Assembly (NCBI RefSeq): GCF_002261345.1
Contig: NZ_NEVT01000003.1
Location: 1,240,001 to 1,304,000 of the forward strand
DNA length: 64,000 nt
Origin: Bordetella genomosp. 2
Lineage (GTDB): Bacteria > Pseudomonadota > Gammaproteobacteria > Burkholderiales > Burkholderiaceae_B
Direction: 5' to 3'
Below, one piece after another: positions 1 through 64,000 of the stretch. Made by a program: the position numbers and the translations under genes. The stretch's first letter is position 1. Every line of letters begins with the position of its first letter. The notes beneath the pieces are model-generated. The model searched no databases, had not been told where the DNA came from, and was given only the letters and a program-made list of their open reading frames with translations.

Positions 1-1
1 G

Positions 2-1168
<1,167 letters not shown>

Positions 1169-1273
1169 GCCCCATCCGCCGCGTGCGGGCACGCCGCCCG
1201 CCGGGTTATCATTTCCAGGCCGCCGCCGGCCATGCCGGTGAGCGGCCTTTTCGTATTCTCAGGAGAACAGCGC

Positions 1274-1825
1274 ATGAGCGTGCCCGCCAACGACGACAGC
1301 CACCTGTGGGTGACGTGGGATGAATACAACCGCCTGATCGAACGCCTGACACTGCAGGTCTACCAATCGGGCTGGGAGTTCGATCTGATCCTGTGCCTGG
1401 CGCGCGGCGGCGTGCGCGTGGGCGACGTCATGTCGCGCATTTTCGACGTGCCCCTGGGGATCCTGGCCACCAGCAGCTACCGCGAGGCGGCCGGCACCAA
1501 GCAGGGCGACCTCGACATTGCGCAGTTCATCACCATCACCCGCGGGGCGCCGGCCGGCCGGGTGTTGCTGGTGGACGACATGGTCGACACCGGCCTGACC
1601 TTCAACAAAGTCCAGGTCCATCTGCGGGAGCAATTCCCCGAAATCTCGGAATTGCGCAGCGCCGTGCTCTGGTGGAAAGGGCATTCGCAGGCCACCCCGG
1701 ACTACTATGTCGCCAAGCTGCCCACCAATCCCTGGATCCACCAGCCGTTCGAAGACTACGACAGCCTGCGCCCGCACCAGCTGGAAGCCTGGATCCGCAA
1801 AGGCTCTTCGTCGACCCAAGAATAA
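1274..1825 (+). CDS. Phosphoribosyltransferase (xanthine/guanine type)
   Basis: 183 aa type I phosphoribosyltransferase that would transfer PRPP ribose-phosphate to a purine base. The PRPP-binding motif VLLVDDMVDTGLTF lies near residues 97-110, and an N-terminal CLARGGVRVGDVMSR segment matches the PPi loop. The ATG at 1274 is preceded by AGGAGA at 1260-1265, which selects it over the upstream in-frame ATG at 1232. It follows purA closely, in keeping with purine salvage. The exact base (xanthine, guanine or hypoxanthine) cannot be fixed from sequence. Confidence 0.85.
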   Translation: MSVPANDDSHLWVTWDEYNRLIERLTLQVYQSGWEFDLILCLARGGVRVGDVMSRIFDVPLGILATSSYREAAGTKQGDLDIAQFITITRGAPAGRVLLVDDMVDTGLTFNKVQVHLREQFPEISELRSAVLWWKGHSQATPDYYVAKLPTNPWIHQPFEDYDSLRPHQLEAWIRKGSSSTQE

Positions 1826-2087
1826 GGGACACATTTGGCCGAACGTGGGGGCCTAGCCGGTTTTCCGTTGAGGATCTCGCCAAAGCTGGCTCCGCGTGCT
1901 AAACTCGCGGATTACCGCTAAACCTCGTTAGGTACTGCCCCAGGGCGCGCCTTTGGGTTTGGGGCTTGAAATTTGCTGTTTTGGCCGTTTGGAACAACAA
2001 TCAAGCCAAATGTGCCGATCAGGCTCCAAGCCAAAGCGTCCTGTGTGTCCAACCTTTTTTGTTATTCCAAACCAGGCCTGCCACTTT

Positions 2088-2300
2088 ATGCCTATTGTCC
2101 GACTGAAGGAAAACGAACCGTTCGAAGCCGCGCTGCGCCGCTTCAAGCGCACCATCGAAAAGACCGGTCTGCTCACCGAACTGCGCTCGCGCGAGTTCTA
2201 CGAGAAGCCCACGGCCGAGCGCAAGCGCAAGCATGCTGCCGCCGTCAAGCGCCACTACAAGCGGATTCGTAGCCAACAACTGCCGCCCCGCCTGTATTGA
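2088..2300 (+). CDS. rpsU: 30S ribosomal protein S21
   Basis: 70 aa basic protein of the small ribosomal subunit, needed for initiation on natural mRNAs. The sequence starts [19 protein letters not shown] and continues with the family's Arg/Lys-rich helices ([17 protein letters not shown]). The ATG at 2088 matches the family N-terminus; no strong Shine-Dalgarno is seen. It is first in the classic rpsU-dnaG-rpoD macromolecular synthesis cluster, with dnaG only 21 bases downstream. The 262 bases before it are AT-richer than the surroundings and show no other gene. Confidence 0.97.
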
Positions 2301-2307
2301 TATTTTC

Positions 2308-2335
2308 GATTCCAGAATCTATTGATTCCAGAATC
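2308..2335. repeat. Tandem 12-bp palindrome across the dnaG start
   Basis: GATTCCAGAATC occurs at 2308-2319 and again at 2324-2335, 16 bases apart. Each copy is itself a 5+2+5 inverted repeat. The second copy covers codons 1-5 of dnaG. It could be an operator or an RNA element tuning dnaG translation inside the rpsU-dnaG transcript. Function is not known. Confidence 0.6.
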
Positions 2336-4388
2336 ATTCATTCAGGATTTGCTCGCCCGGGTCGACGTCGCCGACGTCGTCGGGCGATACGTGCAGTTGC
2401 GAAAGGGCGGCGCCAACCTGCTTGGCCTGTGCCCTTTCCACAACGAAAAAAGCCCCTCGTTCACCGTCAGTCCCACCAAGCAGTTCTACCACTGCTTCGG
2501 TTGCGGCGCGCACGGTAGCGCCATCACGTTCCTGATGGAGCACACGGGGGCAAGTTTCCCCGAGGCCGTGCGCACGCTCGCCGCCTCGGTGGGAATGACA
2601 GTCCCCGAAGAAAACCGCAGCCCGCGCCAGCAGGCCGAATCCGCGCGCCGCAAGGCCGAGGAATCGCGCCATACGCAGGTGCTGGACGCCGCGCAGGCGC
2701 ATTACCTGCGCCAATTGCGCGCCTCTCCGGCCGCCATCCAGTACTTGAAGCAGCGCGGCCTGACCGGCGAGATCGCGGCCCATTTCGGCCTGGGCTGGTC
2801 GGGCACCGACCGGCATGGGCTGGCCCAGGTCTTCGACAATTACGATGATCCGACCCTGGTCGAAGCCGGGCTGGTGATCGAATCGGAAGACGGGCGCCGC
2901 TATGACCGTTTCCGCGAGCGCGTGATGTTTCCCATCCGCAACGCGCGCGGCAGCCTCATCGGATTCGGCGGGCGCATCATCGGCAAGGGCGAGCCCAAGT
3001 ACCTGAACTCGCCCGAAACGCCGCTGTTTTCCAAAGGCCAGGAGCTCTACGGGCTCTGGGAGGCGCGCCAGGCGATCCGCAAGGAAGGCCTGGTCATCGT
3101 GGTGGAAGGCTACATGGACGTGGTCGGGCTGGCCCAGCAAGGCATTGCCAATGCCGTGGCCACGCTGGGCACCGCCACCACTCCTGATCATGTCAAGAAG
3201 CTGCTGCGCGCCAGCGACAAGGTCGTCTTCAGCTTCGACGGCGATGCGGCTGGCCGCCGTGCCGCCTGGCGCGCCCTGCAGGCTTGTCTGCCGGTGCTGC
3301 GCGACGATATCTCGATCCGCTTCCTGTTCCTGCCGGCCGAACACGACCCGGACTCCTACGTGCGCGAGCTGGGGGCCGAGGCGTTCCGGGCCTGCCTGAC
3401 CGAGGCCATGGCCTTGTCGCGCTTCCTGCTGGAAGAACTCGCCTCGCGCCACAATCTCGACGAAGCGGAAGGGCGGGCCAGTTGCCTGCACGAGGCCCGG
3501 CCGCTGCTGGCTGCCATTCCGGAATGCGCATTGCGCCTGCAGATCGAGCGGGAAATGGCGCGCCAGGTGCAATTGACGCCAGAAGAAATGGCCCAGATCC
3601 TCGCGCAGGCGCCGGCCCGGCCATATGCCCCGGCGCCGGCCGCCTCATCCGGCGCCGGTAAGGCCGCGCCGCAGGCCGCCGCGGGTCCGGTCGATGACTA
3701 TCCGCATTTCGACGGGCCGCCGCCGGATTTCGACTACGAGCCGCTGGATGCCGGCTATGTCGATGGTCCGCCGCCGGGGGCCGAGTTCGGCGAGCCGGCC
3801 CGCGAGAACTGGGGCGGCCGGGGCCAGCGCGGCTGGCAGGGCGGCAAAAAAAGCGACTGGCAGGGCGGCAGGAAGGGCGACTGGCAGCCGGGCAGGGGCA
3901 AAGGCAAGGGCGAGTGGCGCGGACGGCGCGAGGGCGACGTGGGCGGCTATGAGGGCCGGCGCGCCATGCCGTCGCTGGCCAAGCGGCTGCTCGCCTTGCT
4001 GCTGGCGCATCCCGAGCTCGTGGACAGCATGGGCGACCAGCAGCTTGAAGTCCTGGACAAGGGCCCCCATCTAGGACTGGTAAGGGATCTGATCATGCTG
4101 GCCCAGGCCAGCGGTGCCCGTCACGTGGGCGCCTTGCTGGAGGCCGCGGAGCCGGATTCCGACCTCGCCACGGTGTTGAAGGGCATGCGTGCCGACCTGC
4201 TGGCCCAGGAAGACCTCCCGAACCCCCAGGCCGAATGGGATGACGCGCTGCGCCGCATCGAATTCGATGCCGTGCGTACGGAAATGGCGGGATTGGCCGC
4301 CGCGGGGCTGTCTTCGGACGATGCGCGCGAGCGCTACCAGGAACTGTCCGCGCGTCTGACAGTCTTAAAAGGTGGTGGAATCCGCTGA
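2322..4388 (+). CDS. dnaG: DNA primase
   Basis: Synthesises RNA primers for replication, working with the DnaB helicase. 688 aa, longer than the usual ~580-640. N-terminal CHC2 zinc ribbon (C37, H40, C58, C61 in CPFHNEKSPSF and FYHCFGCGAHG), RNA-polymerase core with FGGRIIG and LNSPETPLF, Toprim motifs VEGYMDVVGL (about residue 262) and SFDGDAAGRRAAW (about 305), then a low-complexity Gly/Lys/Trp-rich stretch (about 490-545) before the C-terminal helicase-binding domain. The start is a TTG at 2322, because MIPESFIQDLLAR aligns with the family N-terminus and no in-frame ATG gives it. No clear Shine-Dalgarno is present, so translation may be coupled to rpsU 21 bases upstream. Confidence 0.96.
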   Translation: MIPESFIQDLLARVDVADVVGRYVQLRKGGANLLGLCPFHNEKSPSFTVSPTKQFYHCFGCGAHGSAITFLMEHTGASFPEAVRTLAASVGMTVPEENRSPRQQAESARRKAEESRHTQVLDAAQAHYLRQLRASPAAIQYLKQRGLTGEIAAHFGLGWSGTDRHGLAQVFDNYDDPTLVEAGLVIESEDGRRYDRFRERVMFPIRNARGSLIGFGGRIIGKGEPKYLNSPETPLFSKGQELYGLWEARQAIRKEGLVIVVEGYMDVVGLAQQGIANAVATLGTATTPDHVKKLLRASDKVVFSFDGDAAGRRAAWRALQACLPVLRDDISIRFLFLPAEHDPDSYVRELGAEAFRACLTEAMALSRFLLEELASRHNLDEAEGRASCLHEARPLLAAIPECALRLQIEREMARQVQLTPEEMAQILAQAPARPYAPAPAASSGAGKAAPQAAAGPVDDYPHFDGPPPDFDYEPLDAGYVDGPPPGAEFGEPARENWGGRGQRGWQGGKKSDWQGGRKGDWQPGRGKGKGEWRGRREGDVGGYEGRRAMPSLAKRLLALLLAHPELVDSMGDQQLEVLDKGPHLGLVRDLIMLAQASGARHVGALLEAAEPDSDLATVLKGMRADLLAQEDLPNPQAEWDDALRRIEFDAVRTEMAGLAAAGLSSDDARERYQELSARLTVLKGGGIR

Positions 4389-4978
4389 ATGCGGTAGAAT
4401 CAAAGGTTTTCCAGCGGCTTTGTAGTTGTTTTTTACGCTGGCACGATTTTGAAACGGGTTTTCCGCGTGGGGGCTAGCCTTCGGCGGAAAGCCATGCAGA
4501 GACGATAACAAACCGGGTTGGGCTGGTCAGCACGCCATCATGGCACCAGAGCCGGCACGAAACAGGCTGAATGATACTGAAGCCGCCCCTCCGGGTTTGT
4601 TACATTATGGTGGCAAGTTGCGCAGTTCGGCGAAGGTTTGGCTGGCAGCGTTGCAGGTACGGAGCTGTGTCTATCGCAAGCAGCTTGGGGCCAGGCCCTT
4701 CAAGCTGACAGAGCCTGTCGCAGGCACGACAGCCCCCGCAACGCCCCGAACTCCGTTCGAACGAATTCGCGATACCAGCACGCCCCTGGGCCCGCCGGCC
4801 AGAAGGGACGACGGTTGGGCCTGGCAGGGCCCGCGCTGCGGCCAACGCGGCGCACGCGGCTTCGGCGCGCTTGCCTGTTTTACCCGCATCGGCTCGGTTG
4901 CGGCGCTTCGGCGCGCGCAACCGGGCCTTGCGGTGCAATGACTCCCAATCACGGGTTGCGACGACCACGGAAGCGACT
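4389..4978 (+). other. dnaG-rpoD intergenic region, 590 bases
   Basis: No protein family was recognised on either strand. The region is less GC-rich just after dnaG, and GC-rich with purine-skewed stretches toward rpoD. It probably holds an rpoD promoter and leader: a TAGAAT box at 4394-4399 is a possible -10 but has no convincing -35. A 133-codon open frame at 4540-4941 has unnatural composition and was not called. Confidence 0.5.
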
Positions 4979-7237
4979 ATGACCAGAACATCAGGCAAAA
5001 CCTCCCCTGCAAACGATGCGGCCGACACCCCGGTCAAGGCGGCCAAGCGCGCCGTGAGCATGGCGGCGGAAAAGGCGCCTGCCAAGGCGGCCGTGAAGGT
5101 CTCCAAGACGGCAACCAAGACTGCCGCCAAGAAGGCGGCCAAGCCGGCCGCGGCTACCGACAAGGCGGCCGCCAAGACGCGCGCCAAGAAAGCCGAAGAC
5201 AAGCTGGCCGACCTGGTCGGCGGCGCCCGTCCGTCCAGCGGCCGTCGCCCTGGCCGTCCCGCCAAGAACGCCAACAATGACGCCGATACATTCGACGATC
5301 CGATGGATGGCGAAGGCGAAGTGCTGCCCGACCTGAAGCCGCCCAAGCGCGGCGGCAAGCGCGGCAAGGCCGACCCCAAGGACCTGATCGCGCGCGGCCC
5401 CGTCTCGCCCGAAGAATACGAGGCCCGTCGCAACCGGCTCAAGCAGCTCATCAAGCTGGGCAAGGACCGCGGCTACCTGACCTACGGCGAGATCAACGAC
5501 CATCTGCCCGACGACCTGGTCGACGCCGAAGCCATCGACGGCATCATCAGCACGTTCAGCGACATGGGCATCTCGGTCTACGACCAGGCGCCCGATGCCG
5601 AAACGCTGCTGATGAGCGAGAACGCCCCGGTCGCGTCCAACGACGACGACGTCGAGGACGAAGCCGAGGCCGCGCTCACCACGGTCGACTCCGACTTCGG
5701 CCGCACCACCGACCCGGTGCGCATGTACATGCGTGAAATGGGCTCGGTCGAGCTGCTGACGCGCGAGGGCGAAATCGAAATCGCCAAGCGCATCGAAGAC
5801 GGCCTGAAGCACATGGTGATGGCCATTTCCGCATGTCCCACCACCATCAACGAGATCCTCAGCCACGTCACGCGCGTGCGCGAGGGCCAGGCGCAAATCG
5901 ACGAAGTGGTCGACGGCCTGGTGGACCCCGAGGACGGCGAAGAGTACGCCGGCGCGGGCGTGACCGCCGACGAGGACGAGAACGACGACGGTCCGGCCGG
6001 TGGCATGTCGAGCAAGCAGCTCGAGGACCTGCGCGTCAAGGCGCTGGCCAAGTTCGACGAAGTTGCCAAGCAGTTCGAGAAAATGCGCCTGTCGTACGAG
6101 AAAGAAGGCTACAAGTCCGACTCGTACATCAAGGCCCAGGAAGCCATCCTGAATGAACTGATGGGCATCCGCTTCACCGCCAAGATGGTCGAGAAGCTGG
6201 CCGACACGCTGCGCGCGCAAGTCGAAGAAGTGCGCCAGCTCGAGCGCGCGGTGCTGCACACCTGCGTCGATCGCGCCGGCATGCCGCGCAGCCACTTCAT
6301 CAAAGTCTTTCCGGGCAATGAAACCAATCTCGATTGGGTGCTGCAGGAAGTCGCGCTGGGCCAGCCCTACGCCGAGACGCTCGAGCGCCAGGTGCCGGCC
6401 GTGCAGGAACTGCAGCAAAAGCTCATCGACCTGCAGACCCGCGTCGTGCTGCCGCTGAAGGACCTGAAGGACGTCAACAAGCGCATGGCCACCGGCGAAG
6501 CCAAGGCCCGCAAGGCCAAGCGCGAAATGACCGAGGCCAACCTGCGCCTGGTGATCTCTATCGCCAAGAAGTACACGAACCGCGGCCTGCAGTTCCTGGA
6601 CCTGATCCAGGAAGGCAACATCGGCCTGATGAAAGCCGTGGACAAGTTCGAGTACCGGCGCGGCTACAAATTCTCCACGTACGCCACGTGGTGGATCCGC
6701 CAGGCCATCACGCGCTCCATCGCGGACCAGGCGCGCACCATCCGCATTCCGGTGCACATGATCGAAACGATCAACAAGATGAACCGGATCAGCCGCCAGA
6801 TCTTGCAGGAAACCGGCGCCGAGCCCGATCCCGCCACCCTGGCGCAGAAGATGGACATGCCCGAGGACAAGATCCGCAAGATCTTGAAGATCGCCAAGGA
6901 GCCGATCTCGATGGAAACCCCCATCGGCGACGACGACGACTCGCACCTGGGCGATTTCATCGAGGATACGTCCACCCTGGCGCCCTCGGACGCGGCCCTG
7001 CATGGTTCCATGCGCGACGTGGTCAAGGAAGTGCTAGACTCGCTTACCCCGCGCGAAGCCAAGGTCCTGCGCATGCGTTTCGGCATCGAAATGAGCACCG
7101 ACCAGACCCTGGAAGAAGTGGGCAAGCAATTCGACGTCACGCGCGAGCGCATCCGCCAAATAGAGGCCAAAGCGCTGCGCAAGCTGCGCCACCCCAGCCG
7201 GGCAGACAAACTCAAGAGCTTCCTGGAAGGGCAGTAA
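4979..7237 (+). CDS. rpoD: RNA polymerase primary sigma factor (sigma-70)
   Basis: Housekeeping sigma factor directing RNA polymerase to -35/-10 promoters. 752 aa, long for the family because of an N-terminal Lys/Ala-rich extension (about residues 1-100, repeated AAKKA and KAAVK units). Region 1.1 follows ([21 protein letters not shown]), then the non-conserved domain, region 2 ([57 protein letters not shown] is recognisable at 6540-6712), region 3 ([18 protein letters not shown]) and region 4 helix-turn-helix ([20 protein letters not shown]). The ATG at 4979 has GGAAG upstream. It is last in the rpsU-dnaG-rpoD cluster; a tRNA follows 7 bases after the stop. Confidence 0.97.
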
Positions 7238-7244
7238 GTTTCCT

Positions 7245-7323
<79 letters not shown>

Positions 7324-7351
7324 AAAAATACCTGTGAAATCAGGAATTGCC

Positions 7352-7376
7352 GCCGCCAGCAATGGCGGCTTTTTTT
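7352..7376 (+). terminator. Rho-independent terminator after rpoD-tRNA
   Basis: Stem GCCGCC/GGCGGC (7352-7357 with 7364-7369), 6-base loop, then a seven-T run at 7370-7376. Ends the rpoD-tRNA transcript. Confidence 0.85.
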
Positions 7377-7523
7377 GGCCCTGCTGTGACCAAAATGTGA
7401 CTGTTTGGCGTGGTTGGTCGGGTGCGGGGGCGGGGCGACGTTGGCATACCTTTGAATCGCGGGAGGCCCGAGCCTCACGGTTCAGTCGCGGCTGGCGGGA
7501 AAAGACCAGTTGTGGGTCAGTGC

Positions 7524-7838
7524 TCAAGCCGGCGCCACGGTATCGTGACGGCGTCGGCAGTGACGAAATGCTTTGAGTGCGTTTCGATTTGGCGCGACCA
7601 GAGTCACCGAAGCTTGGCCTTGCGCCAGATAGACCTGATCATCCCATTTCAACGACAGAATCTCGTTCGCGCGCATATCAATAAATGCTGCGAGCAGTGT
7701 AGCCATCCGCACCCGATCCATGGCGAAGGATGCGACCAAACTGCTGATGGCAAGCCTGGACTTCAGGCGTACGCGAACGTTTGTAGGTGGGTCGATCGGG
7801 AGCGCGCCGTGCTCGTGGTTAAAGAACGTACAGGACAT
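7524..7838 (-). pseudogene. Tyrosine integrase remnant
   Basis: An open frame whose middle reads MRANEILSLKWDDQVYL, like the first catalytic-Arg box of phage-type tyrosine recombinases (usually LRxGEILxLKWxDVDL). The N-terminal arm-binding part and the C-terminal HxxR...Y boxes are not found nearby, so it is a fragment. It sits about 200 bases past a tRNA, a classic integration target, in an AT-richer stretch without other solid genes. The assignment rests on one motif and is tentative. Confidence 0.35.
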
Positions 7839-8089
7839 CCGACTAACTGTTTAACGCCTAATATGCGGCGTGCCCAAGCCTGGTGTCGTATCGCGTTTCC
7901 TTCGCACAAATTAAGAAATCGGGCAGTTCATGTCCCTGTTCGGCGATAGGGGTATACCGCGCGGCGGGAAGTGCTTCTTCATTTCATCACACTTTGGCTT
8001 GCGCAGCCCCAGATACTAATCGGAGCCATGGAACCAACGCACGTCGATCGTTCCGGTACGGGCGCGTACGGCGTAGTCACGAATAGGGG

Positions 8090-8368
8090 TCACGGCTCAC
8101 GCCGGCTTGAATGTTTGGAGGTGTACGCCGTGCCCGGCATGGATTCTGCATGGGCTGCCATCGTACGGAGTAGATCACCCGCCTCAAGGAATCGGCGTTC
8201 TCCTCCCCGCATATCTGCTTCTTCAGCACAGAACGCCAACCGAGCACGGAGTTCTCCAGGCTCCAGGCGATCAGCGAGGCAAGAGGCGAGCATTACTAGT
8301 CCGGTACGCAATGCGAATAGCTTTGCCGAAACCTCGTCTTCTTCTTGGTTAGGGTCGTAAGGGGGCAT
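8090..8368 (-). CDS. Hypothetical 92 aa helical protein
   Basis: Not recognised. The ATG at 8368 opens MPPYDPNQEEDEVSAKLFAL and the rest is amphipathic helix (LASCLADRLEPGELRARLAF, FLEAGDLLRTMAAHAE) with a natural amino-acid mix, so it looks like a real protein rather than antisense noise. The Shine-Dalgarno is weak. No signal peptide or membrane segment. It lies alone in the decayed patch after the tRNA and could belong to the former island. Confidence 0.45.
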   Translation of the reverse strand: MPPYDPNQEEDEVSAKLFALRTGLVMLASCLADRLEPGELRARLAFCAEEADMRGGERRFLEAGDLLRTMAAHAESMPGTAYTSKHSSRREP

Positions 8369-8397
8369 GCGACACCGTCTTATCGTATATAAACTGG

Positions 8398-8505
8398 ATG
8401 TTACGAAAAATTCTTGTTTGCGGCAATCCTCGTGGTTCCTATGTTGGCATCGACGATTTCGGTGTGCCTGCGGATACTTTCGACGCAAGACCTGCCTGGC
8501 GTTGA
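8398..8505 (+). CDS. Possible 35 aa protein
   Basis: ATG at 8398 to TGA at 8503-8505, divergent from the 92 aa gene. The translation (MLRKILVCGNPRGSYVGIDD and on) has balanced composition, but there is no Shine-Dalgarno and no family match known to me. It may be the start of a truncated gene. Confidence 0.2.
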   Translation: MLRKILVCGNPRGSYVGIDDFGVPADTFDARPAWR

Positions 8506-8836
8506 AAGCACCCCAACCCAGTTGGGGATTCGGTTAAGAGGACACATGGAAGCGGTGCTGTTGTCATTGTCGCCTGCCACCGAACCCCCGTTCGGCTACA
8601 AGTTTCGAAACGGGAGTCTATTTCGTCGGCGCGATTACTCCTATGGGGAACTTTAGCCACTTATTTTCGGTAGAGTATTCTGCGATGGCGAGCACAGCTT
8701 GGAGGGGCATTTTGTCTATCGGCAAGCATGTTGTCCGCTATTGCAATTCGCAATTTCTGAAGAGCATCGTGGCGGGGGGCTGGGGTCGGTTGCTCGGTCA
8801 TGTAAACTCGTCCAGTTGCTACCATTCTCTCCAATC
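8506..8836. other. Gene-free AT-richer stretch
   Basis: No protein, RNA or repeat feature could be supported here. Base composition is lower in GC than the flanks, as in the rest of 7.3-8.8 kb, consistent with remains of a foreign insertion. Confidence 0.4.
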
Positions 8837-9031
8837 ATGCGCCTCCTGATCGCCCTAATCCTCCCCTGGCTGACCTTCTTCACCATCGGCCGCCCCATAG
8901 CCGGCATCATTTGCCTGATCCTGCAAGTGACGCTCATCGGCTGGATTCCCGCCACGATCTGGGCGGTGTACGCGCTCAGCCAGTACAAGACCGACAAGAA
9001 AATCGAGAAGGCGCTGGGTCAGAGAGGCTGA
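8837..9031 (+). CDS. Small membrane protein, YqaE/Pmp3-like
   Basis: 64 aa with two hydrophobic segments (about residues 3-15 plus 20-30, and 33-48) joined by a short turn, and a charged tail ending KTDKKIEKALGQRG. The LPWLTFFTIGRP...GWIPATIWAVYAL pattern resembles the YqaE/Pmp3 (UPF0057) proteolipid family of stress-linked inner-membrane peptides. The ATG at 8837 is the first one before the hydrophobic segment. Its last 13 bases overlap the end of the convergent DUF2243 gene. Confidence 0.6.
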   Translation: MRLLIALILPWLTFFTIGRPIAGIICLILQVTLIGWIPATIWAVYALSQYKTDKKIEKALGQRG

Positions 9032-9864
9032 TCGCTCGAGCGCCCACCTGGGCGCAGCCACGCGGAACATCCCGCAGGGCTGAATGTTCCGCTGACGTAC
9101 ATGGCGCCATGGCGGTATAGCGTCAGGCGGCTGGGAGGATCGGCTGCCGCGATGACCCAGACGGCGCCCTGCGGGTCCACCCATAGTATCCGGGCTGCCG
9201 TGCCGTCCAGTGCGGCAAGCAAGTCCGCCGCCGAGGCGCCCGGCCGCAGCACTATGGCGGTCGTATTGGCGCTGGCATTGGCTCTGACGGGATAAGCGTT
9301 CAACGCACCGGCTGCGAATGCCTGAGCCACGACCAGCATTGCGATCGCGGTCCCCCCTGGACCAGAGGCCGTTCCACTGCCGCCCCTCCTGCGCAGGCGC
9401 AGGCCGATGACCAGCGGCACCACCCCAAACAGGACCAGCCATGCGACGTCCCAAGGCAGGGGATGTGCCACGTCGATGCGGATCCGGTGAATGCCGATCA
9501 GCCAATGCGAAAGCAGCGCATCCAGCACGTGCCAGACACCGAAGCCGATCCAGAAGTTGGCGATGAACCGTCGGTTGGCTCCCGGCCTGGCCAGGTGCGA
9601 GCGTGCCCGGTACAGCTGCCACAGCCCGACCACCGCGATTGCATACATGCCGGCATGGAACAGTCCGTCCGCCATGACCTGGACACGCAGGTCGGCGAAG
9701 GCGCCGGTGCGCAGGCCCGATAGCAAGTGGTGCCATTGCAGGACCTGGTGCAGCAGGATGCCGTCGAAGAAACCGCTCAATGCGAATCCCAGGCTGTACG
9801 CCGCCCAGTCGAATCTTTGGCTGAATGGCCGGAATCGGGCGGCATCGGCCGCCGAGATGTTCAT
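9019..9864 (-). CDS. DUF2243 family membrane protein
   Basis: 281 aa. The N-terminus carries the DUF2243 hallmark GFFDGILLHQVLQWHH (about residues 29-44), followed by several membrane segments (GMYAIAVVGLWQLY, ANFWIGFGVWHVLDALL, VAWLVLFGVVPLVIGL, AIAMLVVAQAFAAGAL) and a soluble C-terminal domain. The conserved His residues suggest metal or haem binding, but the family has no established function. The ATG at 9864 overlaps the stop of the preceding ferritin-like gene (ATGA), so the two are translationally coupled in a leftward operon with the ferritin-like genes. Confidence 0.75.
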   Translation of the reverse strand: MNISAADAARFRPFSQRFDWAAYSLGFALSGFFDGILLHQVLQWHHLLSGLRTGAFADLRVQVMADGLFHAGMYAIAVVGLWQLYRARSHLARPGANRRFIANFWIGFGVWHVLDALLSHWLIGIHRIRIDVAHPLPWDVAWLVLFGVVPLVIGLRLRRRGGSGTASGPGGTAIAMLVVAQAFAAGALNAYPVRANASANTTAIVLRPGASAADLLAALDGTAARILWVDPQGAVWVIAAADPPSRLTLYRHGAMYVSGTFSPAGCSAWLRPGGRSSDQPL

Positions 9865-10583
9865 GTCGCCTCGCGGGCCACGCATTCCCGCAGCCAGTGC
9901 TGGACGATGGCCTGGTGGCGTGCTTCGGCCGCCAGGGCCTCGGTGCAGCGGGCCACCAGATCATCATGGCCGTGCTGCCTAGCCAGATCCGTGAGCAATT
10001 CCCACGAGGCATGGTCGGTCAGTTCGGCAGTCAGCAAGGCTTCCAGGCTCTGTGAAAGCGTTGTGCGAGGGTCGGTAATCACCTGTATCAATCCCATTGC
10101 GGCTACGGCGCTGACGTCGGCGCCGGGCGTCTGCGCGGTGGGGTCCGCGCCCAGGTCCTGGATGATCTGGGCAAGCATGTGGAAATGGCTTTCTTCTTCG
10201 TGGCAGATCTTGACCAGGTCGGCGCGCAGTTCGGTGTCGCGGTCATCGTGCGCGGCGTCCACCTTGACCAGCATGGCCTGGTATAGCCTCACGCCGGAAC
10301 GCTCGTAGGCCAGTCGCTGCCCCAGCTTGTCGATCAATACTTCCGGATTGCGCCCGGCGAGTTTGCCGGCTGCCGTAGCCAGCCAGCCCTTGCCCGTCGC
10401 GGGCACAGGCACCGATCCTAGCCGTTCGGCCGCCTCAATGTAGGTGGCTCGCAGGGCCGCCGCCTCCTGTAAGTCGCCGGGATCAGGGCCATGCTGTTCC
10501 GCGAATTTCACCTGCATCGGCCCTTGAATGGGTGACATCTGCATGCCGGTACGGTTCATGCCGGTCTTGACGGTGCGTTCCAT
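9861..10583 (-). CDS. Ferritin-like diiron protein
   Basis: 240 aa. Two ExxH motifs typical of four-helix diiron proteins are visible (EESH near residue 130 and EARH near 223), plus helices with further Glu ligand candidates (LAYERSGVRLYQ, AELTDHASWE). AGAGGA sits 7 bases before the ATG at 10583 and only 1-2 before the ATG at 10589, so the later start MERTVKTGMN is preferred. It is in the middle of a leftward operon after a second ferritin-like gene; the stop overlaps the DUF2243 start. Iron or peroxide handling is inferred, not shown. Confidence 0.7.
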   Translation of the reverse strand: MERTVKTGMNRTGMQMSPIQGPMQVKFAEQHGPDPGDLQEAAALRATYIEAAERLGSVPVPATGKGWLATAAGKLAGRNPEVLIDKLGQRLAYERSGVRLYQAMLVKVDAAHDDRDTELRADLVKICHEEESHFHMLAQIIQDLGADPTAQTPGADVSAVAAMGLIQVITDPRTTLSQSLEALLTAELTDHASWELLTDLARQHGHDDLVARCTEALAAEARHQAIVQHWLRECVAREAT

Positions 10584-10594
10584 GGTCATTTCCT

Positions 10595-11773
10595 CTACTG
10601 CGCGTCGCGGTTGGGGCGGTTGAGTGCGGTGCCGGGCGTCCATTGATAGCCGGCCGACACGATGCTGCTCGGCGAGCCGGACGCGTTGAGCGCTTCGCGC
10701 GTGTCGATCGAAGCCTGGCTTTCTTCTTCCTGCGGTACGTAGGCCGAGCCTTTGGCCCGCAGCGGGATCTCACTGGCCAGTACGCTGCGCACGAAGTCCC
10801 GCTGGGAGGCGAATTTCAGGGATGCGGGCATCACGGTGCCCAGGACTTCTTCCGGGTCGCGCCGTTCGTGCTCCTTGAACAGGGATTTGACCAGAGCCAG
10901 ATGGCCCAGCTCGTAGTCCAGGAAGCGTTCCCAGATGGCCTTGATGCGGGGATTGGTTTCCTGTTCGACGCAGCTGTAGTAGGTGTAGACCTCGGTCGCT
11001 TCATGGATCAGCAATTTTTCCAACAGCGATTCTCCGGGGTCTTGCAGCGAGCCATACTGTGTGACGTGCTGCTCTTCGATGGAAGCGATTTCGGCATACA
11101 GCTGGCGCGCCAATGGGTCGGCGAACAGTGGACCGATGTTCATGTAATAGTCGTGGGTCTGGTATTCCGCGGCAGTGATGAGGGTGGCGTGCAACTTGGT
11201 GAGCAACGACGCCTGCTCGCGTTGATACGGGCGTCGCACGTCATCCTCGGGAGCGCGGTGTTCATCACGGGTGGGACGGCCGGGCACGATGTCGGTATAG
11301 CCCTGCAGAATGTTGTTGGCGTCCTTGCCTTCCAGACGGTCCAGCATGGCGCTGTAGCGGTACAAATGATCGAAGTCTTCGAGCAGGCCGAAGCGGTAAC
11401 TTTGGGCTTGGTACGGGTCCGGCTCGGCCTGCGCGACGGCCGCCGTCACTTCGATGGCGACTTGCTCATAAGCGATGGTGGTTTCCAGCGGGGAATGGTC
11501 GGCCGACAATAGCCAGTTGATCATGGTCGCCTGGTGATGCTCGACGCGCCGCAGTTGGGCCAGCGGCACGCGCAGTGGCTCGTTGAAGCGGCTGGCGATA
11601 TGTTTCAGGCGCAGCGCGTCCACTTCCAGTCCATTGAGCAGAACGATGCGGATCCGCGTGAAAGCGTCGTCGTCCAGCTTGCTGATGGGTTTGCCCACCG
11701 TGTCGGCCCAGGTGAAACGCTGGCGGTCCAGCGGCACGCCAGCGTTGTCCCACAAATTGTTCATCGTGCCCAT
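10595..11773 (-). CDS. Ferritin-like domain protein, 392 aa
   Basis: A larger helical protein with paired ExxH motifs: EEQH in ASIEEQHVTQYG and ELGH in DYELGHLALVK, plus EYQTHDYYMN and EATEVYTYY helices that could supply the other ligands. The C-terminus is a disordered tail. The ATG at 11773 has AGGAGA 7 bases upstream, favouring it over the ATG at 11764. Eleven bases separate it from the next ferritin-like gene. Such multi-ferritin clusters in related bacteria are often stress-induced; here that is inference. Confidence 0.65.
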   Translation of the reverse strand: MGTMNNLWDNAGVPLDRQRFTWADTVGKPISKLDDDAFTRIRIVLLNGLEVDALRLKHIASRFNEPLRVPLAQLRRVEHHQATMINWLLSADHSPLETTIAYEQVAIEVTAAVAQAEPDPYQAQSYRFGLLEDFDHLYRYSAMLDRLEGKDANNILQGYTDIVPGRPTRDEHRAPEDDVRRPYQREQASLLTKLHATLITAAEYQTHDYYMNIGPLFADPLARQLYAEIASIEEQHVTQYGSLQDPGESLLEKLLIHEATEVYTYYSCVEQETNPRIKAIWERFLDYELGHLALVKSLFKEHERRDPEEVLGTVMPASLKFASQRDFVRSVLASEIPLRAKGSAYVPQEEESQASIDTREALNASGSPSSIVSAGYQWTPGTALNRPNRDAQ

Positions 11774-11829
11774 GTCGGTCTCCTGGAAAACCGCCGCAGG
11801 CAGCAAATGGTGTTCCCGTCGCTACTGGC

Positions 11830-12150
11830 CTAGCCGCTGCGCGGGCCGGACCGCTTGCGCAGCACCGCTGGCGTATCGTCGCGCGGCTTCAGCACGCCCG
11901 ACTCATCGTCGCCTTGCGGGTTGGGGTTGCCGTCGAACTGTGTCGCCTTGCCTTCCGGCGAATCCAGGTCCCCGGCCTGGGAAGGGCGCGAACCGTCTCG
12001 TCCGTCGTGCTGGTTGGCGTGCCGGATCCCTTTTTGCACTTCGTCGCCGATATCTGACTGGGGAGTGTCCGGGTTTGGTGCCTTGGGGGAGCCGGCGCTG
12101 CGTGTTTCGGACGATTTGCTGGAAAGACGTGGGAATACGCGGGGTCTCAT
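11830..12150 (-). CDS. Hypothetical hydrophilic 106 aa protein
   Basis: Not recognised. Low-complexity, rich in Asp, Gly, Pro, Ser and Arg (KAPNPDTPQSDIGDEVQKGI, DLDSPEGKATQFDGNPNPQG), with no hydrophobic core, so probably disordered. A near-perfect AGGAGGT lies 4 bases before the ATG at 12150, which makes it a real and well-translated gene. First in the leftward operon leading to the two ferritin-like genes and DUF2243. Confidence 0.7.
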   Translation of the reverse strand: MRPRVFPRLSSKSSETRSAGSPKAPNPDTPQSDIGDEVQKGIRHANQHDGRDGSRPSQAGDLDSPEGKATQFDGNPNPQGDDESGVLKPRDDTPAVLRKRSGPRSG

Positions 12151-12290
12151 AGCTACCTCCTGTTGAGAAACAGTCCTGCAGCAGTTTCTGTGCCTATGTA
12201 TGGTCGTGCGCGCGGGTTCCCGTGGCGTTTGCCACGCCTGGGTCGAAACCGTCCTAGAATATCTTTGGTCTTCAACCTATTAGGATGACT

Positions 12291-13358
12291 ATGTGGAACC
12301 TTCTCGACAGGCTACGCACTCTTTGCCTACTAGCGATACCTCTGGTCGCGATGTCGCCCGTGGTTGCCACTGCGGCGGCGGTGACCCTGTACCTTGATCC
12401 CCATGGTTCGGATAAAGCCAACGGCGGCAGGCCTGATCAGGCCCTGCGGTCGTTGCAGAAGGCGTTGAATATTGCTTATTTCCGGGTCAAGCAGGGCGCA
12501 GACCAGGTGAGGATTGAGATCGCTCCAGGCCGCTATGTAGGCCAGCAGGTCCGAATCGGCCGGCCTCCGGCAGACGCACATTTTGAAATTGTTGCCCGGC
12601 CAAGCGCCTCTTCGCGTCCGATATTTGACGGCGGTGGCAGAAGGGGGACTTGGTTCATTATGAAAGCTGCGGACCAGAACGAAGCACGCTTTACGTTCTC
12701 AGGGCTGGAAGTCGCCAATTACCTTACTGCGATGTCTTTTGAAGGAAACCGTGAGCTGGTCAACACCAGTCAGGGCAATAACGTCGTTCAGAACATGGTG
12801 TTCCGCAATATCGGTCAAGCTAAATCTGGCGAACAGCCGAGTACGGCGGCTGTGCGATTCGTTAACTCACGCCATAATGTCATTCGTGGCAATCACTTTA
12901 TCAATATTCGCAACAAACGCAGTTGTGGTTTGCTCCACTCGATTTATCTGGCTCATCACTCAAGCGACAATCGTATTGAGAACAACACATTCAAGAACAC
13001 TTGTGGCTCACCCATTCGGCTGCGTGACGCATCGAACAACAATATTGCTACTAGAAATGTCTTTCGCGAGGCAGAGTTTCGGGCAGTTTTCGACGAATGG
13101 TATTGCAACCCGGAACGCATCGATAAATGCACGAAGAAAATACCAGAGTGTCCGTCATGGGGGAATCGCTATGAGGCCAACACTGTGAGCGATTCCGATC
13201 AGCGTGCTATCCGGGAGCCGACCGTGGTGCATATTCCGGAAATCCCCTCCACGTGTGATGTGCAGGCTGGAGCTGCGTCGTCGCCCGCTGCTTCCGGTGC
13301 GTCAACGGCCACGTATCGCGCAACCAACGCCAAGCGCGAGCGCATCATCAGGAAGTGA
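12291..13358 (+). CDS. Secreted right-handed beta-helix protein
   Basis: 355 aa. Signal peptide at residues 1-30 (hydrophobic core LCLLAIPLVAMSPVVATAAA), then short repeating strands with Asn/Arg turns (NVIRGNHFINIRN, NRIENNTFKN, NNIATRNVF), the pattern of parallel beta-helix folds shared by pectate lyases, phage tailspikes and alginate-type enzymes. No catalytic set could be assigned. Conserved Cys pairs occur in the C-terminal half (CNPERIDKC, CPSW). TTAGG lies 6 bases before the ATG at 12291; the ATG at 12285 is too close to it. AT-richer with atypical codon use, so possibly acquired. Confidence 0.65.
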   Translation: MWNLLDRLRTLCLLAIPLVAMSPVVATAAAVTLYLDPHGSDKANGGRPDQALRSLQKALNIAYFRVKQGADQVRIEIAPGRYVGQQVRIGRPPADAHFEIVARPSASSRPIFDGGGRRGTWFIMKAADQNEARFTFSGLEVANYLTAMSFEGNRELVNTSQGNNVVQNMVFRNIGQAKSGEQPSTAAVRFVNSRHNVIRGNHFINIRNKRSCGLLHSIYLAHHSSDNRIENNTFKNTCGSPIRLRDASNNNIATRNVFREAEFRAVFDEWYCNPERIDKCTKKIPECPSWGNRYEANTVSDSDQRAIREPTVVHIPEIPSTCDVQAGAASSPAASGASTATYRATNAKRERIIRK

Positions 13359-13390
13359 CTGACCTCGGTCTGGGTATTTACCAACTCGGC

Positions 13391-13425
13391 AAAAAAAACG
13401 CCCCGCATGGCAGACCATGCGGGGC
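13391..13425 (-). terminator. Rho-independent terminator of the IclR gene
   Basis: Perfect 11-bp stem (13400-13410 with 13415-13425), loop CAGA, and an eight-A run at 13391-13398 that reads as U8 on the minus strand. Ends the leftward IclR transcript and could also stop the convergent beta-helix gene. Confidence 0.85.
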
Positions 13426-13545
13426 AACAAGCATTACCAAGATGTGTGTGTCGTACCTGGAGAGAGGAGGTGCATCACACAGGCACTACGATAAGGCAAT
13501 TGCCTGGCGCGCGGGGCGTTGCGCGCGTGTTTGACTTGCGCCAGA

Positions 13546-14310
13546 TCAAGTTGTGTTCTTGCTGATGGCGCGGGCGGCGCGGATGACGAGGGGGCCGAGC
13601 TCGTGGCGGGCGCGCTCGAGGGTCCACCGGGGCTTCGGCACGGAGATGTTGATGGCCGCGATGGGCTGGCTGTCTTCGTTCAGAATGGCGGCGGCCACAT
13701 TGACGTCGCCCTGGAAGAATTCCTCGTCCGCATAGGCGTAGCGGTTCTCGCGCGCCTCGGCGATCAAACCACGCAATACCTCGACCTCGGTGGTGCTGTG
13801 CGGCGTATATTTCTGCAGCGGCGCACTGGCCAGCCGGCGCTCGGCCTCATCCGACGGCAGGTGCGCCAGCACGGCCCGGCCCGAGGAAGAGGCCGGCATG
13901 GGGATGCGCGTGCCGGTCGGCATATAAACGGGGATGTGCTGAGAGGTGGGCACGCGCATGACGAACACCATGCTGTTGTGTTCGTCGGGCACCGACAGGT
14001 TGACGATCTCTCCCGATTCCTGGTTCAACTGGTGCAGCACCGCGTGGGCGTTCTGGAAGAGCGGTTCGCGGGCCAAGTAGCTGTAGCCCAGGCCCACCGC
14101 CTTGACAGTGACGCGGTAGCGCTTGCTGTACGCGTCTTTCTTCAGATAGCCGCACTGCTCCAGGGTGTAGGCCACGCGCTGCGCCGAGCCGCTGGTGATG
14201 TCGCAGGCTTGCGCGATTTCGCGCAGGTTCATGGTCTCGCAGTTGCGGAAGGCTTCCAGGACCGCGAGACCTTTTTCCAGAGATTGGATGAATAGCGCCG
14301 AATCGGCCAT
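13546..14310 (-). CDS. IclR family transcriptional regulator
   Basis: 254 aa. N-terminal winged helix-turn-helix (LEKGLAVLEAFRNCETMNLREIAQACDITSGSAQRVAYTL, residues about 10-50) and C-terminal IclR effector domain with GRAVLAHLP and the usual closing region. Divergent from the FAD oxidoreductase gene 170 bases away; the shared spacer contains a perfect inverted repeat that is a likely operator. It probably controls the 14.5-20.6 kb catabolic cluster. The effector is unknown. Confidence 0.9.
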   Translation of the reverse strand: MADSALFIQSLEKGLAVLEAFRNCETMNLREIAQACDITSGSAQRVAYTLEQCGYLKKDAYSKRYRVTVKAVGLGYSYLAREPLFQNAHAVLHQLNQESGEIVNLSVPDEHNSMVFVMRVPTSQHIPVYMPTGTRIPMPASSSGRAVLAHLPSDEAERRLASAPLQKYTPHSTTEVEVLRGLIAEARENRYAYADEEFFQGDVNVAAAILNEDSQPIAAINISVPKPRWTLERARHELGPLVIRAARAISKNTT

Positions 14311-14446
14311 CGATGTTCCCGGCGACAGCCCGGCGCGCCAGGCTATCGCATTGCGTAACGTATTTGACTGGCGATGTTATCACCGCCCTTGCTGCAGCCC
14401 AGGGGAGCCAAGGTGGTTGCCATTCGCCATTAATCGATAAATAATA

Positions 14447-14480
14447 ATCGAATATCAAATTATAGTTATCGATATTCGAT
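14447..14480. promoter_or_regulatory. Perfect inverted repeat, likely IclR operator
   Basis: ATCGAATATC (14447-14456) and its exact complement GATATTCGAT (14471-14480) are separated by 14 bases, the right arm ending directly before the oxidoreductase ATG. Further TCGATAA/TTATCGA words lie nearby (14434-14440, 14466-14472). The spacer is strikingly AT-rich. The location between iclR and its putative target operon suggests autoregulation and control of both directions. Confidence 0.65.
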
Positions 14481-15758
14481 ATGTCATCAGAAAACCGGCC
14501 GATACTGCCCGAGGCGGTGGATGTGGCCATCATCGGCGGCGGCATCATCGGGACTTGCACGGCGTACGCGCTGGCCCAGGCCGGCATGCGGGTCTGCGTG
14601 CTGGAAAAGGGCGTGCTGGCCGGCGAGCAGTCGTCGCGCAACTGGGGCTGGGTGCGCACGCTGGATCGCGATCCGGCGGAAGTGCCGCTGGCGCTGCGCG
14701 CCAATCAGCTGTGGGGCGAGATCCAGGCTCGCGCGGAGGTCGGCTTCCGCCGCACCGGCATTCTTTACCTGCAAGAGGACGGGCACGATGCGCAACGGCA
14801 CCAGCGCTGGCTGGACCTGGCCCGCTCTTGCGAAACCGGGGCGACCCTGCTGGATCGGGCCGCGGTGCTGCGCCATTTGCCAGAATCGCCCAGGCCCTGG
14901 AGCGGGGCGCTCTACAGCCCGACGGACGGAGTCGCGGAACCCGGCCTGGCCACGCAGGCCATCGCCGGGCTGGCCCGCGGGCATGGCGCGGTGGTGCTGG
15001 AGCGTTGTGCCGCGCGGGGGCTGGACCTGCAAGCCGGCCGTGTCGCGGGCGTGGTGACTGAACGCGGCCTGATCAAGGCGCAAGCCGTCCTGCTGGCGGG
15101 GGGCGCATGGTCGCGCCTGTTCTGCGGCAACAGCGGCGTCGAATTCCCGCAGCTGAAAGTGCGCGGCTCGGTGCTGCGTACCGGACCTTTCGATGCGCCG
15201 TTGTCGGCCACGGTGAATGGCAAGACGTTCACCTGCCGCAAGCGGGCCGATGGCGGATATACAGTTTCGCAGTTCGGCGCCTCGATGGCGGACGTGGTGC
15301 CGGACAGTTTCCGCCTGATGAGCAAGTTCCTGCGCGCCTGGCTTGCCAATAATGCCTTCGTGAAGGTGCGCTTCGGCAAGCGGTTCTTCGAGGAACTGGC
15401 TATTCCGCGCCGCTTTGCGCTGGATGATGTCAGCCCGTTCGAACGCTGCCGCGTGCTTGATCCCGCGCCTTCGGCGGGCGCGATCGCGACGGCATGGCGG
15501 CGGCTGACGGCGGCCTTCCCGGTTTTCAACGCGGCGCGTATCGCGCACGCCTGGGGTGGCTATATCGATGTCACGCCGGACGCCTTGCCGGTGATGTCGC
15601 AGGTGGACGGCATACCGGGGTTTTATCTGGCCTCGGGGTTTTCCGGCCACGGGTTCGGCATCGGTCCCGCCGCGGGCGAACTGATGGCCGACCTGATCCT
15701 GGGCCGCACGCCGCGTGTCGACATCCAACCGTTCCGACTTGCGCGCTTTGCCGGCTGA
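14481..15758 (+). CDS. FAD-dependent oxidoreductase, DAO family
   Basis: 425 aa. Dinucleotide-binding motif VAIIGGGIIGTCTAYALAQAG at residues about 15-34, E41 in VLEKG for the ribose, SRNWGWVR typical of the D-amino-acid dehydrogenase/glycine oxidase group, and a C-terminal GFSGHGFGIGPAAGEL closing motif. It would oxidise an amino acid or N-substituted amine. First gene of a five-gene rightward cluster with peptidase, Bug proteins and gamma-glutamyltransferase. The ATG at 14481 lies directly after an operator-like repeat with no Shine-Dalgarno; no better start fits the FAD motif. Substrate unknown. Confidence 0.85.
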   Translation: MSSENRPILPEAVDVAIIGGGIIGTCTAYALAQAGMRVCVLEKGVLAGEQSSRNWGWVRTLDRDPAEVPLALRANQLWGEIQARAEVGFRRTGILYLQEDGHDAQRHQRWLDLARSCETGATLLDRAAVLRHLPESPRPWSGALYSPTDGVAEPGLATQAIAGLARGHGAVVLERCAARGLDLQAGRVAGVVTERGLIKAQAVLLAGGAWSRLFCGNSGVEFPQLKVRGSVLRTGPFDAPLSATVNGKTFTCRKRADGGYTVSQFGASMADVVPDSFRLMSKFLRAWLANNAFVKVRFGKRFFEELAIPRRFALDDVSPFERCRVLDPAPSAGAIATAWRRLTAAFPVFNAARIAHAWGGYIDVTPDALPVMSQVDGIPGFYLASGFSGHGFGIGPAAGELMADLILGRTPRVDIQPFRLARFAG

Positions 15759-15807
15759 GGCAGGGCGGATGCCACCCATGCACCACATGACAAAAGGGGA
15801 TACTCCA

Positions 15808-16827
15808 ATGCGTTCATCATCCTTGTTGCACGAGCAGGCCGTCGTGGTCGACGGCCTGGTGTTTTTCAGCGACGGCAGCACTCGCGATATGCGGGCCGGT
15901 GGCGTCAATGCCATCAACCTCACCGTGACCGACATGCGCTCGGACTTCGAGCAGGCGCTCAAGGATGTGATGGCGTGGCGGCAGCGCGCGCTCGACCCCG
16001 ATTCCGGCTGGCTGCTGGTCGAGCGCGCCGAAGATATCGTGCGCGCCAAGCAGGCCGGCAAGCTGGGGCTGATCATGGGCTGGCAGAACGGCCGCCCGCT
16101 GGAGGACCAACTGGACCGGGTGGCGCTGTTCCATACGCTCGGCATGCGGGTCATCCAGTTGACGTACAACGAGGCCAATCTGCTGGGCGACGGCTGCCTG
16201 GAGCGCCGCAACGCCGGTCTGTCGGCGCTGGGTATCGAGATGGTGGCCGAGCTCAACCGGGTCGGTATCGCCATCGACTTGAGCCACTGCGCCGCGCAGA
16301 CCTGCCTGGACGCGGCGCGGCACAGTTCGCGCCCGGTGCTGCTGACGCACGCCAATGCCAATGCTGTGATCCCGCGGCCGCGCAACAAGTCCGACGAGGT
16401 GCTCAAGGCGGTGGCGGCGACCGGCGGCGTGATCGGCTGCAGCATTCATGCCTACCTGAACTGGCGCGGCGATCCGAAGCAGCAGCCGACGCTGGACGAT
16501 TTCGTCGCCAATGTGCGCTACATCGGCGAACTGGTCGGATACGAGCACGTGGGCATCGGCACGGATTTTCCTGCGGTGGACACGTACGAGGCGGTGCGCC
16601 ATGTGATGGTGATGTCGCGTACCAAGTACGCCGCGTCGGGGGGAGATTTTTCGAACGCGTTCGGCGACGTGATGGAAGCGCGCTACCCCACGGAAACACC
16701 CACGCCCGCGCAGTTCCCCGAGCTGACCGCGGCGCTGGCGCGCGGCGGCCTGAGCGAGACGCAGATTCTTGGTGTGCTGGGCGGAAACTTCCAGCGCGCT
16801 TTCGCGGCTGCCTGGTCGGCCGCCTGA
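15808..16827 (+). CDS. M19 (renal dipeptidase-like) family protein
   Basis: 339 aa. Resembles membrane dipeptidases: LTYNEANLLGDGC, GIEMVAELNRVGIAIDLSHC, a second His box VLLTHANANAV, and HVGIGTDF near the C-terminus. The first zinc motif of classical M19 enzymes (DGHND) reads DGLVFF here, so the HxD pair is missing. The protein may be a variant hydrolase with a different metal site. AAGGGGA precedes the ATG at 15808. It lies 49 bases after the oxidoreductase and 14 before a Bug gene, so it is in the same operon. Confidence 0.8.
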   Translation: MRSSSLLHEQAVVVDGLVFFSDGSTRDMRAGGVNAINLTVTDMRSDFEQALKDVMAWRQRALDPDSGWLLVERAEDIVRAKQAGKLGLIMGWQNGRPLEDQLDRVALFHTLGMRVIQLTYNEANLLGDGCLERRNAGLSALGIEMVAELNRVGIAIDLSHCAAQTCLDAARHSSRPVLLTHANANAVIPRPRNKSDEVLKAVAATGGVIGCSIHAYLNWRGDPKQQPTLDDFVANVRYIGELVGYEHVGIGTDFPAVDTYEAVRHVMVMSRTKYAASGGDFSNAFGDVMEARYPTETPTPAQFPELTAALARGGLSETQILGVLGGNFQRAFAAAWSAA

Positions 16828-16841
16828 AGGGGAGGAACACC

Positions 16842-17808
16842 ATGACACTCCGTCACATCCTGCGCGCGATCGGCATGGGGGCCGCGCTGGCCTGCGCCGC
16901 CCTGGCAACGGCCCGTGCCGCCTATCCCGAGCGCACCATCCGCATCGTCGTGCCATACCAGCCGGGCGGCTCGACCGACACGGTGGTGCGCAAGTTCGCC
17001 GAGCTGGCGGCGCCCGAGCTGGGCCAGTCCATCATCATCGAGAACAAGGGGGGGCGCAGGCGCCACCCTGGGGGCCCGCGCGCTGGCGAACGCCGAGCCG
17101 GACGGCTATACGCTGGCGATCCTGCCCAGCCCGGTGTTCCGCATGCCGCATATCCAGGACATGGGCTACGACCCGAACCGCGATTTCACCTACGTGATGA
17201 TGCTCAGCGGCTATACGCTCGGCGTGGCCGTCCCGGCCAACGCCCCGTACCGTGACTGGGCCGGGTTCATCGACTACGCCCGCAAGCACCCGGGCGACAT
17301 CGCGTACGGCACGGCGAGCGTGGGCAGTGCCTCCAACGTGATGATGGAGGACATCGCCAGGCGCAATGGCGTGACCTGGCGGCACATTCCCTACAAGGGC
17401 GAGTCCGACGTGATCCAGGGCGTGCTGGGCGGGCAGTTGCAGGCCTATGCCGGTTCCACCACGGTCCTGCCAATGGTGCAGGCGGGCAAGATGCGCATGC
17501 TGGTGACCTGGGGCGACGCGCGCAGCGCGCAGTTTCCCGACGTGCCGACCCTGCACGAGCTGGACGGCACGCCGGCGGCATATGCCCCGTTCGGCATCGC
17601 CGCCCCCAAGGGGCTGCCGCCGGAGATCCTGCAAACCTTGCACGATACGTTCAAGCGCGTTGCCGAATCGGAAGCCTTCCGGTCCATCCTGACCCAGTAC
17701 GGGCAGGAACTGGTCTACCTGGACAGCGCCGCCTACGCGCGCTATGCCGCCGAGCAATTCGAAGCCGAAAGGAAAATCGTCCAGGACTTGGGCCTGAAGG
17801 CGAACTGA
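16842..17808 (+). pseudogene. Bug/TctC-type solute-binding protein, frameshifted
   Basis: Periplasmic tripartite-tricarboxylate binding protein. A signal peptide (MTLRHILRAIGMGAALACAA, residues 1-20 and on) and the start PERTIRIVVPYQPGGSTDTV are in the frame of ATG 16842. The rest (GAGATLGARALANAEPDGYT to the stop) is in the next frame. The shift falls in a run of seven G at 17048-17054; six G would restore a single ~322 aa frame. GGAGGAAC precedes the ATG. It could be a real inactivation, a phase-variable tract, or a sequencing error. All conserved Bug motifs survive on both sides, suggesting a recent event. Confidence 0.85.
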
Positions 17809-17854
17809 CGCCATTCTCCGCGACGTACGGGCGGATCGACCAAGGAGCATCTCT

Positions 17855-18874
17855 ATGGTTAACGCTGTATCAGTAGACGAGAAGAACGCCCCGGCGCGCC
17901 GCCGTTTCATGGGCCTGTTGGGCGGCGCGACGCTGGCCGGGCTGGGGCCGCTGCGCACGGCGAGGGCAGCGGCGGGCTGGCCCACCCAGCCGATCCGCTT
18001 GGTCGTGGGCTACCCGCCGGGCGGCGGCACGGACACGGTGGCCCGCCTGCTGGCCGAGCAGTTTTCACGCAGCCTGGGGCAGCAGGTCGTCGTCGAGAAT
18101 CGCCCGGGGGCCAGCGGCACCATCGCCACCCAGCAGGTGGTGCGCTCGGCGCCCGACGGCTACACCTTGCTGTTCGCCACGGCGTCGCCGCTGACCGGCG
18201 CGCCGCTTACCATGAAGGGGCTGCAGTACGACCCCATGGCCGACCTGGCCCCGATCACGCTGGTGGGCAACGGGCCGTTCATCCTGGTGGCCAACCCGGC
18301 GTTTCCGCCGAATACGCTGCCGGAGCTCGTGGAGTATGCGCGGCAGCATCCGGGCGAAGTCAATTATGCGTCGCCCGGCAATAGCACGGCCAACTACTTC
18401 TTCTGCGAATTGCTCAACATGGATGCCGGCATCAAGACCGTCAATGTGCCTTACAAGGGCAGTTCGGCGCTGGTGAACGACTTGATCGGCGGCTACGTGC
18501 AATACACGCTCGAGACACCCGGCACGACCTTGCCGCTGATCCGCCAGGGCAAGCTCAAGGCGTTGGCGATCCTGCACGACCGGCGGCTGGCCAAGGCGCC
18601 GGAGATCCCCACTACCGCCGAGGCAGGCTATCCGCAACTGCTTGGCGGCTCGTGGTATGGCCTGCTGGCGCCGGCCGGCACGCCGCGGCCCATCCTGGAC
18701 AAAGTCCAGCAGGCTACCGTGGCAGCGCTCGCGACGCCGGCGATGCGCACGGCCCTGGAAGAACGCGATGTCCTGGCCCAGGGCAATACGCCCGAGCAGT
18801 TCCGGCAATTCATCGAGGCCGAGTACCGCCGGTGGAAGGACGTGACCGGCCGGCTCGGCATCAAACCCCAATGA
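17855..18874 (+). CDS. Bug/TctC-type solute-binding protein
   Basis: 339 aa periplasmic binding protein for a carboxylate-type ligand. The N-terminus ARRRFMGLLGGATLAGL has a twin-arginine-like signal. The Bug core follows: WPTQPIRLVVGYPPGGGTDTVAR, QQVVVENRPGASGTIA, APDGYTLL and NVPYKGSSALVNDLIGG. No TctA or TctB membrane partner is in this cluster, which is common for Bug proteins. Second Bug gene in the operon after a frameshifted paralogue; the next gene is gamma-glutamyltransferase, 16 bases on. Confidence 0.9.
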   Translation: MVNAVSVDEKNAPARRRFMGLLGGATLAGLGPLRTARAAAGWPTQPIRLVVGYPPGGGTDTVARLLAEQFSRSLGQQVVVENRPGASGTIATQQVVRSAPDGYTLLFATASPLTGAPLTMKGLQYDPMADLAPITLVGNGPFILVANPAFPPNTLPELVEYARQHPGEVNYASPGNSTANYFFCELLNMDAGIKTVNVPYKGSSALVNDLIGGYVQYTLETPGTTLPLIRQGKLKALAILHDRRLAKAPEIPTTAEAGYPQLLGGSWYGLLAPAGTPRPILDKVQQATVAALATPAMRTALEERDVLAQGNTPEQFRQFIEAEYRRWKDVTGRLGIKPQ

Positions 18875-18890
18875 AGGTGGAGTCTCCATC

Positions 18891-20648
18891 ATGAATATCG
18901 CGGATCCGGACCTGACCCGGGGAAGTGCGCCATTGTCCATGCGGCCCACGCTGGCGGGCATGGACCACATGATCTCGGCCGGCCACTACCTGGCCACCCA
19001 TGCGGGCGCCCAGATCCTGCAGGCCGGCGGCAATGCCATCGATGCCGGCGTGGCGGCGGGCATTGCGCTCGGGGTGGTGCAGAGCGACATCGTCAACATC
19101 GGCGGCGTGGCCCCGTGCCTGGTCTACCACGCGCAGACAGGCAAAGTATGGAGCATTTCCGGGCTGGGCTATTGGCCGCGCGCGGCCAGCCTGGATCTGT
19201 TCCTGGACAAGTATGGCGGACGCATTCCCGCTGGTGTGCTGCGCACCGTCATCCCGGCGGCGCCCGATGCGTGGATTACGGCGCTCGAGCGCTTCGGCAC
19301 CATGTCGTTCGGCGACGTCGCGGCGGCCGCGATCGGCTTTGCGCGCGATGGCTTCGTCATGTACCCGCTGATGGCCGAGGTGCTGGCCGATCACCAGGAC
19401 AACTACCGGCGCTGGTCCTCCAGCGCCGCGGTGTATTTGCCCGGCGGGCGGCCACCGGCCGCCGGCGAGGTGTTCCGCCAGGCCGACCTGGCGGCGAGCC
19501 TGCAGTACATGGCCGACGAAGAGCGCGCGCATACCTCGGCGGGCCGCCTGGCCGGCCTGGCGGCGGCGCGGCGCGCCTTCTACCAGGGCGACATCGCGGC
19601 GCGCATGGTCGCCTACCATCGGGAAAACGGCGGGCTGCTGACGCATGAGGACCTGCGCGACTTCTCGGTCGAGGTGGAGCCAGCCTTGAGCACCGACTTC
19701 CACGGCACGCGCCTGTACAGTTGCGGCTTCTGGTGCCAGGGGCCTACGCTGCTGCAGATGCTGAACATCCTGGAGTCGCGCGACCTGCGGACGCTGGGAC
19801 ACAACTCGGCGTCCTATATCCACCTGCTGACGGAAGCGATCAAGCTGGCGTTCGCCGATCGTGAAGTGCACTACGGCGACCCGCGCCACAAACCGGTGCC
19901 GCAGGACGTGCTGCTGTCCAAGGCTTATGCCCGCGAGCGCCTGGCGCTGATCCTGGCCGACCGCGCCGGTCCGGATATCCCTGCCGCCGGCGATTTGCTC
20001 GACGCCGGGCTGAGCAGGCCGCCCCTGCATCGGCCGGAGGACGCGCAGCGCACCGATCCACGCCTGGACACATCCTATGTGGCTGCGGTCGACAAGCACG
20101 GCAATGCGTTTTCCGCCACGCCGAGCGATGGCTCATACAACACCCCGGTCATCCCGGGAACGGGGCTGTGCGCGTCGGGCCGCGGCAGCCAATCGTGGGC
20201 CGAGCGCGGCCACGCCTGCGCCATCGGGCCCGGCCGCAGGCCGCGCCTGACGCCCAATCCTTCACTGGCGATCCGGCCCGGCGGCTATGTGATGCCCTTC
20301 GGTACGCCGGGCGGCGATGTGCAGTGCCAGGCCATGCTGCAAACCTTCCTGAACATGGAGGTGTTCGGCATGGACCCGCAGCAAGCTGTGGAGGCGCCGC
20401 GTTTCGCCACGTTCAGCTTTCCTTCGTCGTTCGAGCCGCACAGCGTCCAGCCGGGACGCCTGATGATCGAGGACCTGGTGGCGCGGCCGGTCGGCGAGGC
20501 GCTGGCGGCCATGGGGCATTCGGTGCAGTGGTGGCGCGATCGCAACTGGCGCGCCGGCGCGATGTGCGTGGTCAGGCACGACACTCGCACGGATATACGC
20601 TGGGGAGCCGCCGACCCGCGCCGGCCGGCGTACGCCATCGGTCGTTGA
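18891..20648 (+). CDS. Gamma-glutamyltransferase family protein
   Basis: 585 aa N-terminal nucleophile hydrolase. GGNAIDAGVAAGIALGVVQ near residue 43 is a family signature. The autocleavage Thr is likely in DTSYVAAVDKHGNAFSATPS (about residues 388-407), followed by PNPSLAIRPGGYVMPFGTPGGD and the C-terminal APRF box. The family matures into two subunits and cleaves gamma-glutamyl bonds. No signal peptide is seen, unlike the periplasmic E. coli enzyme, so it may act in the cytoplasm on imported substrate. Last gene of the IclR-linked cluster. Confidence 0.88.
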   Translation: MNIADPDLTRGSAPLSMRPTLAGMDHMISAGHYLATHAGAQILQAGGNAIDAGVAAGIALGVVQSDIVNIGGVAPCLVYHAQTGKVWSISGLGYWPRAASLDLFLDKYGGRIPAGVLRTVIPAAPDAWITALERFGTMSFGDVAAAAIGFARDGFVMYPLMAEVLADHQDNYRRWSSSAAVYLPGGRPPAAGEVFRQADLAASLQYMADEERAHTSAGRLAGLAAARRAFYQGDIAARMVAYHRENGGLLTHEDLRDFSVEVEPALSTDFHGTRLYSCGFWCQGPTLLQMLNILESRDLRTLGHNSASYIHLLTEAIKLAFADREVHYGDPRHKPVPQDVLLSKAYARERLALILADRAGPDIPAAGDLLDAGLSRPPLHRPEDAQRTDPRLDTSYVAAVDKHGNAFSATPSDGSYNTPVIPGTGLCASGRGSQSWAERGHACAIGPGRRPRLTPNPSLAIRPGGYVMPFGTPGGDVQCQAMLQTFLNMEVFGMDPQQAVEAPRFATFSFPSSFEPHSVQPGRLMIEDLVARPVGEALAAMGHSVQWWRDRNWRAGAMCVVRHDTRTDIRWGAADPRRPAYAIGR

Positions 20649-20842
20649 GACCGTGCCGCCTGAATCCGGCGTGCCGGGTGGTCGCGCGGGTGGCGCTGGT
20701 AACGGACGGCTACCGGTTCGGCCGACGCCGTCGCTGATGAAGCGGCTTGTTGCATTTGGCAGGGATGTCTTGCTATCTGGCGCGTGCGCGCGACGTGCAG
20801 GCGAGTACAGTGAAAAAGCCTCAAGAACAACAGGAGCATCCC

Positions 20843-21436
20843 ATGTTCGACAAATTTCCCGTTTTGCGTCGCGGCGCCGTGGCCGCCATGTCGGTGGCGG
20901 CGGCAGGCCTGGTCTTCACAGGCTGCACCACCACTTCGCCGCAGGCATCCGCGACCGCGGCCGAGCAGCGCCAGGAAATCGACAGCGGCGCCGATGCCGC
21001 GCTGGGCAAGCTGTACCAGACTTCGCCGCAGGCGAAGGAACTGGTGCAACGCGCCAAGGGAGTGCTGGTGTTCCCGTCGGTGCTGAGCGCCAGCTTCGTG
21101 GTGGGCGCCCAGCACGGCAAGGGGGTGCTGCGCGTGGGCGGCGCCAACGCGGGCTACTACAGCACCTCGGCGGGATCCATCGGCTTTCAGGCGGGCGCGC
21201 AGTCGAAGGCCGTGATCCTGCTGTTCATGACCGACCAGGCGCTGGAGCAATTCCGCAACAGCAAGGGCTGGACGGTCGGGGCCGACGCTTCGGTCGCGGT
21301 GGCGAATATCGGGGCCAACGGCCGCATCGATTCCAATACCGCGCAGCAGCCGATCGTCGGTTTCGTCATGAATAACGCCGGCCTGATGGCGGGTGTGTCG
21401 CTGGAAGGCGCGAAAATCTCGAAGCTGGAACTTTGA
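20843..21436 (+). CDS. Ysc84-like lipid-binding lipoprotein
   Basis: 197 aa. Lipoprotein signal with lipobox LVFTGC, then a Ysc84/SYLF (DUF500) domain: AKGVLVFPSVLSASFVVGAQHGKGVL and the closing IVGFVMNNAGLMAGVSLEGAKISKLEL. Family members bind lipids. The ATG at 20843 has AGGAG upstream. It stands alone and rightward after the catabolic cluster, probably anchored to the outer membrane facing the periplasm. Confidence 0.85.
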   Translation: MFDKFPVLRRGAVAAMSVAAAGLVFTGCTTTSPQASATAAEQRQEIDSGADAALGKLYQTSPQAKELVQRAKGVLVFPSVLSASFVVGAQHGKGVLRVGGANAGYYSTSAGSIGFQAGAQSKAVILLFMTDQALEQFRNSKGWTVGADASVAVANIGANGRIDSNTAQQPIVGFVMNNAGLMAGVSLEGAKISKLEL

Positions 21437-21512
21437 TCGCGCCGCGGCGCGGCCGCGCTGCTTCGGCAACGGCCCCGGCGCCTGCATGGCGGCGGGGCCT
21501 TTTCATGCGGGG

Positions 21513-21839
21513 CTAGGGCGCCTGGTCGTTGCCGCCCGCTGCGGGCTTGGCGGCAGGCTTGGCCACGCAAGTGAAGTCGATGGTGGCTTCCTTGGGCATC
21601 AGGCCGGTGGCGTGGTTGGATGTGACCTTGGGGTGCGACAGGCGCTGCCCGAGGGATTCGCAATGTGCCGCGGCCTTTTCGCGCGCGATGTTCTTCACTT
21701 CGACCCAGGTCTGGAACTTGGCGCCGGCATTGTAAGTGACGCGATAGGTGTCTTTGCCCGTGGGGGTGGTCTGGCTGATGCTCGAGCACGCGCACAGCAG
21801 GGAGAGCATCAGGGCGCAGGGGAAAAAGCGAAACGGCAT
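21513..21839 (-). CDS. Small lipoprotein, unknown function
   Basis: 108 aa. The ATG at 21839 begins MPFRFFPCALMLSLLCACSS, a lipoprotein signal with the lipidated Cys in LLCAC. The mature part (DTYRVTYNAGAKFQTWVEVKN) with two later Cys has no family I recognise. Reads leftward, convergent with the Ysc84-like gene. An ATG 81 bases upstream would destroy the signal peptide, so the later start is preferred. Confidence 0.7.
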   Translation of the reverse strand: MPFRFFPCALMLSLLCACSSISQTTPTGKDTYRVTYNAGAKFQTWVEVKNIAREKAAAHCESLGQRLSHPKVTSNHATGLMPKEATIDFTCVAKPAAKPAAGGNDQAP

Positions 21840-21919
21840 GGAACTTCCGGAGTCGGGTGTCAGCGCTATTACATAGCACCAGGCGCCTGTCGCGCAAGCA
21901 GGCGGCGCGTGCCCCGGCA

Positions 21920-22378
21920 TCAGCCGGGTGCGATTGCGTTGCGACGGTCCAGCTTGCGGCTCAGCACGATCGAGGTCTGGGTCTGCTTGACGCCCTCGAT
22001 CAGGCCGATGTGGTCGAGCAGGTCGTCGAGCTGTTCGTGGGTTTCGCAGCGCAGGAACACCAGATAGTCGAACGGCCCGCTTACCGACGAGACTTCTTCG
22101 ACTTCGGGGATCTTGGCCAGCTCGCGGATGACTGCCGCCGGGGTTTTGGGCAGCACGCTGATGAAGCAGTATGCCCGCACCGCCGCGTCTTCCAGCTTGT
22201 GTCCGAGCCGCACGCCGTAGCCCGCGATCGCGCCCTCGCGTTCGAGTCGGGCCAGCCGGCCCACCACCGTACTGCGCGCCAGTTTCAGCTTGCGCGCCAG
22301 GATGGCGGCAGGTTCGCGCGCGTTGGCCTGCAGCAGGCTGAGGAGCTGGCGGTCGATGGCGTCGAGTTTGTCGGGCAT
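21920..22378 (-). CDS. Lrp/AsnC family transcriptional regulator
   Basis: 152 aa. The ATG at 22378 opens MPDKLDAIDRQLLSLLQANA, the usual Lrp start, with the helix-turn-helix in AAILARKLKLARSTVVGRLARLE (about 22-45) and a C-terminal RAM ligand domain (VRAYCFISVLPKTPAAVIRE, VSSVSGPFDYLVFL). Local regulators of this group respond to amino acids. No obvious target adjoins it: divergent to the right is a small hypothetical gene. Confidence 0.92.
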   Translation of the reverse strand: MPDKLDAIDRQLLSLLQANAREPAAILARKLKLARSTVVGRLARLEREGAIAGYGVRLGHKLEDAAVRAYCFISVLPKTPAAVIRELAKIPEVEEVSSVSGPFDYLVFLRCETHEQLDDLLDHIGLIEGVKQTQTSIVLSRKLDRRNAIAPG

Positions 22379-22522
22379 ACGGGAAATGTGACGAGCATAG
22401 GCCTGTCCGGAAAGTACAGGCGCGGCACGCGACAAGTCAATGCGCACCGCCGCCCGCGCGCCTCGGGCCGCTGGCGTGGTGCGTGCTAGCATGCCCGTCG
22501 AAAACTCTTATTGCGAGGCCTT

Positions 22523-22768
22523 ATGGATATCCAGGAACAAATTGCGGTCATTGTGCATACAATCTCGCACCAGGGTGGGCGTATCGACGCGCTCAATGCC
22601 GTCACGTCGTCCATGCTGCACCTGGCCAAGTCGTCGCCCGGCTTGCGCGAAGCAATCGAGGCGCAGCTGGAGCAGAATTACTCCAGCCTGCTGGCCCGCT
22701 CGGAAAACCCCCAGTACGTCGCCGGTTTCGAAAGCGTGCGCGATACGGTGCTGGCCGCCCTGAAGTAG
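22523..22768 (+). CDS. Hypothetical 81 aa helical protein
   Basis: Not recognised. The ATG at 22523 has GAGG 6 bases upstream (MDIQEQIAVIVHTISHQGGR). The protein is soluble, amphipathic helical, without signal or membrane segment. Composition and codon use match the core genes, and it is divergent from the Lrp regulator, so a real conserved small protein is likely. Confidence 0.7.
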   Translation: MDIQEQIAVIVHTISHQGGRIDALNAVTSSMLHLAKSSPGLREAIEAQLEQNYSSLLARSENPQYVAGFESVRDTVLAALK

Positions 22769-22886
22769 GCGGTTTACCCACAGCTTCTGTGGACAAGCCT
22801 TGGGATAGGCTGGGAACAGCCAGAAAATTCCCTTGTGTGACAAGTGTTTGCGTATCGCGCTCAATCGCTGATGGAGCGCGCCCGCT

Positions 22887-24320
22887 TCAGCCTGCGTTGG
22901 CGACGATGCTGCCCAGGGTTCGTAGCGCGTCCGCAATCTGCGGTGTGTACGTCTGGCCGCAGCTGAGCCGCAGGAAATGGTTGTAGCGGTCCGAGTTCGA
23001 GAACATCGTTCCGGGCGCAATGCGGATGCCCTGCGCCAGGGCCTGCTCGAACACCTGGGCGCTGGATCGCTGGCCGGGCAGCTCGACCCACAACAGCATG
23101 CCGCCCTCGGGCATGCTCAGCCGCGTGCCCGGCGGGAAATGCCGGGCAACGGCTTCGGCCACTTGCTCGCGCTGGATCTTCACCTGGCGGCGCAAGCGGC
23201 TCAGGTGCCGGTCGTAGGCTTTCGATCCCATGTAGTCGGCCACGGCGACCTGGGCCAGGGGCTCGTTGTGGCGGCTTTGCGCGAATTTCAGCATGGCGAC
23301 GCGCGACTGCCACCGGCCGGCGGTCATCCAGCCCAGCCGCATGCCGGGAGCCAGTGTCTTGTGCATCGAGGCACAGTGGATCACGTTGCCGGTGTGGTCC
23401 CAGGACTTGACGGCGGGACGCAGCCGATCGTCATCGCAAAGCATGCCGTAGGTATCGTCTTCGATCAGGGCGACCTGGTGGCGCTCGCAAAGAGCCGCCA
23501 GCCGCGCTTTTTCGGCGTCGGGCATGACACAGCCGAGCGGGTTCTGGAAATTCGGCACGACCACCACGGCGCGCAGGTGCGGGTGGGTCCGCAGAGCCAG
23601 TTCCAGCGCATCGACGGACAGGCCCTGCAGGGGGCTGGTAGGGATCTCCAGCGCGCGCATGCCCAGGCTTTCCAGGATCTGCAGCAGCCCGAAATACACC
23701 GGCGACTCGACCGCGATGGTGTCGCCGGGCCGGGCTACCGCGCGCAATGCGAGATTCACGGCCTCGATGCAGCCGTGTGTGACCAGGATCTCGTCGGGCG
23801 CCAGATTCATGCCCAGCTCCAGCGCGCGGCGCGCCAGCACGCCGCGCAGCTCCGGATGCCCCAGCGGGGGAACCCGGTCGACCAGCATGAGCGGCTTGGC
23901 GCGGACCGCCCGGATCATGGCCTGCTTGAGCGCTTCGGCCGGGTAGTGCGCCGGCGAGGCGGCCGCCAGCGCCAGGTTGACGCTGGTGACATGCCGCTCA
24001 CACTGGGCAATGAAGTCCGATACGCGATCATGGATGCCGACGTAGCGTGCCGGATCGAGCGGCCGGCCCGGGTCCGGCTCGGACGCCGGCAGCATGGCCT
24101 TGCGGTGCAACGGGCGCACGAAATACCCGGACCGGGGCCGCGCCTCGATGAGCCCGTCGTCCTCGAGCTGGCGGCATGCTTGCAGCGCCGTGGACAGGCT
24201 GACCCGGTGCGTGCGGACCAGGGTCCGCACGGACGGCATGCGTTCGGCCGGGGCCAGCGCGCCGGTGCGAATGGCGCGGCGATAGTGGTCGGCCAGGCGC
24301 TGGTATAGGGGCGTATCCAT
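22887..24320 (-). CDS. MocR-type GntR/aminotransferase regulator
   Basis: 477 aa. N-terminal GntR winged helix (LYQRLADHYRRAIRTGALAPAERMPSVRTL, helix-turn-helix near 30-60) fused to a class I aminotransferase fold that binds PLP; the Schiff-base Lys is in ASMHKTLAPGMRLGW, and NFQNPLGCVMPDAEK carries the Asn-Pro cofactor loop. Family members sense PLP or amino compounds and regulate vitamin B6, GABA or taurine genes. Divergent from a DUF2917-like gene. The target is not evident. Confidence 0.92.
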   Translation of the reverse strand: MDTPLYQRLADHYRRAIRTGALAPAERMPSVRTLVRTHRVSLSTALQACRQLEDDGLIEARPRSGYFVRPLHRKAMLPASEPDPGRPLDPARYVGIHDRVSDFIAQCERHVTSVNLALAAASPAHYPAEALKQAMIRAVRAKPLMLVDRVPPLGHPELRGVLARRALELGMNLAPDEILVTHGCIEAVNLALRAVARPGDTIAVESPVYFGLLQILESLGMRALEIPTSPLQGLSVDALELALRTHPHLRAVVVVPNFQNPLGCVMPDAEKARLAALCERHQVALIEDDTYGMLCDDDRLRPAVKSWDHTGNVIHCASMHKTLAPGMRLGWMTAGRWQSRVAMLKFAQSRHNEPLAQVAVADYMGSKAYDRHLSRLRRQVKIQREQVAEAVARHFPPGTRLSMPEGGMLLWVELPGQRSSAQVFEQALAQGIRIAPGTMFSNSDRYNHFLRLSCGQTYTPQIADALRTLGSIVANAG

Positions 24321-24498
24321 GCGGGAATGGTGCGCGGGCGGGATGCCGCCGTACAGGCACAGTTCACGGGAAAATCCACCATAACAGATGCCGGGACAGC
24401 TGTCTGTTGCGGTACAGAAACTGGCGGCGTGTGTCTGTCACGACGGGAGCGGCGCGGGTAGCCTGTGAACCATCCCAAACCTGTGCAGGAGCGCCGTC

Positions 24499-24911
<413 letters not shown>

Positions 24912-24921
24912 ATTCGATGAA

Positions 24922-24948
24922 GGCCTGGCGTATTCGCCGGGCCTTTTT
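24922..24948 (+). terminator. Terminator after tRNA-fMet
   Basis: 9-bp stem GGCCTGGCG/CGCCGGGCC with one G-U pair, loop TATT, then five T. Confidence 0.8.
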
Positions 24949-24979
24949 CATTGGGTGGCTGCGGCAAGCGCCGCAGGGC

Positions 24980-25345
24980 TCAGGCGCGCCCCCCGGGGCG
25001 GTCGAGCATGGCGACCAGCGCCTGTTTCAGTTGCGGCGAGAAGATCGGCACCGTGTGCGTGACGCCATCCCGGTCGACGCCTTCTTTCAGGGTGACCGAC
25101 TGGCCGTCGAAGATGTCTGGCGCCGTGCGCAGTTCGACATAGCGCGCCAGCAGCGCATCCACCTGTTCCTGGGCGGCCGCCAGCGGTGCGGGGCCGGCCA
25201 GGCGCTGCGCCGAGTGGGCCTGCAGCACGCGGTGCAGGTCATCGATGAACAGCGCCAGCGCGGCCTGGCCCCGGCAATGAGGTTGTTGCCAGCCCCAGTC
25301 CTGGTCGGCCGGAGCGGCGGCGGGAGGAAGGCGTTTTTTTGACAT
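24980..25345 (-). CDS. Hypothetical 121 aa protein
   Basis: Not recognised. Starts MSKKRLPPAAAPADQDWGWQ; the body is helical (AALALFIDDLHRVLQAHSAQ, AAAQEQVDALLARYVELRTA) and ends with a short beta segment (TVPIFSPQLKQALVAMLDRP). No signal peptide. Codon use is like the core genes. It converges on the tRNA-fMet terminator and stands alone. Confidence 0.6.
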   Translation of the reverse strand: MSKKRLPPAAAPADQDWGWQQPHCRGQAALALFIDDLHRVLQAHSAQRLAGPAPLAAAQEQVDALLARYVELRTAPDIFDGQSVTLKEGVDRDGVTHTVPIFSPQLKQALVAMLDRPGGRA

Positions 25346-25511
25346 AGCGTCATCCTAAACCATTCGGGCGGCCGCGTGCGTTGCGCCGAGCCGGCAATAT
25401 GGCGCACAGGGTTTGCCGGTTTGACTGGAAACGGTGCATGATTGGCACTGCCGGTTTGCCGGCACCGGGTGCCGCCCGGGCCCTGGTGGTCTTCCGTGCC
25501 AAGGAGAAATC

Positions 25512-25640
25512 ATGAAGAACAGAATCCTGCTCGTCGTCCTGCTCGCCGTCTCGGCGGTATCTGCCGGATGCAATACGGTTGCCGGTGCCGGCAGGGACAT
25601 CGAACGCGGTGGCGAGGAAATCCAGAAGGCCGCCGACTGA
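25512..25640 (+). CDS. Entericidin-like lipoprotein, 42 aa
   Basis: MKNRILLVVLLAVSAVSAGC is a lipoprotein signal with lipobox SAGC; the mature peptide NTVAGAGRDIERGGEEIQKA matches the entericidin A/B (EcnA/EcnB) motif. AAGGAGAAATC precedes the ATG. In E. coli entericidins form a stationary-phase antidote/toxin pair; here it is single. A relative lies at 49623. Confidence 0.85.
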   Translation: MKNRILLVVLLAVSAVSAGCNTVAGAGRDIERGGEEIQKAAD

Positions 25641-25734
25641 CCGCGCGCCGCCGCCGCGCCCGTGCGGCCCGGCGGCGGCTGTCAAGGCAGGCCTGAGGCA
25701 TAATTCATCGTCGAATCATCTGCCAGGAACATCT

Positions 25735-26166
25735 ATGCGCATCTCGGGCTTGTTGGGGCTGATCATGGCGGTCGCATTGAGCGGCTGCGCGAGCAAAGGG
25801 TTGTTGTCCGGCGATCCGCCGGGCGCCACGGAAACCTTCCCGGTCAATGCCGATTTCCAGGCCGCTCACCGTCGCGCGGGCGAGTACGTGCGGGTCTGCC
25901 ATGAAGAACGCGCCCATCCCTACGGCGTCGTCTATCAATCGAACAGCACGCTGGGTGAAAAGGGCGTGCCCAACGAGATACAGGTCTACAAGCAGAAAGA
26001 GCCGGCCAAGATCCTGGAGATCATTCGCAGCCAGGCGGACGGCCCGGCCGCCTCGCGGGTCACGGTCATGGTGCTGGGCGACGCCCCCTGGGACGCGGCC
26101 GAACTGGCGGCGGCCAAGGCGTCCATCCAGAGCGCCACGCCGACCTGCCGGGCGCTGAAAGATTGA
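25735..26166 (+). CDS. Lipoprotein, unknown function
   Basis: 143 aa. MRISGLLGLIMAVALSGCAS gives a lipoprotein signal with lipobox LSGC. The mature domain (EYVRVCHEERAHPYGVVYQS, RVTVMVLGDAPWDAAELAAA) has a second and third Cys that could form a disulphide. AGGAAC precedes the ATG at 25735. The stop overlaps the region where the following membrane-protein frame begins, so the two are probably co-transcribed. Confidence 0.75.
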   Translation: MRISGLLGLIMAVALSGCASKGLLSGDPPGATETFPVNADFQAAHRRAGEYVRVCHEERAHPYGVVYQSNSTLGEKGVPNEIQVYKQKEPAKILEIIRSQADGPAASRVTVMVLGDAPWDAAELAAAKASIQSATPTCRALKD

Positions 26167-26183
26167 GCCTCATCGAACCGCCC

Positions 26184-26573
26184 ATGGCAGTCCCTCGCCA
26201 CGGCAACTCATGCGCCACGCTGGCCCCCGCCGCGCGCTGGCTGGGATGGCTCAACGCCATCGCGGTCCTGGGCGAGCTGGGGTTCGCGCTTGGCGTGCTG
26301 GGCAGCGAAGTCGCGCCGCCCAACCTGGCCGTGCCGCTGGCGTGCTTCCTGGCAGGGGTGGTGGCCAGCGGGCTGTCCATGGTCTGCTGGAGCTGGGGGG
26401 CGGACGAGGCTGGCCGGCGCTGGCTGGCCCCGGCACGGTGGGCCGGCTTGCTGGCGTACCTGCTGGCGCTAGCCGCCTTCGTCGCCGGGTGCTGGCTGTC
26501 GGCCGGCCTGGCGTTCGAGGCTGATGCTGGCGACGTGGACGCCGGCTACACAATGCGTATACCTGGCGCTTGA
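26184..26573 (+). CDS. Hypothetical four-helix membrane protein
   Basis: 129 aa with about three to four hydrophobic segments (WLGWLNAIAVLGELGFALGV, VPLACFLAGVVASGLSMVCW, WAGLLAYLLALAAFVAGCWL). No family recognised. A TTG at 26163 that overlaps the preceding stop (TTGA) is an alternative start adding seven residues; the ATG at 26184 has no strong Shine-Dalgarno, so coupling from TTG is possible. Downstream lies the pyrB operator region. Confidence 0.6.
   Translation: MAVPRHGNSCATLAPAARWLGWLNAIAVLGELGFALGVLGSEVAPPNLAVPLACFLAGVVASGLSMVCWSWGADEAGRRWLAPARWAGLLAYLLALAAFVAGCWLSAGLAFEADAGDVDAGYTMRIPGA
26554..26561. promoter_or_regulatory. Upstream half-site TGCGTATA
   Basis: TGCGTATA at 26554-26561 repeats the right half-site of the palindrome downstream (26616-26623), exactly 62 bases apart, close to six DNA turns. 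A same-face second binding site for the putative autorepressor is inferred. Confidence 0.4.
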
Positions 26574-26600
26574 AATTGCTTGCGACGCGGTGAGTGAGGG

Positions 26601-26629
26601 ATTTAATATACGCATTGCGTATATTAAAT
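26601..26629. promoter_or_regulatory. Perfect 29-bp palindrome before pyrB
   Basis: Left arm ATTTAATATACGCA (26601-26614), centre T at 26615, right arm TGCGTATATTAAAT (26616-26629): 14+1+14 without mismatch. It ends 18 bases before the pyrB ATG, in an AT-rich island inside GC-rich DNA, and contains TATATT/AATATA words that could act as a -10. The most likely role is an operator for a dimeric helix-turn-helix protein, plausibly the N-terminal domain of the adjacent pyrB product. Confidence 0.7.
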
Positions 26630-26647
26630 CCCCCCCCGAGGCCGGCC

Positions 26648-27940
26648 ATGTCCATCTCCCAACAAGCTTTCCTGCGCGACGCGATGCGTCGCCTCAATTT
26701 GACGCGCGATGTCTTCGCCACCCGCATCGGCGTGAAGCGTCGCGCGCTGGACACGTGGCTGCTGCCCGAGGGGTCGCAGGAATTCCGCGCCATGCCGGAA
26801 GTAGTCGAGCGCTTCGTCGGCGAAATCGTCCAGAACGAGGCGTTGCGCGAGAAATATACGCAGAGCTCGCAGGTGGGGCCGCTGCGCGACCGCATTGCCT
26901 ATGACGGCAAGCACCAGCTCATTTCGGTGGACCAGTTCTCGCGGGAATCGGTGGAAGATCTGTTCCGGGTCGCCGACCTGATGCAACCCATTGCGCGCCG
27001 CCAGAAAGTGTCGCGCGTCCTGGAAGGCGCGGTGCTGGGCAACCTGTTCTTCGAGGCCAGCACCCGCACGCGCGTGAGCTTCGGCGCGGCGTTCTGCCGC
27101 CTGGGCGGCTCAGTGTGCGACACCACCGGCTTCACGTTCTCGTCCATGGCCAAGGGCGAGTCGATCTACGATACCAGCCGGGTGATGAGCGGCTATGTGG
27201 ACGCCATGGTGGTGCGTCACCCGGACCAGGGTTCGGTCGCCGAGTTCGCGCGCGCGACCAACATCCCGGTGGTCAACGGCGGCGACGGGCCGGGCGAGCA
27301 TCCCAGCCAGGCGCTGCTGGATCTCTACACCATCCTGACCGAGTTCTCGCGGCTGGGCAAGCTGCTGGACGGCGCTCACATCGCCATGGTGGGCGACCTG
27401 AAATACGGGCGCACCGTGCATTCGCTGATCAAGCTGCTGGCGTTGTACAAGGGCATCAAGTTCACGCTGATTTCGCCGCCGGGGCTCGAAATGCCCGGCT
27501 ACATCATCGAGCAGGCCAGCCGCAACGATAACGTCATCGAACAGAAGAGCACCCTGGCCGATGGCCTGGCGGGCGTCGACGTGATCTACGCCACCCGCGT
27601 ACAGAAAGAGCGCTTCGCCAACGAGGAGACCGAGGGATATACCCCCGATTTCCAGATCAGCCGCGCCACCATCGACGCGCACTGCGGGCCGGATACGATC
27701 GTCATGCATCCGTTGCCGCGCGACAGCCGGCCGGGCGCCAATGACCTCAGCACCGACCTCAACGACGACCCGCGCCTGGCGATCTTCCGCCAGACCGACA
27801 ACGGCATCCCGATCCGCATGGCGATCTTCGCCGTGCTCCTGGGGGTGGAAGGGCTGGTGCAGCACTCGATGCGCGACGTGACCTGGAAACATCCGTCGCA
27901 CGTCGGGCCCGACGACTCCGCCTTCCACGGGCTCGACTGA
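26648..27940 (+). CDS. pyrB: Aspartate carbamoyltransferase with N-terminal HTH domain
   Basis: 430 aa against ~310 for a normal catalytic chain. Residues 1-75 form an XRE-like helix-turn-helix (LNLTRDVFATRIGVKRRALD, then TWLLPEGS and a helical tail). From about 85 on it is ATCase: carbamoyl-phosphate loop FFEASTRTRVSF (136-147), 80s-type loop SSMAKGESIYDTSR, YVDAMVVRHPDQG, HPSQALLDLYTI, HPLPRDSRPGANDL, and RQTDNGIPIRMAIF. It catalyses the first committed step of pyrimidine synthesis. The ATG at 26648 follows GAGG. No pyrI or pyrC adjoins. A perfect palindrome sits just upstream, so the HTH part may repress its own promoter. Some relatives are known with this fusion; DNA binding here is inferred. 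Confidence 0.92.
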   Translation: MSISQQAFLRDAMRRLNLTRDVFATRIGVKRRALDTWLLPEGSQEFRAMPEVVERFVGEIVQNEALREKYTQSSQVGPLRDRIAYDGKHQLISVDQFSRESVEDLFRVADLMQPIARRQKVSRVLEGAVLGNLFFEASTRTRVSFGAAFCRLGGSVCDTTGFTFSSMAKGESIYDTSRVMSGYVDAMVVRHPDQGSVAEFARATNIPVVNGGDGPGEHPSQALLDLYTILTEFSRLGKLLDGAHIAMVGDLKYGRTVHSLIKLLALYKGIKFTLISPPGLEMPGYIIEQASRNDNVIEQKSTLADGLAGVDVIYATRVQKERFANEETEGYTPDFQISRATIDAHCGPDTIVMHPLPRDSRPGANDLSTDLNDDPRLAIFRQTDNGIPIRMAIFAVLLGVEGLVQHSMRDVTWKHPSHVGPDDSAFHGLD

Positions 27941-27982
27941 CGCGGCGGCAAGGCGAGCGCGGGTGGCGCCGCCGCGCGCGCT

Positions 27983-28882
27983 TCAGATGCGCTTTTCGCC
28001 GCCCAGCGCTTCGGTCAATTCGGCCAGCAGCTTGGCCAGCTCGCCCGTCATCAGCGCCATGTCGGAGTCGAATTTCTCGTCGTCGTTCTGCATGACCGTG
28101 TCGTTGCCTTCTTTCAGCACGTCCAGCGGCGTCACCCGCTTGATGTCCAGCGCTTCGGTCAGCACGAACGACACGCGGTCGGCCCAGGTCATGGCCAGGC
28201 GGGTGCATTGTTTGCCGGCCTGGATGTGGCGGCGCACGTCGTCCACGTCGATGGAGTGCTTGACGTAGCGGATGGCCGCGCGGCTTTCGCCCGAGGCGCG
28301 CAATTCCGTGTCCTGGTCGATGCTGAAATTGGGCGGCGCTTCGTCGGCGGCGAGCCAGCCGGTCATCGCCGCCGCCGGCGATTGCGCGACGTACAGGTTC
28401 TCGAGCGGCAGCGGGTCGATGGTCTTGACCAGCAGCCCGATGACCTCGTCCGCCTTCGCCGATGCGGCCGCGTCGATCACCAGCCAGTGATTCACCGGGT
28501 CGATCCACACCCGGGTATCGCGGTACACGCTGAACGCCTTGGGCAGCAGTTCGTCGGCGACACGTTCCTTGATTTCTTTCATTTGCTTGCGGCCGGGCTT
28601 GTAGCCCTGCTGCTCTTCGATCTCCTGGGCGCGCGCACGCGCCACCTGGTTGACCACCGTGGCCGGCAGCAGTTTCTTCTCGGCGCGCACGGACAGCAGG
28701 ATCTGCTGGTTCACGCTGTGCGACAAGGCGGCGTTTTCGCGCGGGGAAATCCAGCCCAGGCTCTGCATTTCGAGATTGTTGCCGGCCTGATACGCGTGCC
28801 GGGCCAGGCTTTCTTCAAGCTGCTCGCCGGTCAGCGTCCACGGCGAGGAAAGACGGTATATCTTGAGATTCTTGAACCACAT
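27983..28882 (-). CDS. rdgC: Recombination-associated protein RdgC
   Basis: 299 aa, normal length. The ATG at 28882 begins [20 protein letters not shown], the family start; also [34 protein letters not shown] and [14 protein letters not shown]. RdgC forms a ring around DNA and restrains RecA. Leftward, convergent with pyrB. In Neisseria it affects pilin variation; its role here is probably general DNA maintenance. Confidence 0.95.
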
Positions 28883-29032
28883 GGCGTCGGGCAAAAGGGT
28901 TGATTCTATACGACCATGACTGCCGTGGCGCCCCATGTGGTTCCCCCATTGACACGACACGTTCTGTCACTGACAGTGGACGGGCGTTCCGGTATCTTCC
29001 GGCGCATCTTCACTAGCCAAAAGGACATAACA

Positions 29033-29251
29033 ATGAAACCTGCGACCATTGTGGGCATCGTGCTGATCGCGCTGGGCGCCGCGGCGCTGGTGTACAAGGG
29101 CTTCGACTACAAGAGCGAAGAAACCGTCCTGCAGATCGGTTCCGTCAAGGCCACGGCCGAAACCGAAAAATCCGTGGCCATCCCGACCTGGGCCGGCATC
29201 GCCGCCATCGTGGTGGGGGTGCTGGTGGTCGGGCTCGGCCGCCGCCGCTGA
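29033..29251 (+). CDS. DUF3185-like small membrane protein
   Basis: 72 aa with two membrane segments (IVGIVLIALGAAALVYKGF and WAGIAAIVVGVLVVGL) flanking a short polar loop, as in DUF3185 proteins. AAGGAC lies upstream of the ATG at 29033. Divergent from rdgC. Function unknown. Confidence 0.7.
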   Translation: MKPATIVGIVLIALGAAALVYKGFDYKSEETVLQIGSVKATAETEKSVAIPTWAGIAAIVVGVLVVGLGRRR

Positions 29252-29298
29252 ACCCGCATCGTCACATGCCAGCCCCGCGCCGAGGTGCCGGCGCGGGC

Positions 29299-29329
29299 AA
29301 AAAAAGGCCCGGCTTGAAAAAGCCGGGCC
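29299..29329 (-). terminator. Hairpin terminator
   Basis: Perfect 10-bp stem GGCCCGGCTT/AAGCCGGGCC with loop GAAA (29306-29329), with an A-run at 29299-29305 that becomes U-rich on the minus strand. It could also end the rightward DUF3185 gene. Confidence 0.7.
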
Positions 29330-29520
29330 GGCAGGGTCACACAATGCCGCGCCATTAAAGGCTCGCGGGGGACGCGGCATTGGCGTCAGAGTACTGGCCC
29401 TGCGATCGTCGGACAGGGGATCAAACGCCCGACAATGCAGTGCAAGACCGTGATCTGAGCTTGCAGTCTAATCCCGCCGGTCTGACAGCGTCCTGAATCG
29501 AGCTCCCCTGGAAAACAGCC

Positions 29521-29546
29521 AAAAAAAAAGCTCCCGAGGGAGCTTT
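29521..29546 (-). terminator. Terminator of the MFS gene
   Basis: Stem AAGCTCCC/GGGAGCTT around GA (29528-29545), preceded by nine A that read as U9 leftward; about 50 bases after the transporter stop. Confidence 0.85.
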
Positions 29547-29594
29547 GAAGGGCCAGACAGGCGCAGCAGTCCTGCCTGGCGGGGGAACGCGCGG

Positions 29595-31271
29595 TCAGGC
29601 GTTGATGTCCACGTCCTTCGTCTCGCGCACGAACAGGGTGCCGATGACAAGGGTCATGACCGCGATGACGATCGGGTACCAGAGACCGTCGTAGATATTG
29701 CCCGTGGCGGCGACGATGGCGAAGGCCACCGGCGGCAGAAACCCGCCGAACCAGCCGTTGCCGATGTGGTACGGCAGGCTCATCGAGGTGTAGCGGATGC
29801 GGGTCGGGAACATTTCCACCAGCATGGCGGCGATCGGGCCGTACACCATGGTCACGTAGATCACCAGGATGGTCAGCAGCACCACGACCATGAACTTGTT
29901 CATCTGCGCCGGATCGGCCTTGGCGGGATAGCCGTGGTCGCGGATGGCCGTGGTCAGCGCCGCCTTCAGCTCGGCCGATTTGGCCTTGAACTCGGCCGGA
30001 GTCATGTCCTTGCCCTCGAACGAGGTGAACTCGTCGTTGCCGATCTTGACCTTGGCGACCGAGCCCGCCGGCGCTGCCTGGTTCTGGTAATTGACGGAGT
30101 TGCCGGCGAGGAACGACTTGACCACGTCGCAGGAACTGGTGAAGGACGAGGTGCCCACCGGATTGAACTGGAACGAGCAGGTTGCCGGGTCGGCGATGAC
30201 CGTGACCGGGGCGGTCGCCTGGGCCTTTTCGAGCGCCGGGTTGGCGAAGTGGGTCAGGCCCTGGAACAGGGGGAAGTAGGTCACCGCGGCGATCAGGCAG
30301 CCCGCCATGATGATGGGCTTGCGGCCGATGCGATCGGACAGCGAGCCGAAGATCAGGAAGAACGGCGTGCCGATCAGGAGCGCCAGGGCGATCATGATGT
30401 TGGCGGTGTTGGCGTCGACCTGCAGCGTCTTGGTCAGGAAGAACAGGGCGTAGAACTGCCCGGTGTACCAGACCACGGCCTGGCCGGCGGTCAGGCCGAG
30501 CAGGGCGATGATGACGATCTTCAGGTTCTTCCACTGGCCGAACGACTCGGTCAGCGGCGCCTTGGAACCCTTGCCTTCTTCCTTCATGCGCTTGAAGGTG
30601 GGCGATTCATTGAGCTGCATCCGGATCCACACCGAAATGCCCAGCAGCACCACCGAGATCAGGAACGGGATGCGCCAGCCCCAGGCGCGGAACGATTCTT
30701 CGTCCATCAGGCCGCGCACGCCCATGATCACCAGCAGCGACAGGAACAGGCCCAGCGTGGCGGTGGTCTGGATCCAGGCGGTGTACGCGCCGCGCCGCCC
30801 ATGCGGCGCGTGCTCGGCCACATAGGTGGCCGCGCCGCCGTATTCGCCGCCCAGGGCCAGGCCCTGCAGCAGGCGCAGGCCGATCAGGATGGCCGGGGCG
30901 GCGATGCCGATGCTGGCGTAGCTGGGCAGGATGCCGACCAGGAATGTCGACAGGCCCATGATCACGATGGTGACCAGGAAGGTGTACTTGCGTCCCACGA
31001 GGTCGCCCAGGCGGCCGAATACCAGCGCGCCGAACGGCCGCACCGCGAAACCGGCGGCGAAGGCCAGCAACGCGAAAATGAATGCCGCAGTGGGGTTGAC
31101 GCCGGAGAAGAAGTGGGTGGCGATGATGGCCGCCAGCGAGCCGTACAGGTAGAAGTCGTACCACTCGAAAACGGTGCCTAGCGACGACGCGAAGATCACG
31201 CGCCGTTCTTCCTTGGTCATCGGGCGCGGGCCCGTTGATGGGCCGCGATCGGCCAGCGATGCTGTGCTCAT
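29595..31271 (-). CDS. MFS transporter, metabolite:H+ symporter type
   Basis: 558 aa inner-membrane symporter. ASSLGTVFEWYDFYLYGSLA (TM1), FGALVFGRLGDLVGRKYTFL (loop 2-3 signature) and LGGEYGGAATYVAEHAP place it with ProP/KgtP/ShiA carriers of carboxylates or betaines. A ~105-residue polar insertion with two Cys (FQFNPVGTSSFTSSCDVV and on) lies between two C-terminal membrane helices, longer than usual. GAGGAGACATC selects the ATG at 31271. Same strand as, and downstream of, a TctDE-like two-component pair, so it may be its target. Confidence 0.85.
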   Translation of the reverse strand: MSTASLADRGPSTGPRPMTKEERRVIFASSLGTVFEWYDFYLYGSLAAIIATHFFSGVNPTAAFIFALLAFAAGFAVRPFGALVFGRLGDLVGRKYTFLVTIVIMGLSTFLVGILPSYASIGIAAPAILIGLRLLQGLALGGEYGGAATYVAEHAPHGRRGAYTAWIQTTATLGLFLSLLVIMGVRGLMDEESFRAWGWRIPFLISVVLLGISVWIRMQLNESPTFKRMKEEGKGSKAPLTESFGQWKNLKIVIIALLGLTAGQAVVWYTGQFYALFFLTKTLQVDANTANIMIALALLIGTPFFLIFGSLSDRIGRKPIIMAGCLIAAVTYFPLFQGLTHFANPALEKAQATAPVTVIADPATCSFQFNPVGTSSFTSSCDVVKSFLAGNSVNYQNQAAPAGSVAKVKIGNDEFTSFEGKDMTPAEFKAKSAELKAALTTAIRDHGYPAKADPAQMNKFMVVVLLTILVIYVTMVYGPIAAMLVEMFPTRIRYTSMSLPYHIGNGWFGGFLPPVAFAIVAATGNIYDGLWYPIVIAVMTLVIGTLFVRETKDVDINA

Positions 31272-31458
31272 GATGTCTCCTCGTTTGATGCCAGTGGTCA
31301 TCCACCGTGCTTACTTTCCGCCGGCGAATACCGGCATCAAGCTGGTTACAAGGTAGAAAACCAGCCTGACGAGGTTCTGACGCGATACTTACCCGAATCT
31401 TAATTTTGAAACTATATGTTTCTTTGCGGGTGGCCGGGCGCCTCGATGAGGGTATTTC

Positions 31459-32907
31459 CTAGGCTGCCGCGGGCGGCTCGGGTGTGCGCCCGTACAACGA
31501 AAAAATCACGCGGATGCAGGTGCCCGGCAGCTGGGAATGCGCCGTGCCTTCGTGGATCTGCACCTCCGCGCGATGCTTCTGGGCGATCTCGCGGACGATG
31601 GCCAACCCCAGGCCGCTGCCCTCGGCCTGCGTGCCCAGCACACGGTAGAAGCGGTCGAATACCCGTTCGCGGTCTTCGGGGGCGATTCCGGGGCCGGAGT
31701 CCTCGACTTCGAGAATGGCGTGCAGGGCGGTGGCGCGCACCCGCACGGTCACGTGCCCGCCCGCCGGCGTGTAGCGCAAGGCGTTGTCCACCAGGTTGTT
31801 CAGCAGTTCGGCCAGCAGGATGTTGTTGCCGGCTATGTACACCGGGCGGTCGGCGGCCTCGAAGCCCAGGTCGGTGCCGAGCGCCAGGGCCTGCGGCACC
31901 CATTGCATGGTCTGCTCGGAGCCGATGGCATCGAGGTCGACGCGGGCCAGCCCGGCCGAATGCGGGTTCTCGGCCCGCGCCAGCAACAGCAACTGGTTGA
32001 CCAGCCGGGTGGCGCGCTCCGAGCCCATGACCAGTTGGCGCAGGCTGGACTGCATCTCGTCGGGGCTGGCATCGCGCAGCGCCAGCTCGGCCTGGGTGCG
32101 CAGCCCGGCCAGCGGCGTCTTCAACTGGTGCGCCGCGTCAGCCACGAAGCGGCGCTGCGCCTCGACGTTGGCCGACAGGCGGTCGAGCAGTTCGTTCATG
32201 GCGCCCACCAGCGGGGCGATCTCGGACGGCGCGGCGCGCTCGTCAATGGGCGACAGGTCGTCCGGCCGGCGCGCGCGCAGCCGTTGCTGCAGGGCGTTGA
32301 GCGGCGCCACGCCGCGCGACAGGCCGAACCACACCAGCAGCACCGCGACGGGCAGCACGACGAATTGCGGGATGATCACGCCTTTGATGATGTCGTTGGC
32401 GAGCTGCGTGCGTTTTTCCATGGTCTCGGCTACGGCCAGCAGCACGGGCTGGGTGCGCGGGATGTGCAGGTCGACCCAGGTGTAGGCCAGCCGCACGCCG
32501 AAGCCGCGCAGCGTGTCGTCAGCGTACAGGATGGTGCCGGGCTGGGGCGGCCCGAGCTCTGGCGGCAGGGGCAGGGCGCGGTCGCCGCCCAGGTATTCGC
32601 CCCGGCTGCCCAGCGCCAGCCAGAAGACGCTTTCGGTTTCGTCGGGGCGCAGCACGTCGCGCACGCCTTCGCTCATGCGCAGGACCGCGCGGCCATCCTG
32701 GGCGTGCACGTGGCGCGCCAGCACATGCAGATTGTTGGCCAGCGCGCGGTCGTACGGGACGTTGGCGATGTTCTGCGCCACCACGTAGGTGATCGCCACG
32801 CTCATGGGCCACAGCAGGAACAGCGGGGCCAGCATCCAGTCGAGGATTTCGCCCAGCAGGGAGCGCTGCGGCGGCGCGAAGCTGGGGCCCTTGGCCCCGC
32901 CGCGCAT
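31459..32907 (-). CDS. Sensor histidine kinase, TctE-like
   Basis: 482 aa membrane sensor. Two membrane helices ([17 protein letters not shown] and [20 protein letters not shown]) flank a periplasmic 2CSK-type domain, then HAMP, H box [19 protein letters not shown] with the phospho-His, N box [14 protein letters not shown], and G boxes DSGPGI and GSGLGLAIV. The start is uncertain: ATG 32907 is used, while a GTG at 32973 overlapping the regulator stop would add 22 residues. Co-transcribed with the response regulator upstream. TctE relatives sense tricarboxylates. Confidence 0.9.
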
Positions 32908-32950
32908 GGCGTCCAGGGCTTCCTGGTTCAGCTTTTCATGCGTGGCCGGC

Positions 32951-33640
32951 TCAGTGGGGGAGGTAGCCGGCACCCTGGTCCCGTTCAAGGCAATAGCCCA
33001 GGCCGCGCACCGTGATGATCTTGACGCCGCTGGGTTCGAGTTTCTTGCGCAGCCGATGCACATAGACCTCGATGGCGTTGGTGCTGACTTCTTCGCCCCA
33101 TTCGCAGAGGTGGTCCACCAGTTGCGTCTTGCTGACCATGCGGCCGCTGCGCGTCAGGAGGATCTCGAGCAGGCTGACCTCGCGGGCGGAGAGATCGAGC
33201 GTCTGGTCGTCGACCAGGGCCACGCGGCCGGTCTGGTCGAAGACCAGCCTGCCATGGCGCAGGAGCGTGGCGCCGCCGCCGGCGCCGCGCCGGGTCAGCG
33301 CGCGCACCCGCGCCTCGAGCTCGGACAGGGCGAAGGGCTTGGCCATGTAGTCGTCGGCGCCGAGATCGAGGCCCTTGACGCGCTGTTCGACGCTGTCGGC
33401 GGCGGTGAGGATCAGCACCGGCAGCAGCGAGTTGCGCGCGCGCAGGCGCCGCAGGACCTCGAGGCCGGCCAGCTGGGGCAGGCCGAGATCGAGGATGAGC
33501 AGGTCGAACGCCTGGGCGGCCAGGGCGGAATCGGCCGCCACGCCATCGCGGACGGCGTCGACGGCATAGCCGTTGTGCCGCAGCGAGCGGGACAGGCCAT
33601 CGGCCAGGATGCTGTCGTCTTCGGCGATGAGGATGCGCAT
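32951..33640 (-). CDS. OmpR-family response regulator, TctD-like
   Basis: 229 aa. Receiver with DD at residues 8-9, phospho-acceptor D51 ([10 protein letters not shown]) and the MAKPF Lys, then an OmpR-type winged helix ([38 protein letters not shown]). The ATG at 33640 begins [10 protein letters not shown], the family start. First gene of a leftward set: regulator, kinase, then MFS carrier. Confidence 0.94.
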
Positions 33641-33736
33641 GCGGGTAAGCGGAAACAGTGGCCGGACGTGCCGCCCGGATCGGGGGCATTCTGGCACACG
33701 GCGGGGCGCTTGCCCAGCCAGGGGATCCCTGGAAAA

Positions 33737-33780
33737 TTATGGCATACTGGATTTTTGTACAGTATAATCCGATGCCATAA
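33737..33780 (+). promoter_or_regulatory. recA promoter with LexA (SOS) box
   Basis: LexA box TACTGGATTTTTGTACAGTA at 33745-33764 (CTG-N10-CAG). The -10 TATAAT (33763-33768) overlaps its right end, and the -35-like ATGGCA (33739-33744) lies 18 bases upstream. A 9-bp inverted repeat TTATGGCAT/ATGCCATAA (33737-33745, 33772-33780) brackets it. LexA binding would block polymerase directly. The leader to recA is about 140 bases. Confidence 0.9.
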
Positions 33781-33913
33781 TCGCCGCTAGCTTTCGAGCC
33801 GTATCAAGCAGAGTTCTCCGGCCAGGCCGCCTGGCCGGGTAACAGGTTATCCATGGCCGCTGCCGGCGCATTGCCGCGGCGCCACATACATACATTCATC
33901 CACGGGACACCAC

Positions 33914-34981
33914 ATGGACGACAAAACCAGCAAGGCAGCCGCGTCGGAAAAGGCCAAGGCGCTGGCCGCCGCGCTTTCGCAAATCGAAAAGCAGTTCGGC
34001 AAGGGCTCGATCATGCGCTACGGCGACAACGAGGTCGAACACGACATCCAGGTCGTGTCCACCGGCTCGCTGGGGCTCGACATCGCGCTGGGCGTGGGCG
34101 GCCTGCCGCGCGGCCGGGTGATCGAAATCTACGGCCCCGAGTCGTCCGGCAAGACCACGCTCACCCTGCAGGTCATCGCCGAAATGCAGAAAATCGGCGG
34201 CACCTGCGCCTTCGTCGACGCCGAGCACGCGCTCGACGTCCAGTATGCCGCCAAGCTTGGCGTCAACCTGACCGACCTGCTCATTTCCCAGCCCGACACT
34301 GGCGAACAGGCCCTGGAAATCACCGACGCCCTGGTGCGTTCGGGTTCGGTCGACCTGATCGTCATCGACTCGGTCGCGGCCCTGGTGCCCAAGGCCGAAA
34401 TCGAAGGCGAAATGGGCGACTCCCTGCCCGGCCTGCAGGCCCGCCTGATGAGCCAGGCGCTGCGCAAGCTGACCGCCACCATCAAGCGCACCAACTGCAT
34501 GGTGATCTTCATCAACCAGATCCGCATGAAGATCGGCGTCATGTTCGGCAACCCCGAAACCACCACCGGCGGCAATGCGCTGAAGTTCTATTCGTCGGTG
34601 CGCCTCGATATCCGCCGCATCGGCTCCATCAAGAAGGGCGAGGAAGTCGTGGGCAACGAAACCCGCGTCAAGGTCGTCAAGAACAAGGTTTCGCCGCCCT
34701 TCAAGCAGGCCGAGTTCGACATCATGTACGGCGCCGGCATCTCGCGCGAAGGCGAGATCATCGACCTGGGCGTCCAGGCCGGCGTGGTCGACAAGTCCGG
34801 CGCCTGGTACAGCTACAGCGGCACTCGTATCGGCCAGGGCAAGGACAATGTCCGCGAATACCTGAAAGAACACCCCGAGCTCGCCATCGAGATCGAGAAC
34901 AAGGTGCGCGAGAACCAGGGCATCGTCAGCCGCGCCGCCACCTTCCCGGCCAGTGAGGCCGAGGAGCCCGGCGAAGCATGA
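33914..34981 (+). CDS. recA: Recombinase RecA
   Basis: 355 aa. Walker [10 protein letters not shown] (residues 74-82), Walker [22 protein letters not shown]1/L2 DNA-binding loops ([40 protein letters not shown]), and an acidic C-terminus. Forms the filament for strand exchange and triggers LexA and phage-repressor self-cleavage, which matters for the prophage at 50 kb. Under a LexA box. Its stop overlaps recX (ATGA). Confidence 0.99.
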
Positions 34982-35508
34982 TCCGCCGGCCCGGACCTCC
35001 GTCGCCACGACGCGGCCCGGGCAAGGGCGAGGCCGACGAGACTCTCGCCCAACCTTCGCCTCGCCCGCGCGGGCCTTCCCTGAAGGCCCGCGCGGTGGGC
35101 TATCTGTCACGTCGCGAATATGCGCGCAATGAATTGGCGCGCAAGCTCCAGCCCTATGCGGGCGAGGGCGATGACATCGACGCGGTGCTGGACGCCCTGG
35201 AAAAAGAAGGCTGGCTGTCCACCGAACGGTTTGCCCACAGCCTGGTGCACCGGCGCGCCGGACGGCAGGGCACGGCGCGCATCGTGCAGGAACTGCGTCA
35301 GCATGGCGTGGCCGACGAGCAGGTGGCGCAATTGCGCGACGATCTGCGCGCCACCGAATACCAGCGCGCACTCGAGGTCTGGCGCAAGCGCTTCGCCGGC
35401 AAGCCGGCCGACCGCGCCGAATACGCCAAGCAGGCCCGCTTCCTGGCGGGCCGCGGGTTTGCCCACGACATCATCCGCCGCCTGCTGGGCGACGAGCACG
35501 ACGACTAG
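34978..35508 (+). CDS. recX: RecA regulator RecX
   Basis: 176 aa. Starts in an ATGA overlap with recA, so it is translationally coupled. After a Pro/Arg-rich head (1-35) comes the three-helix-repeat RecX fold: [40 protein letters not shown] and [20 protein letters not shown]. RecX caps RecA filaments and limits their growth. Confidence 0.95.
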
Positions 35509-35518
35509 GGTCGTGCTC
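35494..35518. terminator. Convergent hairpin between recX and metR
   Basis: GAGCACGAC/GTCGTGCTC (35494-35502, 35510-35518), perfect 9-bp stem spanning the recX stop. No T-run; it may act with Rho for both convergent transcripts. Confidence 0.5.
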
Positions 35519-35522
35519 CCGG

Positions 35523-36443
35523 TCAGCTCTTGGCCGTGCGGATCCCGTCGAGCGTCTTGAAACAGACTTCCCGCGCGATCGCCAGGAAGTCCTTCACATA
35601 TGAAGCATCCGTGTCCTCGGTACGTACCGCCGCGTACAGCGTGCGCCAGACGCCTTGGGGCCCCAGGTGGCACAGATGCAGCCATCCCTGCTGCAGATAC
35701 TCGGTGAGCGCCCAGTTGGGCAGTGCCGCCACGCCGCGGTTGCTCGCCACCAGTTGGGCGATGATGGGGGTCAGTTCGGCCTTGCGCACCGCCGCCGGCT
35801 CGACGTCGGCCGGGTCCAGGAACGCGGTGAATACATCCAGGCGCTGGCGCTCCACGGGATACGTGATCAGGGTCTGATCCTCGAGTTGTTCCGGTTCGAT
35901 ATGGCGGCTGGCCGCGAACGGATGGGACTGCGCCACCGCCAACACCAGCTCGTACTTGAACAGCGGCAGGTATTCGACTGCCTCCAGGCGCTGCGGATCG
36001 GACGTGATGACCAGGTCCAGGTCGCCGCGCACCAGCGCCGGAAGAGGGGCGAACGAGAAGGCCGCCGACAGGTCCAGCGCCACATCGGGCCATTGCGCGC
36101 GGAACGCGTCCAGCGCGGGCATCAGCCATTGAAAGCAGGAGTGGCATTCGATGGCCATGTGCAGCCGGCCCGTGCGGCCAGCCGCCAGCCGCTGCAGTTC
36201 CCGTTCAGTGGCGCGCAGGCGCGGCAAGACGTCATCGGCCAGGGCCAGCACGCGCAGGCCGGCGGTCGTCAGGCGGGCAGGGCGCGTGCGGCGGTTCAGC
36301 AGGGGCGTGCCCAGCCTGGTTTCGAGGTCGCGCAACTGGTGCGACAAGGCCGACTGCGTCAGGTGCAGGCGTTCGGCGGCTTCCTGCAGGCTGCCGCCGT
36401 CGCGGATGGCGGACAGCGTTTCGAGGTGGCGGATTTCGAGCAT
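35523..36443 (-). CDS. metR: LysR-type regulator of methionine synthesis, MetR
   Basis: 306 aa. The ATG at 36443 begins MLEIRHLETLSAIRDGGSLQ; LysR helix-turn-helix AAERLHLTQSALSHQLRDLE (about 20-40), then the cofactor domain (AIECHSCFQWLMPALDAF is MetR-like). It activates metE with homocysteine as co-effector. Divergent from metE, with two MetR-type boxes in the shared 140-base spacer. Confidence 0.93.
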   Translation of the reverse strand: MLEIRHLETLSAIRDGGSLQEAAERLHLTQSALSHQLRDLETRLGTPLLNRRTRPARLTTAGLRVLALADDVLPRLRATERELQRLAAGRTGRLHMAIECHSCFQWLMPALDAFRAQWPDVALDLSAAFSFAPLPALVRGDLDLVITSDPQRLEAVEYLPLFKYELVLAVAQSHPFAASRHIEPEQLEDQTLITYPVERQRLDVFTAFLDPADVEPAAVRKAELTPIIAQLVASNRGVAALPNWALTEYLQQGWLHLCHLGPQGVWRTLYAAVRTEDTDASYVKDFLAIAREVCFKTLDGIRTAKS

Positions 36444-36477
36444 GGTGGGCGACAGTCCTGTCCGGGCCGTATTTGCA

Positions 36478-36490
36478 TGAAAAATATTCA
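36478..36490. promoter_or_regulatory. MetR box 1
   Basis: TGAAAAATATTCA fits the MetR consensus TGAA-N5-TTCA exactly, 35 bases from the metR start. Confidence 0.75.
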
Positions 36491-36552
36491 AGCAATGTAT
36501 GGCGAGATTGATTTTGCTGCAAGTTGAGTTGCTGCCAGAATACGCTACGAAT

Positions 36553-36565
36553 TGAACAAATTTCG
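36553..36565. promoter_or_regulatory. MetR box 2, one mismatch
   Basis: TGAACAAATTTCG matches TGAA-N5-TTCA except the last base. It lies 75 bases from box 1, about seven DNA turns, as expected for cooperative LysR binding, and 18 bases before the metE ATG. Confidence 0.55.
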
Positions 36566-36583
36566 CTTATTCTGGATATTTAT

Positions 36584-38878
36584 ATGACTATTACTCATAG
36601 TTTAGGTTTTCCGCGGATTGGCGCACAGCGCGAGCTGAAGCGCGCCGTGGAGGCGTACTGGGCGGGCAGGCAGGACGCCGAGGCGCTGGAGCAGGTCGGG
36701 CGGGACCTGCGCGCCGCACATTGGCGCCAGCAGGCCGCGGCCGGCCTGCAGTTCGTGCCAGTGGGCGACTTTGCCTGGTACGACCACATCCTGGAATGGA
36801 CCACCTTGCTGGGCGCCGTGCCGGCGCGCTTCGGCCAGCCCGAGGGCCAGCCGGTCGGGCTGGACACCCTGTTCCGCATGGGCCGGGGGCGGGCCCCCAC
36901 AGGCACGCCGGCCGCCGCTTGCGAAATGACCAAGTGGTTCGATACCAACTACCACTACATCGTGCCGGAGCTCGTGCCCGGACAGACATTCCGGATCGCG
37001 CGCGAGTACTTGTTCGATCAGGTGGCGGAGGCCCAGGCGCTGGGCTACCAGCCCAAGCCGGTGATCCCCGGCCCGTTGACCTGGCTGTGGCTGGGCAAGG
37101 GCGACGCCTTTGCCAAGGGCGCCGGCGATCCCGCCAAGTTGCAGTTGCTCAACGCGCTGCTGCCGGTCTATACGGAGGTGCTGGCCCGTCTGGCGCGCCA
37201 GGGGGTGCAGTGGGTGCAGATCGACGAGCCGATTCTGGTCCTGGACCTGCCGCAGGCCTGGCGCGATGCCTTCCAGGAAACCTACGCCAGGCTGGCCGAC
37301 TCCCCCGTCAAACTGCTGGCGGCCACTTACTTCGGCGGCCTGAAGGACAACCTTGCTACCGCGCTGGCGCTGCCGGTCGCCGGCCTGCACGTGGACCTGG
37401 CGCGCGCTCCCGGGCAACTGCAGGAAGTGGCTGCCGCCCTGCGGCCCGACCAGGTTTTGTCGGCGGGCGTGATCGACGGCCGCAATATCTGGCGCACCGA
37501 CCTGGATGCCGTGCTGGCGGCGCTGGCGCCCGCCCGCAAGCAACTGGGCGAGCGTCTCTGGCTGGCGCCGTCATGCTCGCTGCTGCATGTGCCGGTCGAC
37601 CTCGCGGGCGAGACTGATCTGGATGCCGAATTGAAGAGCTGGCTGTCGTTCGCGGCGCAGAAGCTCGACGAACTGAACCTGCTGGGACGTGCGCTGGCAG
37701 ACGCCGGACAGCCGGCCGTGCGCGACGCCTTGGCCATCCAGCGCGCGGCGCTGCAGGCGCGCCGGCAGTCGCCGCGTATCCATAATCCGGCGGTGGGGCG
37801 CCGCATGGCCGAGGCCGCCAGCGTTTCGCGCGAACGTGCGCCCTTTGCCGAACGCATTGCCCAGCAACAGAAGCTGCTGAACCTGCCCGCCTTCCCTACC
37901 ACGACCATCGGCTCGTTCCCGCAGACCGCCGAAATCCGCGCGCTGCGGCGCGACTGGAAGGCCGGCGCCTTGACCGACGCCGCCTACGAGGCCGCCATCC
38001 GCAAGGAAATCGAGGCGGTCATCCGCTTCCAGGAAAAGATCGGCCTGGACGTGCTGGTGCACGGCGAGCCGGAGCGCAACGACATGGTGGAATACTTCGG
38101 CGAGCTGCTGGCCGGGTTTGCTTTCACCCGCAACGGCTGGGTGCAAAGCTATGGCTCGCGCTGCGTCAAGCCTCCCATCATCTTCGGCGACGTGGCACGG
38201 CCGGCGCCCATGACCGTCGGCTGGTCGTCGTATGCCCAATCGCTGACCGACAAGCCGGTCAAGGGCATGCTGACCGGGCCGGTCACCATTCTGCAGTGGT
38301 CCTTCGTGCGCGACGACCAGCCGCGCGAGCAGACCTGCCGGCAACTGGCGCTGGCGCTGCGCGATGAAGTGGTCGACCTGGAGGCGGCGGGGGTGCGGGT
38401 CATCCAGATCGACGAGCCCGCCATCCGCGAGGGCCTGCCGCTGCGTCGCGCCGACTGGCAGGCATACCTGGAGTGGGCAGTGGACTGCTTCCGGCTGTCG
38501 ACCGCCGGGGTGGCCGCCGACACCCAGATTCATACGCACATGTGCTATTCCGAGTTCAACGACATCATCGAGTCCATCGCGGCCATGGACGCCGATGTCA
38601 TCACCATCGAGACCTCGCGCTCGAACATGGAGCTGCTGGCCGCCTTTGAGGATTTCCGATATCCCAACGATATTGGTCCGGGCGTCTACGATATCCATTC
38701 GCCTAACGTGCCGGACGTCGACTGGATGGTGGGCCTGATGCGCAAGGCGGCCGGCCGGCTGCCCAGCGAGCGGCTGTGGGTCAACCCGGACTGCGGCCTG
38801 AAGACGCGCGCCTGGCCGGAAACCGAGGCGGCACTGGTGGGCATGGTCGAGGCGGCCCGCGTCCTGCGGGCCGGCTGA
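36584..38878 (+). CDS. metE: Cobalamin-independent methionine synthase
   Basis: 764 aa, normal length. Transfers methyl from 5-methyltetrahydropteroyl-triglutamate to homocysteine. The N-terminal domain begins [20 protein letters not shown]; the catalytic C-terminal barrel shows [37 protein letters not shown], and zinc ligands in [10 protein letters not shown] and [10 protein letters not shown]. The ATG at 36584 matches the family start and excludes an upstream ATG at 36524. Divergent from metR and regulated through the MetR boxes. Confidence 0.98.
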
Positions 38879-39016
38879 CCGGTCTTGCCCGGCTGCGGGG
38901 CGGGGCGTTCCCCCTGCGCCCGCGGCCGGCGGCCTCCGCACGGGGCAGGGGGGGCTGCGTTATACTTCCCAGGATTTGCTGCTTCGCGTCAAATACCTTG
39001 AAGCGCAGGCTACCTC

Positions 39017-39619
39017 ATGCCCTTGCCACCGTCGAAAGCCTCTCGCCGCCCGCTGCACACGCGTTCCATACGCGTGCAGTCCTACGAGCGCGACGACGGG
39101 TTGTGGGACCTCGAAGCCGAGCTCATCGACTTCAAGGCCTACGATTTCCCCAGGCAGAATGGCGAGATCTTCAAGGCCGGCCGTCCCGTCCACCACATGC
39201 ACCTGCGCATCACCATCGATGCCGCGTTTTCCATTGTGGCGGCCGAGGCGGTGTATGACGCGGCGCCGTATGACCGGCAGTGCATGGCCATCGAACCCGC
39301 CTACGAGGGGCTGGTGGGCATGAACCTGCTCAAGGGGTTCCGCCGCCAGGTCAAGGAGCGCTTTGGCCACACGGCGGGCTGCACCCACATGACCGAACTG
39401 TCGCAGGTGCTGCCTACCGCGGCAGTGCAGACCATGGCCAACCGGCGGCGTCAGAGCAGCAATCCGGACAAGCGCCCGTTCCAGCTGGACGGCTGTCATG
39501 CCTTGCGCACCGACGGCCCCGTGGTGCTTGAGCACTATCCCAAGTGGTACACCGGGGATAGCGCTGAAGCGGCGGCGGACGCGATCTCCGACATCCCCTC
39601 TTTTTCTCATTCGTCCTGA
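39017..39619 (+). CDS. DUF2889 domain protein
   Basis: 200 aa. The core matches DUF2889: VQSYERDDGLWDLEAELIDF, GRPVHHMHLRITID, LLKGFRRQVKERFGHTAGCTH and the closing DGCHALRTDGPVVLEHYPKW. Conserved Asp, His and Cys suggest metal or substrate binding, but no function is established. Ten bases before sucC, so it is co-transcribed with the TCA genes, an arrangement I recall from other Burkholderiales. Confidence 0.85.
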   Translation: MPLPPSKASRRPLHTRSIRVQSYERDDGLWDLEAELIDFKAYDFPRQNGEIFKAGRPVHHMHLRITIDAAFSIVAAEAVYDAAPYDRQCMAIEPAYEGLVGMNLLKGFRRQVKERFGHTAGCTHMTELSQVLPTAAVQTMANRRRQSSNPDKRPFQLDGCHALRTDGPVVLEHYPKWYTGDSAEAAADAISDIPSFSHSS

Positions 39620-39629
39620 CAGGTAACAC

Positions 39630-40790
39630 ATGAAAATCCACGAGTATCAAGGCAAGGAACTGCTGAAGCAATTTGGCGTGCCCGTGCCGCGCGGGATCCC
39701 CGCTTTTTCCGTCGACGAGGCCGTGGCTGCCGCTGAAAAGCTCGGCGGGCCGGTATGGGTCGTCAAGGCGCAGATTCACGCCGGCGGGCGCGGCAAGGGC
39801 GGCGGCGTCAAGCTGGCCCGTTCGCTCGACGACGTTCGCAAGCTGGCTTCGGAAATCCTGGGCATGCAACTCGTGACGCACCAGACCGGCCCCGAGGGCC
39901 AGAAGGTGCGCCGCCTGTACATCGAGGAAGGCGCCGACATCAAGAAGGAATACTACGTGTCGCTGGTGACCGACCGCGCCACGCAGAAGGTCGCCATCAT
40001 CGCTTCCAGCGAGGGCGGCATGGACATCGAGGAAGTCGCCCACTCGACGCCCGAGAAGATCATCACCGAATACATCGATCCGCTGACCGGCCTGTCGACC
40101 GAGCAGGCCAAGCAAGTGGCCGAAGCCGTGGGCCTGAAGGACGGCTCCGCCGACCAGGCCGCCGACGTGTTCCAGAAGCTGTACAAGTGCTACATGGACA
40201 CCGACGCTTCGCTGGTGGAAATCAACCCGCTGAACTGCGACAGCAAGGGCAACATCATCGCGCTGGACGCCAAGTTCAACTTCGATTCCAACGCGCTGTT
40301 CCGTCATCCCGAGATCGTCGCCTACCGCGACCTCGACGAAGAAGACCCGGCTGAAATCGAGGCCAGCAAGTTCGACCTGGCCTACATCCAGCTCGACGGC
40401 AACATCGGCTGCTTGGTCAACGGCGCCGGCCTGGCCATGGCCACCATGGACACCATCAAGCTGTTCGGCGGCGAGCCCGCCAACTTCCTGGACGTCGGCG
40501 GCGGCGCCACGGCCGAGAAAGTCACCGAAGCCTTCAAGATCATGCTCAAGAACAAGGGCGTGAAGGCCATTCTGGTCAACATTTTTGGCGGCATCATGCG
40601 CTGCGACGTCATCGCCGAAGGCGTGATCGCCGCGTGCAAGGCGGTCAACCTGAACGTGCCGCTGGTGGTCCGCATGAAGGGCACCAACGAAGAACTGGGC
40701 AAGAAGATGCTGGCCGACTCGGGGCTGCCCATCATCAGCGCCGACACCATGGCCGAAGCGGCCACCCGCGTCGTAGCCGCCGTCAAATAA
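39630..40790 (+). CDS. sucC: Succinyl-CoA synthetase beta subunit
   Basis: 386 aa, normal length. ATP-grasp domain ([39 protein letters not shown]) and C-terminal CoA-ligase domain ([36 protein letters not shown]). With SucD it converts succinyl-CoA to succinate and makes ATP in the TCA cycle. sucD follows 17 bases later. Confidence 0.98.
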
Positions 40791-40807
40791 ACGCCAAGGA
40801 TTTACAA

Positions 40808-41689
40808 ATGTCGATTCTGATCAACAAGGACACCAAAGTCATCACCCAGGGCATCACGGGCAAGACGGGCCAGTTCCACACCCGCATGTGCCGTGAATAT
40901 GCCAATGGCAAAGCCGCCTTCGTGGCCGGCGTGCATCCCAAGAAAGCCGGCGAGGACTTCGAAGGCGTGCCCATCTTCGGCAGCGTGCAGGACGCCAAGG
41001 ACAAGACCGGCGCGACCGTGTCGGTGATCTACGTGCCGCCCGCGGGCGCCGCGGCCGCCATCTGGGAAGCCGTCGAGGCCGAGCTGGACCTGGTCATCTG
41101 CATCACCGAGGGCATCCCGGTGCGCGACATGCTGGAAGTGAAGAACCGCATGAAGGCCAAGAACAGCAAGACCCTGCTGCTGGGCCCGAACTGCCCCGGC
41201 CTGATCACCCCCGACGAAATCAAGATCGGCATCATGCCGGGCCACATCCACCGCAAGGGTCGCATCGGCATCGTCAGCCGCTCCGGCACGCTCACGTACG
41301 AAGCCGTGGCGCAAGTCACCGAGCTGGGCCTGGGCCAGTCGAGCGCCGTGGGTATCGGCGGCGACCCCATCAATGGCCTGAAGCACGTGGATGTGCTCAA
41401 GCTGTTCAACGACGATCCCGACACCGACGCGGTCATCATGATCGGCGAAATCGGCGGTCCGGATGAAGTCAACGCGGCGCAGTGGGCCAAGGACAACATG
41501 AAAAAGCCGGTGGTCGGCTTCATCGCCGGTGTCACGGCGCCTCCGGGCAAGCGCATGGGCCACGCCGGCGCCCTCATCTCGGGCGGCGCCGATACGGCCG
41601 ATGCCAAGCTCGAAGTGATGGAAGCGTGCGGTATCCGTACCACGCGCAATCCGTCCGAAATGGGCAAGCTGCTGAAGTCCGTGCTGTAA
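40808..41689 (+). CDS. sucD: Succinyl-CoA synthetase alpha subunit
   Basis: 293 aa. [20 protein letters not shown] is the CoA-binding start; the active-site phospho-His is in [40 protein letters not shown] is typical. AAGGA precedes the ATG at 40808. Ends at a terminator 22 bases on. Confidence 0.98.
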
Positions 41690-41710
41690 TCGGACTGCAT
41701 CCGCACCAGG

Positions 41711-41735
41711 AAAGGCCCGCCTCGGCGGGCCTTTT
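41711..41735 (+). terminator. Terminator of DUF2889-sucCD
   Basis: Stem AAAGGCCCGCC/GGCGGGCCTTT with a 2-base TC gap as drawn, followed by T; strong intrinsic terminator. Confidence 0.85.
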
Positions 41736-41812
41736 CGCGGCTGCGGCCTTGTCGGGACCGGCAAAATATAATAGCGAACCGGTTTCATACCTACGTGCAA
41801 GAAGATCCCGCC

Positions 41813-41835
41813 CGATGCTGCGTTCCAGCATCGGT
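41813..41835 (+). other. 9-bp hairpin in the terC leader
   Basis: CCGATGCTG/CAGCATCGG with loop CGTTC, in a leader of up to ~160 bases before the first TerC gene. A TATAAT at 41767-41772 may be the promoter -10. The leader then has a T-rich run (41885-41890). TerC genes in some bacteria have a yybP-ykoY manganese riboswitch, but its conserved core was not found. Confidence 0.45.
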
Positions 41836-41929
41836 CCGGGCCACCCGCCACGCTCGCGCGTTCCAACCAAAAAGGGCTGTACGTTTTTTTGTTTATTCAC
41901 ACCTAGGGGATCATCTAGGAAAGAGAGGA

Positions 41930-42637
41930 ATGGAACTTACATCTGCCGCATTCTGGATTGCGCTGCTCCAGATCATCTGGGTCAATATCCTGCTATCCGG
42001 CGACAACGCCGTGGTCATTGCGCTCGCCGCGCGCTCGCTGCCCCCCAAGCAGCAGAAAAATGCCATCGTGGTCGGCTCCGCCGCCGCGATCATCATGCGT
42101 ATCGTGCTGACCCTCGTGGCCGCCAAGCTGCTCCTGTTGCCGTGGCTCAAGCTGATCGGCGCGCTGCTGCTGGTCTACATTGGCGTTTCGCTGCTCATGC
42201 CCGAAGGCGAGGATGAAGGCGAAGGCAAGCAGCACGGCAGCCTGCTGGCCGCCATTCGCACCATCATGATCGCCGACCTGGTCATGAGCCTGGACAATGT
42301 CGTGGCGGTGGCCGCCGCGGCCATGGGCGACACGACTTTGCTGGTTGTTGGCCTGGCGATCAGCATTCCCCTGGTCATTTTCGGCAGTACGCTGCTGTTG
42401 AAGGTCATCGAGCGTTTCCCGATCATCGTGTGGGTCGGCGCGGCGCTGCTGGGCTTTATCGCGGGCGAACTGCTGGTCGGCGATCCCGCCTTGCAAGAGC
42501 CTGTGATGCGCATCGATACCGCGCTGGGCCTGACACAGCACCAATTGGCCCTTATCGCGGGGGCGCTCGGCGCGATCGTGGTGCTGGCGCTGGGGAAAAT
42601 TTTCCTGGCTCGTCAAAAAGTACTGACGCAAAGCTGA
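41930..42637 (+). CDS. TerC family membrane protein (copy 1)
   Basis: 235 aa with seven membrane helices. Paired TerC motifs: VNILLSGDNAVVIALAARSL in the first half and ADLVMSLDNVVAVAAAAMGD in the second; the Asp-Asn residues are thought to bind metal. Relatives (Alx, MntP-like, YceF/YkoY) export manganese or load metalloproteins. AGAGAGGA precedes the ATG at 41930. A second TerC gene follows 112 bases later. Confidence 0.9.
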   Translation: MELTSAAFWIALLQIIWVNILLSGDNAVVIALAARSLPPKQQKNAIVVGSAAAIIMRIVLTLVAAKLLLLPWLKLIGALLLVYIGVSLLMPEGEDEGEGKQHGSLLAAIRTIMIADLVMSLDNVVAVAAAAMGDTTLLVVGLAISIPLVIFGSTLLLKVIERFPIIVWVGAALLGFIAGELLVGDPALQEPVMRIDTALGLTQHQLALIAGALGAIVVLALGKIFLARQKVLTQS

Positions 42638-42749
42638 ACTACAATAACAGCCTGTACATCGAGCCGCCATCGCGTCTTGCGCGCGGGCGGCTCGCGCCGG
42701 TGCGCGGCCGGCGCCGTTTCTTCGTTCAAAAATTCCCTGGGGGTCTAAC

Positions 42750-43469
42750 GTGCTTGAGTTTTTCCAGACGCTGAGTTGGGCAGCGGTGTTCCAGATCATC
42801 CTGATCGACATCCTGCTGGGTGGCGACAACGCCGTGGTCATCGCGCTCGCCTGCCGCAACCTGGCTCCCAAGCAACGCATGCAGGGCATTCTGTGGGGCA
42901 CCGCCGGCGCCATCATCCTGCGCGTGGTGCTCATCGCCTTTGCGCTCACCCTGCTGGCCATCCCGTTCCTGAAGGTGGTCGGCGGCTTGTTGCTGCTGTG
43001 GATCGGTGTCAAGCTGCTCATCCCCGAGGACGACGCCCATGGCAACATCAAGGGGGGCACGTCCATCGCCGCGGCGGTCAAGACGATCATCGTGGCCGAT
43101 TTCGTCATGAGCCTGGACAACGTCATCGCCATCGCCGGGGCCGCCCAAAACGCCCATGAAGGCCACCAGATCGGGCTGGTCGTGTTCGGCCTGGTCGTCA
43201 GCGTGCCTATCATCATCTGGGGCAGCACCCTGGTGCTCAAGCTCATCGACCGCTACCCGCTGGTCGTCACCTTCGGCGCCGGCCTGCTGGGCTGGATCGC
43301 GGGCGGCATGGTAATCACCGATGTCTTCGTCGTGCGTCAATTCGGCGAACAACCCGCCACGGTTAAAATCGCCGCCGAAGTCATCGGCGCACTGATCGTC
43401 ATCATCATGGGGCGGTGGCTTGCCAGCCGTAAAACCGCCTCCAAGGAATCTGCTCATGAGTCTGCGTAA
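42750..43469 (+). CDS. TerC family membrane protein (copy 2)
   Basis: 239 aa with GTG start after CTGGGGGTCTAAC. Motifs IDILLGGDNAVVIALACRNL and ADFVMSLDNVIAIAGAAQNA match copy 1 in position, so the pair is a tandem duplication that has diverged in sequence. The last 14 bases overlap a tiny membrane-protein gene. A GC-rich hairpin (42661-42668 with 42686-42693) lies in the gap between the two copies. Confidence 0.9.
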   Translation: MLEFFQTLSWAAVFQIILIDILLGGDNAVVIALACRNLAPKQRMQGILWGTAGAIILRVVLIAFALTLLAIPFLKVVGGLLLLWIGVKLLIPEDDAHGNIKGGTSIAAAVKTIIVADFVMSLDNVIAIAGAAQNAHEGHQIGLVVFGLVVSVPIIIWGSTLVLKLIDRYPLVVTFGAGLLGWIAGGMVITDVFVVRQFGEQPATVKIAAEVIGALIVIIMGRWLASRKTASKESAHESA

Positions 43470-43569
43470 AAGCGACAACCCCGAATCCGGCCTCAGCCTG
43501 CTGCAGGGCCTGCTGGTGCTGGCCATTCTGGGCGTGATCGCCGCGGTGGTTTTCTCCAGCCTCGCGTGA
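43456..43569 (+). CDS. 37 aa single-pass membrane protein
   Basis: Begins within the end of TerC copy 2 (AAGGAATC 8 bases before the ATG) and ends in a GTGA overlap with hemC. A polar head [12 protein letters not shown] is followed by one membrane helix ([19 protein letters not shown]). Overlaps at both ends and a good ribosome site support translation. Function unknown; it may couple terC and hemC translation. Confidence 0.7.
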
Positions 43570-44522
43570 CGCCGTTCGTGTCCGATCCGCAACGCCTCGT
43601 CATCGCCACCCGCGCCAGCCGGCTTGCCCTCTGGCAGGCCGAGCATGTGCGCGACCGCCTGCGCGCGCTGTATCCGGGCTGCGCGGTCGAACTGCTGACG
43701 CTCACCACCCGCGGCGACCAGATCCTCGATCGCACCCTCTCCAAGGTGGGCGGCAAGGGGCTGTTCGTCAAAGAGCTCGAGACCGCATTGCTCGACGGCC
43801 GCGCCGACCTGGCCGTGCATTCCCTGAAGGACGTGCCGGTCGACTTGCAGTCGCCGTTCGACTTGTGCGCGGTGCTCGAGCGCGCGGACCCGCGCGACGC
43901 CTTCGTCTCGAACGACTACGCGACGCTGGCCGACCTGCCCGCTGGCGCGGTGGTGGGTACGTCCAGCCTGCGGCGCGAGTCGCAGATCCGCCAGCGCTAC
44001 CCGCATCTGGCCGTCAAGCCCCTGCGGGGCAACCTGGATACCCGGTTGGGCAAGCTGGACCGCGGCGACTACGCGGCCATCGTCCTGGCCGCGGCGGGTT
44101 TGCAGCGCCTGGGCCTGCAGGCCCGCATCCGCTGCCTGCTCGACCCCGACCAGAGCCTGCCGGCGGCCGGGCAAGGCGCGCTGGGCATCGAAATCCGCGA
44201 CGATCGCGACGATCTGCGCGCGTGGCTGGCGCCACTGGCCAGCGCCGACACCACGGCCTGCGTCGTGGCTGAGCGCGCGGTATCGCGCGCCCTGGGCGGC
44301 TCCTGCCAGGTGCCGTTGGCGGCCTATGCGCAAATCGCCGGCGACGCGCTGTCCCTGCGCGCCCTGGTGGCATCGCCCGACGGCGCCCGCATCGTCCGCT
44401 GCCAGCGCGACGGGCCGGCGGCCGAGGCGCAGGCCATCGGCGCAGCCGCCGCGCAAGAACTCCTGGCCGGCGGGGCGGCAGCCATCCTGGCCGAACTGCT
44501 GCAAGAACCGCCGGCGTCCTGA
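43566..44522 (+). CDS. hemC: Porphobilinogen deaminase (hydroxymethylbilane synthase)
   Basis: 318 aa. Polymerises four porphobilinogens into hydroxymethylbilane. [20 protein letters not shown], catalytic Asp in [10 protein letters not shown] (D89), [28 protein letters not shown], and C247 in GGSCQVPL that carries the dipyrromethane cofactor. The GTG start at 43566 is shared with the TGA of the tiny gene upstream. First of hemC-hemD-hemX-hemY. Confidence 0.97.
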
Positions 44523-44572
44523 CGGGGCGAAGGCTTGCCGGTCGCCTGCTGGGTTCCGCCCGAGAGGTCGCT

Positions 44573-45361
44573 ATGCCGCCCATTGCCATCCTGACCCGAC
44601 CCGACGGGCGCAACGCGCCGCTCGAGCGCGGGCTGCAGCACGCCGGTTGGCAGACTCTGGCGCTGCCGGCACTCGAGATCCAGCCATTATCTGTCGACGC
44701 CGCGGGGCCGCCGCTGCCGCAGGACTATGACCTGGTGGTATTCGTCAGCGGCAATGCCGCGCGTCTGTACCTGGCCCAGTTGCAAGCCGCCGGGATGCCG
44801 CATTGGCCGGCCGGCACGCCCGCGGCAACCGTGGGGCCGGCCAGCGCCCGGGCGTTTCGCGCCTGCCCTGGAGTCGGGCCGGATACAACCGTGTTGTACC
44901 CCCCACCCGAGGCCCCCGCGCACGATTCCGAAGCGCTCTGGCAGGTGCTGCGGACCCGCGGCGCATTGCCGCGACGGGTGCTGCTCGTACGCGGCACCAG
45001 CGGACGCGATTGGCTGGGCGACCAGCTCGGCGCCGCGGGCGTGCACGTGGCGCGCCACGCGGTGTATCGTCGGCTGCCTGCGCAGTGGCCGGCAGCCGCC
45101 GTGCGCCAATTGCATGAATGGGCGGAGCAGGGCAAGTCGGCAACCTGGTTGCTGACTAGCGGCGAGGGCATCGATGCGGTTCGCGCGCAGGTCCAGGCGG
45201 CAGGGATCGAGGCCTGGTGGCAGGTGTCGCGCTTCGTGATCACGCATCCTTCGCTGGCGCCGCGCCTGGGGCTGGCGGGCAGTGGCCAGGGGCCCGTCCC
45301 GATGGTAAAAATCTGCTTGCCTGCCGACGAAGCGATCCTCGCGGCTTTTGTTGCGGCTTGA
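44573..45361 (+). CDS. hemD: Uroporphyrinogen-III synthase
   Basis: 262 aa. Closes hydroxymethylbilane with inversion of ring D. Low sequence conservation as usual for the family, but LTRPDGRNAPLERGLQHAGW, VVFVSGNAARLYLAQL, VLLVRGTSGRDWLGDQL and TWLLTSGEGIDAVRAQV fit. GAGAGG precedes the ATG. Position directly after hemC makes the call firm. Confidence 0.93.
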   Translation: MPPIAILTRPDGRNAPLERGLQHAGWQTLALPALEIQPLSVDAAGPPLPQDYDLVVFVSGNAARLYLAQLQAAGMPHWPAGTPAATVGPASARAFRACPGVGPDTTVLYPPPEAPAHDSEALWQVLRTRGALPRRVLLVRGTSGRDWLGDQLGAAGVHVARHAVYRRLPAQWPAAAVRQLHEWAEQGKSATWLLTSGEGIDAVRAQVQAAGIEAWWQVSRFVITHPSLAPRLGLAGSGQGPVPMVKICLPADEAILAAFVAA

Positions 45362-45398
45362 ATCGAAGTTTTGGCATTTCACCGAATACAATCGCGTC

Positions 45399-46583
45399 AT
45401 GACAGACCAGACCTCCGCCACTGATCCGGCCGCCCGCGCGGCCGCCCCGGGCTCAGGCTCGCCTGCCACGCCCAAGGCCCGCAAGCCTTCCAGCGCGGTG
45501 GGCACCTTGTCCGCGGCGCTCATCATCGTCGTGCTGCTGGCCGTCGGCCTGAGCTGGGCGCTGTGGATGCAGCGCAAGCAGTTCCTGAATGCCGGGCGCG
45601 AGGTCGCCGCCCGCCTGGACGCACTGGAGCAGTCCGCCGCGCTGAGCGGCAAGGCGGCGCGCGAGGCCCTGGCCCTGGCCCAGGCGCAAGCCGGCCGGGT
45701 GGCGCAACTGGAGAACCAGGCCGAGGAAGCCAAGAGCCGCTACGACGATCTGCAGCAAGCCTGGCAGACGGTCAGCGGCGGCGCGAGCGACGAGCTGCTG
45801 GCCAACGATATCGAGCGCCTGCTGGTCATGGCCCACCAGCAGTTGCGCCTGGCGGGCAACGTCAACAATGCCATCGTGGCGCTGGAGACGGCCCAGTCAC
45901 GCCTGGCGCGCGCCGACCGCCCGCGTTTCGCCAGCTTGCAGCAAAGCATCAACGGCGACCTCGAGCGTCTGCGCGCCGTCGCCACCATCGATATTCCGGC
46001 CCAGTCGGCCCGCATCGACCGCCTGGCCGGACTGATCTCCAAGGCCCCGATGCTGGTGCCCGATGCCGCGGCGCCGGGCACGCCGCCCGTAGACGGCGCC
46101 ACGCCGCCGCGGCCGGCGCCCGAACCCGCCGCCGACCCGCGCGCCGAGTTGCCGGCCGATGCGGCCTGGTGGCAGCGCTGGCGCGCTGAAATCGCTTCAT
46201 GGCCGGCCCGCGCCGGCAGCACGCTGGCGCACGAACTGGGAGACCTCATCAGCGTTCAGCGCGTCGACCAGCCCGCCGCCCTGATGCTGTCGGCCGAGCA
46301 GGCCGGGCAGGCGCGCGCCGCCTTGCGCCAGCGCCTCATGACGGCGCAGCTTGCCATGTTGATGCGCCAGCCGGAAATCTGGAAGAGCGAGCTCGACAAC
46401 GTCGTGCAGGCGCTGCGCTCGTACTTCGACGGCCGTGCCGCCGACACCCAGGCGGCGCTGCGGCTGGCGCAGGAATTGGCCCAAACCGATATCGCGGTGC
46501 CCCTGCCTGGCGTCAGCGACAGCCTGGCCAATGTCGCGGCCCTGCGCGCCGCCGGCGCCAACGCGCCCGCTACACAGGACTGA
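45399..46583 (+). CDS. hemX: HemX-like membrane protein
   Basis: 394 aa. Short Ala/Pro-rich cytoplasmic head, one membrane helix (LSAALIIVVLLAVGLSWALW, about 36-55), then a periplasmic coiled coil (REALALAQAQAGRVAQLENQ) and the HemX domain (LLVMAHQQLRLAGNVNNAIV). Often annotated as uroporphyrin-III C-methyltransferase, but it lacks methyltransferase motifs. It is thought to organise haem synthesis at the membrane. An ATG 51 bases upstream overlaps hemD and gives a poor start. Confidence 0.9.
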   Translation: MTDQTSATDPAARAAAPGSGSPATPKARKPSSAVGTLSAALIIVVLLAVGLSWALWMQRKQFLNAGREVAARLDALEQSAALSGKAAREALALAQAQAGRVAQLENQAEEAKSRYDDLQQAWQTVSGGASDELLANDIERLLVMAHQQLRLAGNVNNAIVALETAQSRLARADRPRFASLQQSINGDLERLRAVATIDIPAQSARIDRLAGLISKAPMLVPDAAAPGTPPVDGATPPRPAPEPAADPRAELPADAAWWQRWRAEIASWPARAGSTLAHELGDLISVQRVDQPAALMLSAEQAGQARAALRQRLMTAQLAMLMRQPEIWKSELDNVVQALRSYFDGRAADTQAALRLAQELAQTDIAVPLPGVSDSLANVAALRAAGANAPATQD

Positions 46584-46586
46584 CGC

Positions 46587-48200
46587 ATGCGTACCTGGTT
46601 CTGGACTCTGCTGTTGGCCGTCGTTGCCGTGGCGCTGGCGGTCGTCCTGCGCTCCCACGCGGGCAATGTCATGGTGCTGGTGTGGCCCTGGCGCATCGAG
46701 TTGTCGCTCACACTGGCGGTATTGCTGATCCTGGCTGCCTTCGTGGCCCTGTACGTGGGCCTGCGAGTACTGGCGTGGCTGTTGGCCATTCCCGACCGCA
46801 TGCGCGTCTGGCGCGGCAACCGCGCCCAGGCGCGCGACCACGAATTGCTCGAACGCGGCTGGACCGAGCTGCTGGAAGGGCGTTTCGCCCAGGCGGAAAA
46901 GGACCTGACCCGCTTGCTCGAGCAGACGCGCGTCTCCAGTCGCCGTGTGCTGGCGGCATTGTCCGCCGCGCGTGCCGCGCATGGGCTCGGCGAATTCGAG
47001 CGCCGCGACCGCCTGCTCGATGCCGCGCGCGAGCACGCCGACGGCAACGTCGGGCTGCAGGAGGCCATCGCCACGGTGTCCGCGGACCAGCTCCTGGACC
47101 AGGGGCGGGCCCAGGATGCGCTGGCCGTATTGACACCGTTGCAGGACGGCGGCGCGCGTCATTTGCATACCATGCGCCTGCTGCTGCGCGCCGAGGCCGC
47201 GCTGGGCCACCACGACCGGGTATTCACGCTGGCCCGTGGGCTGTCGCGCCGCAATGCACTGTCCAAGTCGGAGGCCGAGCACCTCATCGATACCGCCGGC
47301 GCCGCGCGCCTGCGGGCCGCCGCCGCGGCGGGGTCCGATGCCTGGCGCGCCGTCTGGAAGGATCTCAAGAGCGAAGAGCGCGTGCTGCCCAACATCGCCC
47401 TGGCGGGCGCCACGGCGTTCGAGGCTGCCGGCGAGCCGGCCGAGGCCGCCCGCGTGCTGGAAGCCGCGATACCCGTGCATTTCACCCCCTCGCTGGTGGC
47501 TGCGTACGCCCGCTGTGACGCCGACCAGGTCCCGCGCCGTTTGGCCAAGGCCGAGGCCTGGCTGCAAAAGCGGCCTGCCGATGCCGAGCTGCTTGCGGCC
47601 CTGGGTATGCTGTGCCTGAACGGCCAGCTTTGGGGCCAGGCCGAACGCTATCTGCAACGCAGCCTCGGTTTCCGCAACGACTCGCACACCCATGCCTTGC
47701 TGGGCAGCCTGTACGACCGGCTCGATCGTCCAGGCGATGCCGTGCGCCATTGGCGCCTGGCCACTGCCGCCAGCATGGCCCTGCCTACCCTGGCCGCCGA
47801 TCAGGCGCTGCCGGCAGCCGAGACCTCCGCCGATCCGCTGCACCTGGATGCCGAGGGCGAATATTCCGCATATCCGCCCGAGGCCAGCCTGCCGGCCGAC
47901 ACCGCCGCGCCGACGGCGGAAGAGGCCGTGCCCGCCGATTACGTGCTCGATCCCGACGCGCGCACCCTCGGGCGCGAGACGCCCGCCGCCACGCCGGCCG
48001 AGCCGCCCGCGGCGGTGCCGGCGCGTTCCGCGGTGGACATCGAAGATTACTTCGACAGCGCGCCCATTCCCGTGGCGGCTTTCGACGTGCCGGTGCCCAC
48101 CTATGGTGGTTCGCCGCCCGCCGTGTCGTCGGGCAGCGCCGCCGCGCCTGACGATGCCGGCGACGACAAGCCCAAATCCTTTCCAGACAAACAAGGTTGA
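46587..48200 (+). CDS. hemY: HemY (haem-synthesis-linked TPR protein)
   Basis: 537 aa. Two N-terminal membrane helices (TWFWTLLLAVVAVALAVVLR, IELSLTLAVLLILAAFVALY), then the HemY_N domain and TPR-like helices (LLEGRFAQAEKDLTRLLEQT). An extended Pro/Ala-rich tail after about residue 430 is unusual in length. It starts 3 bases after hemX. Distinct from the Gram-positive protoporphyrinogen oxidase of the same name. Confidence 0.92.
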   Translation: MRTWFWTLLLAVVAVALAVVLRSHAGNVMVLVWPWRIELSLTLAVLLILAAFVALYVGLRVLAWLLAIPDRMRVWRGNRAQARDHELLERGWTELLEGRFAQAEKDLTRLLEQTRVSSRRVLAALSAARAAHGLGEFERRDRLLDAAREHADGNVGLQEAIATVSADQLLDQGRAQDALAVLTPLQDGGARHLHTMRLLLRAEAALGHHDRVFTLARGLSRRNALSKSEAEHLIDTAGAARLRAAAAAGSDAWRAVWKDLKSEERVLPNIALAGATAFEAAGEPAEAARVLEAAIPVHFTPSLVAAYARCDADQVPRRLAKAEAWLQKRPADAELLAALGMLCLNGQLWGQAERYLQRSLGFRNDSHTHALLGSLYDRLDRPGDAVRHWRLATAASMALPTLAADQALPAAETSADPLHLDAEGEYSAYPPEASLPADTAAPTAEEAVPADYVLDPDARTLGRETPAATPAEPPAAVPARSAVDIEDYFDSAPIPVAAFDVPVPTYGGSPPAVSSGSAAAPDDAGDDKPKSFPDKQG

Positions 48201-48203
48201 ATC

Positions 48204-48737
48204 ATGAGTCTCGATCGCGTTTCTCCCGGCAAGAAGCTGCCGGAAGACTTCAATGTCGTCATTGAAATCCCCATGAACGCCGACCCCGTCAAATACGAGG
48301 TCGACAAGGAAACCGGCGCCGTCTTCGTGGACCGCTTCATGCTGACCGCGATGCACTACCCCTGCAACTACGGCTACATCCCGCAGACCCTGTCCGAAGA
48401 TGGCGATCCGGCCGACGTGCTGGTGGTGACGCCGTTCCCGATCCAGGTGGGGGCGGTCGTGCGCTGCCGCGCCCTGGGCGTGCTCGAGATGGACGACGAG
48501 GCGGGCGGCGATGCCAAGCTGCTGGCCGTGCCCATCGACAAGCTGTACCCCCCGTACCGCAACATCAAGTCGTACGAGGACCTGCCCGCCGAGGATATCG
48601 GCCGCATCCAGCACTTCTTCGAGCACTACAAGGATCTCGAAAAAGGCAAGTGGGTCAAGGTCAAGGGCTGGAAGGGCGTCGAGGCCGCGCAGGAAGAAAT
48701 CGTGCGCAGCGCCGAACGCTACGGCAAGAGCGCCTGA
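48204..48737 (+). CDS. ppa: Inorganic pyrophosphatase
   Basis: 177 aa family I enzyme. Metal-binding motif [11 protein letters not shown] (residues about 66-76), [40 protein letters not shown], and the later [19 protein letters not shown]. Drives biosynthesis by removing pyrophosphate. Follows hemY by 3 bases. Confidence 0.98.
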
Positions 48738-48760
48738 GGCTTTTCCGTCGCGCCAGACAA

Positions 48761-48793
48761 CCAGGCCGCAATGCGTGCAGCATTGCGGCCTGG
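48761..48793 (+). terminator. Strong hairpin after ppa
   Basis: Perfect 14-bp stem CCAGGCCGCAATGC/GCATTGCGGCCTGG with loop GTGCA. No T-run directly after, so the terminator role is likely but not certain. Confidence 0.6.
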
Positions 48794-48891
48794 TTCGCTT
48801 GGGGCGTCGGCGGCGCAAAAAAGGGATAAACTCGCGCATTGAATTCCATCCCTGCCGGCACGCCGGCATGTATTGAACAAGGTCACAGAAC

Positions 48892-49587
48892 ATGGATTAC
48901 GTCTTCTCTCCGGCGCCGCCTGTCGCCGTGCCCGTCGCCGGCAGCGACGCCCGGTTCCCCGTGCGCCGCGTGTACTGTGTGGGACGCAATTACGCCGAAC
49001 ATGCCAAGGAAATGGGCTTCACCGGCCGCGAAGACCCGTTCTTCTTCTGCAAGCCCGCCGACGCCATCGTGCCGGTGGCCGATGGCGAGACCGGCTCCAT
49101 GCCGTATCCGCCGAAGACCTCCAACCTGCACTACGAAATGGAACTGGTGGTCGTGCTGGGCAAGGGCGGCAAGAACATCCCGGTCGACCAGGCCAATGAC
49201 TGCGTGTGGGGCTATGCCCTGGGCCTGGACATGACGCGCCGCGACCTGCAAGGCGAGGCGAAGAAGCAGGGCCGTCCCTGGGAAGTGGGCAAGGCCTTCG
49301 ACCAGTCCGCGCCGCTGGGCCCCATCCACCCGCGCAGCGCGGTCGGCACGCTCGAGCGCGGCGCCATCTGGCTCGACGTCAACGGCCAGCGCAAGCAGTC
49401 CAGCGATATTTCCCAGATGATCTGGAACATTCCCGAGAGCATCTCCTACCTGTCCGGCCTGTTCGAACTGAAGGCCGGCGACCTGATCTTCACCGGCACC
49501 CCCGAGGGCGTGGGCGCAGTCGTCCAAGGCGATTTGATGACCGGCGGCGTGGAAGGCCTGGGCGAACTGCGCGTGCGCGTCGCCTGA
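48892..49587 (+). CDS. Fumarylacetoacetate hydrolase family protein
   Basis: 231 aa. FAH fold: VGRNYAEHAKEMG, NLHYEMELVVVLGKGG with the acidic metal ligands (E in HYEMELVV), GYALGLDMTRRDLQ, and TGTPEGVGAVVQGD. Family enzymes cleave C-C bonds of beta-diketo acids or decarboxylate oxaloacetate, often with a divalent metal. Substrate not known. Follows its own short leader after the ppa hairpin. Confidence 0.92.
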   Translation: MDYVFSPAPPVAVPVAGSDARFPVRRVYCVGRNYAEHAKEMGFTGREDPFFFCKPADAIVPVADGETGSMPYPPKTSNLHYEMELVVVLGKGGKNIPVDQANDCVWGYALGLDMTRRDLQGEAKKQGRPWEVGKAFDQSAPLGPIHPRSAVGTLERGAIWLDVNGQRKQSSDISQMIWNIPESISYLSGLFELKAGDLIFTGTPEGVGAVVQGDLMTGGVEGLGELRVRVA

Positions 49588-49622
49588 TACCCGTTTTCTT
49601 TGTTCGATCCAGGAGCTAGATC

Positions 49623-49754
49623 ATGCGCGGAAAAGTCATGCTGACGGCGCTTATCGTTTTCGGTGTCGTGCTGCAAGGCTGCAATACCATGGCGGGCATG
49701 GGCAAGGACGTATCCCAGGCCGGCAACGCCATCACCTCGGCTGCCGAGAAATAA
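49623..49754 (+). CDS. Entericidin-like lipoprotein, 43 aa
   Basis: MRGKVMLTALIVFGVVLQGC is a lipoprotein signal (lipobox LQGC), mature NTMAGMGKDVSQAGNAITSA carries the entericidin GKDVxxAGxAI pattern. AGGAGCTAGATC precedes the ATG. A relative of the peptide at 25512. Followed by a strong terminator. Confidence 0.85.
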   Translation: MRGKVMLTALIVFGVVLQGCNTMAGMGKDVSQAGNAITSAAEK

Positions 49755-49774
49755 GCCTCGGCGGCCAGTATCGA

Positions 49775-49800
49775 CGGCCCCTGGCGGGGCCGTTTTTTTT
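49775..49800 (+). terminator. Terminator of the entericidin gene
   Basis: CGGCCCC/GGGGCCG stem, loop TGGC, eight T at 49793-49800. Confidence 0.9.
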
Positions 49801-49931
49801 GCCCGCGGCGTGCCGCGTTGACGCATGCGCGCGCGTCCGGGAGCATTTCGCCCACCTCGGCATCCGCGAATAGCCGCCGCGCGGTGGCGCCTCCACACTA
49901 CAGCCTCTTGTTCACGGAATAGGGGCTAGGC

Positions 49932-50033
49932 ATGATCCGAAGCATTTCCCGCCAGCGCGGCCAGGGGATGACCGAGTACATGACATGCCCGGAAACCCGC
50001 GTATTTGCTGGGCCTTGCTGTCCAAGTCTTTAG
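49932..50033 (+). pseudogene. 5' fragment of a small Flp/TadE-like pilin gene, split by the prophage
   Basis: ATG 49932 after AGGGGCTAGGC begins MIRSISRQRGQGMTEYM. The RQRGQGMTEY block is the usual run-in to the membrane helix (IIIVALIA type) of Flp/TadE-like pseudopilins. After GMTEYM the frame changes to unrelated residues and stops at TAG 50031-50033, just before the integrase end. The attL core is therefore likely near 49965-49985; the rest of the gene should lie at the far prophage end, beyond this window. Confidence 0.6.
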
Positions 50034-50043
50034 ACTGTCTAAA
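50029..50043. repeat. 7+1+7 palindrome beside the integrase end
   Basis: TTTAGAC-T-GTCTAAA, perfect. Between attL and the int stop; could be an integrase arm or Xis site, or a weak terminator. Confidence 0.4.
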
Positions 50044-50066
50044 ACCCCGCGTCCAAAACTGGACGT

Positions 50067-51035
50067 TCATCCAGCCTTTTTCCGGGGCCCGGAGACCAGC
50101 TTGGGGGACTTGTCGCGCAGGTAGATTTGCGTGGTTCGGCGGTCGGTGTGGCCGAGCAGGCCTGTCGCGTCGCCGCCCTGGCGATCCACCTCTGTTCCCG
50201 CCATGGCCCGGAGGTCGTGCAGGGTGACGTCCCCCACGCCGGCCTTGGAGGCGGCCAGCTTGAACGAGCGCCAGACATTCGAGTGCGCGCGCAACTTGCC
50301 GCCGCGGCCGGCCAGCAGATAAGTCATGTTGACTACCGGACCCGTCTCCTGCTCCGCGCGCTTGACGGCGTCGCGCAGTTCCGGCGTCCATGCCACGACA
50401 AGCTGTTTCCCCGTCTTCTGCTGCCGGAAGTAGATGCCGTCGTCTCCCAGGTGGGCGCGCTCGATGGCCAGCACGTCGCCGATACGCTGGCCCGTCAGAT
50501 AGCACAGATCCAGTACGCACTGGAGCCAGGGCGCACATTCCTTGTAGATGGCCAGGTATTCAGCCTCCGAGATCAGCCGATCCCGCGGGCGCTGCTTGAA
50601 GCGCTTGACGCTCACGGTCGGGTCCATTTCGACGATCTGTCGATCCAAGGCCCATCTGTAGACCAGGCGCAGGACCGTCAGCATGCGGTTGGCCACCATC
50701 TGCCGGTCTTTGAAGCCGTCCATCATCTGCACGATGTCGCCGTGGCGAACCTGCTCGGGGCGAAATTCGGCGAACACCTCTTTCAACAGCCTCGCGCAGT
50801 ACTGGTACTGCTTGCTGGTCGATTCCTTGACGTCCTCCAGGATCGACGGCAGGGCCTTGTCGATGAGGTCAGGGACCCCATCTTGCGGGGATCCCATGAT
50901 GCGGGCGTATTCGAGCAGGGCGGACTTCAGATCGCCGCCCAGCCGCTGCCACTTACCCTGTTTGACCAGATAGTAGGCGCCGTGCTTGAGGTATACGCAG
51001 GGTGGGAGATCGCGGTTTTTCGTTCTTGGTCGCAT
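50067..51035 (-). CDS. Prophage tyrosine integrase
   Basis: 322 aa site-specific recombinase. Catalytic set visible: R184 (TGQRIGDVL), K207, H273 and R276 (LHDLR), H296 (LLGHTDRRTTQIY), nucleophile Y305. N-terminal arm-binding part about 1-60, SAM-like core-binding about 60-150. It reads leftward and ends about 80 bases from the presumed attL, the standard position. It overlaps the DUF4224 gene by 83 bases. Confidence 0.95.
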   Translation of the reverse strand: MRPRTKNRDLPPCVYLKHGAYYLVKQGKWQRLGGDLKSALLEYARIMGSPQDGVPDLIDKALPSILEDVKESTSKQYQYCARLLKEVFAEFRPEQVRHGDIVQMMDGFKDRQMVANRMLTVLRLVYRWALDRQIVEMDPTVSVKRFKQRPRDRLISEAEYLAIYKECAPWLQCVLDLCYLTGQRIGDVLAIERAHLGDDGIYFRQQKTGKQLVVAWTPELRDAVKRAEQETGPVVNMTYLLAGRGGKLRAHSNVWRSFKLAASKAGVGDVTLHDLRAMAGTEVDRQGGDATGLLGHTDRRTTQIYLRDKSPKLVSGPRKKAG

Positions 51036-51192
51036 AGCCTAAAGCAACCTCCATGGCCGAGCGGAGCACCACCGGGGTGCCATTCGGCCGAATCTTAAAC
51101 GGGATGCCAAGCTCACGGAGGATTTCGACTTGGGAAGTCTTCCGGGTTTTCCCGGTGATTTCAGCAAGTTCATCAGGGGAGAGCGTCAACAT
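50953..51192 (-). CDS. DUF4224 protein, possible directionality factor
   Basis: 79 aa. AGGAGGCGAC precedes the ATG at 51192. MLTLSPDELAEITGKTRKTS and QVEILRELGIPFKIRPNGTP match DUF4224, a small fold seen directly upstream of phage integrases. Role as excisionase is inferred from position. The C-terminus overlaps the integrase start in another frame, so the two are likely translated together. Confidence 0.8.
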   Translation of the reverse strand: MLTLSPDELAEITGKTRKTSQVEILRELGIPFKIRPNGTPVVLRSAMEVALGYATKNEKPRSPTLRIPQARRLLSGQTG

Positions 51193-51200
51193 GTCGCCTC

Positions 51201-51401
51201 CTAGAAGAGCCGCAGCCACTGCCAGGCGTCCTGCAGGCGGCACAGCGGCCGCACCAGGCACGCCGGCAGCCAGCCGGGCACGGTGCTGCAGATTTCGTCG
51301 ATGATGAGGCCGTCGGCGCGCATGTCGGCGACCTGGGCGGGCGTGGCCTGGAAGGGCACATCCCAGCGAGCGTGCACGCGAATGCTGTAGCGGCGTTTCA
51401 T
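51201..51401 (-). CDS. Hypothetical phage protein, 66 aa
   Basis: Not recognised. MKRRYSIRVHARWDVPFQAT then PAQVADMRADGLIIDEICST and a Trp-rich C-terminus. AGGA sits before the ATG at 51401. Between DUF4224 and another small gene, all leftward and closely packed. Confidence 0.6.
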   Translation of the reverse strand: MKRRYSIRVHARWDVPFQATPAQVADMRADGLIIDEICSTVPGWLPACLVRPLCRLQDAWQWLRLF

Positions 51402-51406
51402 GGTCC

Positions 51407-51706
51407 TCACACCACAGAAGAGCCGACCTTCATCGCTCGAATTGCGCCGGCGCAGCCCAGCGCGCTATCCGCCCAGCAGCCGCCCTGCGGAGCGTCGACG
51501 TAGCCCGCATCGATGCGATCGCACATCGCAGCGGCTTCCTCGAGCGCGGCGAGCCGGACGCCTTGGCAATTGGCCGCGCGTTCCAGCGCCGCTTGGACCT
51601 TGGCTTTGGCCTGACCGAGCAGCCGCATGGCTCGTGCCGCGTTGCGGTGCATGCACTCAGCGATCTGGGCGTACAGGGTATTGATGGCTTCGAGGTCGTA
51701 AGTCAT
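51407..51706 (-). CDS. Hypothetical phage protein, 99 aa
   Basis: Not recognised. GGAGTGTCAGC precedes the ATG at 51706 (MTYDLEAINTLYAQIAECMH). Mostly helix with four Cys. Five bases before the next leftward gene. Divergent from the strand-switched membrane gene at 51767. Confidence 0.6.
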   Translation of the reverse strand: MTYDLEAINTLYAQIAECMHRNAARAMRLLGQAKAKVQAALERAANCQGVRLAALEEAAAMCDRIDAGYVDAPQGGCWADSALGCAGAIRAMKVGSSVV

Positions 51707-51766
51707 GCTGACACTCCCGTGGGGGTGGGGTACGATCCGCAGCGAGAATCTGATCGGAGCGGCAGT

Positions 51767-52378
51767 ATGAACCAATCGAAATGGCCCGAAGCCTCCGCGA
51801 TCATTGCGGTAGCCGCCGCTGCTGCAGTAATACTTGGTCCATGGGGAAAAATCAGCGCGCACATCGACTGGACGGCGCTTTCTGCTGTGGGAACGCTCTT
51901 AGCCGTTGCTGTCGCCATAGCTGTACCCGCCCTCCAGCATCGATCTGCGTTGCGAGCGAATCGGCGGGAAAAGGCTATGCGAGATTGCATTGCCATGACT
52001 GAAATGCACGCAGTAGCGACCGAACTGATCTGGTTTGCGAGTGAATGGCAACACGGTAGACTGCCCGCACAGGGAGCCGTCCGCTCGGCAATCAGGCAGA
52101 TTGAATCCGGGCGACGGCGAGCAACGTCTCTCGCTGAGGCCTGGCTGTACGATGAAGCTCTGGCCATGGCCCGAGACCTCGAGAGCTCGATTGAGTCTGC
52201 CATGCCGGATGATGTGCATGGAGCAGATCCCGAGGCTATGGAATATTGGGCGGGTTCCCGTGGAAAGCGATTACAGTCGTTCCATTTTGGGGTTTTTGCA
52301 TGGGGCGAAGAAGTGGTGCGAGAGGCCACGGCATGTGGCATAGAGTTGCCACCATATGAGGAAAGTTCCGCGAAGTAA
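51767..52378 (+). CDS. Two-TM membrane protein with helical cytoplasmic domain
   Basis: 203 aa. Two membrane helices (ASAIIAVAAAAAVILGPWG and WTALSAVGTLLAVAVAIAVP, residues about 9-58) then a charged helical domain (RANRREKAMRDCIAMTEMHA, SLAEAWLYDEALAMARDLES). It reads against the leftward early genes and has its own spacer, which suggests an independently expressed moron, for example in superinfection exclusion. No family recognised. Confidence 0.65.
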   Translation: MNQSKWPEASAIIAVAAAAAVILGPWGKISAHIDWTALSAVGTLLAVAVAIAVPALQHRSALRANRREKAMRDCIAMTEMHAVATELIWFASEWQHGRLPAQGAVRSAIRQIESGRRRATSLAEAWLYDEALAMARDLESSIESAMPDDVHGADPEAMEYWAGSRGKRLQSFHFGVFAWGEEVVREATACGIELPPYEESSAK

Positions 52379-52554
52379 CAGCGGCTCATGCTGAATGCTC
52401 TAGTTCGGCCTTGATAAGTGTCTGCTGTGGCAAGTTGAGTGGATCGCCAGGGTCTACCATCGTTATGACGCGACGCCGCCCTCATAGGACCTCACGCTTT
52501 GACACCACGCTTTTGTGGCACGTTTTAGGGTAAGTATCGAGGAGAAAAGTACGT

Positions 52555-52974
52555 ATGCCGACTTCATTGGAGCAATGGAGCCAACTAGCGTCTATCGCGG
52601 CATTTTTGCTTTCGTTGCCTTTTGCGGTTGCCAGATTGGTCGTTATCTGGCGCGACTGGAGCCAGAGTGCATTCGCGGGTAGGTTGTTTGATTTTCTCAA
52701 ACGGCTCATTACGATTTGTCCTGAATTACTTGCGGGCATTCCATTCCTCCTAATTGCTTTTGACGCCCATCTAATCGCTGCCTTAATAAGCATTCTTCTT
52801 TTTTCTCTTCATGGAATTCGATTCACATTTCGAAAGAAGGCAATTGAACGCTATGAGGTGTTTTTCTTGGTTCCTGCATGTATGGCATTGAGTTTTTCGA
52901 TTGTGACTTTCACGCTTGATCGCATGGGGGTTCTCACTCAGCATGTCTATGGCGCGCAAGAGCAGTCGCAGTAG
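52555..52974 (+). CDS. AT-rich gene for a four-TM membrane protein
   Basis: 139 aa with about four hydrophobic segments (LASIAAFLLSLPFAVARLVV, ELLAGIPFLLIAFDAHLIAA, LISILLFSLHGIRFTF, FFLVPACMALSFSIVTFTL). Base composition and codon use are clearly lower in GC than the flanking phage genes, a sign of separate transfer. AGGAG lies 12 bases upstream of the ATG. Rightward like its neighbour at 51767, against the early operon. No family recognised. Confidence 0.65.
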   Translation: MPTSLEQWSQLASIAAFLLSLPFAVARLVVIWRDWSQSAFAGRLFDFLKRLITICPELLAGIPFLLIAFDAHLIAALISILLFSLHGIRFTFRKKAIERYEVFFLVPACMALSFSIVTFTLDRMGVLTQHVYGAQEQSQ

Positions 52975-53016
52975 GTCTCATGATCCTAAGGGGAGACCGA
53001 TACTTGATCAGGAGTT

Positions 53017-54789
53017 TCATGCGGCTTCCTTTAGCGTCGCGACGCGAATACGACCCTGCTCGATCCAATAGACGGTGAACGCCTCGCTGGGGGCGGCCGG
53101 TGCCGCCTTGAGGGTGCCCAGCAACAGCACGGTGTCGATATCGCCGTCGGCGGCCAGGGCGTCGAGCAGCCCCAGGATCTCGGAGCGGCCCGCCAGGTTC
53201 AGGCAGTCGAATCTGTCCAAGATGGCGCAGCGCAGGCCCGACAGGTGGGCGATAGCGAGCGCCAGCAGGGCGTCGGTGCGCCAGCGCTCCGACTCGGACA
53301 GCAGGCGGTAGGCGCGGCCACCGGCCGTGATGGTCATTTCGCCGTCGATCCGGACGACGGGCCAGCCGGCACATTCCGACAGGGCCAGCAGTTCGTCGTT
53401 GACCGGCTGCAGGGCCTTGGCCAGGATCTCGCCGGGGATGCCGTCGGGCGACAGCGCGGCGCCGATGGCGTCCCAGGCCATGACCTCGGTGTGGTATCCC
53501 GCGGCGCTCCGGGTGCGCTGTGCTGCGCCGACGGCCGCCTGCTTGGCCGCCAACAGTGCGTCAACCCGGGCATGGGCGGCGCCGCGCTCGGTGCGCAGGC
53601 CGGCCAGGTGGGCGCGGGCGGCTGCCACGTCTTCGTCGGCCACGGCCTCGGGCGCGGCGCGAGATTTCAGGTCTTCGGCGGCGGCTTCGGCGGCAGCAAT
53701 GTCGCGCCGGCAGTTTTCGGCGGCGCGGGCCGACAGGTCGCGGGCTTCGATGGCCTTGGGCAGCGCCGCAGCGGCGTCGGGGTCTCCGGCGGCGTCCAGA
53801 GAGCCGTATTGGGCCTCGTAGGCGTCCAGGACACGATCAATCTGCTCACCCAGTTCAGCGGGGAACGAGTGTGCCTCGTAAGCCTCCGCAAGGCAGCGGG
53901 CCAAGTCGTGCACCAGCCCCTTGCGCGGCCCAGTACCGGCCTTGGCCTGCAATTCCTGCACCTTGGCGGTCCAGGCATCCAGATCCTGCTGGTCGCAGTC
54001 CAGTTTGGCGCGCAGCGAGTCGAGCCGGCCGGCGCGCTCCTGCAGGGCCGCCAGCTGATCCTTCTGCCCTTGGTAGGCGCGAAGCTGCTGCTCCAGGCTG
54101 CCCACGGCCTTGGCGGCGGCTTCGATGCGGCCGTCAATGCCGGCCAAGTCGGTCTGCGCGGCGGCCAGCGCGGCTTGGTCGAAGGCCGGAACCTCGGCCC
54201 GCCACGTTTCACCCTTCTGGCTACCCCAGGTCTCGTTGGTGACGCCGCGCCAGGCGCCCTTGGCCTCGGTGGCCTGCTTCTTGGCGAACTCGGCGCCGGC
54301 GGCAAAGCCGCTGCGCAGGATCGGCTTCATCTGTGCCACCAGCACCTTGTGGCAGCCGCGCTCCAGCAGTCGGCGCTCGATCTCGTCGGGCGTGGCGCGC
54401 GTGCCGGTCAGCGTGAACAGTAGCTGGCGGCGGTCGTCGGGCTTGGCGGCGGCAAAGAGTTCGGGCGACAGCACATAGGGCAGGGCCGGGTTGGGGGGCA
54501 CGGCTTCTTCGCCGCTGCGCTTGCCGCTGGGTAGCGTGATCGCCACCGGCGCGCCATCGACGTCCACGGCCACCGAGCCCAGCTTGGCACCGTCACGCAC
54601 GACCTGGCCGAGTTCCTTTTTCAGGCTGACGCGCTCGGCGCTGCCCAGCAGGGCCATGCGCACGGCCTCGGCGATGGTGGACTTGCCGGCGTAGTTGTCG
54701 CCAGTGATGAACCCGATGGCGGCGGGCAGCGGCAGCTCGGCCGACTGGACGCCCTGGAAGTTGGACACGGAAAGGTTGGTCAGGCGCAT
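53017..54789 (-). CDS. SbcC/RecN-like AAA ATPase
   Basis: 590 aa. Walker A GDNYAGKSTI (residues about 29-38), a long coiled-coil middle (LAAAQTDLAGIDGRIEAAAK, AARAHLAGLRTERGAAHARV), then Walker B region near LRCAILDRFDCLNLAGRSEIL. This is the SMC/SbcC layout. GAGGGGCAAGC precedes the ATG at 54789. It lies 11 bases after recT, so it belongs to the phage recombination module; likely it works with the nuclease or RecT on DNA ends. Confidence 0.85.
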   Translation of the reverse strand: MRLTNLSVSNFQGVQSAELPLPAAIGFITGDNYAGKSTIAEAVRMALLGSAERVSLKKELGQVVRDGAKLGSVAVDVDGAPVAITLPSGKRSGEEAVPPNPALPYVLSPELFAAAKPDDRRQLLFTLTGTRATPDEIERRLLERGCHKVLVAQMKPILRSGFAAGAEFAKKQATEAKGAWRGVTNETWGSQKGETWRAEVPAFDQAALAAAQTDLAGIDGRIEAAAKAVGSLEQQLRAYQGQKDQLAALQERAGRLDSLRAKLDCDQQDLDAWTAKVQELQAKAGTGPRKGLVHDLARCLAEAYEAHSFPAELGEQIDRVLDAYEAQYGSLDAAGDPDAAAALPKAIEARDLSARAAENCRRDIAAAEAAAEDLKSRAAPEAVADEDVAAARAHLAGLRTERGAAHARVDALLAAKQAAVGAAQRTRSAAGYHTEVMAWDAIGAALSPDGIPGEILAKALQPVNDELLALSECAGWPVVRIDGEMTITAGGRAYRLLSESERWRTDALLALAIAHLSGLRCAILDRFDCLNLAGRSEILGLLDALAADGDIDTVLLLGTLKAAPAAPSEAFTVYWIEQGRIRVATLKEAA

Positions 54790-54799
54790 GGCTTGCCCC

Positions 54800-56014
54800 T
54801 CATTCCGGAGCCGCCATGCGGCGGCGCTGCTGGACGGGGCGCTGGCCAGAGGCCTGGCCGGCGGCGGCCTGCTGCTCGGCTAGCGCTGCCTGCTGGATGG
54901 CCTGGCGCCGCTTTTCGTACACCTGCTCGAGGTGCGCCTGGGCCAGGGCGTCCAGCACGCCGCCAATCGAATCGGCCGCCAAGTCGAGCACCTTCAGGTC
55001 CTTGGCCGCCATCAGTTGCGCCTCGACCTGGGCCGGATCCAGGCCGGCGTCATCGGTGCCCGCGAGCGTGCCCTGCGCGCGGTCCTCCCGAGAGGCAGGG
55101 GCGGCCGCTGCCGCACCCTGCGCCGGTTTACCGGCCTCGGCTTGCGCCTTCGCGGGGGAGGAGTTCAGTACTTCGCCGGTTTCGGGGTCGACATCGGCGA
55201 CGTCGGCCGGCTGGCGGCGCGCCGCGGCGCTGGCCGTCGCCTGGGCCGCGCGCAGGTCGTCCACGTTCACGCTGATCGTGCCGTCCGGGCCGGTGGTGGC
55301 CTCGATGATGTCCTGGGCTTCCTCGACCGTCTGCAGGCCCATCAGCAGCTCGGGGGCGTACAGCTTGCCGAAGAAGCTGGCCGTGCGGTAGCGCAGCATG
55401 ACCTCGTCCATAGTCTGCCACTTGCTGCCGTTCTTCGTGTACCAGCCTTCCTTGACCGCCATTTCGATCGACACGGCCGGAGACTCCAGGCGCTCGCCGG
55501 TTTCCTTCTCGATGGCCCAGGCGATGCACACCTTGTCGGTGATTTCGACCTGGTCGACCTTGGTGCGGCGCTGGCCGTCCTCCCAGTACGTCGACTTGTA
55601 CTCGACGGTCTTGGCGCCCAGCACCTTGATGTCAAAGCGCAGCGGCGAGAAGCGGCCGCAGCCGTTGATGGCCGCGATGATCCACTGCGACGACCAGGAC
55701 GGCCGCCCCTCGACGATGTAGAGGTTCTGCATGACCATCAGCGGGTCGGCGCCCATACGCTGCGCCATGTTCAGCGCTACGACGGAGTTGGCGAGGGCGT
55801 TCGGGTTTTCGCGGCTTTCCTTGACGTTGCCGTAGCGGTCCAGCTTCTCGATGGTTTTGCGGTAGGCGGCCGGTACCAACGTGCTGCTGGACAGGAGATT
55901 GGCGGCGCGCTGCATCAGCTCGAAGCTCTGCAGGCTGCCGAAGCCAGGCGCGACGGCTGGCAGGTTGGATTCCGCCGGCGCGCGCAGGGATTGGACATTG
56001 GTGCTTTGGGACAT
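54800..56014 (-). CDS. RecT-family single-strand annealing protein
   Basis: 404 aa. RecT/Bet core: RRAANLLSSSTLVPAAYRKT-like start, MAQRMGADPLMVMQNLYIVE, GRPSWSSQWIIAAINGCGRF, and WQTMDEVMLRYRTASFFGKL near 220, which is characteristic. A Glu/Ala/Gln-rich tail follows (about 270-404). AAGGATAAGTCC precedes the ATG at 56014. Between nuclease and SbcC-like ATPase. Confidence 0.92.
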   Translation of the reverse strand: MSQSTNVQSLRAPAESNLPAVAPGFGSLQSFELMQRAANLLSSSTLVPAAYRKTIEKLDRYGNVKESRENPNALANSVVALNMAQRMGADPLMVMQNLYIVEGRPSWSSQWIIAAINGCGRFSPLRFDIKVLGAKTVEYKSTYWEDGQRRTKVDQVEITDKVCIAWAIEKETGERLESPAVSIEMAVKEGWYTKNGSKWQTMDEVMLRYRTASFFGKLYAPELLMGLQTVEEAQDIIEATTGPDGTISVNVDDLRAAQATASAAARRQPADVADVDPETGEVLNSSPAKAQAEAGKPAQGAAAAAPASREDRAQGTLAGTDDAGLDPAQVEAQLMAAKDLKVLDLAADSIGGVLDALAQAHLEQVYEKRRQAIQQAALAEQQAAAGQASGQRPVQQRRRMAAPE

Positions 56015-56018
56015 GGAC

Positions 56019-56822
56019 TTATCCTTTGAACTTGCAGGTGGAATGGCGCGGGCAGTACTTCGCCGAGCACAGGTAGGAATTCGGGTTGCCGTAGAAGCCG
56101 CCGGAGTGGATGAGGCGGGAGGCGTGTTCGAGTAGGCCCGGGCTATCGTCGGTGCCCACCAGCGCGCCGCGCGCCTCGACGATTTCGCCAGTGCCGACGC
56201 GTTGGGCGGCGGCCGTCTTGCCGGTCTGCAGGCCGATGATCTGCGCGGGCGCGGTCAGCGGCTCGCCTATCGAGAATTCCGCCAGCAGCTCGTAGACGCC
56301 CATCTGCGGGCCATGGCCAGCGGTGGCCACGCGGCCGTCGGCGCCCACGGCAGTCTTGCCGCTCTTCAGGTCAGCGATACCCAGGCGGCCATCGGCGACG
56401 CGGCGCACGCGGTCGGTCGTTCCGGTCAACGCCAGGCCCAGGTCGGTGATTTCCAGGCGCTCGCAGGTCAGCTCGACGGCGACGTAACCCTGGTAAGGCG
56501 CGATTTCCGCGCAGTAGCGCGTGTGCAGGGCCAGCGCGACGCGCTCGGCGTCCGACGGCTTCGTGTCCTCCCAGTCGACCTCTTCCATGGTGTCGTGCAG
56601 GACGTCCACCAGCGCGCCGGCGGCGTCGTCGGCGCTGATCGGGCTGCCGTCCAGCTTTGCCTGGTCGAACGCCGCGGTGCCGGCGTGGATGGCCGTGCCG
56701 AGGCGCGCGGCGGCCGACGATGGCATGCGCATCTTCAGGATGTGCTTCGCCTCCCAGCGCGCTGGGCAGTCGAAGAGTTCGGCTAGGCTGGACGCCCGGA
56801 TCGGGATGATCGGTTTTTGCAT
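56019..56822 (-). CDS. PD-(D/E)XK exonuclease, Cas4/RecB-like
   Basis: 267 aa. RASSLAELFDCPARWEAKHI, RLGTAIHAGTAAFDQ (His box), GLALTGTTDRVRRVADGRLG and IADLKSGK (the D-x-K pair) form the PD-(D/E)XK nuclease core; C-terminal Cys (SYLCSAKYCPRHSTC) may hold an iron-sulphur cluster as in Cas4/AddB. It would resect ends for RecT. Start MQKPIIPIRA at 56822 is where homology begins. Confidence 0.88.
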   Translation of the reverse strand: MQKPIIPIRASSLAELFDCPARWEAKHILKMRMPSSAAARLGTAIHAGTAAFDQAKLDGSPISADDAAGALVDVLHDTMEEVDWEDTKPSDAERVALALHTRYCAEIAPYQGYVAVELTCERLEITDLGLALTGTTDRVRRVADGRLGIADLKSGKTAVGADGRVATAGHGPQMGVYELLAEFSIGEPLTAPAQIIGLQTGKTAAAQRVGTGEIVEARGALVGTDDSPGLLEHASRLIHSGGFYGNPNSYLCSAKYCPRHSTCKFKG

Positions 56823-56824
56823 GG

Positions 56825-57085
56825 TCAGAATCCGGCTGCGTGGCCGGCGAGCGGCACGACGATGAAAAGGAGGGTGGCGACGAGGGCTGCGCCAATCCAG
56901 GCACGACGGGGGATGCGATGGCTGTCGGGGGCCCAGTTGCCGCCCCAATCAGTGCGGTCGCGTCGACGCATACGGCGGTACGTGATGGCTGGTCCATTGC
57001 CGAAGGCCTGTTCCAGCGTGCGGGGGAAGTGAGAGCGTTCGCCGTGAAGGCAGCCGATCATGACTTTCGATTCGGGGTAGCTCAT
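56825..57085 (-). CDS. Small phage membrane protein, 86 aa
   Basis: Not recognised. A polar, Arg-rich N-terminal part with C and H (MIGCLHGERSHFPRTLEQAF) and one C-terminal membrane helix (AWIGAALVATLLFIVVPLAG). The ATG overlaps the previous stop (ATGA), and GGAGAGCGGCC precedes it. Confidence 0.65.
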   Translation of the reverse strand: MSYPESKVMIGCLHGERSHFPRTLEQAFGNGPAITYRRMRRRDRTDWGGNWAPDSHRIPRRAWIGAALVATLLFIVVPLAGHAAGF

Positions 57086-57447
57086 GGCCGCTCTCCATTA
57101 GCCTTGGCGATGGCGGCGCGGGCCTGCTGCAGCTTGGCGTCGATGCCGTCTTGCAGTTCGTCGCCCTCGAAGCCGGCCATGAACACTTCAGCCTCGGTCA
57201 GCGCCTCCAGCAGCTCCGGCGCGGTGGCGATTAGGCGCGCGTTCGCGGCTTGTTCTTCCTCGGTGATTTCGCGCGATGCGGCCGGGGAGTCTGCCCAATG
57301 GCCGATACCCAGTTTTTCGCTGTAGTCGAGAAGGATTGCGATGCTGGAAGCCTCAACATGCTGGAAGCCATCCTTATCGACAACCGTCAAACCATCGCTG
57401 TAGTGCTGGATGGCCTGCCACGGCCCCGGCGTGTGTTTCGTCGTCAT
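57082..57447 (-). CDS. Phage protein with HTPGPW motif, 121 aa
   Basis: Starts MTTKHTPGPWQAIQHYSDGL. HTPGPW at the N-terminus is a common signature of small early phage proteins of unknown role; the rest (ANARLIATAPELLEALTEAE) matches the same group. ATGA overlaps at both ends place it in a coupled operon. Confidence 0.75.
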   Translation of the reverse strand: MTTKHTPGPWQAIQHYSDGLTVVDKDGFQHVEASSIAILLDYSEKLGIGHWADSPAASREITEEEQAANARLIATAPELLEALTEAEVFMAGFEGDELQDGIDAKLQQARAAIAKANGERP

Positions 57448-57545
57448 GCTTCGCTCCTGAAAATGGCCATGACGCGGTCGCCCAGCACGGCTAGCGGGTA
57501 GGCGGCCAGCAGGCCGCAGGCGGTGAAGAGGAGGGCGGTCGTCAC
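57444..57545 (-). CDS. 33 aa single-TM peptide
   Basis: GTG start in a GTGA overlap with the upstream gene and stop in an ATGA overlap with the downstream gene. VTTALLFTACGLLAAYPLAV is one membrane helix with a Cys, ending DRVMAIFRSEA. Exact overlaps on both sides strongly argue it is translated. Confidence 0.65.
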   Translation of the reverse strand: MTTALLFTACGLLAAYPLAVLGDRVMAIFRSEA

Positions 57546-57907
57546 TGCAGCGTCTCCAGCTGCTCGGCGGTCATATCGGCCAGCAGTTTGCGGGCGCGCT
57601 TGAGCAGTTCGGCCTGCAGGGCGGCGATGCCGGGTCCGCAGCGGTCGCGGTCGAAATGCCAGGTGGTCATGGCGGCCAGGGCGACCTGGCCCATGTGCTC
57701 GGCGCCGATGTCGGCGAAGGACTCCGCCCACCATTCCAGCGTCTCGCCGTAGGCGCGGTCGATCCGGCCGGCGAACAGGTCGAAGATAGTGCCCAGGACG
57801 CGGTCATCGCTCAGCTCGAGGACCCTGACGCCGTGGTCCTGCTGCAGCTCGCCAGGCGCGGCGACGCGGGTGGCGTCGTCAGGCAGGGCGGCAAAGTTGA
57901 TCTGCAT
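57542..57907 (-). CDS. First gene of leftward early operon, 121 aa
   Basis: Not recognised. MQINFAALPDDATRVAAPGE at 57907, GGGAGAACACC upstream. Helical C-terminus (GIAALQAELLKRARKLLADM). It is the first ORF after the leftward promoter carrying two repressor operators, where lambda has its pL genes. Confidence 0.7.
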   Translation of the reverse strand: MQINFAALPDDATRVAAPGELQQDHGVRVLELSDDRVLGTIFDLFAGRIDRAYGETLEWWAESFADIGAEHMGQVALAAMTTWHFDRDRCGPGIAALQAELLKRARKLLADMTAEQLETLQ

Positions 57908-57959
57908 GGTGTTCTCCCATTCGCTGGCCCTGCGGGCCGATTGGTGGTGCGATGGAAGA

Positions 57960-57999
57960 ATATTAGCGATACGCGAATAGGCCGTCAATAGCGAAACGC
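57960..57999 (-). promoter_or_regulatory. Leftward early promoter with two operators (OL-like)
   Basis: Minus strand: -35 TTGACG (57983-57988), 17-base spacer, -10 TAATAT (57960-57965). Operators: TATTAGCGATACGCGAATA (57961-57979) overlapping the -10 and spacer, and GCGAAACGC (57991-57999) upstream of the -35. The first matches the consensus TATTnGCGnnnCGCnAATA exactly and recurs at 60407-60425. Confidence 0.85.
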
Positions 58000-58062
58000 A
58001 AATATTCGTGGCGCCCGCTGTTTCACGTAGTATTCAATCGAAATTGTTACGCGGGGACGGGG

Positions 58063-58407
58063 ATGGAAATGCTGATTGCCAGCGCTCTGACTTTCTGGGC
58101 GCTCTGGTTGCCGCTGGCTTGGTTCGCCGCAGCGGCGTTCGCCGCTCACCTGGCGTCCGAGAAGAACCGATGTGGGGCCTGCTGGTTCTTATGGGGTGTG
58201 CTATTCGGGCCGCTGGCTTTGATCGCGACGGCCGGGCTGCCTTCAATCGTGGAACGGCGAGGCCTGGGGGAGGCAGGATCGGCAGGCGAGGGCGGCACAG
58301 TTGCCAAGCTACCGACAATGACGGAGAAGCCGGGCGCTAAGGCCGCAGTCATAGTCATTATCGCGGTGCTGGTGGCCGTGTATTTGCTGAGGCGTTACTC
58401 GACCTAG
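58063..58407 (+). CDS. Hypothetical membrane protein, 114 aa
   Basis: Not recognised. About three hydrophobic segments (SALTFWALWLPLAWFAAAAF, GACWFLWGVLFGPLALIATA, AAVIVIIAVLVAVYLLRRYS). Two in-frame ATGs (58063, 58069) follow GGGGACGGGG. Rightward, divergent from the early operon, so perhaps a moron. Confidence 0.55.
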   Translation: MEMLIASALTFWALWLPLAWFAAAAFAAHLASEKNRCGACWFLWGVLFGPLALIATAGLPSIVERRGLGEAGSAGEGGTVAKLPTMTEKPGAKAAVIVIIAVLVAVYLLRRYST

Positions 58408-58418
58408 CGCCAAAAGAA

Positions 58419-58438
58419 AACCGCCCGGGAGGGCGGTT
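58419..58438 (-). terminator. Hairpin ending the 78 aa gene
   Basis: AACCGCCC/GGGCGGTT with loop GGGA, A-rich on the left (CAAAAGAAAA) so U-rich leftward. Part of a 19-bp repeat shared with 58802-58820. Confidence 0.6.
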
Positions 58439-58456
58439 GAGTAGGTTTCAGTACGC

Positions 58457-58693
58457 CTAGGCGCAGCGGTGTTTGAAGCTGAGCAGCGAGTGTGCGTGTC
58501 CGTGTTGGCGCAGGCGCAACTGTTGCATGTATTCGACTAGCTCGTCTTCTGTTGTTGTGACCGCTTCTGCGGTTTTGGCGGGTCTTCCCGTTAAGTTCTC
58601 GATCAGGCGTTTGCCGCCTTCAACTGCGCGATGAGCGCGGGCCTCCGCAGGGGACGGAAAATCCTCCGCGGGTTGCTGGATCTTGGTGTTCAA
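58457..58693 (-). CDS. Hypothetical 78 aa protein, TTG start
   Basis: Not recognised. TTG at 58693 after AGAGGTAAGAA gives MNTKIQQPAEDFPSPAEARA; soluble, ending in a His-rich part (QHGHAHSLLSFKHRCA). Between two copies of the same terminator. Confidence 0.55.
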   Translation of the reverse strand: MNTKIQQPAEDFPSPAEARAHRAVEGGKRLIENLTGRPAKTAEAVTTTEDELVEYMQQLRLRQHGHAHSLLSFKHRCA

Positions 58694-58845
58694 TTCTTAC
58701 CTCTGACGAACCTCGCCCGTTTCACGAGCCGACGCGATATGTTAGTCGGGGTCGGTCACCGGCTTTGTCAAAAAATGACAAGACGCAATTCTTCAGCGCG
58801 CCCAAAAGAAAACCGCCCGGAGGCGGTCGGCAGGGCAGGATCGCC

Positions 58846-59217
58846 CTATTGGCTGGGCTGGGCCGGCGGTGGTTCCGAAGGAGCGGGCACGTGCGCGGCC
58901 TGGGGAACCTGGATGATGATGGGCGTGGGGGTCGCCCCTGATTTCGGGCTGTCAATACGCGAGAACAGGAACCCCATGACAGTGATCATCACGGTGACGC
59001 TGGCAATGCCAATCCCCGCCACCCATTTGATCATCTCGCCTTTGGTGTCGGAGATGTCAGACTTGGTGGCTAGTGTCGGTAATACGGTGTCTAACCGCGT
59101 TTCGAGCGCGGTCACTCTGTGTTCCATATTGCCATTATTGCCGTCGGAACCTCCAGAATCAACCGGTTTCGAGCGCCAGTCACCGAATGGGCCTCGCGTG
59201 TGAATCTCTCCGCTCAT
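58846..59217 (-). CDS. Coiled-coil plus TM protein, 123 aa
   Basis: MEHRVTALETRLDTVLPTLA forms a coiled coil, then one membrane helix (WVAGIGIASVTVMITVMGFL, about 66-85) and a Pro-rich tail. Such layouts occur in phage lysis or XhlA-like proteins, but here it sits near the repressor. ATGA overlap with the gene before. Confidence 0.6.
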   Translation of the reverse strand: MSGEIHTRGPFGDWRSKPVDSGGSDGNNGNMEHRVTALETRLDTVLPTLATKSDISDTKGEMIKWVAGIGIASVTVMITVMGFLFSRIDSPKSGATPTPIIIQVPQAAHVPAPSEPPPAQPSQ

Positions 59218-59564
59218 TCCTTTTCTCCCGGGCTACTCTTCTTTTTCTTCATCCATTTACTGAATACGGCATGCCGGTGGACGCGTAGGAAACCGCAATT
59301 CACGCAGGTGAGCACCACCGCTGCGAGATACCCGGATACGTTGGTCCGTTTACTCTCATCGTCGGCAGGCCTGGCCTGCATAAGGAAGCCAACGCGAAAT
59401 CCCGGCTCGGGGGCAAGTTCCAGATCCCACTCGGTGTGCTTGCAGCATGGGCAGGCCAACTGGGCTCCGACATCCTGCAAAAAATCTGTAACGTGCCTAA
59501 CGAGGTCCTCGTCGGGCACATGGTCTTTGTCTCGCGCATCGGGACTTGGCGTGGTATCGCTCAT
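59214..59564 (-). CDS. Zinc-ribbon-like phage protein, 116 aa
   Basis: Two CxxC pairs (LACPCCKHTEWDLE and VLTCVNCGFLRVH) about 50 residues apart, as in a zinc ribbon, with a hydrophobic segment between them (SGYLAAVVLT) and a Lys-rich end. Starts at 59564; the stop overlaps the coiled-coil gene. Confidence 0.6.
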   Translation of the reverse strand: MSDTTPSPDARDKDHVPDEDLVRHVTDFLQDVGAQLACPCCKHTEWDLELAPEPGFRVGFLMQARPADDESKRTNVSGYLAAVVLTCVNCGFLRVHRHAVFSKWMKKKKSSPGEKE

Positions 59565-59630
59565 CAGCTTCTCGGTGGATTAAGGGCGGGGCGCTACGAA
59601 GGCTATGGACGCGCGCTGGCTGGCAATATA

Positions 59631-60347
59631 TTAGAAATCTTCGCTACGCCAGACCTTCAGCACGCGGCCAAATACCTCAAATTCCATGGTCGAGTCGATC
59701 ACCCAGTCGCGATAGGCATTGTTCTCTGAAATGGCCAGCAGTCCCTTGCCAGGCACTCTCTGCAGGCGCTTGATGAACCCCTCATTGCCCACGCGGAAAA
59801 AGTAGACGGCGTCGAATTCCACGGCCTTCACGCTGGCATCGACGATCAGCGGGTCGCCCGGGTTGTACATGGGGCGCATCGAGTCTCCGAAGCCTGTGAC
59901 GATGCACAGACTGTCCACGTGCGAATACCCGCGCACGTTCTTCTCTAACCACTCCCGGCTTACCCGCCAGCTTTCGATAACCCCCGGCTGATCCTTCAAT
60001 TCCACCCCAGCCGCTCCCATCCTACCGCCAGTGTCATATTGACTGATGGTAACGGAAGTTGACCGGTCGTGTGGGAGTGGGGTTAACCCGCTTGAAACTT
60101 CCTCGACAGCACTGTCGTGATCGACGTCGAGCCAGCCCGGCGATTTCCCCGCGGCAGCCTCGATCCGGCGCGCCGTCTCCTTGCGCATGCCCCTGGGCTT
60201 GCCGGTCTTGGAGTCCTTCGCACCGTCTCGAAGGTTCATGAATTGGGCCGGCGCCATGCCAAGCAGTTTCGCGGCCGCAGAAGGTCCACCAGCGTCTTGT
60301 TCTATCAGGCGCAGGTTGGCTCGGCGGATTTGGTCAATGTCCTTCAT
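59631..60347 (-). CDS. Prophage CI-like repressor (HTH plus S24 peptidase)
   Basis: 238 aa. N-terminal helix-turn-helix (AAAKLLGMAPAQFMNLRDGA), linker, then LexA/CI peptidase: candidate self-cleavage A113-G114 in GAAGVE, catalytic S156 (GFGDSMRPMY) and K193 (GFIKRLQRV). It would hold both early promoters shut and be cut when RecA is activated. Divergent from the YdaS/Cro-like gene across the three-operator region. Confidence 0.93.
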   Translation of the reverse strand: MKDIDQIRRANLRLIEQDAGGPSAAAKLLGMAPAQFMNLRDGAKDSKTGKPRGMRKETARRIEAAAGKSPGWLDVDHDSAVEEVSSGLTPLPHDRSTSVTISQYDTGGRMGAAGVELKDQPGVIESWRVSREWLEKNVRGYSHVDSLCIVTGFGDSMRPMYNPGDPLIVDASVKAVEFDAVYFFRVGNEGFIKRLQRVPGKGLLAISENNAYRDWVIDSTMEFEVFGRVLKVWRSEDF

Positions 60348-60362
60348 AGCGTGAAGTTGATA

Positions 60363-60426
60363 CCGAAACGCAAAACTTTTATATACGCGTAACGCTATTG
60401 ACTGTTTATTTGCGTATCGCTAATAT
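60363..60426 (+). promoter_or_regulatory. Rightward early promoter with three operators (OR-like)
   Basis: Plus strand -35 TTGACT (60398-60403), 17-base spacer, -10 TAATAT (60421-60426). Operator cores: CCGAAACGC (60363-60371), GCGTAACGC (60387-60395), and full TATTTGCGTATCGCTAATA (60407-60425) between -35 and -10. The transcription start should fall at about 60433, which is the A of the next ATG. Confidence 0.85.
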
Positions 60427-60432
60427 GCGGCC

Positions 60433-60675
60433 ATGACCCTATCCGACTACCTGAAAGCCGAGCGTGGCCGATTGGCAGCTCTCGCCCGGGCCATTGGCGC
60501 TCCGATCTCGAACATGAGCGACTGGGCTTCTGGCCGCCGGCCGGTGCCGATCGAACGGTGTCCCGACATCGAACGGGCGACGGCCGGCGCGGTGACGCGG
60601 CGCGATCTGCGTCCCGATGACTGGGAGCGCATCTGGCCTGAGCTGGCCGCCCAGCAGGAGGCAAGCCATGCATGA
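60433..60675 (+). CDS. YdaS/Cro-like repressor
   Basis: 80 aa. MTLSDYLKAERGRLAALARA is the YdaS-type helix-turn-helix: GRLAALARAIGAPISNMSDW recognises DNA, GRRPVPIERCPDIERATAGA is the usual C-terminal part. The ATG at 60433 coincides with the predicted transcription start, so the mRNA is probably leaderless. It overlaps the next gene by 8 bases. Confidence 0.85.
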   Translation: MTLSDYLKAERGRLAALARAIGAPISNMSDWASGRRPVPIERCPDIERATAGAVTRRDLRPDDWERIWPELAAQQEASHA

Positions 60676-60889
60676 GGTCATGCTCATTTTTCATGCATCC
60701 GCGCTGCTGGCCCTGACCGTCAGTTTGATCATGTTGGCGCGCCGCCTGCTCGAGCTGCACAAGGAGATGGTGGCTTCGCGTTCCATCTTCAGGGCCAACC
60801 ATTGTTCGAATGGGCCTTCACGCGCCACAGACGACGGCACGTCGATGGCCACCTCGATTTCGGAAGCCCAATCGCCGGCCGGGGAGTAG
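60668..60889 (+). CDS. 73 aa membrane protein, overlapping an opposite gene
   Basis: AGGAGG lies 6 bases before the ATG at 60668, one of the best ribosome sites here. One N-terminal membrane helix (MLIFHASALLALTVSLIMLA) and a polar, low-complexity tail. Positions 60691-60889 are also coded on the minus strand, so the tail may be less constrained. Confidence 0.55.
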   Translation: MHEVMLIFHASALLALTVSLIMLARRLLELHKEMVASRSIFRANHCSNGPSRATDDGTSMATSISEAQSPAGE

Positions 60890-61137
60890 GTGGCATGCCC
60901 TTTCACGAACTCGGTGCGAACCTGGGCAAGCATTCCTCCATCAACGGAGATGCGCTCATAGCGGACCGGCAGTCGACCAGGATAAATCTCCAAGATGGCC
61001 AAGAAGAAGCTGTCTTCAGACTGGAGGCGGACGTGCGCTGTCGGCCGGTCGACGGCCTGCATGCGGTGGTAGGTCATGGCCCCGTAGGTCGCGGCGATGA
61101 CGCCGCCGAGCGCGCCAATCAAGCTCAAGTAGTCCAA
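60691..61137 (-). CDS. Membrane-anchored protein, 148 aa
   Basis: TTG at 61137 with GGGGGAACTCG upstream; N-terminal membrane helix (LSLIGALGGVIAATYGAMTY), then a beta-rich domain (TAHVRLQSEDSFFLAILEIY, RISVDGGMLAQVRTEFVKGH). An ATG at 61218 would add 27 residues but lacks a Shine-Dalgarno. No family recognised. Strand-switched relative to the rightward early genes. Confidence 0.55.
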   Translation of the reverse strand: MDYLSLIGALGGVIAATYGAMTYHRMQAVDRPTAHVRLQSEDSFFLAILEIYPGRLPVRYERISVDGGMLAQVRTEFVKGHATYSPAGDWASEIEVAIDVPSSVAREGPFEQWLALKMEREATISLCSSSRRRANMIKLTVRASSADA

Positions 61138-61291
61138 ACGAGTTCCCCCGGCGTAGAAAAGGGTGGCGTAGGAACCCCCGATTCTACGTCTGGCGGGAAC
61201 ACAGTGGAGGTGCCCCATGCGTGACCCCGACCCGAAGGACGACAGGGTGCCAATAGGCCCCCTCGATGTTTGATTTTTTCCGGAGAAATCG

Positions 61292-61459
61292 ATGAACGAG
61301 ACAGTGAAAGCCGGGCAGATTCCTGCCGGCATCCAGCAGGCCATTGTGGGAGCCGCCTTGGGCGCGGCAATCAACGCTTTGAGTGACGGCCTCTCTGCGG
61401 TGATTGCGTCGGAGCATGCCCGTACAGCGGACGAAGCCGGTGTCCGGGCATGGCAATAG
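61292..61459 (+). CDS. 55 aa helical protein
   Basis: CGGAGAAATCG precedes the ATG. MNETVKAGQIPAGIQQAIVG then AALGAAINALSDGLSAVIAS: a Gly/Ala-zipper helix that could insert in a membrane. No family recognised. Confidence 0.55.
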   Translation: MNETVKAGQIPAGIQQAIVGAALGAAINALSDGLSAVIASEHARTADEAGVRAWQ

Positions 61460-61469
61460 GCCTCTGGAT

Positions 61470-61649
61470 TCAGTCGTTCGGCCCCTTCTTCGTCTTGAGC
61501 TCGGCGAGTGTCTCGATAAAGCCCCAGTACGCCCCGGCCAAATGTCTGCCGCCTTGTTCCGTTGCAGGTGCGGCTTGGAACAGATTGGGCTGTTTGGCTA
61601 TCAGGTTGATGAGTTCGGCGCGTGCATACGCATATTCGTCTTTCGTCAT
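61470..61649 (-). CDS. 59 aa phage protein
   Basis: AGGAGGAGCTCTC gives the ATG at 61649 a near-ideal ribosome site. MTKDEYAYARAELINLIAKQ, then LAGAYWGFIETLAELKTKKG. Soluble, natural composition; not recognised but surely coding. Confidence 0.65.
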   Translation of the reverse strand: MTKDEYAYARAELINLIAKQPNLFQAAPATEQGGRHLAGAYWGFIETLAELKTKKGPND

Positions 61650-61798
61650 GAGAGCTCCTCCTGTGGGGAAAGTTCGTTGTGGTTAGTCGCCACGCCCGTT
61701 GTGCCCGGGCAATGCCGATCGTAGCCGCGGGCAGCGATTCCCGCCAGTTTCCTGATCGCCGTGCTTTGTCTTCCTTAAACCTCTTTGATCCTGTTCCC

Positions 61799-62434
61799 AT
61801 GACCAGCACTGTACCGATCCCCACCGCCAAAGGCATGCGAAACGAATCGCACAAGTCCCTGATCGCCGTCATCCGCGACCACGTGTCGGCGTGGCGCAAG
61901 GCCGAAGGCTGGTCGCGCGAGAGCGTGGTGGCCGAGATAGTCGCCGCGCACGAAGCCATCGGCGGCCCGGCAGCCAGCGGCATCCATTTCGACCCGGCGA
62001 CGCGCGACACCTTCGAGCGCATGAAGGTCAACGCCGACCGCGTGTTCCGGTGGCTCGACGACGACAGCAAGGACACCAACCTGCTGCCCGCCAATTTCCT
62101 GCCGTCGATCCTGGCGGCGATGCCGGCCGAATGGCGCCGGCACTGCCTGGACGACATCTTGCGGCCGCTGGGCATGGCGGCGCGCACGATGGCGCTTGGC
62201 GGCGGCGATGGCGTCGATATCACCCAGGTCACGACCATGATCCGCGAGGGCGCCGAAGCCCACGCCGCCGCGGCGGCGCTGCTCGGCGGCCAGGTCACGC
62301 CGGCCAAGATGGCGGCCGCGCACCGCGAGATGAGCGAAGCCATCCTGGCGCTGCGCACCGTGCGCGCGTCGCTGGAGAAACAGATGACGATGGCCGGCAT
62401 GGAATTGCCGTTCGGGGAGGGTGGCCGTGGCTGA
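61799..62434 (+). CDS. YdaT-like phage protein
   Basis: 211 aa. KSLIAVIRDHVSAWRKAEGW, FDPATRDTFERMKVNADRVF, RWLDDDSKDTNLLPANFLPS and ILAAMPAEWRRHCLDDILRP follow the YdaT toxin/CII-like pattern of Rac-type prophages, where YdaS and YdaT are adjacent. Here ~1.1 kb separates them. May act like CII in the lysis-lysogeny choice. Start at MTSTVPIPTA. Confidence 0.7.
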   Translation: MTSTVPIPTAKGMRNESHKSLIAVIRDHVSAWRKAEGWSRESVVAEIVAAHEAIGGPAASGIHFDPATRDTFERMKVNADRVFRWLDDDSKDTNLLPANFLPSILAAMPAEWRRHCLDDILRPLGMAARTMALGGGDGVDITQVTTMIREGAEAHAAAAALLGGQVTPAKMAAAHREMSEAILALRTVRASLEKQMTMAGMELPFGEGGRG

Positions 62435-62948
62435 GATCACCCTGGTCAAGCAGGATCCGGTCGAGATATCCGAGGCCGACCGCGCGATCGCGCGCCGTGT
62501 CATCTTCAGTGTGATCGACGGCCTGGGCGAGCGCGGCAAGAAGCAATGGCGCCGCCTGTGGAATCGGATCTTCAAGCTCGAGCCCGGCGAGGCGATGGCG
62601 ATCATCACGCATCAGGAGCGCCTGAGCTGGTTCCACCGCAAGCACATGGCGCTGGAGCAGCGCGTCTTCGAGGCCCAGGAGGCCTTCGAGCACTTCGAGC
62701 TGTTCCGGGACTGGCTGAAGATCGGCGCCGGTCATGTGGACTGGATCCCGGGAGAGGGGGACGCGCTGCAGGCGGTGCCGAAGTCGATCAGCTATGCCAA
62801 GCTGGAGCAGGGCGAAATGGAGGCGTTCCACGACGCCGCCGTGGCGTTCCTGCGGTCGCCGCGCGCCATTCGGCAGCTCTGGCCGCATCTTGCGCCGGCC
62901 GCTGCTGGCGACGTGATCGAGCGCGTGCTGGGAGGGTTCGGGGAATGA
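62427..62948 (+). CDS. DUF1367 phage protein
   Basis: 173 aa. GTG at 62427 with GGGGAGG 6 bases upstream, preferred over GTG 62421. MAEITLVKQDPVEISEADRA, FKLEPGEAMAIITHQERLSW, FHRKHMALEQRVFEAQEAFE, HVDWIPGEGDALQAVPKSIS match DUF1367 (NinX-region early phage proteins). Overlaps the YdaT stop. Confidence 0.8.
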   Translation: MAEITLVKQDPVEISEADRAIARRVIFSVIDGLGERGKKQWRRLWNRIFKLEPGEAMAIITHQERLSWFHRKHMALEQRVFEAQEAFEHFELFRDWLKIGAGHVDWIPGEGDALQAVPKSISYAKLEQGEMEAFHDAAVAFLRSPRAIRQLWPHLAPAAAGDVIERVLGGFGE

Positions 62949-63007
62949 CTAGTTTTGCGAATCTTTGGAAACGGAAACGTCTGTATGCGACGCGGTTAAG
63001 TCCGTTT

Positions 63008-63688
63008 TCAATCGTCACCGAAGATTTCCGACGGGTCGGGTGCGGGGGCGTAGTCGAGAGCCACTGCGTTCAAGTCGAGATTGACCTTCTTCAGCAAATC
63101 AACAGCGCTGGAAAGCTTCAAACCAAGGCGCTCCGTAATGCGATTTGGCACTTTATAGCCAGGTGCCAAGTTATGCCGGCGCGACAGCGTGTCAGTGTCT
63201 CGTCTGATCTCTTCGACCTCCGACAAGCCCCGCGCCAGTTGATGCGCGGTGCGTTCTCCTATCGGAACCAAGTGAGCCGCATGCTCGACGGAGATAGTTG
63301 GAAGCGCTTGCTCCAGCTCGGCGCGGAACCTATCAAACTTGGGCGTATGGTTGACCTCGTCGTCGAAGAGAGTACCCGTCGCCGCAATGTCCAGCGCCGA
63401 CGTGTAGCGGTCCAGTTTCACCGCAAGATAGGCCGCATAAAGTGCGGCCTGCTCCACCGCCTCACGCCTACGCGTTCTCGTTTGTTGGCCCGCGAGATAC
63501 AGCGCGATGGCAGCGGTAAAAGCAGTTGCGAATGCCGCCGCCCAACCGGCTGTGGCGGGATGTGCCACGAACGCACGAAACGCTGGCCACAGGATGGCCA
63601 GCAGCATCGCCAGAATAGCCGCCGCACTGACAACGACGACCCAGCCGCGCCAATCGAACCATTCTCGAATTGCTTTGTTCATCGGCAT
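63008..63688 (-). CDS. Two-TM protein with helical cytoplasmic domain, 226 aa
   Basis: GAGGAGAC before ATG 63688. Two membrane helices (GWVVVVSAAAILAMLLAILW and WAAAFATAFTAAIALYLAGQ, about 15-72), then an Arg-rich helix (TRTRRREAVEQAALYAAYLA) and a long helical domain. The order resembles the 51767 protein. Against the rightward early genes, so likely a moron or exclusion factor. No family recognised. Confidence 0.65.
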   Translation of the reverse strand: MPMNKAIREWFDWRGWVVVVSAAAILAMLLAILWPAFRAFVAHPATAGWAAAFATAFTAAIALYLAGQQTRTRRREAVEQAALYAAYLAVKLDRYTSALDIAATGTLFDDEVNHTPKFDRFRAELEQALPTISVEHAAHLVPIGERTAHQLARGLSEVEEIRRDTDTLSRRHNLAPGYKVPNRITERLGLKLSSAVDLLKKVNLDLNAVALDYAPAPDPSEIFGDD

Positions 63689-63741
63689 GTCTCCTCAGAC
63701 CTGAGCGTCCATCGTAGTCCATGGTGTCACGGGGTGTCAGC

Positions 63742-64000
63742 ATGAATAGCGCTCCGCTCATCAGCAGCCAGCGCTACCTCGACCCGCAGGTGGTCGAGCG
63801 TAAGGTCCACACGTTCCGGGTGTTCGTCGTGTCCACGCTTGAAACGCAACTGCGCGGCAAACCCTATCGCGTGCTGCTGGACGGCCACCACAATCTCGCC
63901 GCCGCCCGACTGGCGGGCGTCTCACCGGACTGGCGTGGCCCGTCCAAAAAAATGCGGCGGATTATGGCCAGCATGTCGCCGGCCGACTTCGAACGCATGC
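63742..64000 (+). CDS. ParB-like/phage regulatory ORF, cut by window end
   Basis: ATG 63742 after GGGGTGTC. MNSAPLISSQRYLDPQVVER then FVVSTLETQLRGKPYRVLLD and GHHNLAAARLAG, the DGHHxLAAAxxAG box of ParB/sulfiredoxin-like nuclease folds. Open to the last base. The truncated end prevents a firm call. Confidence 0.6.
   Translation, partial: MNSAPLISSQRYLDPQVVERKVHTFRVFVVSTLETQLRGKPYRVLLDGHHNLAAARLAGVSPDWRGPSKKMRRIMASMSPADFERM

Follow-up and report, generated by a model that had tools for sequence, protein, structure and literature searches.

Whether a biosynthetic enzyme can also act as the repressor of its own gene is the question raised by pyrB in the 64,000-nucleotide stretch of Bordetella genomosp. 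2 DNA analysed here (the window). Aspartate carbamoyltransferase (ATCase), the product of this gene, catalyses the first committed step of pyrimidine synthesis. It is a classic example of allostery, and textbooks present its control as allosteric regulation of the enzyme together with UTP-sensitive transcription. In the window, the enzyme is preceded by a helix-turn-helix (HTH) and the gene by a long palindrome.

HTH-PyrB and its N-terminal domain

The HTH-pyrB gene (26648..27940, + strand) encodes an ATCase of 430 amino acids, and a possible ribosome-binding site, GAGG (26638..26641, +), was read by eye upstream of it. Directly downstream, on the opposite strand, is an ORF (27983-28960) that is presumably rdgC. 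The product matches the aspartate carbamoyltransferase profile NF008853/PRK11891 from residue 1 to residue 430 (847.9 bits; cut-off 560). The motifs STRTR, SSxAKGES, RHP, HPSQ, KYGRTVHS, TRxQKERF and MHPLPR, which we take to serve ATCase catalysis, are present in the alignment to a solved ATCase (2rgw) and are largely invariant across 32 relatives. With its catalytic motifs intact, HTH-PyrB is predicted to be a functional ATCase. A search with PF02729 found no second ATCase in the window's genome, the sole other match being ornithine carbamoyltransferase. The PyrI regulatory chain (PF01948) was not found in the window's genome (0 of 1; 7 of 14 genomes in the control rings matched), and HTH-PyrB is not a class B ATCase, in which PyrB is accompanied by PyrI.

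The N-terminal domain comprises approximately residues 1–71 (26648..26860, +), and its AlphaFold model has a mean pLDDT of 84.8 (93–95 in the core) with helices at residues 5–16, 20–27, 31–37 and 51–74. The helix at 31–37, RRALDTW, was assigned in the present analysis as the recognition helix. The domain was modelled alone because only ATCases were among the 50 best matches listed for the full-length model. The top structural matches of the isolated domain were HTH proteins, including Aca1, HigA, P22 c2 and SinR, and HppE and MPnS were also among the matches. On the strength of the model, the domain is predicted to have an HTH DNA-binding fold like that of the repressors Aca1, HigA, P22 c2 and SinR. 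The initial annotation had placed an N-terminal HTH ahead of a complete ATCase, and both the full-length profile match and the modelled fold confirm it. At the sequence level, the window's domain reached 12.2 bits with Pfam HTH_3 (XRE/Cro-CI type), under the gathering score of 23, and 7 of 14 members matched that family at E <= 1, the best E being 0.0011. When the HTH was searched as a profile against PDB sequences, no HTH protein appeared up to E = 10, and a class-level search with 98 residues found matches in 2 of 274 genomes, its own included.

Conservation of the palindrome upstream of pyrB

The palindrome, here called O1, was first described as 14+1+14; it is in fact a perfect 17+1+17 palindrome (26598..26632). 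The part conserved in relatives is the core TATACGCA-T-TGCGTATA (26607-26623). The initial annotation had staked its proposal on the recurrence of the palindrome upstream of orthologous HTH-pyrB genes, and it recurs in all of those sampled in non-reduced genomes of the family. A search of 61 family genomes with NF008853 put 47 above the cut-off; in 44 of these the protein is full-length and bears the HTH, and the genome is not reduced. The core TATACGCA-N-TGCGTATA is present in every one of the 44, at 13–17 of 17 positions, beginning 29–69 bases upstream of the start of the match. Among named relatives (the best 80 of 418 confirmed by the scan), O1 is present in 80 of 80 with 14–16 of 16 matches. 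The two sets overlap and, with 2 loci from outside the family, comprise 104 distinct loci; the relatives behind these counts are not independent of one another.

When the 44 regions were aligned on the core, a conserved block extended from about -13 to +11, with the left CGC invariant and the right GCG present in 44, 42 and 44 of 44 genomes. The columns outside the block mostly hold 0–0.3 bits, apart from a brief run of A-rich columns at -43 to -41 (0.5–0.7 bits). Since conservation is concentrated in this island, common descent alone is no sufficient explanation for it. In this analysis, HTH-PyrB together with O1 was counted in 31 of 43 sampled genera of the family, including Bordetella and Achromobacter; the family is presumably the Alcaligenaceae. 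An order-wide sample of 150 genomes, 5 of them from the window's family, revealed HTH-PyrB in 2 genomes of other families (G447 and G339), and O1 precedes both genes (14 and 15 of 17). Each of these genomes has a second ATCase-like match (132–138 bits), taken as the ordinary pyrB. Both extra-family loci (L180 in G447 and L181 in G339) carry an operator-like site within the gene as well as O1, and may reflect either transfer or an ancient second copy.

The genomes without an HTH provide the converse comparison. In the four family genomes where the HTH was lost or is degenerate, O1 is missing in 4 of 4, with a best score near the start of 10–11 of 17. The N-terminus with the HTH is absent in G039 and G014, the match in the latter also holding one stop, while in the 0.8-Mb genomes G007 and G048 the HTH has diverged. 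The loci L049, L050, L051 and L052, from reduced or small genomes, have a diverged or missing HTH and no O1 and have kept the ATCase part, with one stop within the matched stretch of L052. No site with up to 2 mismatches was found near the ordinary pyrB in any of the 13 HTH-less family members. The nearest HTH-less ATCases, which belong to another family, score 9–10 of 17 in 3 of 3, and five more distant ones score 10, 10, 12, 12 and 13. The score of 13 belongs to TTCACGCAGCGCGTATA, upstream of the HTH-less ATCase at L189 (G423), and equals that of the weakest HTH-bearing loci; this site may be due to chance, because the sequence runs into a TATAAT-like box. In G026 and G060, an altered recognition helix, RRRTLDSW, occurs together with an altered and weaker operator (13 of 17). 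O1 is thus a conserved site that accompanies HTH-pyrB specifically and is missing once the HTH has been lost or has degenerated. A conserved operator at the target gene that tracks the DNA-binding domain, as is looked for in a trigger enzyme, is what is found at this locus.

Position of O1 relative to the putative promoter and the RNA-hairpin alternative

By eye, a putative -10 element, TAATAT (26604..26609, +), overlaps the left arm of O1, and a putative -35 element, TTGCGA (26580..26585, +), is found 18 nt before it. A consensus promoter scan reported no promoter. At 3 bases upstream of the O1 core, 55 of the 104 loci have the hexamer TAATAT and 31 have AAATAT, together 86 of 104. Similarity to TTGACA over the same loci reaches its peak 26 bases before the core (2.57 of 6 matches, a spacing of 17), the background over offsets -80 to -9 being 1.50 on average (sd 0.34). 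The window's own candidate -35 is one base beyond this peak, in keeping with its spacing of 18. Given the placement of these signals relative to the core, O1 would span the putative -10 box and the transcription start.

A palindrome in this position might instead form a hairpin in the leader RNA of pyrB and act by attenuation or a block to translation, and the window strand does fold into a long hairpin (26598-26650, -24.6 kcal/mol, z = -4.67). Of the 368 cells given by the pair positions of 46 O1 sites, however, 39 have a broken pair, 22 at the innermost position, and none shows a double change; the pairing of O1 is therefore not maintained by compensation. Further against an RNA hairpin, conservation centres on an 8+1+8 core whose distance to the ATG varies from -29 to -69, Rfam gave no family at the gathering score, and an RNA reading leaves the phased upstream half-sites described below unaccounted for. 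An RNA leader or riboswitch was rejected on the lack of compensating changes and of an Rfam family at the gathering score, and we give the hairpin reading almost no credence. An Rfam match to mir-4803 over the palindrome (27.5 bits; gathering score 90) was taken as chance.

Upstream half-sites in helical phase

A solitary half-site, TGCGTATA (26554..26561, +), is located 62 bp, or six turns, from its copy in O1. This repeat, whose spacing of about six turns had been pointed out in the initial annotation, is borne out as one case of a helically phased pattern. The only other exact TGCGTATA in the window is at 50992-50999 on the minus strand, away from pyrB. In the 200 bp upstream of O1 at the 104 loci there are 11 exact half-sites; shuffled sequence would give 0.375, and scrambled half-sites occur 0.17 times on average and never more than 2 times. 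Their displacements from the like half of O1 are 41, 42, 42, 52, 62, 62, 72, 82, 82, 82 and 84 bp (phase, p = 2e-4, the floor of the test). Among the half-sites within 100 bp that match at 7 of 8 positions, one at 59 bp (L104) is out of phase. In the named relatives, the region upstream of O1 seldom contains a second site.

An unbiased scan sought an exact half-site before a site fitting TNTRCGCNNNGCGYAYA, at a displacement of 28–88 bp (left half) or 30–90 bp (right half), in all 268 family genomes returned. It gave 17 matches, and the reversed pattern 0. Fifteen of the 17 are upstream of HTH-pyrB, in 14 genomes of 8 genera; G660 and G677 (displacement 65), where the fetched stretches show no HTH-pyrB start at the site, were excluded from the phase test. 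The 15 displacements (41, 42, 42, 42, 51, 52, 62, 62, 72, 74, 82, 82, 82, 83 and 84 bp) deviate by no more than 1.2 bp from multiples of 10.4. At a period of 10.4 bp the Rayleigh vector is R = 0.90, and the permutation p is 1e-5, the floor of the test. The same floor is reached with 13 genus-collapsed displacements, and one displacement per genus at a fixed period gives p = 1.4e-4. L208 (G550) has two half-sites upstream of O1, at 42 and at 83 bp, which make an even array of four-turn steps. Chance as the origin of the 62-bp half-site was dropped after the exact half-site counts and the spacing had been obtained. Judged from these positions, the phasing is the trace expected of a protein that would occupy one face of the helix.

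The solitary half-sites are upstream of the putative -35 box, a common position for activators, and HTH-PyrB might bind its sites and yet activate the promoter or organise the DNA. We consider this unlikely. O1 is the sole site found in every HTH-bearing non-reduced genome sampled, and its overlap with the putative -10 box and start is the position of a repressor; moreover, self-activation by the sole biosynthetic enzyme would probably make an unstable feedback.

An operator-like site within the coding sequence

A further operator-like site, O2 (26855..26871), is located inside pyrB at codons 70-75, +207 to +223 counting the A of the ATG as 0, where the HTH domain ends and the confidence of the model drops. 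In the window it is weak (11 of 16), only the left half TATACGCA being intact. It has 12–14 of 16 core matches in 63 of the 80 named relatives, often as TATACGCAAAGCGTACA, and scores 9–11 in the other 17; its position outscores the rest of the gene in 65 of 80. O2 is kept in G447, G339 and G026 (14, 13 and 13 of 16) despite a differing flanking linker, and is poor in G031 and G060. The distance from O1 to O2 is mostly 236–252 bp, and no clear helical phase was found between the two sites.

Codon choice was compared at 257 codons over 99 non-identical genes. Codon 74 (GCA or GTA) departs most from expectation, and codon 72 (CAA) ranks third. Of all six-codon windows, the one at codons 70-75 stands highest (2.86 bits), closely followed by the gene start at codons 2-7 (2.73 bits). 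These codon choices point to DNA-level selection on O2. Folding could also be a reason for rare codons at a domain boundary, but the match of O2 to the operator speaks against a folding role alone.

O2 also bears on the view that the HTH is a structural leftover for the assembly of the oligomer, as in HppE, and the palindrome a mere promoter element. HppE and MPnS do appear among the structural matches of the HTH model, which by its structure alone would be compatible with such a leftover, but a promoter element need not be palindromic, helically phased upstream, repeated in the coding sequence and lost together with the HTH. We regard this explanation as very improbable.

Other O1-like sites and the ownership of O1

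O1 is the sole exact match to the core in the window's genome, the next best site having 2 mismatches. In the 61 genomes, 74 forward matches with up to 2 mismatches were counted by hand, made up of 41 O1, 2 O2 and 31 others, and the reversed-pattern control gave 25 against these 31. A wider regulon was rejected, the other sites being near the reversed-pattern background in the 61 genomes, and HTH-PyrB probably regulates pyrB alone. In G046 and G060, one non-O1 site inside a long ORF outscores O1. Inspection of 18 non-O1 sites placed 5 at one iclR/tctC spot, 10 in long ORFs (one of them at a gene start) and 3 in stretches not clearly genic; no pyrimidine gene could be recognised by eye adjoining any of the 18.

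The iclR/tctC spot deserves separate mention. In the window's genome, the O1-like palindrome TTTACGCATAGCGTATA (L054 1501-1517; G000:C5:334860-334876) is found between divergent iclR-like and tctC-like genes, and O1-like sites occur at the same spot in four other inspected genomes, among them G040 and G043, which are without HTH-PyrB. O1 might accordingly belong to a different, unlinked regulator, e.g., of the IclR type, the HTH of PyrB serving elsewhere. A close copy of this IclR (E <= 1e-60) is present in just 18 of the 61 genomes, 14 of the 44 non-reduced genomes with HTH-PyrB and 4 of the 13 without the HTH, which leaves 30 genomes that have O1 and lack the close copy. Also against such ownership, O1 tracks the HTH into other families and through losses. 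An IclR-type owner of O1 was rejected on the 30 genomes without a close copy, in which more distant IclR proteins may still occur, and we hold it to be improbable; the iclR/tctC palindrome is probably that regulator's own operator.

Proposed autorepression

An HTH joined to the enzyme and a strictly conserved site at the enzyme's own gene strongly suggest that HTH-PyrB shuts off its own production. We therefore propose that in Bordetella and most sampled genera of the family HTH-PyrB would be both a working ATCase and the repressor of pyrB, probably with no further target. The HTH would bind O1, covering the -10 box and the probable start site, and RNA polymerase would be blocked. ATCases are trimers. 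The oligomeric core would therefore bring three or more HTHs to each assembly, leaving spare ones available. These might grip a phased upstream half-site, O2, or both, so that the DNA would be bent or looped and repression become tighter. A surplus of enzyme would keep pyrB shut, and the gene would reopen once the enzyme was diluted or titrated. An autorepressing ATCase, i.e., a trigger enzyme with cooperative or looping contacts to several sites, is in our judgement the likely reading of these sequences. The initial annotation had already suggested autorepression; that part of its suggestion fits the overlap of O1 with the putative -10 box and the conservation and loss of O1 with the HTH, while direct binding, repression as opposed to activation, looping and any control by nucleotide or substrate, such as the carbamoyl phosphate, aspartate or UTP named in that annotation, are what we infer.

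More tentatively, and with considerable doubt on our part, the trimer may be a repressor with three arms, two HTHs clamping the palindrome and the third, on a flexible linker, taking a half-site whole turns away or O2. This would account for the upstream auxiliary sites being solitary half-sites and not palindromes. If true, the quaternary shape of an allosteric enzyme would be coupled directly to DNA looping.

Comparison with known systems

BirA has an N-terminal HTH on an essential enzyme, represses a biosynthetic pathway via a palindromic operator, and forms dimers; its repression is directed at the bio genes and not mainly at its own gene. HTH-PyrB resembles it in the N-terminal HTH fused to an essential enzyme and in the palindromic operator, whereas its proposed target is its own gene and its ATCase core is trimeric. 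The DNA-binding part of PutA is a ribbon-helix-helix, in contrast to the HTH of HTH-PyrB, and the pyrB sites form a phased array with an intragenic site. The literature names BirA, NadR, PepA, PutA and PyrH as trigger enzymes of E. coli (PMC8249747), and describes BirA as biotin ligase and repressor (PMC8249747, PMC4877710) and PutA as proline dehydrogenase and repressor of its own gene, with a single target in the screen (PMC8249747). PutA is like the proposed HTH-PyrB in combining a metabolic activity with repression of its own gene, but it is catabolic and responds to proline, whereas HTH-PyrB is a biosynthetic ATCase.

Hexameric PepA is reported to wrap about 230 bp of DNA at carAB of E. 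coli (PMC6245113). It is likewise a multi-subunit enzyme, it represses a promoter of the pyrimidine pathway, and this length may be set beside the O1–O2 distance. PepA is an aminopeptidase that contacts DNA by surface patches and acts on carAB, while at pyrB the pathway enzyme itself is the candidate regulator. In BzdR, a DNA-binding domain is joined to a shikimate-kinase-like domain whose catalysis was lost, a loss called essential to its evolution (PMC3602430). HTH-PyrB shares with BzdR the joining of a DNA-binding domain to an enzyme fold, but keeps its catalytic motifs in a genome where no other ATCase was found. Control of E. coli pyrBI is reported to be by UTP-dependent reiterative transcription (PMC6245113). 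The E. coli ATCase (PyrB with PyrI) shares its catalytic fold and motifs with HTH-PyrB; the window's genome is without PyrI, the extra part is the HTH, and the proposed control is an operator. No HTH-bearing or self-repressing ATCase was among the literature matches listed, which cover subscription journals sparsely.

Significance

The layout of a promoter operator, helically phased half-sites and an intragenic operator written into codon choice is directly testable. A comparison set is at hand in HTH-bearing forms, forms without both HTH and operator, and HTH-less close relatives. HTH-PyrB would offer a working intermediate in the evolution of enzymes into transcription factors, and most of the sampled genera of this family, 31 of 43, seem to have made ATCase its own repressor.
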